Shown piece after piece: positions 1-33,216 of a stretch of 33,216 nt of DNA. The notes beneath the pieces are model-generated. The model worked only from the letters and a program-made list of their open reading frames with translations, was not told where the DNA came from and made no database searches. This stretch comes from an uncultured Spirochaetaceae bacterium. Its GTDB lineage: Bacteria; Spirochaetota; Spirochaetia; Sphaerochaetales; Sphaerochaetaceae. The stretch's first letter is position 1; every line of letters begins with the position of its first letter. The stretch covers positions 1 to 33,216 of the forward strand of contig CALXLB010000095.1 in the NCBI GenBank assembly GCA_944389085.1, read 5' to 3'. Made by a program: the position numbers and the translations under genes.

Positions 1-256
1 GAGGTTCTCGGCCTGTTTAAGGATATAAAAGATCTCCGCCGTCCAAAAGCCAAAAGGTAAAGCGGAGATATCTTCGTTAATCTGAGGCCGCCGTCTTGCT
101 GGCGACTCTTTCTATAATCATAATACAGCCCAAATGCTCAAACAGTCAACGAAGCTTGTAATTTCATATTCTCTCTTTGTTCTTTCTATGTTGATGATTC
201 TCGAATGCTCTTATATTTGGAACATTACATGTTTCATTACAAATGATACAATATTT
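1..256. other. Left-edge intergenic or partial-gene region
   Basis: No complete gene is visible. Frame 1 is open from the window edge to a TAA at 58-60 (19 codons, ending RRPKAKR) and could be the tail of a gene outside the window, but it is too short to identify. An 8-bp inverted repeat (atctccgc 32-39 with gcggagat 62-69) spans that stop. It has a 22-nt loop and no T-run, so it is not a convincing terminator. The rest, up to the end of the XRE gene, is AT-rich with nothing recognisable. Confidence 0.3.
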
Positions 257-529
257 TTATTGGATAAACCTTAAAGCTGGAATATTGAAGATTTCGGAGA
301 GCTTCGTACACATCATCTTGCTGATTGGCTTCCTGTCATTTTCAAAATCGTTGACGAGCTCTCCAGTTGTTCCAAGTATTCCTGCAAGTTCAGCCTGACT
401 CATTCCTTTCAACTTGCGATAGAAACGGAGAGTTCTGCCAGGAGTATCCTTTGCAGCCTGCTCTTTGTACCAATCCATATCCTCGACGTTCATCATGTCA
501 TCAGGCTCAGTCTCTTTATTACCTGTCAC
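257..529 (-). CDS. XRE-family helix-turn-helix protein (antitoxin-like)
   Basis: A 90-aa protein with a Cro/C1-type HTH in the C-terminal two thirds (FYRKLKGMSQAELAGILG, then a recognition-helix region and FENDRKPISK). It closely resembles the C-terminal part of the antitoxin at 7108-7470: both have [D/T]DW, FYRKL, QAEL, ISK and LS.IF....RFI in the same order, so they are paralogues. It lacks about 40 N-terminal residues present in that protein. The start is uncertain. GTG at 529 has an AAGGAG about 12 nt upstream, and ATG codons a dozen residues later lack a clear ribosome site. It lies downstream of a truncated DUF1016 gene on the same strand, and no toxin gene is recognisable beside it. 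The DNA-binding role is inferred from the family. It may be an orphan antitoxin or a degraded toxin-antitoxin remnant. Confidence 0.7.
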   Translation of the reverse strand: MTGNKETEPDDMMNVEDMDWYKEQAAKDTPGRTLRFYRKLKGMSQAELAGILGTTGELVNDFENDRKPISKMMCTKLSEIFNIPALRFIQ

Positions 530-585
530 TGTGGCTTACTACTCCTTGTCTTTTTTCTTCCCAGTCCTCAATGAATGACTGGACT

Positions 586-984
586 TCATCTCCCAGTGCA
601 TTCCCTCTCATAGAAGCTACACTTATTGTCATCAGAGATTATCAGAAGCTCACAGTAATGAGACCAACTCAATTTAACAGACAGTGTCTGTTGATTTGGA
701 TAGGCAAGGAATAGGCGGCGCATGAACTGAAGATTTGAAATAGAAAAGCCATTTCCAAGTTCTGCCTTGAGACGTTTTGATATATGCTTCAACGTCTGTT
801 CTCCATACTGTGCCCTTTCCTGATTCTTCTGCTCATCCTCAACAATGAGTCTCCCGATATTCCAGTAAGCTGCAAGCATCTCAGTATTGACGCTACGTAC
901 AATATTTTTACGAGAGGTGATGATTATCTCCTTGATGCTTTCTATAAGGCTGTTTCCATTCACTGTGATATCGGCTTTTGCCAT
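586..984 (-). pseudogene. Truncated DUF1016 (YhcG-like) N-terminal domain
   Basis: This 132-aa ORF carries the N-terminal DUF1016 domain: AYWNIGRLIVEDEQ, then GNGFSISNLQFMRRLF, then LSWSHYCELL and SFYERE, all hallmark stretches of the YhcG family. Family members are usually near 340 aa, with a PD-(D/E)XK nuclease domain following. Here the reading frame ends four residues after SFYERE (ECTGR then TGA), so the nuclease half is absent. The start ATG at 984 has an AGGAG upstream. The remaining sequence up to the XRE gene, read in another frame, gives a 30-codon ORF (519-611) that does not resemble the missing domain. This points to a deletion join and not a simple frameshift. The gene start is only about 25 bp from the inferred left end of the TnpB element. 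The remnant is probably non-functional. Confidence 0.65.
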
Positions 985-1378
985 TCTTGAATCTCCTGAT
1001 TCTGATTTTACGTAGTAGCCTACAAACTATGCAAGGCGTGTTATTTCTGGGTACGCTGTAGTGCCCATAGAAGGAGGGGAAATCAGACATTTCTGTCTCA
1101 CTTCCCCGTCTATTCTGGAAGTTATAAAAATCTGCCGGAAACCCATATCCTTGGTTATGGGATGTGAGGTATCCGTACTATAATAATTACTGATGGTATA
1201 TAGCGTTCAGAAGAAGCCGAAAGGTAACTACAGCATAATCAGCCACAAGCATCCTGAAAGGCTTTTTGCCCTGCTCACTCCTCGCTTTACAAGGGGCAGC
1301 ACAGCCATCAGGAAGGTTTCTTCCGCCAACCGCGAACCATCTGCAATCGCGTTCCGTCAGAAACTCGGGAAGCTCGAG
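985..1378. other. Left end and leader of the TnpB element
   Basis: This non-coding stretch lies between the DUF1016 start and the preferred tnpB start. TTAC at 1008-1011 could be the target/TAM-side tetranucleotide seen at the left of IS608-type elements. Just inside are a short hairpin (gtag...ctac, 1012-1023) and an imperfect one (gggtac...gtgccc) near 1050-1070. IS200/IS605 elements carry such subterminal hairpins. The frame upstream of the tnpB ATG stays open back to 1193, but its translation does not resemble a TnpB N-terminus. Confidence 0.35.
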
Positions 1379-2569
1379 ATGGAATACCTCTATGAGCGCA
1401 AGCAGTGCACCCTTACCGTAAAGCTCCGCAACGATGAGGATTTCGCATTCCTCAATGTCCGCATAGACATCTGCGGAGCGATATGGAATGCAGGATGCAC
1501 CATAATGCGCGAGTACTATAAGAACACCGGCAAGACGATGACGAAGGCGATGCTCTACAGCCAGCTTGGCGAGATGAGGAAGCATACGCCATCATGGCAG
1601 CTCGTGTATTCGCAGACGGTACAGCAGATAGCCGACAGGATACTCGCCGGCTACGGGCTTTTCTTCACGAATATCGAGAAGAAGAGAAACGGTGCTAAAC
1701 TGAAATGTTCTCCACCTAAATGCCATAAGATCCGGAAACAGAAGTCGATGACATTCAAACAGTATGGCAAAGGATTCCGGTTCACGGGCAATGGTGAGGT
1801 AACGATACAGGGAAGGAAGTTCAGGTATTACGATTCATATGACGGACTATTGGAACACGTGAACGTCCATACGATGACAGTGAAGAGGAACAGCCTCGGC
1901 GAGATATTCCTATACATCACATGCGCTGCCGATACCAAGGGTGAGATCTGGGGAGGCAGGGCTGCGGTGGGGATGGATTTCGGGCTGAAGCGGTTTCTGA
2001 CGCTGTCGGACGGCACGGCAATCGATTCTCCGCAGTTGTATAAGGAATACCTGAATGAGATAAGGAAGCTCAGCAGGAAGCTCTCGAGGCGGCAAGGCGG
2101 AAAACCCGGCGAGAAGTGGTCCAAGGGATATAAGAAAGCCCTTGAGGAACTGGCGAGGCTTCATCTGAAGATAGCGAACCAGCGTAAGGACTGGTTCTAC
2201 AAGCTTGCCAGGGAGCTCTGCAAGAGGTATCACACGATATGCATCGAGGACCTGAATATAAAGGCGATGCAGATGCATAAGGACTGGGGGCGCAAGGTCA
2301 GCGACCTTGCATTCTCGGAATTCGTGAAGATAGTGGAAAGCACTGCCGAGAAGTTCAGGACCACGGTCGTGAAGATCGGTACATTCTTCCAGTCGTCGAA
2401 GACATGCAGCTGCTGCGGGCATGTGCACGAGCATCTGGATCTCAAGGACAGGGTCTATGTATGTGAGGAATGCGGTTTCGCAATTGACCGCAATCTGAAT
2501 GCAGCGATAAATATCTTCAGGGAAGGACTGAGGATACTCGAAGAAGAGATGGCAGGGAAAACTGCCTGA
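1379..2569 (+). CDS. tnpB: TnpB, RNA-guided RuvC-like nuclease
   Basis: A 396-aa protein from the ATG at 1379. That start is chosen because MEYLYERKQCTLTVKLRNDED looks like the usual TnpB N-terminus and a GGGAAG precedes it; the frame stays open upstream to 1193 without family resemblance. All three RuvC catalytic acids are visible: D200 in GMDFGLKRF, E290 in ICIEDLNIK and D370 in AIDRNLNAA. A zinc finger (CSCC near 343-346, CEEC near 361-364) lies between the second and third. Family members cut DNA guided by an omega-RNA made from the right end of their own element and help retain the transposon. Length and motifs suggest an active enzyme. The zinc finger rules out the degenerate, RuvC-dead TnpB relatives. 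Confidence 0.9.
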   Translation: MEYLYERKQCTLTVKLRNDEDFAFLNVRIDICGAIWNAGCTIMREYYKNTGKTMTKAMLYSQLGEMRKHTPSWQLVYSQTVQQIADRILAGYGLFFTNIEKKRNGAKLKCSPPKCHKIRKQKSMTFKQYGKGFRFTGNGEVTIQGRKFRYYDSYDGLLEHVNVHTMTVKRNSLGEIFLYITCAADTKGEIWGGRAAVGMDFGLKRFLTLSDGTAIDSPQLYKEYLNEIRKLSRKLSRRQGGKPGEKWSKGYKKALEELARLHLKIANQRKDWFYKLARELCKRYHTICIEDLNIKAMQMHKDWGRKVSDLAFSEFVKIVESTAEKFRTTVVKIGTFFQSSKTCSCCGHVHEHLDLKDRVYVCEECGFAIDRNLNAAINIFREGLRILEEEMAGKTA

Positions 2570-2698
2570 TGTGATAACTGAGGGTGGGCATTACCCTCAT
2601 GCCCGCTAAGCCCTGTAAGACCATGCTGGGAGTGCATGGCATTCCTGTGGCAGGGGTTTGGGCAGGAACCCCCTGGCCTTGGCCGGGGAGTATGTCAA
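2570..2698 (+). ncRNA. Putative omega-RNA scaffold at the TnpB right end
   Basis: The segment after the tnpB stop is densely structured. A 7-bp hairpin (2579-2585 with 93-99) has a loop, gggcat 2586-2591, that can pair perfectly with atgccc 2599-2604, giving an H-type pseudoknot. Further hairpins are ccatgc/gcatgg (2621-2626 with 2634-2639) and ggggtt/aacccc (2653-2658 with 2667-2672), plus a tight GGCC-tt-GGCC (2675-2684). Known omega-RNAs come from exactly this position, often start inside the tnpB 3' end and contain a pseudoknot. The guide would be read from sequence just right of the element. The 5' end and the exact 3' boundary cannot be set from sequence alone. Confidence 0.5.
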
Positions 2699-2716
2699 AA
2701 GTACGTGATATTCCTC

Positions 2717-4531
2717 TTAATCAGATAGTCCTGTCATGCCCATGTATAGTTTGTAATACAGTCCTTTTTGCCTCATCAGCTCATCATGGCTGCCTCGCTC
2801 CGTTATTTTTCCATGTTCGAGTACCATGATTGCATCAGCGTTGTGTACTGTTGATAGTCTGTGTGCTATGACAAAAACCGTTCGACCTTTCATGAGCTTG
2901 TTCATCCCTTTTTCGATAAGGTCCTCGGTCCTTGTGTCTATAGAAGATGTAGCTTCATCGAGGATAATTACAGGAGGATCTGCAACAGCAGCCCGCGCAA
3001 TTGCCAACAGCTGCCTCTGCCCATGAGACAGTTCTGTACCATCGTTTGTAATCATGGTGTCATAGCCATTAGGTAGACGTCGTATGAATGAGTCAGCATT
3101 AGCCGTGATTGCAGCCTCCATGATTTCATCATCTGTAGCATCAAGCTTCCCAAAACGAATATTGTCCCTTATAGTCCCCGTAAAGAGATGGGTGTCCTGA
3201 AGAACCATTGCAAGTGAATGCCTGAGGTCTGCTTTCTTTATATCTCTTACATCGATGCCATCGAACAAAACAGAACCTGTGTCTACATCATAAAACCTGT
3301 TTATAAGATTTGTGATAGTGGTCTTTCCTGCACCTGTAGAGCCAACGAAGGCTATCATCTGCCCTGGATGAGCATAAAGTGAGATATTCTTCAGTACTGG
3401 ATGTGACTTTTTATAGCTGAATACAACATTCTCGAATTTTACCTCTCCTCGAAGTGGTACTGTGCTGCCGTCAGCTTTCTTCCAGTTCCACCCGTTTTCC
3501 TTCGACTTCTCAAGTATCACATTTCCTTCATCAGTTTCACTTTCCTCATCCAGCACAGAGAAGATCCGCTCAGCACCAGCAAGTGCAGAGAGAAGAAAAC
3601 TCGTCTGCTGGGTAAAGCTGTTTATAGGGCCAATAGCCTCTCTGACAAAGATAAGATAGCTTGCAAGGCTTCCGGGATCCGTCCATCCCATAACAGCCAT
3701 CAGGCCTCCGATGAAGGCTACAAGCGCATAATTGAAGTATGAGATGCTGGCAACTGCAGGGACCATTGTAGCTGCATATGTCTGAGCAGCAGTTCCTGCT
3801 TTGCGAAGAGCTTCATTTCGTTCCTCGAAGTCATTTATGTTTTCATTCTCATGGCAGAAGACCTTAATGACTTTCTGTCCTGCAACCATTTCCTGTATAT
3901 AACCATCAAGCTCTCCAAGCTTAGCCTGCCTTTCGGTGTAGTACTTCTTGCTTCGCTTGCCGCTGAAACGAACATAGATGAACATCCCCACATAAGCAAT
4001 AGCCATTAAAAAGGATAGCCTCCAATTGAGGATGATGATCAGCAACAGCGTTCCTGTTATCTGAATAAAGCTCTTTATGACAGTTGAGAAGCTATTATTC
4101 ATCGCATCAGAGATGGTATCTACATCGTTTGTATAGACGCTCATCACATCGCCATACCTATGCGTGTCAAAGAATGAGAGAGGCAGAGTTTCCATATGGC
4201 AAAAAAGATCGTGGCGTATATCATACACAACTTTCTGCGCAGAACGTGCGATGATCTGCGAATACCCGAATGAGGCGATTACTCCAATAACGTAGAGGCA
4301 TGCTGTGAACATAACTCCCTGAAAGAGAGTGGATAAACCTCCCCCATCCAGAATCCCGTTCACAACAGGTTTGATCATATATGTTCCAAGCAAGTCGCAG
4401 GATGCATACAGAAGGACAAGAAGTCCGCCAGCTATGAATGAGTACTTTTCCCGCCCAAGATATCCTAAGAGATGCTTTACGGTATATTTCAGGTTCTTTG
4501 GTCCATTAGAGCTGAACTTATTGCGAGACAT
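2717..4531 (-). CDS. ABC exporter half-transporter, canonical-site subunit
   Basis: A 604-aa type IV ABC exporter half: six-helix transmembrane domain, then a nucleotide-binding domain. Visible motifs are Walker A GSTGAGKTT (397-405), signature LSHGQ (501-505, with H in place of the usual G), Walker B with catalytic glutamate in ILDEATSSID (E526) and switch histidine in IAHRLSTV (H557). The start at 4531 (MSRNKF) has AGGAGG five nt upstream. The gene overlaps the 3' end of its partner by 14 nt, so translation is probably coupled. The partner has a degenerate catalytic site, so the two should form a heterodimer like TM287/288, LmrCD or BmrCD, exporting drugs, lipids or peptides. The substrate cannot be told from sequence. 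Confidence 0.9.
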   Translation of the reverse strand: MSRNKFSSNGPKNLKYTVKHLLGYLGREKYSFIAGGLLVLLYASCDLLGTYMIKPVVNGILDGGGLSTLFQGVMFTACLYVIGVIASFGYSQIIARSAQKVVYDIRHDLFCHMETLPLSFFDTHRYGDVMSVYTNDVDTISDAMNNSFSTVIKSFIQITGTLLLIIILNWRLSFLMAIAYVGMFIYVRFSGKRSKKYYTERQAKLGELDGYIQEMVAGQKVIKVFCHENENINDFEERNEALRKAGTAAQTYAATMVPAVASISYFNYALVAFIGGLMAVMGWTDPGSLASYLIFVREAIGPINSFTQQTSFLLSALAGAERIFSVLDEESETDEGNVILEKSKENGWNWKKADGSTVPLRGEVKFENVVFSYKKSHPVLKNISLYAHPGQMIAFVGSTGAGKTTITNLINRFYDVDTGSVLFDGIDVRDIKKADLRHSLAMVLQDTHLFTGTIRDNIRFGKLDATDDEIMEAAITANADSFIRRLPNGYDTMITNDGTELSHGQRQLLAIARAAVADPPVIILDEATSSIDTRTEDLIEKGMNKLMKGRTVFVIAHRLSTVHNADAIMVLEHGKITERGSHDELMRQKGLYYKLYMGMTGLSD

Positions 4532-6257
4532 CATAGCCTCCTTTGAGTTGAGCTTCATAAATCTCTCGGTAAATCCGGCTTTTCTCCATCATCTCGTCAG
4601 GGCGTCCGATACTCTCTATGTGTCCATCAGCAAGAACGATAACCTTATCCGCAGATGCGACTGATGAAATACGCTCAGCAATGAATATCTTGGTGCATTC
4701 TTTAATTCCCATCAGTCCTTCCCGTATACGGCGCTCCGTGTCTGTATCAACAGCGCTCGTCGAGTCATCGAAGATTATAATCTTCGGCTTTGAAAGCAGC
4801 GTACGGGCTATAGAGAGCCGTTGTTTCTGCCCGCCTGATACATTCACTCCTCCCTGTCCAAGGTTATAGTCGAGAGTACCTGGAAATGAGCGTACGAAAT
4901 CATCTGCTGCCGCAATCTTAAGCACGTTCCAGATCTCATCATCGCTTGCTTCCTTGTTTCCCCATTTCATATTGTCCCTGATGGTTCCAGAGAAAAGCAT
5001 GTTCTTCTGAAGCACAATTCCGACGCTGCGGCGTAAAGATGAAAGAGAGTAATCACGGACATCGGAGCCCCCGACAACAACAGCTCCGGAAGAAACATCA
5101 TAAAGGCGTGGTATGAGCTGCACAAGGGATGACTTGCCACTGCCAGTCCCTCCAAGTATACCGACAGTCTCTCCAGCTTCAATACTGAATGAGATATCTG
5201 AGAGAGTGTATTCCTTTGCTTTTGAGGAATACCTGAAAAAGACATTTCTGAACTCGATGCTTCCATCTTTCACTTCTTCAAGAGGGTTTTCACTTTCCTC
5301 AAGCGATGGAGCAGACTCAAGTACTTCTACGATTCTGTGCGCTGAGGCAAGTGAACGAGTTAAGAGCATGAATACGTTTGAAATCAACATCAGCGAATTC
5401 AGCACCTGCATAACGTAGCTAAGGAAACCCGTGAGTTCTCCCACTTCGAGCTGGAATGAAATCATCTTCTCTCCGCCAAACCACATGATCAGGATGATTG
5501 CCGTATACATAATAATCAGAAATGCTGGCATATTCAGAACTGCTATGCTGTTCGTCTTCATTCCGAGATATCGGAGGTTATCATTAGCGGAATCGAAGAG
5601 ATCTTCCGCGTACTCTTCCCTTACAAATGCCTTTACAGTTCTTATTGCTCTCAAATTTTCTTCAACTGATTCGTTTACCCTGTCTATAGCTTTCTGGCAT
5701 AGTGAATACAGTGGAGCTACACGGCTTATGATCAGAAACAGTACTATTCCAAGTATTGGAGCTAGAACGATGAAAATCAGAGCAAGTTCCGCATTCATCG
5801 TGAAGGACAGAATGACACCGAGAATCAGCAGCATCGGGCTTCTGACAAGAGGTCTAAGACCGCTACTTATGGCATTTTGCATCACGGTTGCATCGCTTGT
5901 AAGTCTTGTGACAAGAGAGGATGTCTCGAATCTATCGATATCAGAAAAAGAGTATGACTGAAGCTTTCTGTATTCAGCTTTCCTTATTTCAGCACCCCAT
6001 CCATAGGCAGCTCTTGCGGCGAAGCGGGCGTATAGAATACCAGTAGTGAGAGCGAGAAGCGCGCAGAGTATCATCTGCAGCCCTTTTACAGTCATGTACC
6101 CTATATCTTTGGTCATAACACCATAATCGATAAGGTCTGCAATCATGACAGGGATGAATAGTTCTAACGATGTCTCGATAGCTACAAATAGCATCGCGAT
6201 AAAAAAGTCCTTCCTATATTTTCCAAGAAGCGCAAAGAGGCGCTTAAGGTCATTCAT
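4518..6257 (-). CDS. ABC exporter half-transporter, degenerate-site subunit
   Basis: A 579-aa half-transporter, first gene of a two-gene operon. The membrane domain is followed by Walker A GGTGSGKSS (369-377), a canonical signature VSGGQ near 474, and Walker B FDDSTSAVD in which aspartate (about 498) replaces the catalytic glutamate. The switch histidine is replaced by glutamate in IAERISSV (about 528). These two losses are the pattern of the non-catalytic site in heterodimeric exporters, and the partner carries intact residues. The ATG at 6257 (MNDLKRLFALLG) is preferred because GGAGG sits eight nt upstream; a TTG five codons earlier is the alternative. No regulator gene adjoins it. The large upstream gap contains palindromes that could be operators. 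Confidence 0.9.
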   Translation of the reverse strand: MNDLKRLFALLGKYRKDFFIAMLFVAIETSLELFIPVMIADLIDYGVMTKDIGYMTVKGLQMILCALLALTTGILYARFAARAAYGWGAEIRKAEYRKLQSYSFSDIDRFETSSLVTRLTSDATVMQNAISSGLRPLVRSPMLLILGVILSFTMNAELALIFIVLAPILGIVLFLIISRVAPLYSLCQKAIDRVNESVEENLRAIRTVKAFVREEYAEDLFDSANDNLRYLGMKTNSIAVLNMPAFLIIMYTAIILIMWFGGEKMISFQLEVGELTGFLSYVMQVLNSLMLISNVFMLLTRSLASAHRIVEVLESAPSLEESENPLEEVKDGSIEFRNVFFRYSSKAKEYTLSDISFSIEAGETVGILGGTGSGKSSLVQLIPRLYDVSSGAVVVGGSDVRDYSLSSLRRSVGIVLQKNMLFSGTIRDNMKWGNKEASDDEIWNVLKIAAADDFVRSFPGTLDYNLGQGGVNVSGGQKQRLSIARTLLSKPKIIIFDDSTSAVDTDTERRIREGLMGIKECTKIFIAERISSVASADKVIVLADGHIESIGRPDEMMEKSRIYREIYEAQLKGGYDVSQ

Positions 6258-6570
6258 CGCAAATGCCTCCAAAAATATTCGTCATGAGTAAAAGAGGCAG
6301 GGCACTCTCCTTTCTTGCCATAATTATCGAATTTTCAGCAAAACCTTTCTGCAATAACATGGCAATCAGACGTACTACAATTCTTGCTACAATCAGGAAT
6401 GAATCAACAATAGCACTCTGGTTTATCCTTCTGGTTTCGGAGTTTGTTTCGATAATCATGCAAATATTATACTTCATCATACACATCCATCAAAAATTAT
6501 CTTTTATTCACAAGTGGTAACTATTTTGGATTAGTGTTCACATAGATCTGAAGGAAATGCGGCATTAGAT

Positions 6571-6595
6571 AAGATAAATAGAGAATGTTTATCTT
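6571..6595. promoter_or_regulatory. 8-bp inverted repeat, possible operator
   Basis: aagataaa (6571-6578) and tttatctt (6588-6595) are perfect inverted halves separated by 9 bp, a geometry typical of dimeric regulators. A T-run next to the hairpin is absent on the plus strand, so a terminator is less likely. Confidence 0.3.
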
Positions 6596-6617
6596 AAAAA
6601 TAATCTTTTGTTGTATA

Positions 6618-6631
6618 ACATGTTAACATGT
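6618..6631. promoter_or_regulatory. 14-bp perfect palindrome, possible operator
   Basis: ACATGTTAACATGT is fully self-complementary and lies about 190 bp upstream of the toxin-antitoxin locus, in the shared control region with the ABC exporter. XRE-type antitoxins commonly bind short palindromes, so autoregulation of the locus is possible but unproven. Confidence 0.3.
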
Positions 6632-6822
6632 GTACGTTATTTCCATTGGAAAGACGTATTGTTAACAGCCTTTGTAAACGAATCTTCTTGTTCTCATTGC
6701 CGTTAGAAAAGCAGCATAGTAGCTATGATTATGGCATTAGAAGATTCTAACAGCGGTGGAAACCACAGCCTGATGCGACCAAGCATATTGTAAGTACATT
6801 GACCACCGCGAAATTATCCTTG

Positions 6823-7139
6823 ATGAAAGTGATTCCATTTGATGAGTACACAATTATAGTGTACCAATTTAGTATGGAATACAAGGTTGCAATGACAAAA
6901 GCATCTTCAAAGAATACACAGAATCTCGGGCACAAGGAAAAACTTGTACTTGCCCGTCTTCTGATGGACATAGAGGAAAGCGGGCCTATGCAACCGAAGT
7001 ATTCGAACTTCAGCAAACTAGGAACGGATAGATACCACTCTTTCAGAGCTATCATCATGTGGCATGCTGGTACAACGAGAATGGTACTTATAAGGTAGAG
7101 GTGTATTATGTTGGTAGTCGTGAAGCAGCCCCATATTAA
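6823..7139 (+). pseudogene. Frameshifted RelE/HigB-like toxin gene
   Basis: From ATG 6823 the frame reads MKVIPFDEYTIIVYQ..., then LARLLMDIEESGPMQ, YSNFSKLGTDRYHSFRA, and then derails to stop at 7098. Reading one base back from about 7050, the other frame continues YHHVACWYNENGTYKVEVYYVGSREAAPY (in two pieces: 7050-7091 and on to TAA 7137-7139). That is the characteristic end (V.VYYVG..E.APY) of the 'cytotoxic translational repressor' RelE/HigB-like toxins. One missing base, probably a T in GCT-TAT, explains the break. No slippery heptamer is present, so programmed frameshifting is unlikely. The antitoxin gene starts inside the toxin's last codons, the usual toxin-first arrangement. No good ribosome site precedes 6823. 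A sequencing error is the other explanation. Confidence 0.7.
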
Positions 7140-7470
7140 CAATTTTACAATCCAAGGTACTATCTCCGATAAGGATCTTCAGTTCCTCAAGAATCATTTC
7201 GGAGAAAGTCTTACCGTCAAGTACGATGAAGATCTTGTTGATTTCCATGATACTGATTGGTTTAGGGAAGTGGAACCAGAGCTTACACCTGCTTCCAATC
7301 TTGCTTTCTACCGCAAGCTCATGAAGATGACACAGGCAGAGCTTGGAGAAAAGCTCGGAGTCAGTAAGCAGGTGGTTTCCGACATGGAACATGAAAGAAG
7401 AGCAATCAGCAAGGCAATGGCAAAGGAACTTTCGAAGATCTTTGATGTGAGTGTAGAACGTTTCATCTGA
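7108..7470 (+). CDS. XRE-family antitoxin of a toxin-antitoxin pair
   Basis: A 120-aa protein with an N-terminal segment of about 50 residues and a C-terminal HTH (FYRKLMKMTQAELGEKLGVS, then VVSDMEHERRAISK, ending FDVSVERFI). ATG 7108 lies within the end of the toxin gene with a GAGGTG just upstream, so the two genes are translationally coupled. By family analogy it binds and neutralises the toxin and represses the operon. The reading frame is intact although the toxin's is broken, which is what one expects of a toxin-loss event tolerated by the host. It is paralogous to the XRE protein at 257-529. Confidence 0.8.
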   Translation: MLVVVKQPHINNFTIQGTISDKDLQFLKNHFGESLTVKYDEDLVDFHDTDWFREVEPELTPASNLAFYRKLMKMTQAELGEKLGVSKQVVSDMEHERRAISKAMAKELSKIFDVSVERFI

Positions 7471-7524
7471 GATTTTACGCTATTACGACAAATGCATTTT
7501 TGAGATTTACGAAGACACATCAAA

Positions 7525-7860
7525 GTGGTTTTCAAGTTTGCAATGTCAGTGAATGAGGCCATTCCGAATGGTTCAGAAGCGACTCATGAACAGTCCGCGA
7601 TTAGTCTGCGGACTGATAAAACAATCCATAAATCAGTTTCAAAAGAAGCTGTAAAAGCTGACATTCTTTCTTTTCTTCGGAATAACCATACAGCTTCTTA
7701 TCAGGAAATAAGCGATGCAGTAGGTGTTGTCAGAAGTACTGCAGGAAAATATATAAAAGAATTAGTGGAAGCTGGATTACTCAAACGAGAAGGAAATACC
7801 AGAGTCGGACACTGGAAAGTTCTTTATGCAATGTGTTCGTTTTTTATCTATCTGTGCTGA
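7525..7860 (+). pseudogene. C-terminal winged-helix remnant
   Basis: The last 60 or so codons form a clear winged-helix module: ADILSFLRNNHTASYQEISDAVGVV, then STAGKYIKELVEAGLLKREG and VGHWKVL. This is the usual C-terminal domain of AlbA_2/'putative DNA-binding domain' ATP-binding proteins and of some Fic proteins, which are 350-500 aa. Upstream there is only a short linker-like stretch and no ribosome site, and no AlbA or Fic core can be seen in any frame back to the antitoxin. I therefore read it as the tail of a decayed or deleted gene. A stand-alone small regulator is possible but less likely. Confidence 0.5.
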
Positions 7861-7887
7861 TTGCTATGTAGCACATCAGAATTAATG

Positions 7888-7893
7888 TACAAT
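7888..7893 (+). promoter_or_regulatory. Possible -10 element of the GNAT gene
   Basis: TACAAT lies six bases before the preferred GNAT ATG (7900), and no Shine-Dalgarno is visible, so the mRNA may be nearly leaderless. No good -35 is seen. Confidence 0.25.
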
Positions 7894-7899
7894 GCAGTT

Positions 7900-8340
7900 A
7901 TGAAAATATATGAGGTCCATTATAGAACTCCTGAATTGATAGATAACCTTGTTTCCATATGGGAATCATCAGTCAGAGCCACGCACCTTTTTCTCTCAGA
8001 ATCGGGAATTCTGAATATAAAGAAGTATGTGCCGGAAGCTCTGGCTGGAGTTGAACACCTGATAATAGCTGAAAACGCCAAAGGAGAGGCTGTTGCTTTC
8101 ATGGGAGTGCAGAATGGTTCTCTTGAGATGCTCTTCATACAGGCAGCAGAACGCAAAAAAGGACTTGGCAAGCTACTCATAGAGAAAGGAATCAACGAGT
8201 ATTCAATAAACAGGCTTGCTGTGAATGAACAGAACCCACAGGCTAAAGGATTCTATGAGCATATGGGATTCAGCGTCTATAAACGGACAGAACTGGATGA
8301 ACAGGGAAATCCATATCCGCTTCTATACATGAAGCGCTGA
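7900..8340 (+). CDS. GNAT-family N-acetyltransferase, YjaB-like
   Basis: A 146-aa protein from ATG 7900 (MKIYEVHYR). It matches the YjaB-type layout throughout: LVSIWESSVRATHLFL near the start, then AFMGVQNGSLEMLFI, the acetyl-CoA loop KKGLGKLLI (Q/R-x-x-G-x-G/A type) and NEQNPQAKGFYEHMGF, ending DEQGNPYPLLYMKR. The family uses acetyl-CoA; its acceptor is not established, so small-molecule or protein N-acetylation is only inferred. An in-frame TTG at 7861 and ATG at 7885 are alternative starts. None has a good ribosome site, but a TACAAT box lies six nt upstream of 7900. The gene follows decayed accessory sequence and has its own short upstream gap, so it is probably monocistronic. Confidence 0.8.
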   Translation: MKIYEVHYRTPELIDNLVSIWESSVRATHLFLSESGILNIKKYVPEALAGVEHLIIAENAKGEAVAFMGVQNGSLEMLFIQAAERKKGLGKLLIEKGINEYSINRLAVNEQNPQAKGFYEHMGFSVYKRTELDEQGNPYPLLYMKR

Positions 8341-8393
8341 GGCCGGAATTTAGGAATAACGTCAGCCTGGAACCTCCACCCTACCGGATACGC

Positions 8394-9131
8394 TCATTCA
8401 GCCCTTGACTCACGGAAAGACCAGGAAAAAAAGACATCGCGAAGACGCCTGAAATCACCGCGCTTGATCAGAATCTCATCACCATTCTGCATTTTTATGT
8501 GGTTGCTTGTAATCGTCCGGACAGCATCAAGGTTAATCACATAACCTCTGTAAGGCATAATGAACTGCCCTGGAGCAATCTCTTCCAGCTCATCAAAGAG
8601 CCTTGAAAGTGTTTTCTTTGTCTCCTCATATGAAGCTGCCAGAGTATGCACAACCCGCCTGTAACCAACACTTTCAATATAGATGATATCCTTGAAATCT
8701 ACTTTCTGTACTACCCCATTCTCCAGCTGAAGCAACAATGGCTTTATCTCTTTTTTCAGAAAAGGAGTGATCGCCCGGTCAAAAGCTTCATTGAATTCCG
8801 CTTCCGTGAATGGCTTCAGCAGATAATGAGCAGCCTTAAGAGAAAATGCCTCGACAGCGTAATCACGCGATACTGTCAGGAATATGATCTCTGTCTTGTC
8901 ATGCCGTTCTCTGATTCTTTTTGCTATATCAGTACCAAGAACACCTGGCATGCAGATATCCAGAAGAACGATGTCCCACGGGATACCCTGCTCAATGCTC
9001 CTGAGAAACAAACGCGGATCATTGAACTCATGAATGGAAATCTTTATTGAACTATGGCAAAAATAGTTATCCAAAGATTGCCTGATGGAATCCAGTTCCT
9101 TTCTGTCATCATCACAGATTGCGATACGCAT
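8394..9131 (-). CDS. LytTR-family response regulator
   Basis: A 245-aa protein with an N-terminal receiver domain (acidic pocket CDDD at 7-9, phospho-acceptor D58 in LLDICMPG, KPF switch lysine) and a C-terminal LytTR DNA-binding domain (about 130-235; FKDIIYIESVGYRRVVH and FIMPYRGYVINLDAV are typical). The start ATG has a GAGAGGA just upstream. No histidine kinase is adjacent, so it is an orphan in this window. Such regulators usually control cell-surface, competence or peptide-signalling genes and bind paired imperfect repeats; the targets here are unknown. Confidence 0.88.
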   Translation of the reverse strand: MRIAICDDDRKELDSIRQSLDNYFCHSSIKISIHEFNDPRLFLRSIEQGIPWDIVLLDICMPGVLGTDIAKRIRERHDKTEIIFLTVSRDYAVEAFSLKAAHYLLKPFTEAEFNEAFDRAITPFLKKEIKPLLLQLENGVVQKVDFKDIIYIESVGYRRVVHTLAASYEETKKTLSRLFDELEEIAPGQFIMPYRGYVINLDAVRTITSNHIKMQNGDEILIKRGDFRRLRDVFFSWSFRESRAE

Positions 9132-9169
9132 TGTTTCCTCTCACCAGAATAATACCAGATAGCAGTGAA

Positions 9170-9889
9170 TCACGCACCTACAAAAGCCCAGATTATAGCG
9201 ATAATAACAGAGGGAAAGAGATTTGATACTCTTATATGTCTGTCAAAAACCATATTGATTCCCAAAGAGGCGATAAGAACAGAACCAACCATCGTAAGCG
9301 AAGCAATCGCCTCTGCCGTCATTATCGGCCTGATTGCTCCTGCAAGAATCGTTACCAGAGCCTGGATCACAACAACCGGGATGAAAGAGAAAATGCAGCC
9401 TTTACCATGAGAAAGAGTCATCAGCAGGACAAGTATCAGATCCAGAACAGACTTGGCATAGAGCACGGAACTGTCTCCATAAAGTCCTTCATTTATAGGT
9501 CCAAGCACCGCCATCGCACCAATGGAGACAACAAGAGAAGCCGAGACGAACCCATTCACAAAGCAATTGTCATTATCACTGCCTGTCTTCTTCTTCAGCC
9601 ATTCTCCGAAATCAGTCATGTGTCTCTCGATATCGAGCCCCTCACCTATAAGACCACCGAGTGTGAGAGATGTGACAAGCAATACCGACCCCGCTGTGGA
9701 AAAACCATCATCCGTAAGTACAAGCATCTGGGATATTGTCCCAGAAACACCGATAAAAAGAATTGAAAGGCCACAGGCAATGAGAAGTGTTTCCTGAAAA
9801 CGGGATGAAAACCGTTTCCCGATAATGAGACCTATCAGGCCTCCAATGATGATGCAGACTGCATCGACTATGGTACCAAATCCTGGCAT
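9170..9889 (-). CDS. DUF554 family membrane protein
   Basis: A 239-aa, highly hydrophobic protein with glycine-rich transmembrane segments. The opening PGFGTIVDAVCIIIGGLIGLIIGKRF, here split between residues 2-17 and 18-27, is the DUF554 (YdfK/YqgA) signature, as is LGGLIGEGLDIE near the middle. The length is standard for the family. The function is not established; members are predicted inner-membrane proteins, sometimes linked to transport. The start ATG has AGAGG upstream. It sits between a LytTR regulator and a TetR regulator on the same strand, with gaps of about 40-50 bp, so co-transcription with the TetR gene upstream is possible. Confidence 0.85.
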   Translation of the reverse strand: MPGFGTIVDAVCIIIGGLIGLIIGKRFSSRFQETLLIACGLSILFIGVSGTISQMLVLTDDGFSTAGSVLLVTSLTLGGLIGEGLDIERHMTDFGEWLKKKTGSDNDNCFVNGFVSASLVVSIGAMAVLGPINEGLYGDSSVLYAKSVLDLILVLLMTLSHGKGCIFSFIPVVVIQALVTILAGAIRPIMTAEAIASLTMVGSVLIASLGINMVFDRHIRVSNLFPSVIIAIIWAFVGA

Positions 9890-9942
9890 AGAAACCTCTG
9901 AAAACCGATTCTTTGTACCATGAACGCCGATTTAGTACTACA

Positions 9943-10467
9943 TCACATCAATACTTTTTCTCCCAATGCACGCAGAAAAGCAACTACATCATCATCAGTT
10001 ATCTGCTCGTCTTCCATTGCTTTTGAATTCAACAATCGAACCAAGCCACCTGCAATGAATTCAAGAAGTACGATATTAGTCTTCTTTTTCATATCAAGGC
10101 ACATGACTGTTGAAAGAATTATATTCAGACGTTCGATGAACAGATTATAAAAATCATATAGAAGTCCCGCGTTTTCCATGCCGGATACCAACCCTGTATC
10201 TTTCAGAGTCTCTACAAGTTTTCTCCAGAAAACAGAACCTGAACGCAAGCTTCCCCCCTGAATTTCCTTGACAATTCCGTCTAGTACGCAAGAGGCATGC
10301 TTTATCAGGATTTCTTCTTTCGATGAGTAGTGGCGATAGTACGACACACGTGACACCCCTGCCGCTGTAGTAATATCGGTAATAGAAATCCGTTCAAGAT
10401 TCTCATCCTGAAGAAGCTTAATCAAAGCTTTTGCAATTCTCTCCTCTGCCGCTGTTTCCTCGGACAT
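9943..10467 (-). CDS. TetR/AcrR-family transcriptional regulator
   Basis: A 174-aa protein with an N-terminal TetR-type HTH: IAKALIKLLQDENLERISI, then DITTAAGVSRVSYYRHYSSKEEIL with the YYRHY recognition-helix end typical of the family. The remaining 120 residues form the helical ligand/dimer domain and carry no catalytic motif. GGGAG precedes the ATG. It is divergent from the SIMPL gene and upstream of the DUF554 gene on the same strand, so either could be its target. I found no clear palindrome in the 164-bp divergent gap. The ligand is unknown. Confidence 0.85.
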   Translation of the reverse strand: MSEETAAEERIAKALIKLLQDENLERISITDITTAAGVSRVSYYRHYSSKEEILIKHASCVLDGIVKEIQGGSLRSGSVFWRKLVETLKDTGLVSGMENAGLLYDFYNLFIERLNIILSTVMCLDMKKKTNIVLLEFIAGGLVRLLNSKAMEDEQITDDDVVAFLRALGEKVLM

Positions 10468-10631
10468 ATCTGCTCCCTTCCCCGCATTCTACCATGGCAA
10501 GAATAATCAAACAATAAAAAACATGTTCAGAATCGTTCTTTTTTCCGCTTTTTGTATTTCACACAGTTTCTTCACAGATTCTTTGCCAATTCTTGTTTTC
10601 AGAGGAGTAGAATCAATGAAAGGAGTAAAAA

Positions 10632-11354
10632 ATGAGAATAGTAAAACATGCCACAATCATGCTTCTGATGTTTATCGCACTTCCCCTCGCAGCTGCCGAT
10701 ATCCCTGAATATCTTCCGACAATTTCAGTTTCGGGAAGTGCTGAAGTATCAATGCAGCCAGATACAGCTTCATTCGACATCACTGCCGCTTTTACGGAAA
10801 GCACAACAGAAGAAGCAAGGGAAAGAACATCCAGAATGATCAACGAGGCTGTCTCAATCCTCTTGAATGAGTTTCTGGTGACAGAGGATGATTTGTCATC
10901 CGCTTATATCTCCTGCTACCCGGAGTATCAGTGGAAAGATGATGAGAGGGTTCTTGCAGGACAGAGAGCTTCACAGACACTGAGTGTTGAACTTCATGAT
11001 CTGGATATTATCGGAGATGTTTATCAGCGTCTCATGAGTCTTGATGGAATCACGCTTTCAGATGTATCTCTCGATAAAACCGACAAGAGCGAGGAATACA
11101 GAGAAGCGAGGATGGCGGCAGTCCGCGATGCATATGCAAAAGCAAGCGCATATGCAGAAGCTTCTGGAGTCCAGATCGGGTCTGTGCTTTCCATTTCTGA
11201 CAGTTCTTCCTATGCTGTGCCTCTTTACAGATCTGCAAATCTGATGCTGGCTTCCGCAGAAGCATCCAGTGCAGATGCTATTCCAACAGAATTCTACGCA
11301 GGTGATATAACAGTTTCTGCCAGTGTTTCCATAGTCTACTCGATTGCGCAGTGA
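10632..11354 (+). CDS. SIMPL-domain (DUF541) secreted protein
   Basis: A 240-aa protein with an N-terminal signal peptide (MRIVKHATIMLLMFIALPLA, cleavage likely after LAAA). It is followed by a SIMPL/DUF541 domain that begins with the hallmark ISVSGSAEVSMQPDTASFDI and contains EARERTSRMINEAV and the conserved late segment AVRDAYAKASAYAEASGVQIG. The products are periplasmic or surface proteins of loosely defined function; relatives bind DNA or DNase-sensitive partners, or respond to oxidative stress. AAAGGAG precedes the ATG by five nt. It is divergent from the TetR gene and has no operon partner. Confidence 0.88.
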   Translation: MRIVKHATIMLLMFIALPLAAADIPEYLPTISVSGSAEVSMQPDTASFDITAAFTESTTEEARERTSRMINEAVSILLNEFLVTEDDLSSAYISCYPEYQWKDDERVLAGQRASQTLSVELHDLDIIGDVYQRLMSLDGITLSDVSLDKTDKSEEYREARMAAVRDAYAKASAYAEASGVQIGSVLSISDSSSYAVPLYRSANLMLASAEASSADAIPTEFYAGDITVSASVSIVYSIAQ

Positions 11355-11413
11355 TTTTAATTTTGTAATCACGGCTAACTAAAAGTTTTCCTACCACATA
11401 CTTCTTGACGCTG

Positions 11414-11419
11414 TATAAT
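11414..11419 (+). promoter_or_regulatory. -10 box abutting the memo start
   Basis: A perfect TATAAT lies seven bases before the ATG at 11427, and no ribosome-binding sequence precedes that ATG. If this is the real -10, transcription would start at or next to the A of the start codon, giving a leaderless mRNA. The -35 region at the expected distance (about 11391-11396) is poor. Confidence 0.35.
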
Positions 11420-11426
11420 AATAGAT

Positions 11427-12227
11427 ATGATACGCAAAGCAAGGTTCAGAGGTATGTGGTATCCCTTTGAAAGCCGCGATAACGAATTGATAACAGGCCA
11501 ATTGACCTGCCATGGGAACCTCTGTGCAGGAGTATTGCCCCATGCAGGATTATTCTACAGCGGCAAACTTATAAGGGCTTTTTTTGAAAGAATCTGTGAA
11601 GACAGAAACAAAGTACTGATTATCTCCCCTTCCCATTACTACGCACTTCCTGCCGGGTGCATAGTCATCTCAGATTTCACAGCTTCGGAAACACCATTCG
11701 GAACAGTTCCATCTTTTATGCCTGAAATAGAAAAAAGCATCATAAACAATGATGTTATCCAGGCTGAGCATGGTGTAGAGATGTTTCTTCCTTTTATAGG
11801 CAGGAAAGGAGGCATGAGTGTTGCTTATGCAGTTATCAGCTCATTGGAAAAGAGCGAGGATGCCAAAGAAATCGCGATGCACATCCTGCCAGCAATCGAT
11901 GAGAAAACCATTGTAATCGCCTCCTCAGACTTCACCCATTACGGCCCGAGGTTCCATTACACTCCATATGGAAAGAAAGCATTGGAGAGAGTCGAAGAAC
12001 ACGACAAGGAAGCTGCCATGCTCATTGCCCGGAACAAAGGCATTGAAGCTTATAGAGAATTTGCCTCATCCACAATCTGCGGCATTGCACCTTCTGCCAT
12101 CACTGCAGAAATTGCAGCCTTGAAAAACTGGGAAGGTGAAACCGGACCGTATTCATCATCATTCAGCGAAGATGATGGTGATGAAAATTTCGTCTCGTAT
12201 CGGACCGTATTCTGGAGTGAGCAATGA
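11427..12227 (+). CDS. amrB: AmmeMemoRadiSam system protein B (MEMO1 homologue)
   Basis: A 266-aa MEMO-family protein, full length. Conserved pocket residues by comparison with human MEMO1 (His49, His81, Cys244) appear as H39 in LPHAGLFYSG, H70 in SPSHYYAL and C218 in SSTICGI; EHGVEMFLPF and SSDFTHYGPRF are further family blocks. The fold is related to class III extradiol dioxygenases, with metal binding reported for the human protein; the bacterial reaction is not known. It overlaps the next gene by four bases (ATGA), and all three AmmeMemoRadiSam components lie in order. Together they are thought to perform a radical SAM-dependent modification or C-C bond chemistry on an unidentified target. 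Confidence 0.92.
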   Translation: MIRKARFRGMWYPFESRDNELITGQLTCHGNLCAGVLPHAGLFYSGKLIRAFFERICEDRNKVLIISPSHYYALPAGCIVISDFTASETPFGTVPSFMPEIEKSIINNDVIQAEHGVEMFLPFIGRKGGMSVAYAVISSLEKSEDAKEIAMHILPAIDEKTIVIASSDFTHYGPRFHYTPYGKKALERVEEHDKEAAMLIARNKGIEAYREFASSTICGIAPSAITAEIAALKNWEGETGPYSSSFSEDDGDENFVSYRTVFWSEQ

Positions 12228-12754
12228 ATCATGATGTAAAAATAAAACTACTGAAAGCTGCACGGAAATCACTTGAAACATATTTCTTGGGAGAGAAAAT
12301 GGAGATGATGACTCTTGGAATCAGACGAGGAGCCTTTGTCACACTGAGAAAGAATGGAGAACTCCGGGGATGCATAGGCTTCATGAGCGGCATCGATGAT
12401 CTATATAAGGAAATCATCTCGCTGTCACGTGAAGCAGCGTTCGAGGATTTCCGCTTTCCACCTCTGTCAGAAGAGGATCTCCCGCTTATTGATATCGAGA
12501 TATCCGTACTGACAGAACCGGAGATAATCGAGAATCCGCTCTCTTTCAACCTAGGAAAGGATGGAATCATATTCACCCTCAACGGAAGACGTGCAGTATA
12601 TCTTCCGCAGGTTGCCACAGAAACAGGATGGAACAGGATAGAGATGCTTCAGTCTCTTTCCCTGAAGGCAGGTCTTCCTTCTGATTCATGGAAAAGCAAT
12701 GAGGCCGTTTTCATGACATTCCAAGCGGAGGTCTTCAGTGAAAGCAACATGTGA
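12224..12754 (+). CDS. amrA: AmmeMemoRadiSam system protein A (AMMECR1 domain)
   Basis: A 176-aa AMMECR1-domain protein. The diagnostic LRGCIG motif is at residues 47-52 (KNGELRGCIGFMSG), followed by AAFEDFRFPPLSEEDLP and IEISVLTEP, all conserved in the family. It starts by ATGA overlap with the MEMO gene and overlaps the radical SAM gene by 17 nt, whose ribosome site (GGAGG, 12727-12731) lies inside this gene, so the three are one translationally coupled operon. The family's molecular role is unsettled; the invariant cysteine in LRGCIG suggests a catalytic or acceptor role, as an inference. Confidence 0.92.
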   Translation: MNHDVKIKLLKAARKSLETYFLGEKMEMMTLGIRRGAFVTLRKNGELRGCIGFMSGIDDLYKEIISLSREAAFEDFRFPPLSEEDLPLIDIEISVLTEPEIIENPLSFNLGKDGIIFTLNGRRAVYLPQVATETGWNRIEMLQSLSLKAGLPSDSWKSNEAVFMTFQAEVFSESNM

Positions 12755-13664
12755 CTTCTGTTTCCGTGAATGTACAATAGAAGAAGGGGGAAAGGGCTGG
12801 TGCGGCATGAGAGAGTGCAGGAATGGAACGATAATCAGTTCCCGCTACTCCGAAATCCCAGCCATCGCCATAGATCCTGTAGAGAAAAAACCGCTTTATC
12901 ATTTTCTCCCAGGTACATTGACCCTTTCCTTCGGAGCATCGGGATGCAACCTGAACTGCCTTTTCTGCCAGAACTGGCAATTGAGCTAGGAACATGAAAA
13001 TGGCGAGAGGATTCCAGAACATCTTCCGGCCCTCTATGCAAATGAGCATGCCATCCCCTCTATCAGCTACACCTATTCAGAACCTCTTGTCTGGCAGGAC
13101 TGGATGATCAGAAGCGCAGAAAGAGCAAAATCGATGGGCATAAAGACAATCATGGTATCAAATGGTTCTTTCAGTGATAATGCACTGAAGAGAATTCTGC
13201 CGCTCATTGATGCCTTCAATATCGACATGAAAGGAGATGCGGTTTTCTATAGGGACATATGCCACGGCCAGCTAAAACCTGTTCTCAAAGCAATTGATGA
13301 AATCCAGAAAAGCGGAAAGCACATCGAAGTGACAACAATGCTTATAGAAGGAACCCATACGGAAAAAAACATCAGATTACTTGGAAACGAACTGAAAGAT
13401 AGGAACATCCAGGTCTGGCATCTATCCAGATTCTATCCGCAATATAAAATGATTAATAAAAATCCTACTTCGGAATTATTTCTTCATAGAATGATTGATA
13501 TTGCTAATGAAAGCGCAATTCCTTATATCTATCCCGGAAACAGCGTCCTCAAAGCTGATACACGCTGTTCGGAATGCGGGAAAGTACTGAGAGAAAGACC
13601 AGGAGAGCCGATAGATGGAGGAATCTGCAAGTACTGCGGGCATAGAATCTACGGCTTGTGGTAA
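12738..13664 (+). pseudogene. amrS: AmmeMemoRadiSam radical SAM enzyme with in-frame amber stop
   Basis: From GTG 12738 (GGAGG six nt upstream) the frame encodes a normal member of the family: an N-terminal cysteine block (CDFCFREC, WCGMREC), DPVEKKPLYHFLPG, and the CX3CX2C cluster site C70-C74-C77 in GCNLNCLFCQNW. A TAG at codon 84 (12987-12989) then interrupts it. The same frame continues without other stops to TAA at 13662-13664, through SYTYSEPLVWQDW, TIMVSNG, FNIDMKGD and a C-terminal zinc ribbon (CSECG...CKYCG). The motif in relatives is usually QNW-x-[IL]-S-Q, so the stop sits where glutamine (CAG) is expected: one C-to-T change. TAG is a genuine stop elsewhere here. Probably inactive unless suppressed; a restart at ATG 13104 would lack the Fe-S site. 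Confidence 0.85.
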
Positions 13665-13669
13665 CAAGA

Positions 13670-14125
13670 TCAGGCTATGCGTCTTGATCTATTTATTATT
13701 CTGAACGCTTTCAGTTCATCACGAAGCAGCAGATCCCCATCCTCGATGCGGCAATCATCAGGAAGACAGAACCATAGTGCATCCTTATACATTCCATTGC
13801 ATTTTGCCGCCATTTTACCAGTAAGCTGCTTGGAGAAGAGAGAGACCTCGATACCACCGCTCGAAGCGAAGAAGAACCGCTCCATTGAAGCGGTGTCCGG
13901 CATTATTCCAAGCTCATCATGAGATGCCCTTGCAGCAGCTTCAAGGAAGTCTTCGCCACTCTTCAATTCAACAGTAGGAATCGTGTATGTATACACTCTT
14001 CCAAGGACAGAATCAAAGGTGCGGCGAGCCAGAAGCACCCATATATTCCCTTCTCTGTCCTCAGTCCAGTACAAAGTACCAGCAACCTTGTATGAGAAAT
14101 GTCCTGTAACCTCTTTTATATCCAT
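13670..14125 (-). CDS. Nudix-like protein with degenerate Nudix box
   Basis: A 151-aa protein with a Nudix-like arrangement: an N-terminal strand region containing WVLLARR, an Ala-rich helix and RASHDELGI at the place of the Nudix consensus REUXEEXGU. The first glutamate of REU is replaced by alanine and the second by aspartate, so pyrophosphohydrolase activity is doubtful. The substrate is unknown. GGAGG precedes the ATG. It lies tail-to-tail with the radical SAM gene (5 bp apart) and is divergent from the phosphoesterase gene. A non-hydrolytic, ligand-binding Nudix fold is the other likely reading. Confidence 0.5.
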   Translation of the reverse strand: MDIKEVTGHFSYKVAGTLYWTEDREGNIWVLLARRTFDSVLGRVYTYTIPTVELKSGEDFLEAAARASHDELGIMPDTASMERFFFASSGGIEVSLFSKQLTGKMAAKCNGMYKDALWFCLPDDCRIEDGDLLLRDELKAFRIINRSRRIA

Positions 14126-14238
14126 GTTTGCCTCCTCCTTAAAGGTAATACTGAATTCTGTGAAGAAGGATGTGCTCTTAGTGTAGTTTCATGTGTTCTG
14201 CATGGGCAAAATCGGACAGGATATGCTAATCTCTTGGC

Positions 14239-14772
14239 ATGAGATTCCTAATCGCTTCAGATATACACGGTGCAGAATCACCTGCAGATAAGATAAAAGA
14301 TATCTTCTCATCCGGTAATTTCGATCAGCTCCTGTTACTGGGAGATCTTCTTTATCATGGGCCAAGGAATGATCTTCCTGAAAGTTACAATCCGAAGGCA
14401 GTCATCAGAATCCTTTCAGATCTGAAGGAAAAGATAATCACAGTTCGAGGGAACTGTGAAGCCGAGGTTGACCAGATGGTACTTCCCTTCCCGGTACTCT
14501 CTGAAAGTGCAATAGTCTATGCCGACGGCTTTAAGATAATGATGACGCATGGTCACATACATACACCCGAGAAGCATCCGGCAGGCATAGATGCATTCTT
14601 CTCCGGACACACTCATATTCCCGTCCTTGAGAAAAGAGAAGGAGTCATATATCTCAACCCAGGCTCTGTCTCTATTCCAAAAGGAGGATATCCTCCAAGC
14701 TATGCTATCTGGGACAACGGACGCATAACCATCCATGATCTGCAGGAGGGAAAGGTTCTCTTCACGCTTTAA
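14239..14772 (+). CDS. yfcE: YfcE-family metallophosphoesterase
   Basis: A 177-aa protein with all five metallophosphoesterase blocks in order: SDIHG (8-12), GDLLYHGPRN (the YHGPRN is typical of YfcE/MJ0936), GNCEAEVD, THGH and SGHTHIP. These provide the dinuclear metal site. Relatives hydrolyse model phosphodiesters with Mn2+; the natural substrate is uncertain. Length and motif order fit the family, with no extra domain. It converges with the histidine kinase gene, overlapping it by 11 nt at the 3' ends. No strong ribosome site or promoter was recognised in the 113-bp gap before it. Confidence 0.92.
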   Translation: MRFLIASDIHGAESPADKIKDIFSSGNFDQLLLLGDLLYHGPRNDLPESYNPKAVIRILSDLKEKIITVRGNCEAEVDQMVLPFPVLSESAIVYADGFKIMMTHGHIHTPEKHPAGIDAFFSGHTHIPVLEKREGVIYLNPGSVSIPKGGYPPSYAIWDNGRITIHDLQEGKVLFTL

Positions 14773-16279
14773 TAGGAAGAGTAAGCATTACATAGACAAT
14801 GCCATTCTCTTCTTTAATGGATACAGATCCCCTGTGCAGTTCCATTATCTGGTAGACGATCGGAAGGCCAAGGCCGGAACCTCCCTCTGTCCGGGCCTGA
14901 TCTCCCCTTGCCCATGGTTCGAAGAACTGCGGAAGAGGTGATGGCAGATGGCCTGGATTTGAAATGGTGACATATGCATTCTTCTCATCCATGAATATCT
15001 CAGAACGAGGTTCACTGTCTGCATCCGAATATGACGAGGCATTCACAAGAATCTCCTCAAATGCTCTGGAAATAAGCTCTGGATCGGCTTCTATCATTGC
15101 CTCAGTGGAAGGCAGTATACATGCAATTTTCTTGTTCTCCGACACCTGTCTTAAAAGCGAAACAAGAGAAATCGGCGCATAGTTGACTCTGACATCCGGA
15201 GAAAGAAGATATGAATAATAAGCTACACTCTGGATCCGTCCCATCAATGTATCATTCTCATTCCTCATGTTCTGCAGAAGCTCATTATCAAGAGGGAAGA
15301 CACCATCGAGCGCTCCGTTGATCAGGATATTGAGGCTTGTCACTGGTGTATTGAGATCATGAGAAATATTCCTGATCCATTCCTTTCTTGATCTCTGGTG
15401 ACGAGAAAGATCCTTACCCAATGCGGTGATTGAAGAAGCAATCTCTCTCATTTCCTCTGTATTCTGCTTTGGTATATCGACATCAAAATACCCCTTGGAG
15501 AGATCTGAAAGCGCTCCCTGTATTTCCTTTACGCTCTTGGCATTCCAACGTGAGACGATTGCCGCAAGGACAGCAGAGACTATCAGGGCAAATGGTAGTG
15601 AAATACAGAAAGAAAGGAAAAGGCTTTTAGCCACAAAAAGTGTCGGTGAATAGAAATCAATCCTGTAAACAAGAACATCAAGATATCCTGCCGTTTCATT
15701 GTTGATCACAATACGGATTGTTCCAGCTATATCCTGATCCGCGATGATTGAAGGAAGCGACACAAGCAGATTGTTATCATCCGATGATTCCTGTACATCA
15801 ACTGAAACCGGAATCATCGTATTCGGAAAAGTGTTGATGGAAAGATCATACTTTGGAGATGGAATAGCGACATCTACATAGTTTATCGAATTCTGATAGG
15901 ACAGCTTGAGGCGGCTGTCAGCTATCAGCGGCATAGCCATGCTGCGTCTGGCTTCAGGGCTCGGCATCTGCTCTCCTGACGGAGATGTCCCCAGAGAAAA
16001 CACAAACCGTCCGCTGCTGTCCCTTACCAGCAGGCCCGAAATCCTTTCGGATGTACGTGAAATCATCATGTTCATCACATTATCATTATCAGCAGCAGAT
16101 ATATCATCCACATTGCGCATTGCATTCTTGAGAGAAGAAATGAATTCCTCAAAAACAACATCCTTCCAGTTATTTGCAGCATTCCAGTTACCGATGAATA
16201 GGATACCGCACTGGACAAGAATCACTGCAAACGCAATAAGGATAATCGCCAGGAACAGACGGACGAACTGATGACTCAT
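14762..16279 (-). CDS. Sensor histidine kinase, HAMP/HisKA/HATPase type
   Basis: A 505-aa kinase: TM1 (about 7-31), an extracytoplasmic sensor region of some 180 residues, TM2 (about 218-243), a HAMP linker, a dimerisation helix with the phosphorylated histidine H307 in RNISHDLNTP, and a C-terminal ATPase domain with the G-box GSGLGLPIVYQIMELH. The sensor region is not one I recognise. It follows its OmpR-type regulator with two bases between stop and start, so they form one operon with regulator first. The signal is unknown; a role at the envelope is an inference only. Confidence 0.93.
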   Translation of the reverse strand: MSHQFVRLFLAIILIAFAVILVQCGILFIGNWNAANNWKDVVFEEFISSLKNAMRNVDDISAADNDNVMNMMISRTSERISGLLVRDSSGRFVFSLGTSPSGEQMPSPEARRSMAMPLIADSRLKLSYQNSINYVDVAIPSPKYDLSINTFPNTMIPVSVDVQESSDDNNLLVSLPSIIADQDIAGTIRIVINNETAGYLDVLVYRIDFYSPTLFVAKSLFLSFCISLPFALIVSAVLAAIVSRWNAKSVKEIQGALSDLSKGYFDVDIPKQNTEEMREIASSITALGKDLSRHQRSRKEWIRNISHDLNTPVTSLNILINGALDGVFPLDNELLQNMRNENDTLMGRIQSVAYYSYLLSPDVRVNYAPISLVSLLRQVSENKKIACILPSTEAMIEADPELISRAFEEILVNASSYSDADSEPRSEIFMDEKNAYVTISNPGHLPSPLPQFFEPWARGDQARTEGGSGLGLPIVYQIMELHRGSVSIKEENGIVYVMLTLPIKA

Positions 16280-16281
16280 TA

Positions 16282-16977
16282 TCAGGCCTTCTTCCCGGAG
16301 AAGCGGTAACCATAGCCACGGACAGTATCAATCCATGTACCAGGCTTAAGTTTTGCTCTTATGTTCTTGATGTGCGTATCCACAACCCTCTCATAACTTT
16401 CAAAGCTGTAATCGAAACACTCCTCAAGAATCTGAGAACGCGTGATCAGATTAGGTGAATTCGAAGCAAGGTAGAAGACGATACGCCACTCTGCGGCTGT
16501 AAGCGTAACAGGATTGCCATTTATCGAAAGCACGTGCTCATTGTCATCAATAACCATCACATTATCAGCATCGCGATATGTAAAGACATTTGTATTTGCA
16601 GTACTGTCCATCTCATCGATACGGCGGAAAAGGGCCTGGATCCTCAGTACCAGCTCTTTCGGGCTGAAAGGTTTGGAAATATAATCATCAGCCCCCAGCT
16701 CAAAGCCAAGAATCCTGTCTGATTCCTCTGTACGGGCTGTGAGGAAAATCACAGGCAGCTTCGGATAATGCTGTTTCATTTCCTTCACAAACGAGAAGCC
16801 ATCACCATCCGGCAGCATCACGTCCTGAATAAGCAGATCCGGTACACGATTTTCAAAAGCAGCTCTTGCCTCACCGAGATTTCTCTGTCCTACTGCCTCA
16901 TAGCCTGAAATAGCAAGATACTGTACAACACCATTCCTGATTACATCATGGTCTTCAACGATATATATCAGTTTCAT
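16282..16977 (-). CDS. OmpR-family response regulator
   Basis: A 231-aa regulator with a receiver domain (acidic E8-D9, phospho-acceptor D52 in LLIQDVMLP, T-loop FLTART, KPFSPKEL switch lysine) and a C-terminal winged helix (LTAAEWRIVFYLASN, then YERVVDTHIKNIRAKL and VRGYGYRF). It is first in the two-gene operon with the histidine kinase. AGGA lies shortly before the ATG. It is divergent from the NusG-II/Gx genes across about 130 bp, so it could regulate them, but no paired repeat was obvious there. Confidence 0.94.
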   Translation of the reverse strand: MKLIYIVEDHDVIRNGVVQYLAISGYEAVGQRNLGEARAAFENRVPDLLIQDVMLPDGDGFSFVKEMKQHYPKLPVIFLTARTEESDRILGFELGADDYISKPFSPKELVLRIQALFRRIDEMDSTANTNVFTYRDADNVMVIDDNEHVLSINGNPVTLTAAEWRIVFYLASNSPNLITRSQILEECFDYSFESYERVVDTHIKNIRAKLKPGTWIDTVRGYGYRFSGKKA

Positions 16978-17106
16978 GCTCAGAGTTTCCTGTAATGCGT
17001 TGTACTTGGCAATAAATCGCGGAAAAACTTCACATGAAAAACAGAATCTCTGGCTATTTTCTCCAAAAGCTTTTACTCGGAAGGCTTTCAGGCTATCATC
17101 AAGGAA

Positions 17107-17451
17107 ATGAAACTGAACAAGACTGGGGACATCGTCCTGATCATAATCTACATCCTCATTTTCTTCCTGTCCCTCAGGCTTTATTCAGGAGGAGGCAATA
17201 CACTTCTGGTGGAAACAGAGAGCGAGAGCTATGCCTATTCATTGAACGAAGACGGCATCTACAGCTTCTCAGGGCCATTAGGAACAACTGAAATCGAAAT
17301 AGAAGATGGCAGGGCAAGAGTTCTCTCGTCCCCATGCAGAAACAAGCTGTGCATCCAGTCAGGATGGTCTGATACACTCTGCTGCCTGCCGAACCGGATC
17401 ACGGCAGTCACTATCAGAAGCGAGGGAGAAGTGGATGCGATCTCAGGATAG
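17107..17451 (+). CDS. NusG domain II-containing membrane-anchored protein
   Basis: A 114-aa protein with one N-terminal transmembrane helix (about 9-27) and a NusG_II (DUF1312) domain. The domain's cysteine-bearing segment, CRNKLCIQSGW followed by CCLPNRITAVTI, matches the family pattern C...C...G......C.PN. Proteins of this family are encoded beside Gx transporters. The domain should face outward and may carry disulfides. It ends in TAG inside the start of the next gene (17-nt overlap), so the pair is co-translated. The function is not established. It is sometimes annotated with a putative transport or isoprenoid link. Confidence 0.85.
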   Translation: MKLNKTGDIVLIIIYILIFFLSLRLYSGGGNTLLVETESESYAYSLNEDGIYSFSGPLGTTEIEIEDGRARVLSSPCRNKLCIQSGWSDTLCCLPNRITAVTIRSEGEVDAISG

Positions 17452-18475
17452 AATCAGCCGACTAGCCGCCCTTTCCCTGCTTCTTAGCGCAGTTGAGATG
17501 TTCATTCCGCGCTTTGTGCCATTTTTCAAGCTTGGATTGGCGAATATTCCTCTGCTGATGGCTCTCAGCCTCGATTTAAGGCAATACATGCTGCTTGCAC
17601 TTCTCAAAGGCCTGGGAACAAGTCTTACATCAGGAAACCTCTTTTCCGTCTTTGCCCTGATATCCATCTCACAGTCGCTCTTATCCGCAGTCTGTATGAA
17701 AGGAGTCAAAACGCTCTTCAGAAATCATATCTCAATATATGGAATCTCCATAGCAGGCGCCGCTATCAGCTCCATCACGCAGATTGCACTGGCTTCCATA
17801 TATGCTGGAAAAGGCACTCTTGCATTCCTTCCTATCATATTAGCGCTTTCCTTTCCCTCCTCCATTCTTACTGCATATCTTTCGAAGAAAATACCGGAAC
17901 CCAGATACAGTGCAGAAGCCACCAGAGAAGAAAAGACCGATAGATGTATCATCATACTCCTCATCCTCTCTGGCATTGCAATCATGATGACAGAAAGCAT
18001 TGTACTGCTTCTTCCATCGGTCACAGCAGCATTCCTGCTGCAGAAAAAAGCTGGACGGAAAATCATCATCCGCCCCCATATATTCATGATCCTTTTCATG
18101 CTCATCTCATCGCTGCTGACACCTCATGGCAGAATCATAGCAAGAATCTTCTCATATCCGATTACTGAAGGTTCTCTCCTCGATGGGCTTTCCAAAGGTC
18201 TCAGGTTATCCGGAGGTATCGCGCTCTCACAAGCCTTCTCCGTGTTTATCAAGCCAGGAGAAGGAATTATCGGAAAAACAGTTGCCACCTTCACCATGCT
18301 TTTAACAGCCTTCAGGGCTTCAACTGGATCTCTCTGGCAGAGATTCCTCGCTGCGCTTAATACAGATGCAGCGTCAAAAACCTCAAAACAGGCAATTAAT
18401 ATTCCATTTTTCACATTATTTACCGTTTCTCTGCTGATTATTGCATTATGTATTATTGATTGCGTCTTTTTCTGA
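17435..18475 (+). CDS. Gx transporter family protein with an extra C-terminal membrane domain
   Basis: A 346-aa integral membrane protein. Residues 1 to about 165 are a Gx transporter (older name: heptaprenyl diphosphate synthase component I), recognisable from LAALSLLLSAVEMFIP, FKLGLANIPLLM, GTSLTSGNLFS and later glycine-rich helices. Family members are usually 160-220 aa. Here a further 150 residues follow, including SSLLTPHGRII, ITEGSLLDGLSKGLRLSGGIALSQ and KPGEGIIGK, which look like an EcfT/CbiQ-related or separately encoded partner protein fused on; this part is an inference. The start at 17435 has AGGGAG upstream and overlaps the NusG-II gene. A membrane uptake role is likely, substrate unknown. 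Confidence 0.75.
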   Translation: MRSQDRISRLAALSLLLSAVEMFIPRFVPFFKLGLANIPLLMALSLDLRQYMLLALLKGLGTSLTSGNLFSVFALISISQSLLSAVCMKGVKTLFRNHISIYGISIAGAAISSITQIALASIYAGKGTLAFLPIILALSFPSSILTAYLSKKIPEPRYSAEATREEKTDRCIIILLILSGIAIMMTESIVLLLPSVTAAFLLQKKAGRKIIIRPHIFMILFMLISSLLTPHGRIIARIFSYPITEGSLLDGLSKGLRLSGGIALSQAFSVFIKPGEGIIGKTVATFTMLLTAFRASTGSLWQRFLAALNTDAASKTSKQAINIPFFTLFTVSLLIIALCIIDCVFF

Positions 18476-18505
18476 AAGCATATACAGTTATTTTTGTCAG
18501 GCAGA

Positions 18506-18534
18506 TTGACACTCGATGCTGTTTTTACTATAAA
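18506..18534 (+). promoter_or_regulatory. Strong sigma-70-type promoter of adhE
   Basis: TTGACA (18506-18511), a 17-bp spacer and TATAAA (18529-18534), giving a start near 18541 and a leader of about 20 nt to the adhE ATG. A short inverted pair TGTCA (18495-18499) and TGACA (18507-18511) overlaps the -35 and might bind a regulator. No clear Rex-like site was seen. Confidence 0.75.
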
Positions 18535-18561
18535 TCTTTATCGATAAGAAAGGAGCAATTT

Positions 18562-21219
18562 ATGGCAGAAGTCAATGAACTTTTTCCTGGACAGCTTGAA
18601 CTCCAGGAGATGATCGAGAGAACAAAACGTGCCCAGCTTATCTTTGCAAACTATCCGCAGGAGAAGGTTGATGAAATCTTCCGCGCAGCAGCAATCGCAG
18701 CTAACAATGCACGTATCCAGCTTGCTATCGATGCAGTCGAAGAAACAGGCATGGGAATCATCGAAGACAAGGTCATCAAGAACCACTTTGCAGCAGAGTA
18801 TATCTTCCACAAATATAAGGATGAGAAAACCTGCGGCATTATTGAGCACGACAAAGCTTTCGGTATCGAGAAGATTGCAGAGCCTAAGGGAGTCATCTGC
18901 GGAATCATTCCTACAACAAACCCGACTTCTACAGCCATCTTCAAGTCGCTCATTTCGCTCAAGACAAGAAATGCAATCATCTTCTCACCACATCCTAGAG
19001 CAAAGAAATGCACTTGTGATGCAGCCAGGATTGTCCGCGATGCGGCAATTGCAGCAGGAGCCCCAGAGGATATCATCTCCTTCATTGAAGAACCTACAAT
19101 GGAGAAGACAGACTACCTGATGAAGCATCCGCTTGTTAACCTCATTCTGGCAACAGGTGGTCCGGGAATGGTCAAATCAGCATACTCTTCCGGAAAGCCA
19201 GCTATCGGTGTAGGTGCAGGCAACACCCCTGCTCTTCTTGATAAGAACTGCAATATCAAGATGGCAGTTGCCTCCATCCTCATGTCCAAGACATTCGACA
19301 ATGGTGTTGTATGTGCTTCCGAGCAGTGTGTGATTGTACACAAGGATATCTATTCAGAGGTAAAGAAGGAATTCAAGGAACAAGGTGCACATTTCCTCAC
19401 AAAAGAAGAACTTGCACTTCTTGAACCGATTATCCTTGATCCAAAGAGAGGATCTGTCAACCCGAAGATTGTCGGTCAGCCGGCTTTCAAGATTGCAGAA
19501 ATCGCAGGATTCAAGGTTCCAGAATCAACAAAAGTACTTATCGGAGAGGTAAAGAGAGTCGCTGCAGATGAGGCATTTGCACATGAAAAGCTCTCCCCTG
19601 TCCTTGGCATGTATTCATGCAACAACTTCGGTGAAGGTGCCGCAATGGCAGCAGACCTCATCGCTCTTGGCGGTTTCGGTCATACATCCGTTCTCTACTG
19701 TGATGAGAAAGAACAGGACAAGATCGATGCATATGGCAAGGCAGTGAAAACAAGCAGAATCCTCATCAACATGCCAGCTTCCCAGGGCGCTATCGGTGAT
19801 ATCTACAACTTCCGCCTTGAGCCATCCCTCACACTTGGCTGCGGCAGCTGGGGAAACAACTCAATCTCCGAAAACGTTGGTCCGAAGCATCTTCTCAACG
19901 TAAAGACAGTAGCAGAAAGGAGGGAAAACATGCTCTGGTTCAAGCTTCCGCCTAAGATCTATTTCAAATATGGCTGTCTGCCTGTCGCTCTTCAGGAGCT
20001 TGAGAATAAGAAGAGAGCATTCATCGTCACAGATAGCTTCCTCTTCTCCTCCGGCATGATCGATCGCATCACCGATACACTCAACCAGCTCGGTGTTGAG
20101 ACGGAAGTATTCCATCAGGTCAAGCCAGACCCGACACTTTCTACTATCAATGTGGCTATGGAGCTCATCAACGCTTACAAGCCTGATGTATTCATTGCTG
20201 TCGGAGGTGGTTCTCCAATGGATGCAGCAAAGATCATGTGGCTTCTCTACGAGCACCCAGAAGTGAAATTCGAAGGCCTTGCACTGAGATTTATGGATAT
20301 CAGGAAGAGAATCTATGCATTCCCGAATATGGGAAAGAAGGCAGAACTCGTCTGTATCCCGACAACATCCGGTACAGGATCTGAAGTCACGCCATTTGCC
20401 ATCATCACAGATGACAAGACAGGTATGAAGTGGGCTATCTCAGACTATGCACTCACTCCATCAATGGCTATCGTTGACAGCGAGCTTGCTATCGGACAGC
20501 CAAAAGGACTCACAGCTTCCTGCGGTATCGATGTCCTCACACATGCTCTCGAGTCACTTGTCTCATCCATGTGCACAGATTACACAGCTCCTCTTTCACT
20601 TGAAGCTGCCAGAATCATCTTCAAGTACCTGCCACGAGCATATCAGGATGGAACAGATAAGAAAGCAAGAGAAAAAGTCCATGATGCAGCAACAATGGCC
20701 GGTATGGCATTTGCAAATGCCTTCCTTGGAGTCTGCCACTCAATGGCACACAAGCTCGGTGCAGCATTCCATGTACCACACGGAATGGCAAATGCTCTGC
20801 TCCTGTCCAACGTCATCCGCTTCAATGCCAATGACACACCGACAAAGCAGGCTGCATTCCCTCAGTACGAATATCCATCAGCAATCAGCCGCTATGCACG
20901 TGCTGCTGACTACATCTCAATGGCTGTCAATGACACAAAGAACACAGATTTCTTTGTAACGACTCCTAAGATGAGCATGGAAGAGAAAGTACAGGCTCTC
21001 ATTGATGGAATCGAGAACCTCAAGAAGGCAGTTGGAATTCCAGCATCCATCAAGGAATGGGGAGTTGATGAGGAAGAGTTCCTCGCACAGGTTGATGACC
21101 TTTCTGTAAAGGCATTCGATGACCAGTGCACAGGTTCCAACCCACGCTACCCTCTCATCAGCCAGATCAAGCAGCTCTATCTCGACTGCTACTATGGCAG
21201 GGAATGGAAGGAAAACTGA
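18562..21219 (+). CDS. adhE: Bifunctional aldehyde/alcohol dehydrogenase AdhE
   Basis: An 885-aa fusion enzyme: an N-terminal CoA-acylating aldehyde dehydrogenase (about 1-430, catalytic C251 in FDNGVVCASEQ, nucleotide loop GAGNTPAL) and a C-terminal iron-dependent alcohol dehydrogenase (about 450-885; GGGSPMDAAK for NAD, metal-binding HSMAHKLGAAFHVPHG). It reduces acetyl-CoA through acetaldehyde to ethanol, reoxidising NADH; homologues form spirosomes. The length equals that of E. coli AdhE. The start at 18562 is set by AAAGGAG and conservation; the upstream frame extension is spurious. It has its own strong promoter and terminator. Codon choice looks restricted, as in highly expressed genes. 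It could also reduce aldehydes made by the nearby GRE, as an inference only. Confidence 0.98.
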   Translation: MAEVNELFPGQLELQEMIERTKRAQLIFANYPQEKVDEIFRAAAIAANNARIQLAIDAVEETGMGIIEDKVIKNHFAAEYIFHKYKDEKTCGIIEHDKAFGIEKIAEPKGVICGIIPTTNPTSTAIFKSLISLKTRNAIIFSPHPRAKKCTCDAARIVRDAAIAAGAPEDIISFIEEPTMEKTDYLMKHPLVNLILATGGPGMVKSAYSSGKPAIGVGAGNTPALLDKNCNIKMAVASILMSKTFDNGVVCASEQCVIVHKDIYSEVKKEFKEQGAHFLTKEELALLEPIILDPKRGSVNPKIVGQPAFKIAEIAGFKVPESTKVLIGEVKRVAADEAFAHEKLSPVLGMYSCNNFGEGAAMAADLIALGGFGHTSVLYCDEKEQDKIDAYGKAVKTSRILINMPASQGAIGDIYNFRLEPSLTLGCGSWGNNSISENVGPKHLLNVKTVAERRENMLWFKLPPKIYFKYGCLPVALQELENKKRAFIVTDSFLFSSGMIDRITDTLNQLGVETEVFHQVKPDPTLSTINVAMELINAYKPDVFIAVGGGSPMDAAKIMWLLYEHPEVKFEGLALRFMDIRKRIYAFPNMGKKAELVCIPTTSGTGSEVTPFAIITDDKTGMKWAISDYALTPSMAIVDSELAIGQPKGLTASCGIDVLTHALESLVSSMCTDYTAPLSLEAARIIFKYLPRAYQDGTDKKAREKVHDAATMAGMAFANAFLGVCHSMAHKLGAAFHVPHGMANALLLSNVIRFNANDTPTKQAAFPQYEYPSAISRYARAADYISMAVNDTKNTDFFVTTPKMSMEEKVQALIDGIENLKKAVGIPASIKEWGVDEEEFLAQVDDLSVKAFDDQCTGSNPRYPLISQIKQLYLDCYYGREWKEN

Positions 21220-21239
21220 TTCCTGCAAGCAACAGAAGA

Positions 21240-21263
21240 CCCGCTCCGGACAGAGCGGGTTTT
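21240..21263 (+). terminator. Intrinsic terminator of adhE
   Basis: The 7-bp stem cccgctc/gagcggg (21240-21246 with 21253-21259) has a 6-nt loop and is followed by TTTT. It begins 20 bp after the adhE stop. The convergent acyltransferase-like gene stops just beyond it, but the reverse side lacks a good T-run. Confidence 0.85.
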
Positions 21264-21268
21264 CTTCT

Positions 21269-21754
21269 CTACACGAATTTTCCGGAGAATTCCGGCTCTG
21301 CAGGAACGATAAGATCAGAACCAAGTCTATGAAGTATCCTTTCCAGCCGTGCCCTGTTATAGCGCTGGATGATAATACATGGCACATTGATTACAAGATA
21401 AAAAAGAGGTATTGCAAACGGATAGCTGGGCTTATAGAGATATAGTACCAAAAGCGTAATTAGAATACAGAATACATGAGCCATCTCCGCTCTGATTGTC
21501 TCAAGTATGAAGAGCGAATAATATTCTGCGCTATTTGCTTTAAGTGTCTTCTTGTCAAAAGGGCCAACGCTTGGGACATAATCTTTCCATGCATTGATGT
21601 GCAGGCCCCTCTTGTAAAAGTCACATTCCTTATTACCAGGCATCATACGAGGCCTTATCTTCGCTATATTCCTGTATGGTACCCTGTTTATAACAAACGA
21701 GACTCCGATATGGCATAATGCGATTACAGCAAAAAGCAGAAAACCAGAATGCAT
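21269..21754 (-). CDS. CrtO-like acyltransferase-domain membrane protein
   Basis: A 161-aa protein with four or so hydrophobic helices. It carries the pattern of the glycosyl-4,4'-diaponeurosporenoate acyltransferase (CrtO) family: CDFYKRGLHINAWKDYVPSVG, here in the region 45-65, then FDKKTL, ETIRAEMAH and VINVPCIIIQRYNRARL. CrtO acylates a carotenoid glycoside in staphyloxanthin synthesis, but no carotenoid genes are present here, so the substrate is likely different. The start at 21754 (MHSGFLLF) has GGAGG five nt upstream. The gene ends in TAG, converges with adhE and stands alone. Confidence 0.65.
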   Translation of the reverse strand: MHSGFLLFAVIALCHIGVSFVINRVPYRNIAKIRPRMMPGNKECDFYKRGLHINAWKDYVPSVGPFDKKTLKANSAEYYSLFILETIRAEMAHVFCILITLLVLYLYKPSYPFAIPLFYLVINVPCIIIQRYNRARLERILHRLGSDLIVPAEPEFSGKFV

Positions 21755-21911
21755 CAAATCCTCCAAGACTCACTACAGATAATACTCAGCAAAAGAATTC
21801 CGGATGTCTACAAACAGAATGAGCAAAATGGCGAAATCAATGAAAGCTTAATACTCCGCAGCGGACAACAGAAGCTATCAGCAGATCAATGAAGATGCTT
21901 TGCAATTCCAT

Positions 21912-21940
21912 TTGACAGGTAAGATATTCTAAGTTAGATT
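21912..21940 (+). promoter_or_regulatory. Promoter of the lacI-activase-GRE operon
   Basis: TTGACA (21912-21917), a 17-bp spacer and TAGATT (21935-21940). The palindromic operator begins one base after the -10 and covers the expected start point near 21947, the classic position for repression. Confidence 0.7.
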
Positions 21941-21941
21941 T

Positions 21942-21957
21942 ACATTAACGTTAATGT
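21942..21957. promoter_or_regulatory. LacI-type operator O1
   Basis: A 16-bp perfect palindrome, ACATTAACGTTAATGT, with a central CG typical of LacI-family operators. It is identical to the core of the site at 26045-26060. Its place over the transcription start, about 95 bp upstream of lacI, implies autoregulation. Confidence 0.8.
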
Positions 21958-22049
21958 TGATACTGCAGAAAGCACAAAGAAAGAAAAATGTTGTCTGCAG
22001 CGGAAAAATCCAGTAAAAAATAAAGGAGGGTGCAGTCAGCTGAGAATAG

Positions 22050-23060
22050 ATGAGAGAAAATGGAAAGCGGCGAATAGTCAGGCTGAAGGACATTGCAGAT
22101 AAAACTGGTTACAGTATAAACACTATTTCGCATGCCCTTCGAGGCATGAATGACATAAGCGAAGAGACGAAAAGCTATATTCTTAAGACTGCGTCAGAAC
22201 TAGGTTATGTCACGAATTCAATCGCACAGTCCATGCGGCTTGGATATACTAAGACTATCGCCGTTATTCTTGGAGATATCTCCAATCCTCATTTTGCTAT
22301 ACTCACAAAAGAAATAGAGAACACAGCCAGCAAACATGGATACTCTGTATTCCTCTTGAATACGAATGAAGACGAAGACCAGGAAGAAAGAGCACTTAAA
22401 ACAGCCATCCAGCACAATGTCGATGGAATCATTCTCTGTCCCGTCCAGCGAAGCGAGAAGAATGTCAGGTTCTTGCAGAAATCAGACATACCATTCGTAT
22501 TAATCGGAAGATATTTCCCTGAGATGGATGGTGTAAGATATACAATCTGCAATGATGTGCGAGGAGGATATTCAGCAACAGAATATCTTATCAGGCACGG
22601 CCATAGGAAAATCCTGATGCTCAGCGGTCCAGCACACATCTCTTCTGCAAAAGAACGTTTACAAGGATACAGACAGGCACTTGCAGATTATAGAATCGAG
22701 TATGATGATTCGCTTGTGATAGAAGTACCGATTATGGAAACAGATTGCAGTACTCTGCTTCCTGAGGATGGATACACCGCGATTTTCGCTTTCAGTGACA
22801 TCGTGGCCTGGTCGGCATGGAAAGTGCTGAGAGAGAGGGGAAAAAGAGTCCCTGAGGACATCTCCATAATAGGATTTGACCATATTCAGTCAAGACTATC
22901 GCTACCCTATTCACTGTGTTCTGTTTCTTCATACAAAGCGAAAATGTCAATAACATCAGTTGAGATGCTTATTTCCATAATCAATGGAAACAAAGAGATG
23001 GAAAACATCATCATCGATACAGACATAGCAAAAGGAGAATCTGTTTCTTTCATCAGCTGA
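22050..23060 (+). CDS. LacI-family transcriptional regulator
   Basis: A 336-aa protein: an N-terminal HTH (about 9-35; RLKDIADKTGYSINTISHALRG, listed here over 11-32) with the hinge-helix region, then a periplasmic-binding-protein-like effector domain starting ILGDISNPHFA with VDGIILCPV and ISIIGFDHIQS as usual blocks. It should bind a sugar or sugar derivative and repress at O1 and O2. ATG 22050 lacks a close ribosome site; AAAGGAGGG lies 20 nt upstream, next to a 7-codon GTG frame whose TGA overlaps the ATG, so coupled initiation is possible. It is the first gene of an operon with the GRE activase and GRE. Confidence 0.93.
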   Translation: MRENGKRRIVRLKDIADKTGYSINTISHALRGMNDISEETKSYILKTASELGYVTNSIAQSMRLGYTKTIAVILGDISNPHFAILTKEIENTASKHGYSVFLLNTNEDEDQEERALKTAIQHNVDGIILCPVQRSEKNVRFLQKSDIPFVLIGRYFPEMDGVRYTICNDVRGGYSATEYLIRHGHRKILMLSGPAHISSAKERLQGYRQALADYRIEYDDSLVIEVPIMETDCSTLLPEDGYTAIFAFSDIVAWSAWKVLRERGKRVPEDISIIGFDHIQSRLSLPYSLCSVSSYKAKMSITSVEMLISIINGNKEMENIIIDTDIAKGESVSFIS

Positions 23061-23070
23061 TTTCTGAATT

Positions 23071-23922
23071 ATGAAATCGGGAATCATCTTTGATATCAAG
23101 CAATTTGCTGTTTTTGACGGCCCAGGTATGAGAGAAACCATATTTCTGAAAGGCTGTCCGCTGCATTGTCCCTGGTGCCATAATCCAGAAGGCCAGATAG
23201 CAGATCCTATGCTCATGGTGTCATATGCAGCCTGTATCCACTGTGAAAGATGCTCTGCAGTATGCCCTTCCCCTGATGACTGCATTCTCTGCGGACGCTG
23301 CATTCCAGAATGTCCGCTTGGTCTGAGACGCATTGCAGGAGAAGTGATAACTGCCCAGGAACTCGAGAAACGAATACGGAAAGATATAGATATATACAAA
23401 GAAAACGGAGGCGGAATAACCCTGAGCGGTGGAGAGCCTCTGATGCAGCATGATTTCATAATCGAGTTCCTGGACCGTATACCGGACATCCACAAAGCAA
23501 TCGAGACAAGCGGATATGCCTCTCCTGAAGTATACGATGCTGTATACAGCCGTCTGGATCTCATAATCCAGGATATCAAGATATTCGATACCCATGAGCA
23601 TGAGAGAATCATTGGTGCTGACAATACCATGATTCTGCGAAATGCAGAGAAACTTAAGCATGGTGATAAACCATTCATAATAAGAATCCCACTCATCCCA
23701 GGCATTACAGATACGGAAAAGAACTACTCCCAGATTTCATCATTCCTTCAGGGAAGCAGGAATCTCATGCGCGTGGAGCTTTTGCCATATGTGAAAGCTG
23801 CTGGAGCAAAGTATCAGATGGTGGGACGGAAATATGAACCAGTATTTTTCAATCCAGAACAGGATCCTGTGATAAACACGGAAATCTTCGAGAAAAGGAA
23901 TATGAGGTGCATTGTACTATGA
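23071..23922 (+). CDS. Glycyl radical enzyme activating enzyme (radical SAM)
   Basis: A 283-aa activase. The radical SAM cluster site is C29-C33-C36 (GCPLHCPWCHNPEG), preceded by FDGPGMRETIFLKG. An inserted ferredoxin-like region carries eight cysteines (C55, C58, C61, C65 and C71, C74, C77, C81), giving two extra [4Fe-4S] clusters, as in activases of eliminase-type GREs and unlike the short PflA. The SAM-binding GGE motif appears as LSGGEPLMQ. It uses SAM cleavage to form the glycyl radical on the adjacent enzyme. It starts 10 bp after lacI and overlaps the GRE start (ATGA), so stoichiometry is probably set by coupling. Oxygen-sensitive, hence anaerobic expression is expected. Confidence 0.95.
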   Translation: MKSGIIFDIKQFAVFDGPGMRETIFLKGCPLHCPWCHNPEGQIADPMLMVSYAACIHCERCSAVCPSPDDCILCGRCIPECPLGLRRIAGEVITAQELEKRIRKDIDIYKENGGGITLSGGEPLMQHDFIIEFLDRIPDIHKAIETSGYASPEVYDAVYSRLDLIIQDIKIFDTHEHERIIGADNTMILRNAEKLKHGDKPFIIRIPLIPGITDTEKNYSQISSFLQGSRNLMRVELLPYVKAAGAKYQMVGRKYEPVFFNPEQDPVINTEIFEKRNMRCIVL

Positions 23923-25982
23923 TGACTGAAAGAATTAAGGAAATGAAAAAATTCTTCGTAACTGACAAGAGACAGAAGGAATCCTGGCAGAATAAAACAG
24001 ATCAATATGCACTCGCTAGAACGATGACAGGCAAGAGCGATATAGACAGAGCCGCTATCCGCCTCAAGTTCGTCCTTGATAACGAGACTCCTGTAGTGTA
24101 TCCATTTGAGAAAATCGCTTTCACCAGAACGATACAGACAATTCCTGAATTATTCACAGAAGAGGAAATGCAGGAACTCTCAAGCAAGTTCCATATCCAT
24201 GAGAAAGGAGATGTCTGCAACATCAATGTAGACTACAGCATACTGATGAAAGCAGGATTCGCAGGAACTAAGCAAAAGCTTGAAGCCCTGATCAGCAATT
24301 CATCAGATGAGAGAAAAAAACATTACTGGTCGCTGCAGATAGACATTCTGGATAGTGTTCTCTCGCTTATGAAACGATATGTGAAGAAAGCTGAAGAAAC
24401 AAACAACATAACGGTCAGAGACACAATTGAATATCTTCTTGAAAAACCACCTGTCACCCTTCTTCAGGCAATGCAGATGTTCAGGATCATCCATTTCACC
24501 ATGTGGGCTGGAAGAAATTATCATAACACAATCGGACGCTTTGATCAGCTTTTCTATCCTGATTACAAACATGATCTGGACTGCGGAGTGCTGCATGACA
24601 GCAGCACGCTTGAGCTTGTAGAAGAATTCTGCCTCTCCTTCAACAGGGATAGCGATCTATATCCAGGCATGCAGCAAGGAGACAATGGGCAAAGCCTTGT
24701 ACTTGGTGGTTATGACCTCGATGGCAATGACATGTATAATGAATTCTCTGATATCGCCATGCAAGCCAGTCTTGACCTGCATCTCATTGATCCTAAAATC
24801 AATCTCCGTGTAAATAGCAAGACACCGCTTGACCGCTACATCCTCGGGACCCATATGACAAAGCAAGGTCTTGGTTTCCCACAATACTCCAATGATGATG
24901 TCGTTGTAAAAGGGCTTATAGACCTCGGATACAGACCAGAAGATGCCATCAACTATGTTGTAGCTGCATGCTGGGAATTCATCATCCCCGGGAAAGCTAT
25001 GGATATTCCGAACATAGCAGCATTCAGTTTCGCAGAATCAATCAGAAAAAACACGATTGAAAATCTTAGCAATGTAAAGTCTTTCAAGGAGTTTCTGAAT
25101 CTCGTAGATATGCAGATCAACAAAGATGCCAATGCATTGCTTGATTCTATTAAGGAAGTATATATTTTCCCAGCTCCATTCATTACGCTTATGATAGATG
25201 GCGCTGTAGAAAAAGCAAAAGATATCTCATTAGGAGCAGACTATAATAACTACGGCATCCACGGCACTGGAATCGCTACTGCAGTCGACTCTCTTGCAGA
25301 GATAAAAGAACATGTCTTTGATAAAAAAGATATAACTGCGGAAGAACTTATCAAAGGACTGGAAACCAATTTCGAAAGCAATGAGCGTATGGGAAACATA
25401 CTCAGGTACGATAAAGAGAAACTGGGGAATGACACAGAATCCACAAATACTCTGGCAGCTCATATCCTTTCAACATTTGCTGCAGCATTGAAAGAACGTA
25501 AAAACGAACGTGACGGCATATACAGACCAGGAACAGGTTCTGCAATGTATTACATATGGCATTCAGCAGAATTAGGCGCTACTCCTGACGGAAGGAAGAA
25601 AGGTGAAGTCATACCTGCAAATTATTCCCCTTCTCTTTTTTCCAGAGTCGATGGACCTGTATCTATAATCAAATCATTCGCCTATCCGGATTTAACAAAA
25701 GTCATAAACGGAGGCCCCCTGACAATTGAAATTCACGACACTGTTTTCCGTAACGATGAAAGCATCGAGAAGGTTGCCAGGCTGATTAAAACCTATATCG
25801 ATTTAGGAGGGCATCAGCTTCAAATCAATACTGTAAATAGAGACACCCTTCTAGATGCACAGAAACATCCAGAGAATTACAGGAATCTCATTGTCCGTGT
25901 CTGGGGGTGGAGCGGTTACTTTGTCGAACTCGACAAGTGCTATCAGGACCACATAATAGCAAGAATAGAGCTGGCAGTATGA
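23919..25982 (+). CDS. Glycyl radical enzyme of unassigned substrate
   Basis: A 687-aa pyruvate formate-lyase-like protein, shorter than PFL (about 760) and most dehydratase GREs (about 780-850). The thiyl cysteine is C351 in AACWEF, with E353 two residues on, the C-x-E pattern of GRE eliminases and decarboxylases, not the CC of PFL. The C-terminal glycyl loop is R660-V-W-G663-W followed by SGYFVELD. It deviates from the usual RV[CSA]GY at two positions, with Trp on both sides of the radical glycine. ATG 23919 overlaps the activase stop and has AGGAA/GAGG upstream; an in-frame GTG at 23907 is rejected. Co-regulated glycosidase and sugar importer suggest a carbohydrate-derived substrate. I cannot match it to a characterised GRE. 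Confidence 0.9.
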   Translation: MMTERIKEMKKFFVTDKRQKESWQNKTDQYALARTMTGKSDIDRAAIRLKFVLDNETPVVYPFEKIAFTRTIQTIPELFTEEEMQELSSKFHIHEKGDVCNINVDYSILMKAGFAGTKQKLEALISNSSDERKKHYWSLQIDILDSVLSLMKRYVKKAEETNNITVRDTIEYLLEKPPVTLLQAMQMFRIIHFTMWAGRNYHNTIGRFDQLFYPDYKHDLDCGVLHDSSTLELVEEFCLSFNRDSDLYPGMQQGDNGQSLVLGGYDLDGNDMYNEFSDIAMQASLDLHLIDPKINLRVNSKTPLDRYILGTHMTKQGLGFPQYSNDDVVVKGLIDLGYRPEDAINYVVAACWEFIIPGKAMDIPNIAAFSFAESIRKNTIENLSNVKSFKEFLNLVDMQINKDANALLDSIKEVYIFPAPFITLMIDGAVEKAKDISLGADYNNYGIHGTGIATAVDSLAEIKEHVFDKKDITAEELIKGLETNFESNERMGNILRYDKEKLGNDTESTNTLAAHILSTFAAALKERKNERDGIYRPGTGSAMYYIWHSAELGATPDGRKKGEVIPANYSPSLFSRVDGPVSIIKSFAYPDLTKVINGGPLTIEIHDTVFRNDESIEKVARLIKTYIDLGGHQLQINTVNRDTLLDAQKHPENYRNLIVRVWGWSGYFVELDKCYQDHIIARIELAV

Positions 25983-25990
25983 GGGAAGGA

Positions 25991-26029
25991 AAAGTGCATA
26001 TCATTTTTGTTGACAGCTCAAAGTGCATA
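25991..26029. repeat. 10-bp direct repeat around the second -35
   Basis: aaagtgcata occurs exactly at 25991-26000 and 26020-26029, start-to-start 29 bp, on either side of the TTGACA at 26010. It may be a binding site for a second regulator, or chance. Confidence 0.4.
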
Positions 26030-26038
26030 ACTTATCCT
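26010..26038 (+). promoter_or_regulatory. Promoter of the glycosidase-importer operon
   Basis: TTGACA (26010-26015), a 17-bp spacer and TATCCT (26033-26038), with start expected near 26045 inside the operator. This separates the glycosidase and transporter genes from the GRE operon as an independent transcription unit. Confidence 0.7.
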
Positions 26039-26042
26039 ATAT

Positions 26043-26062
26043 TTACATTAACGTTAATGTAA
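26043..26062. promoter_or_regulatory. LacI-type operator O2
   Basis: A 20-bp perfect palindrome whose central 16 bp (26045-26060) are identical to O1 at 21942-21957. It lies just after the -10, 20 bp before the glycosidase ATG. The two extra matching bases on each side suggest it may bind more tightly than O1. Confidence 0.85.
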
Positions 26063-26081
26063 CGTTTAGCATGGAGATATC

Positions 26082-27812
26082 ATGAAAAGAAACCAGTTTC
26101 CAGAGTACAATGATAAACTCGTTCAGAAGGATAAAATATTCACACCAGTCAATGGCGTGACTATTGATGGTGGAATCTTCAAAACCATATTTGATAACAA
26201 TATCGGCTTTCTCAAACAGTTCAGGATTGAAGACCTCTCCTACTGGTTCGACGTCAAAGCTGGACGTGAAGCGAAAGGTAAACCATTCAGAGGACATTTT
26301 GAAGATAACCTGAAAGGACAAACTGCTTATCAGCTTCTGATGGGGGCTGGCAATGCCCTCAGATGGACTGACGATGCAGAGCTAGAAAAGCTCGTCAATG
26401 AAGTACTTGATGTAATCGAATCAACTGCAGAACCTGACGGATATTGCATGGCTATTCCTAAAAACGAATTCCCAAGAAACGAATATCCTCATTATGTGAG
26501 AATATGGCTTACGTATGGCCTCATTGCCTCCTATCTTTCCGGGCATGACAGAGCCCTTGACATCCTCGGAAGATGGGAAAACTGGTTCAATTCATCCAGA
26601 GAGCTTCCTATCATCAAATATCTTGAACTCGCCTATCAGGGGATTGTTGCTTCTACAGCAGCATATATGACACCGATTGGAAGTGAAAAGGATCTGGAAA
26701 CAGTAGAAAAATACTATGAAGAAGACTGGCGTCTTGCACAGTTCTCCAGAGAAGAAAAGGACTGTGTTCAGACAAGGTTCCAGCCTGGACAGGAACCTCA
26801 TCCACATGGCAGCGAACTTGAAAGCCTTGAGGGATACCTCGATATGTTCAGAGCAACAGGTGCATATTACTATCTGGATGCCGTACTGGGTGCTGTGGAT
26901 ATGTACAGAAAGCATTGGCAGCATGTAGGCGGTGGTATTGTCATGTGTGAATTCCTGAAAGCAACTGAAGGCTGCAATACCCTCGATCCAAGAAGACCTT
27001 ACAACGAATTATGCTGCTCCTCTTTCTGGCTTCATATCTTCCAGCGCCTGCACAGGCTTTTCCCAGATAATGAATACTATGTCTCAGAAATCGAGAAATC
27101 ACTCTACAATGTTGCATTCGCAGATCAGGATGGAGAGGAAAGCATAAGATACTTTGCAGTTCTTGAAGGTACAAAGGTAAAGGGACAGGTTAACAGCTGC
27201 TGTACTGGTGTGGGAACAAGGATATTCGGATCTTTGCCTGAATACATATTCAGCATCTCCCCTTGCGATGTTTATGTCGATCTTTTCGCTTCCGCAACGC
27301 TTCACTATGGAGAGACAGCTCTGATTTCAATGAAAACAGACATGCCTTACTCAGGAGACGTGAAGATCAGTATAAAGAACGTCTCAAAACCATTTAAAAT
27401 GCATATCCGCATTCCGGATTGGGTTCCAGAAGCATTCGATATAGAAGGAAAAACAGTCACTCCAGGCAGCTATGCCGAATTCCAGATTGATAAAGACTGC
27501 GAGTTCAGTTTCACACTTAAGATGGAATTCAAAGTTCACTACTATAGCGGAGAAGCAGGATTCAGGAACAAGAATCGCGTCTGCTATACATATGGTCCAA
27601 TGCTCATGGCTTTTGTCGGGACTGACGATTTCCCCTACACGGGAACAACCGGAATCTCTCTTGAGGAATTCGATACAGATGACATCAGCAGCTTTGTTGA
27701 GAAGACTGAGAAGCCTCTTGTCTGGAAGGTGAAAGGCAAAGAAGCACTGCTCAAACCATATATGGATATTGTACAGGATGAAGGATTCGTCGTTTATCCA
27801 GTATGCAGATAA
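26082..27812 (+). CDS. GH127-like glycoside hydrolase (DUF1680 family)
   Basis: A 576-aa protein of the beta-L-arabinofuranosidase type: an (alpha/alpha)6-barrel region with FRGHFEDNL, LRWTDDAEL, ESLEGYLDMFRATG and HVGGGI, then a beta-rich C-terminal part. In Bifidobacterium HypBA1 the Zn site is Glu338, Cys340, Cys417 and Cys418, with a cysteine nucleophile. Here E309-L-C311 and the C373-C374 pair fall in the same order, so the metal/cysteine machinery seems kept. No signal peptide, so it acts in the cytoplasm on imported glycosides. GGAG lies five nt before ATG 26082. It is first gene of the O2-controlled operon, 14 bp before the binding-protein start. DUF1680 covers several specificities; the sugar cannot be named. 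Confidence 0.8.
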   Translation: MKRNQFPEYNDKLVQKDKIFTPVNGVTIDGGIFKTIFDNNIGFLKQFRIEDLSYWFDVKAGREAKGKPFRGHFEDNLKGQTAYQLLMGAGNALRWTDDAELEKLVNEVLDVIESTAEPDGYCMAIPKNEFPRNEYPHYVRIWLTYGLIASYLSGHDRALDILGRWENWFNSSRELPIIKYLELAYQGIVASTAAYMTPIGSEKDLETVEKYYEEDWRLAQFSREEKDCVQTRFQPGQEPHPHGSELESLEGYLDMFRATGAYYYLDAVLGAVDMYRKHWQHVGGGIVMCEFLKATEGCNTLDPRRPYNELCCSSFWLHIFQRLHRLFPDNEYYVSEIEKSLYNVAFADQDGEESIRYFAVLEGTKVKGQVNSCCTGVGTRIFGSLPEYIFSISPCDVYVDLFASATLHYGETALISMKTDMPYSGDVKISIKNVSKPFKMHIRIPDWVPEAFDIEGKTVTPGSYAEFQIDKDCEFSFTLKMEFKVHYYSGEAGFRNKNRVCYTYGPMLMAFVGTDDFPYTGTTGISLEEFDTDDISSFVEKTEKPLVWKVKGKEALLKPYMDIVQDEGFVVYPVCR

Positions 27813-27826
27813 AAGGAGGAAATCTA

Positions 27827-29125
27827 ATGAAGAAGGTACTTTGCGTTCTATGTATAATGCTGTGCGCACTGTCATCGATGTTCGCGGCCGGAAGCGCGGA
27901 GACTAAAGCCACCAGTGACCGTCCAGTGGTCAGAGTCTATTGCGGATGGGCTGAAACACAGCTTCCTAACTGGAGAGGACTTGTAGAGGAATATAACAGC
28001 AATCCTGACAACCCGATTACAATCCAGCTCGAATTCTTCGGCTCAAGCGGTTATTTCGACAGGCTTAACGCTGAATTCCTGGCAGGAGATCCACCAGAGG
28101 TATTCCAGCTTACAAAGACTGTATTCAATGAATATAGCGCAGCAGGAAGGCTCTATGATCTCCGTGACTATCTCGCTGAAACCGGCCTTAGTGAAACACT
28201 GAACAAAGGCGCTCAGGCATGGGCTGGTCCTCTTGTGAATGAAACAGGTGGAGTATATGGATTCCCAGATTTCGCAAACACAAGCTGTATTTTCTACAAC
28301 ACAAAGATGTTCGAAGAGTACGGAATTGAAGAGCCTACAGATATGGAAAGCCTCAGAGAAGCTGCCAGAATTCTCAATGAACATGGAAAGAAGGCTATTG
28401 TCACAGGTGCAAGCGACTGGTGTGCAACAGACCTTCTCTCAAAGGTCCAGGCTCAGCTCTGTGGTACAGACATCCTCATAGATGCTTATCTTGGCAATGC
28501 ACAGTACAATGATCCGATTCTCGTAGAAGCACTCACGATTGTCGACAACATGGTGAAAGAGAATATCATTGATCCATCAAGCGCAGATTACAACGATGAT
28601 GAAGCAATTGCAGAGTTCGTAAGCGGAAACGCGGGTATGTATACAGCACATACTGCTATGACAGCACCTATCGATTCAATGGCAGCAAGCATGCCTGGAT
28701 TCGAATACAACATCATCAAGAATATCGATTTCGTCGAAGATCCGCTTATCAGCGTTCCTGTAACATGGGGACAGATGTGGTGTATTCCAGCAGACTGCAA
28801 AAACCTTGACGGAGCTCTTGAAGCCCTCTCCTATCTCTTTGGTGAGTATGTTGCCAATGACACAGTTGAGAAAGTCGGAAAGATCTACAACGTTGAAAGC
28901 TGGAACAAGAACCTTACCCATCCGGCACTCAGGACAGCTGTAGATTATCAGATGCCTTCAAGTGCAACTGCTGATTCTTTCTATCTCGTTGATATGGTAT
29001 CCAGCAAGGTTCTCGAGAACCTCAACAGAGGAATCCAGCAGATGATCCAGGGAAGACTTACTCCTCAGGAGGTGCTCGACAACGCCCAGCAGACATGGGT
29101 TGATGAGCAGGCTCAGAGACAGTAA
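27827..29125 (+). CDS. ABC sugar transporter substrate-binding protein
   Basis: A 432-aa protein of the extracellular solute-binding family 1 (MalE/UgpB type). The signal peptide MKKVLCVLCIMLCALSSMFA is cut probably after AA before GSAE; the cysteines do not form a lipobox, so it should be a soluble periplasmic protein. Mature sequence shows GWAETQLPNWRGLVEEYN, PPEVFQLTK, GGVYGFPDFANTSCIFYN and FVSGNAGMYTAHTA, the usual order. ATG 27827 is set by a perfect AGGAGG (27814-27819). It binds the sugar or glycoside substrate and passes it to the two following permeases. A strong hairpin follows its stop. Confidence 0.93.
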   Translation: MKKVLCVLCIMLCALSSMFAAGSAETKATSDRPVVRVYCGWAETQLPNWRGLVEEYNSNPDNPITIQLEFFGSSGYFDRLNAEFLAGDPPEVFQLTKTVFNEYSAAGRLYDLRDYLAETGLSETLNKGAQAWAGPLVNETGGVYGFPDFANTSCIFYNTKMFEEYGIEEPTDMESLREAARILNEHGKKAIVTGASDWCATDLLSKVQAQLCGTDILIDAYLGNAQYNDPILVEALTIVDNMVKENIIDPSSADYNDDEAIAEFVSGNAGMYTAHTAMTAPIDSMAASMPGFEYNIIKNIDFVEDPLISVPVTWGQMWCIPADCKNLDGALEALSYLFGEYVANDTVEKVGKIYNVESWNKNLTHPALRTAVDYQMPSSATADSFYLVDMVSSKVLENLNRGIQQMIQGRLTPQEVLDNAQQTWVDEQAQRQ

Positions 29126-29140
29126 TAGCAAAACAATGGC

Positions 29141-29166
29141 GAATCTGGCTCTACGGGGCCAGATTC
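29141..29166 (+). promoter_or_regulatory. Intercistronic hairpin between binding protein and permease genes
   Basis: gaatctggc (29141-29149) and gccagattc (29158-29166) form a 9-bp perfect stem with an 8-nt loop and no strong T-run. It probably stabilises the upstream mRNA or partly terminates, giving more binding protein than permease, as known for mal operons. Confidence 0.65.
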
Positions 29167-29187
29167 ATTTATTCACGGAGTAGAAGA

Positions 29188-30090
29188 TTGAAAAGCAACA
29201 GAATAAGAGAAAATTATAGACTGAAATGGTTTGCAATTTTTCTGGTTCCAGCAATGATTATCTATACGATATTCTGGGCTGTTCCGATTTTATCTACCTT
29301 ATCATTCAGCTTCACCAACTGGTCGGGAATCACAGCATTCTCAAAAGCGGATTTCGTAGGTCTGAAGAATTTCAGGCAGATGGCCCACGATCCCATTTTC
29401 ATCCAGAGCCTCAAGAATAATTTCCAGTATGGAATCGTAATGGTAATTGCAGTTCCGCCATTGAGTTTCTTCATAGCCTATCTTCTCGATACCCATATTC
29501 CATTCAAGAAATTCTTCGGTTTTCTGGCATATATTCCAGCTATTCTCCCAACAGTTGTCGTAATGCTTCTCTGGCGCTGGATCCTCAACGCGCAATACGG
29601 GCTTGTCAACACATTCCTCAAAGCTGTAGGACTTGAGCAATTTGCAATAGGCTGGCTTTCAAATGTCGATACAGCTCTTTGGGCAGTCACATTTGTTTCC
29701 ATCTGGAAAACTGTCCCGACTTATACAATCCTTGCACTTGCTGGTTTGCAGCAGATACCTGTTGAATACAAAGAAGCTGCTATCATCGATGGCGCAAATG
29801 AATGGCAGCGGATAATACATATAATAATCCCTTCAATGCGCAGTGTATTCTACACGATATTCACGCTCGTCATCATCGATGTTTTCAGAGTGTTCGAACT
29901 TGTATACATCATGACAGAAGGCGGTCCTGGATACTATTCGACGGAAATGCTTCTGACATATATGTACAAATCCAGCTTCTCAAGTTACATGGCAGGTTAT
30001 GGTTCTGCGATTGCTACAACAACCATACTCATCGTACTTGTGATAACCGCGCTCAATCTGAAGTTTTCATCACGCTCAGAGGAGGACTGA
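29188..30090 (+). CDS. ABC sugar transporter permease 1 (MalF/UgpA type)
   Basis: A 300-aa inner-membrane permease with six predicted helices (first KWFAIFLVPAMIIYTIFWAV, here residues about 11-30). The cytoplasmic EAA loop, EYKEAAIIDGANEWQRIIHI, with its conserved glycine, contacts the ATPase. The start is TTG 29188 (MKSNRIRENY) with GGAG seven nt upstream. It is followed three bases after its stop by permease 2. It forms the heterodimeric channel with that protein. No ATPase gene is nearby, so a shared MsmX/UgpC-type ATPase elsewhere is expected. Confidence 0.93.
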   Translation: MKSNRIRENYRLKWFAIFLVPAMIIYTIFWAVPILSTLSFSFTNWSGITAFSKADFVGLKNFRQMAHDPIFIQSLKNNFQYGIVMVIAVPPLSFFIAYLLDTHIPFKKFFGFLAYIPAILPTVVVMLLWRWILNAQYGLVNTFLKAVGLEQFAIGWLSNVDTALWAVTFVSIWKTVPTYTILALAGLQQIPVEYKEAAIIDGANEWQRIIHIIIPSMRSVFYTIFTLVIIDVFRVFELVYIMTEGGPGYYSTEMLLTYMYKSSFSSYMAGYGSAIATTTILIVLVITALNLKFSSRSEED

Positions 30091-30093
30091 AAT

Positions 30094-30921
30094 ATGAAGA
30101 AGATTATAGGAAGAATGCTCATCATATTATTTCTCCTCGTACTTACCCTGCTTACATTGGCCCCGCTTATCTGGACTGTCATCTCCTCATTCAAGACAGC
30201 AGGCGAATTGATGCTGCGGCCATGGTCGATGCCTGCAACTCCCCAGTTCAAGAACTATGCAGATGCCTGGAGAATGGGAAATTTCGGAACATATTTCATG
30301 AACAGCATAATCATAACAGGATTCTCATTGCTTCTGATGATTCTGTTCTCTTCAATGGCTGCTTTCGGGCTCAGTCACTATAAGACAAAGCTCAATCATG
30401 GAGCGCTCCTCTATCTTCTCTTCGGACAGATGATAAGTGCCGCCATGGTGATTTTCCCTCTTGTCATCATTCTGCAGAAAATGAATCTAACTGATTCATA
30501 CCTTGGAATCTGTCTTGTCTACACAGCAGGAGGTATTCCATTCACGGTATTCGTACTGACCAATTTCTTCAAGACTGTACCGCAAGGACTTTTTGAAGCC
30601 GCACAGATTGATGGCTGCAGTGAAGTTAAGCAATTCGTATCAATAGCTATCCCTTTGATAAAAAGCGGTCTTGCGACAGTTTTCCTGTATCAGTTCATGT
30701 GGGTATGGAATGAATTCACAATCGGCTTCACTCTCATCAGATCGTCATCGATGAGAACACTCCCCGTTGGTCTCTATACTTCTGTCTTCGGTGTTCTGCA
30801 GACGAACTATGTCGTGGCTTTTGCTGGTACTGTGATTGTCAGCATCCCGACAGTGCTGATTTACCTGGTCTTCCAGAAATATCTTGTCAAAGGTCTCCTT
30901 GCAGGCTCAATCAAAGCCTGA
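30094..30921 (+). CDS. ABC sugar transporter permease 2 (MalG/UgpE type)
   Basis: A 275-aa permease with six helices. The N-terminal LLTLAPLIWTVISSFKT is characteristic of MalG-type proteins, and the EAA loop reads LFEAAQIDGCSEVKQFVSIA. It starts three bases after the permease 1 stop, with GGAGG about nine nt upstream, and ends the operon before a terminator. It pairs with permease 1 for uptake of the sugar bound by the upstream binding protein. The family is Carbohydrate Uptake Transporter-1, which takes oligosaccharides and glycosides, in line with a cytoplasmic glycosidase encoded in the same operon. Confidence 0.94.
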   Translation: MKKIIGRMLIILFLLVLTLLTLAPLIWTVISSFKTAGELMLRPWSMPATPQFKNYADAWRMGNFGTYFMNSIIITGFSLLLMILFSSMAAFGLSHYKTKLNHGALLYLLFGQMISAAMVIFPLVIILQKMNLTDSYLGICLVYTAGGIPFTVFVLTNFFKTVPQGLFEAAQIDGCSEVKQFVSIAIPLIKSGLATVFLYQFMWVWNEFTIGFTLIRSSSMRTLPVGLYTSVFGVLQTNYVVAFAGTVIVSIPTVLIYLVFQKYLVKGLLAGSIKA

Positions 30922-30945
30922 AGAGATATTGCAACCCCTATCCCT

Positions 30946-30975
30946 GCTCCGGGAGAAAAACCTCCTGGAGCTTTT
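30946..30975 (+). terminator. Intrinsic terminator of the sugar operon
   Basis: gctccgggag (30946-30955) pairs with ctcctggagc (30962-30971), one G-T wobble, and is followed by TTTT. It lies 24 bp after the permease 2 stop. Confidence 0.8.
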
Positions 30976-30984
30976 CATTTCTCG

Positions 30985-32601
30985 TCACACATGAAGACTT
31001 TTCCATTCTTCAATCTTTCTTGTTTCAGAAGAGAAGCTTATCCCAACCTTGTGCACTACCATCCCAGGCTTCAGCAGATAAGCATACTTTGCTGCATATC
31101 CTTTCTCTTCTATCTGCTTCAGAGCTTCATCGGCAGATTTATCAACTTTGAGTTCGAAGATCCAGATATGATCACCAGCAAAGATAACCTCATCAGCTCT
31201 CCCCATAGGTCCCCTATCCTCAGCAAATGCCTTGATAGAAGAAACTATGAAGATTGCATGGAAAATCAGATGATAGAACCTTTCCCGTTCCTTTACTGTC
31301 AGTTCATAGGAAAAAGCTGCAAAGAACTCATCAAGCTTCTCGTGCACCTTTTCTTCATCCCCTTCCCTGCATGCCGCTATAAAAGAAAGCAACCACATGC
31401 TCATGTATGCATCATCATTACCTGCATATGCATAACGGGAAACAAGATTCTGTATGAATGACACTTTAACCTCAGCATTAGGAAAACCTACTTCTTCAGA
31501 TCCCTTGAATGTCAGATAGCCTGCAAAATAGAGAAGTGCGATAACAGAGCTCCTTGACAGTACTGACGAGTTTATCTGTGAAATATCAAAAGAAGTGAAA
31601 GCTTCCTCGCTTATAAAAAGGTTTTCAGCATCAAGAAGCTCTGAGAGATTACAGCGTTTTGCCAGCTCTATAGCAAACGTAGGAACACCCGTTCTGTTCC
31701 AGTAGTTCCTGAATCTACAGTTATAAGTGAAGAACTCTCCGATAGACACAGGATTGTAGACAGTGACATCAGAGTCAGGCGAGAACCTGTAGCCATCATA
31801 ATATGCCTTTATCCTTGCCTTGAAATCATCCCTCTTCACATCGGGATGGGCTTCAACATACTCATCTATCCCTTCCCCGAAGTATTCTTCAAGCTCATCT
31901 TCCGTATACCCGAATGCAGATGCGAACTCAGGCTGCATAGAGAGATCTGTGAGATTGTTCATAGCTGAGAAGATGGAGAGATTTGAAAGCTTCACAACTC
32001 CTGTGATGAAGGAGAACCTGATCCTTGAACCGTACTTCTTTATCGTCGCATAGAATGCATTGAATTCTCTTCTTGCTGTATCCTGTATATCCTTCTCAGC
32101 GCTTCCGGATGTAAAAGGCGCATCGAACTCGTCAATCAGTATTACCACAGGCCCTTTTTCATCACTCAGCTTGATTATAAGCTCATCAAGCATTGCAGAT
32201 GGGCTATCAGAGAGGAGCTCTATCCCATTGCTCTCTGCCTGATACCGGATATATGAACGGAATACATTCAGAAACGTATCAGCAGTCCTCATGTTCATCC
32301 CGCTGAAATCGAAATGAAGGACAGGATACTTCTCGAAGGGATAATCAGTCTTTCCTATATAGAGATCCCTGAAAAGCTCCTTCCTTCCGTCGAAGATTGC
32401 ATGGAGCATCGAGCAGAAGAGAGACTTTCCATACCTGCGTGGACGCGAAACAAAGCAGAATTTCCTCTTAGGATTTCTCACTAAAGCATATGCATACATC
32501 GTCTTGTCGACGTATACGGTATCATTCCCTGTAACAAAATCCTCGAAATTGAAGGTGCCTATCGCGATTCCTTTCATGTCATCATTATAATCATTAACCA
32601 T
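30985..32601 (-). CDS. AAA-ATPase-like / PD-(D/E)XK nuclease protein
   Basis: A 538-aa two-domain protein: an N-terminal AAA-ATPase-like region (PF09820 type: IGTFNFEDF, VDKT, Walker A-like SRPRRYGKS at 52-60, Walker B ILIDEFDAPF from 154) and a C-terminal PD-(D/E)XK (DUF1703/PF08011) nuclease domain with D470, E483-L-K485 and a downstream Q496/Y502. The start at 32601 (MVNDYNDDMKG) has GGAGG six nt upstream; the longer frame to 32661 is rejected. These proteins are numerous in gut spirochaetes, Bacteroidetes and clostridia and often vary between strains; their role is unknown, with defence or mobile-element links only suspected. It is full length, and all key residues are present. It follows the DUF6884-like gene by 77 bp on the same strand. 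Confidence 0.88.
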   Translation of the reverse strand: MVNDYNDDMKGIAIGTFNFEDFVTGNDTVYVDKTMYAYALVRNPKRKFCFVSRPRRYGKSLFCSMLHAIFDGRKELFRDLYIGKTDYPFEKYPVLHFDFSGMNMRTADTFLNVFRSYIRYQAESNGIELLSDSPSAMLDELIIKLSDEKGPVVILIDEFDAPFTSGSAEKDIQDTARREFNAFYATIKKYGSRIRFSFITGVVKLSNLSIFSAMNNLTDLSMQPEFASAFGYTEDELEEYFGEGIDEYVEAHPDVKRDDFKARIKAYYDGYRFSPDSDVTVYNPVSIGEFFTYNCRFRNYWNRTGVPTFAIELAKRCNLSELLDAENLFISEEAFTSFDISQINSSVLSRSSVIALLYFAGYLTFKGSEEVGFPNAEVKVSFIQNLVSRYAYAGNDDAYMSMWLLSFIAACREGDEEKVHEKLDEFFAAFSYELTVKERERFYHLIFHAIFIVSSIKAFAEDRGPMGRADEVIFAGDHIWIFELKVDKSADEALKQIEEKGYAAKYAYLLKPGMVVHKVGISFSSETRKIEEWKSLHV

Positions 32602-32678
32602 TGGATACCTCCAATAGTTAATACGCAGAAAACCATGATTATTGTCAGGTTTTGGCTGCAAAAGGTAACAATTACTGC

Positions 32679-33116
32679 CTATATATTTTTCAGATTGAAT
32701 GTCATCGAATGACCATTGTATATTACAGCCTTACCATGAATAGGCTTTTTTCTGAGGTATTCGTAATGTATCTGCGGAGAAAAGAATATGAACTCGATAT
32801 CATCAAGATTTCCGAGCTTATTTATAAGCTGAGCATAGACTTTATCGCACCATGCCTTCCTATAAGCAACATCCTGATCTCTCAGATTGATATCATAACA
32901 CTTTATAGGTTCATCCGGCGACAGAAGGCCATAATCAATATTGTCAGAAAGAATATAATAATCATCCTCACAGCCGAGTTTTGAAAGTCCATTGCTTACT
33001 GACTTCTTAAAATTTGTTCCTATGTACATATCACAAGCAGGAAACTCTTTATCATGATCAGCTTCTGCTTCTTTGCACTTTCTTGAAGAACAGGCTATAA
33101 GTCCGATTCTTCTCAC
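32679..33116 (-). CDS. DUF6884-like small protein
   Basis: A 145-aa protein. It opens IGLIACSSRKC and continues PACDMYIG, a segment YYILSDNIDYGLLSPDEPIKCYD, here split as ILSDNIDYGLL and PDEPIKCYD, then a C-terminal IEFIFFSPQIHY. This order (CS..K, A.dlY.G, ILSa.yGLl.P...i.cYd) is what I recall for DUF6884 proteins, found in phage and accessory DNA and distantly like YaaA. The activity is not known. The start is GTG 33116, fixed by a perfect AGGAGG (33122-33127); the overlapping ATG two bases upstream runs straight into TGA. It ends in TAG and may be co-transcribed with the AAA/nuclease gene downstream. Confidence 0.6.
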   Translation of the reverse strand: MRRIGLIACSSRKCKEAEADHDKEFPACDMYIGTNFKKSVSNGLSKLGCEDDYYILSDNIDYGLLSPDEPIKCYDINLRDQDVAYRKAWCDKVYAQLINKLGNLDDIEFIFFSPQIHYEYLRKKPIHGKAVIYNGHSMTFNLKNI

Positions 33117-33131
33117 ATCTGCCTCCTATTA

Positions 33132-33161
33132 TAAAAGGCCAGCAAGTCACCCTGCTGGCCT
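33132..33161 (-). terminator. Intrinsic terminator of a gene beyond the right edge
   Basis: A 9-bp stem (33136-33144 with 33153-33161, loop 8 nt) is followed on the minus strand by TTTAT. It lies just upstream of the DUF6884 ribosome site and separates that gene from a minus-strand unit entering from the right. Confidence 0.75.
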
Positions 33162-33216
33162 CAAGAAATCTTTGGAGCGATAGAATACTATCACTCAGTA
33201 ACCTTTCTTATAGAGG

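Follow-up and report, generated by a model that had tools for sequence, protein, structure and literature searches.

Glycyl radical enzymes (GREs) are oxygen-sensitive and carry out some of the most difficult anaerobic reactions in the gut; to our knowledge, most GRE families have no assigned function. The release of L-arabinose by GH127 and GH51 enzymes is established for both of these families. The nearest sugar-type GRE systems are those of E. coli PflD (1,5-anhydromannitol-6-P lyase) and YbiW (1,5-anhydroglucitol-6-P lyase), which are described as catalyzing ring-opening C-O cleavage of anhydrohexitol phosphates (PMC12441222). The window analyzed here is the whole 33,216-nucleotide stretch of contig CALXLB010000095.1 from an uncultured Spirochaetaceae bacterium, and its GRE gene encodes a tryptophan on each side of the radical glycine (Table 1). 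We found no literature linking GREs to GH127, to arabinofuranosidases or to the family that this GRE belongs to, and we know of no member of that family with a known function.

Table 1. Features of the window, in window coordinates
Feature	Position	Strand	Details
IS605 OrfB/TnpB-type protein	1193..2569	+	Cas12f1-like nuclease domain
AdhE (bifunctional acetaldehyde/alcohol dehydrogenase)	18460..21219	+	1375 bits; upstream of the GRE operon
Perfect palindrome ACATTAACGTTAATGT, candidate LacI-type operator	21942..21957		upstream of lacI-activase-GRE
LacI-family repressor	22050..23060	+	PF00356, PF00532
GRE activase (radical SAM, CxxxCxxC, ferredoxin-like 4Fe-4S motifs)	23071..23922	+	TIGR02494 266 bits (cut-off 174); CPLHCPWC
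GRE, WGW/ACWE family, 687 aa	23919..25982	+	from ATG; PF02901 and PF01228
Thiyl-radical motif A350-C351-W352-E353	24966..24977	+	invariant in 75 aligned members; codons of C351 at 24969-24971, W352 at 24972, E353 at 24975
Glycyl-radical loop R660-V-W662-G663-W664	25896..25910	+	R[VI]WGWS[GA]YF in 84/84 members; codons of R660 at 25896, W662 at 25902, G663 at 25905, W664 at 25908-25910
Second copy of ACATTAACGTTAATGT	26045..26060		between GRE and GH127, upstream of GH127-SBP-ABC
GH127-like hydrolase (beta-L-arabinofuranosidase family)	26082..27812	+	PF07944 66.9 bits (cut-off 24.9), PF20736
Solute-binding protein (SBP), carbohydrate ABC transporter	27803..29125	+	PF01547; true ATG probably a few codons downstream
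ABC sugar permease 1	29188..30090	+	PF00528
ABC sugar permease 2	30094..30921	+	PF00528
AAA-ATPase-like and PDDEXK_9 nuclease protein	30985..32661	-	directly after the operon, opposite strand

The WGW-GRE family and its catalytic residues

The activase stop codon and the GRE start codon overlap as ATGATGA, and the earliest possible start of the GRE reading frame, a GTG, would extend it to 23907..25982(+). Both GRE domains scored over their cut-offs in the translated protein, the PFL-like domain PF02901 with 270.7 bits (24.3 needed; the match begins at profile position 144) and the Gly_radical domain PF01228 with 77.9 bits (22.2 needed), and this protein was the sole Gly_radical match in its own 2.27-Mb, 87%-complete genome. 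An earlier sequence-only reading had described, without proposing a function, a 687-aa protein with an ACWE thiyl site and an RVWGW loop. The length and both motifs were confirmed in the translated frame, and the interval it gave, 24969-25910, runs exactly from the start of the C351 codon to the end of the W664 codon.

We defined the WGW-GRE family by the loop R[VI]WGWS[GA]YF, the motif ACWE, a length of about 690 aa and membership of one clade, all of which apply to the window GRE. When 395 genomes of the same class were searched with a DNA pattern for V-W-G-W-x-G-x-F, 6 gave a match, and every readable GRE in these genomes also carried ACWEF[IV]. Such a pattern needs WGW and is therefore blind to members that have lost the motif; in a tblastn-confirmed scan built on other stretches of the protein (QQGD, LGFPQY), WGW was still present in every copy. 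In that scan two peptide patterns, taken from a five-member alignment, were run on 84,980 species genomes and hit 560 encoding stretches; a locus may appear twice in this count. The best 80 of the 560 came from Spirochaetota, Bacillota, Bacteroidota and Verrucomicrobiota. The carriers include many gut and rumen bacteria, and cultured ones are, for example, Hungatella hathewayi DSM 13479, Eisenbergiella tayi DSM 26961, Parabacteroides chinchillae DSM 29073 and Diplocloster. Most readable members are 685-700 aa long (n=84).

The seven motif residues C351, W352, E353, R660, W662, G663 and W664 showed zero variation in a 75-row family alignment, so that the catalytic Cys, the loop Gly and the Arg of the GRE superfamily are all conserved, as is the Glu, and the earlier statement that C, E, R and G are kept extends to all 75 members. 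The 84 readable copies comprised 81 with RVWGWSGYF, 2 with RVWGWSAYF and 1 with RIWGWSAYF, and CWE was present in every one. None of the 51 other GREs that we collected had Trp on both sides of the radical Gly; Trp preceded it in four (L003, L145, L151 and L159) and followed it in three (L007, L138 and L143). As judged from these alignments, the WGW and ACWE motifs are a family trait and neither chance nor the oddity of one protein. The double Trp offers a natural test of the surroundings of a stable protein radical. The same comparison yielded 39 positions that are fixed within the family and rare outside it, among them N101, N203, Q322, A350, W352, N444, H448, W662 and W664; position 101 is Asn in 75/75 members and His in 40/51 other GREs. 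A remodeled active site, which had been proposed from only three residues, is thus borne out at the level of sequence by many more. Elsewhere in the alignment of the 51 other GREs, the radical-Gly column held Ala in one and the catalytic-Glu column held Trp in seven, either as real changes or as alignment slips.

WGW-GRE members scored above 1100 bits on a family HMM and the best nonmember, L003, scored 436 bits. IQ-TREE, run on 54 GREs, recovered the WGW clade with a support of 100 and grouped CutC, HypD, HpfG, E. coli PflD and YbiW in a separate clade with a support of 98; single-Trp loops occur in the wider tree neighborhood of the WGW clade. No NCBIfam GRE model came near its cut-off (at most 297 bits versus the 678 to 1150 required): the PFL2/glycerol dehydratase model TIGR01774 gave 296.7 bits against 678.2, the PflD model NF007437 249.8 against 1109, and the HypD, CutC, HpfG/HpsG, IAD and HPAD equivalogs 151 to 279 against 1000-1150. 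The proposal of a distinct subfamily stands on the clade support, the HMM gap and the failure of every named-family model. The outcome named as refuting the original observation, placement inside a well-characterized family whose members typically carry WGW and ACWE, was looked for: a family with these motifs does exist, but it is uncharacterized and lies apart from all named GREs tested. By these sequence comparisons, the assignment of the window GRE to this family is well supported, and the WGW-GREs almost certainly form a distinct and active GRE family.

An AlphaFold2 model built on the 75-row alignment had a pLDDT of 92.3 and a pTM of 0.92. Its top Foldseek match was the glycerol dehydratase 1r8w (TM 0.86 by query length), and VIA-align gave Z scores of 39.3 for PflD (rmsd 2.8), 38.7 for glycerol dehydratase and 36.8 for YbiW, which are near ties since each similar score extends over about 675 residues. 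Structure prediction, one of the checks suggested for the original observation, thereby returned a GRE barrel with a Z of about 39 to both PflD and glycerol dehydratase, and the predicted fold is a complete one despite the short N-terminal half.

Gene neighborhoods and a shared candidate operator

Neighbors were counted in 83 loci that were re-searched with representative neighbor proteins. An activase was found in 81 of the 83, and in 69 it immediately preceded the GRE in the same orientation; for L042, one of the two loci without it, the genome encodes an activase on a different contig, preceded by the same operator. The window GRE likewise has a cognate radical-SAM activase, recognized by TIGR02494. 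Because C351, E353, R660 and G663 are invariant, the activase is so widely retained and the predicted GRE fold is complete, the window GRE is most likely radical-active. A LacI homologue occurred within 10 kb in 29/83 loci, and GH127 or GH51 arabinofuranosidases were near 24/83 copies, a minority, although truncated contigs lower the count. The GH127 of the window is only distantly related to the solved GH127 enzymes.

The 31 Bacteroidota/Verrucomicrobiota loci contained a sugar symporter in 29, an aldose 1-epimerase in 13, GH51 in 11, GH127 in 10 and a GntR regulator in 11. As a control, the same queries were applied to thirty stretches from ten carrier genomes, each taken where a contig begins (415 kb versus 448 kb of GRE flank), and returned a single symporter but neither an epimerase nor GH51 nor GH127; the p-values for this enrichment are too small because the loci are phylogenetically non-independent. 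The symporter is XylE-like, its best solved match being the D-xylose-proton symporter with 254 bits versus about 143 for GLUT3. Importers in Bacillota/Spirochaetota loci are mostly monosaccharide ABC systems, accompanied by LacI regulators. A FucI/SftI-like isomerase, an FGGY or PfkB kinase, a class II aldolase, an aldo-keto reductase or DeoC is added in L030, L038, L045, L046, L060, L064, L065 and L070; in L089 and L096 the GRE is next to AraA, in L066 to XylA and XylB. A compact set in L046 consists of an ABC importer, LacI, isomerase, activase, GRE, kinase and aldolase.

Several further observations concern these neighborhoods. The FucI-like isomerase (c22) had no PDB relative by sequence, and a sulfoquinovose isomerase identity was set aside because its best NCBIfam match, 110 of 700 bits, is too weak to name it. 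In L060 and L070 the GRE is surrounded by DeoC, an FGGY kinase, an aldo-keto reductase, DUF4867 and an SMP-30-like protein; DUF4867, for which we know of no function, recurs in four loci. L064 (3501-5879) encodes a second PFL-like protein of 793 aa with the loop RIHGTFVNFL beside the WGW-GRE; kinase, aldolase and reductase genes share this neighborhood. The AdhE upstream of the window operon could use an acetaldehyde product.

The two palindromes of the window fit a 16-bp LacI-type operator pattern, ACATTAWCGWTAATGT, which precedes both the GRE operon and the GH127-transporter operon; two sites were found versus 0.11 expected with up to 3 mismatches, and in the 2.27-Mb genome they are the only sites with up to 1 mismatch. 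With W allowed at the two variable positions and a tolerance of two mismatches, 28 of the 52 Bacillota/Spirochaetota loci contained 47 sites between them, most of these sites directly before the activase gene or a lacI-activase pair, and none in the same 52 loci reversed or in a 155-kb Bacillota control. Genome-wide, with one mismatch, there were 40 sites in 25 carrier genomes (19 of the 40 carrying the mismatch) versus 6 for the reversed pattern. The LacI protein presumably binds these sites.

Some sites lay outside the GRE loci. In G248, a congener, the operator lies on another contig, 20 bp before the ATG of a GH127-SBP-ABC operon; in G407 it lies about 200 bp before a GH51 that matches alpha-L-arabinofuranosidase at 415 bits; in Hungatella it lies 15 bp before the ATG of an aldose 1-epimerase. 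Others preceded a GH36-like gene in G538 and an activase in G535. Those within the pyrD operon of two Hungatella look like chance matches, as do those of G542 and three of the four found in G535. That the operator tracks unlinked arabinofuranosidases is the strongest evidence for the substrate group, and an arabinose or pentose context for the WGW-GREs is probable.

Candidate substrates and reaction

Our main reading, to which we assign a probability of about 0.5, is that the active WGW-GRE acts on free aldopentoses, most likely L-arabinose freed by GH127 and GH51, by C-O cleavage as a lyase or dehydratase. Since nothing else catabolic recurs in the Bacteroidota loci, action of the GRE on the freed and imported pentose itself is the simplest reading. 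What we infer of substrate, reaction and later steps is as follows. A LacI-type repressor at ACATTAWCGWTAATGT would switch on the GRE together with the arabinofuranosidase and the importer. The radical-SAM activase encoded next door would make the radical on G663, from which it would move to C351; the C351 thiyl would abstract hydrogen from a carbinol carbon of the sugar, and E353 would assist loss of the neighboring C-O bond, either to a hydroxyl or to the ring oxygen as in PflD and YbiW. The deoxy-keto sugar product would then undergo reduction, phosphorylation and aldol cleavage. Some Bacillota loci have reductase, kinase and aldolase genes, which would suit such a product. Cleavage of C5-O after abstraction of C4-H, giving a 5-deoxy-4-keto pentose, is chemically sensible because a pentopyranose shares the CH2-O(ring)/CHOH edge of the 1,5-anhydrohexitols, and by this analogy the ring C5-O cut would be the nearest counterpart of the PflD and YbiW reactions; any particular regiochemistry, taken singly, is nonetheless unlikely to be the right one.

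A more ambitious form of this proposal, which we put forward tentatively, is that the WGW-GREs are the first GREs to act on free unphosphorylated sugars, as aldopentose ring-opening lyases or dehydratases that start a radical fermentation of L-arabinose without arabinose isomerase. If the proposed substrate is correct, fermentation of this major dietary-fiber sugar would gain a radical route. No AraA match was found in the window's own genome or in its congener G248, nor in 9 of 10 Bacteroidota/Verrucomicrobiota carriers; we do not take this absence as proof of a bypass, since AraA occurs in only 18 of 99 Bacteroidales anyway.

The GRE might instead act on a later intermediate, because in some Bacillota loci it is found beside isomerase, kinase and aldolase genes (L046), or beside AraA or XylA. 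In this form the enzyme would be a diol dehydratase for a small product of sugar breakdown, of the glycol, glycerol or 1,2-propanediol type, with a predicted fold as near to the glycerol/propanediol dehydratases as to PflD and with aldo-keto reductase genes also adjoining it in some of these loci. The Bacteroidota/Verrucomicrobiota loci speak against this, as the partners there are only the activase, the symporter (29/31), arabinofuranosidases, the epimerase and a regulator, with no aldolase or glycol reductase. So do the residues, the site of His164 in 1r8w being Asn in 75/75 members and that of Asp447 being Asn365, and we consider a late diol dehydratase unlikely.

A galactose- or rhamnose-type sugar is possible since GH78/GH106 rhamnosidases and GH36-like, GH38-like and GH4-like genes are also found in the context. 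The enzyme could then use a different plant-wall sugar (D-galactose, L-rhamnose or a uronic acid) or a wide range of aldoses, with the arabinofuranosidases as fellow travelers in pectin and arabinogalactan loci; GH36-like and GH38-like genes lie behind the operator, GH27/36 genes as well as the rhamnosidases lie nearby, and L031 adjoins pectin-type genes. But among the hydrolases GH127 and GH51 occur most often, the operator precedes them even where they are unlinked, the importer is XylE-like, and AraA and XylA adjoin the GRE in Bacillota, so we regard this alternative, too, as improbable.

It is very unlikely that the enzyme is a diverged PflD/YbiW ortholog acting on a phosphorylated anhydrosugar. 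PflD is its best structural match by Z, although tied with others, and those enzymes are the sugar precedent for the GRE fold (PMC12441222; PDB titles 8id0 and 8id7); yet both fall in another tree clade, the PflD model scored 250 of the 1109 bits needed, and PTS genes are not recurrent in the loci, where importers are ABC systems or proton symporters. A degenerate GRE without a radical, serving, for example, as a scaffold or regulator, would suit the bulky Trp residues that, unusually, flank the radical Gly and the short N-terminal half of the protein, but is highly improbable given the invariant catalytic residues and the activase kept in 81/83 loci.

Comparison with known systems

PflD and YbiW share with the WGW-GREs the GRE fold, the Cys/Glu/Gly set and a linked activase, and their sugar-type substrates and radical C-O cleavage provide a precedent for the chemistry proposed here. 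They differ in having an RVAGY loop, a GC[VI]E motif, a PTS, phosphorylated substrates and a length of 765-810 aa versus 687 aa, and in their separate clade. The B12-independent glycerol/propanediol dehydratase has the conserved Cys and Glu in common with the family, and 1r8w was the best Foldseek match. In the WGW-GREs, His164, Ser282 and Asp447 of 1r8w, which we take to be its substrate-site residues, are replaced by Asn101, Asn203 and Asn365, and Val434 by Trp352; neither diol pathway nor microcompartment genes were seen near WGW-GREs.

The closest relative in the tree is a Hungatella GRE with RVWGFS and SACWEP motifs (L145/L157), which is the sister of the WGW clade (support 96, long branch). 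This 671-aa protein has ACWE and a Trp before the radical Gly, but Phe after it, and it scored 315 bits on the WGW family HMM. In L157 (6474-8486, Hungatella hathewayi) the sister GRE and an activase, as judged by eye, belong to a surface-polysaccharide cluster that also encodes a flippase-like protein, a glycosyltransferase, an epimerase-like protein and a ThDP-type enzyme. Because of this location it is probably biosynthetic, which suggests a role in deoxysugar or glycan biosynthesis. Other GREs were noted as well. One in Eisenbergiella tayi (L163, 6292-8658) with an RMGGWS loop is accompanied, again by eye, by dihydroxyacetone-kinase-like subunits, aldo-keto reductases, an SMP-30-like protein and an aldehyde dehydrogenase, and is probably another sugar GRE. 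The Lachnospiraceae carriers G414, G416 and G417 have 9 to 15 PFL-like matches each, many of them short (680-770 aa), far from named families and often beside sugar transporters.

The classical AraA-AraB-AraD pathway deals with what seems to be the same sugar, and WGW-GRE loci resemble it in their importers, hydrolases and mutarotase. That pathway relies on the isomerase AraA, whereas the GRE would bring different chemistry to the same sugar.
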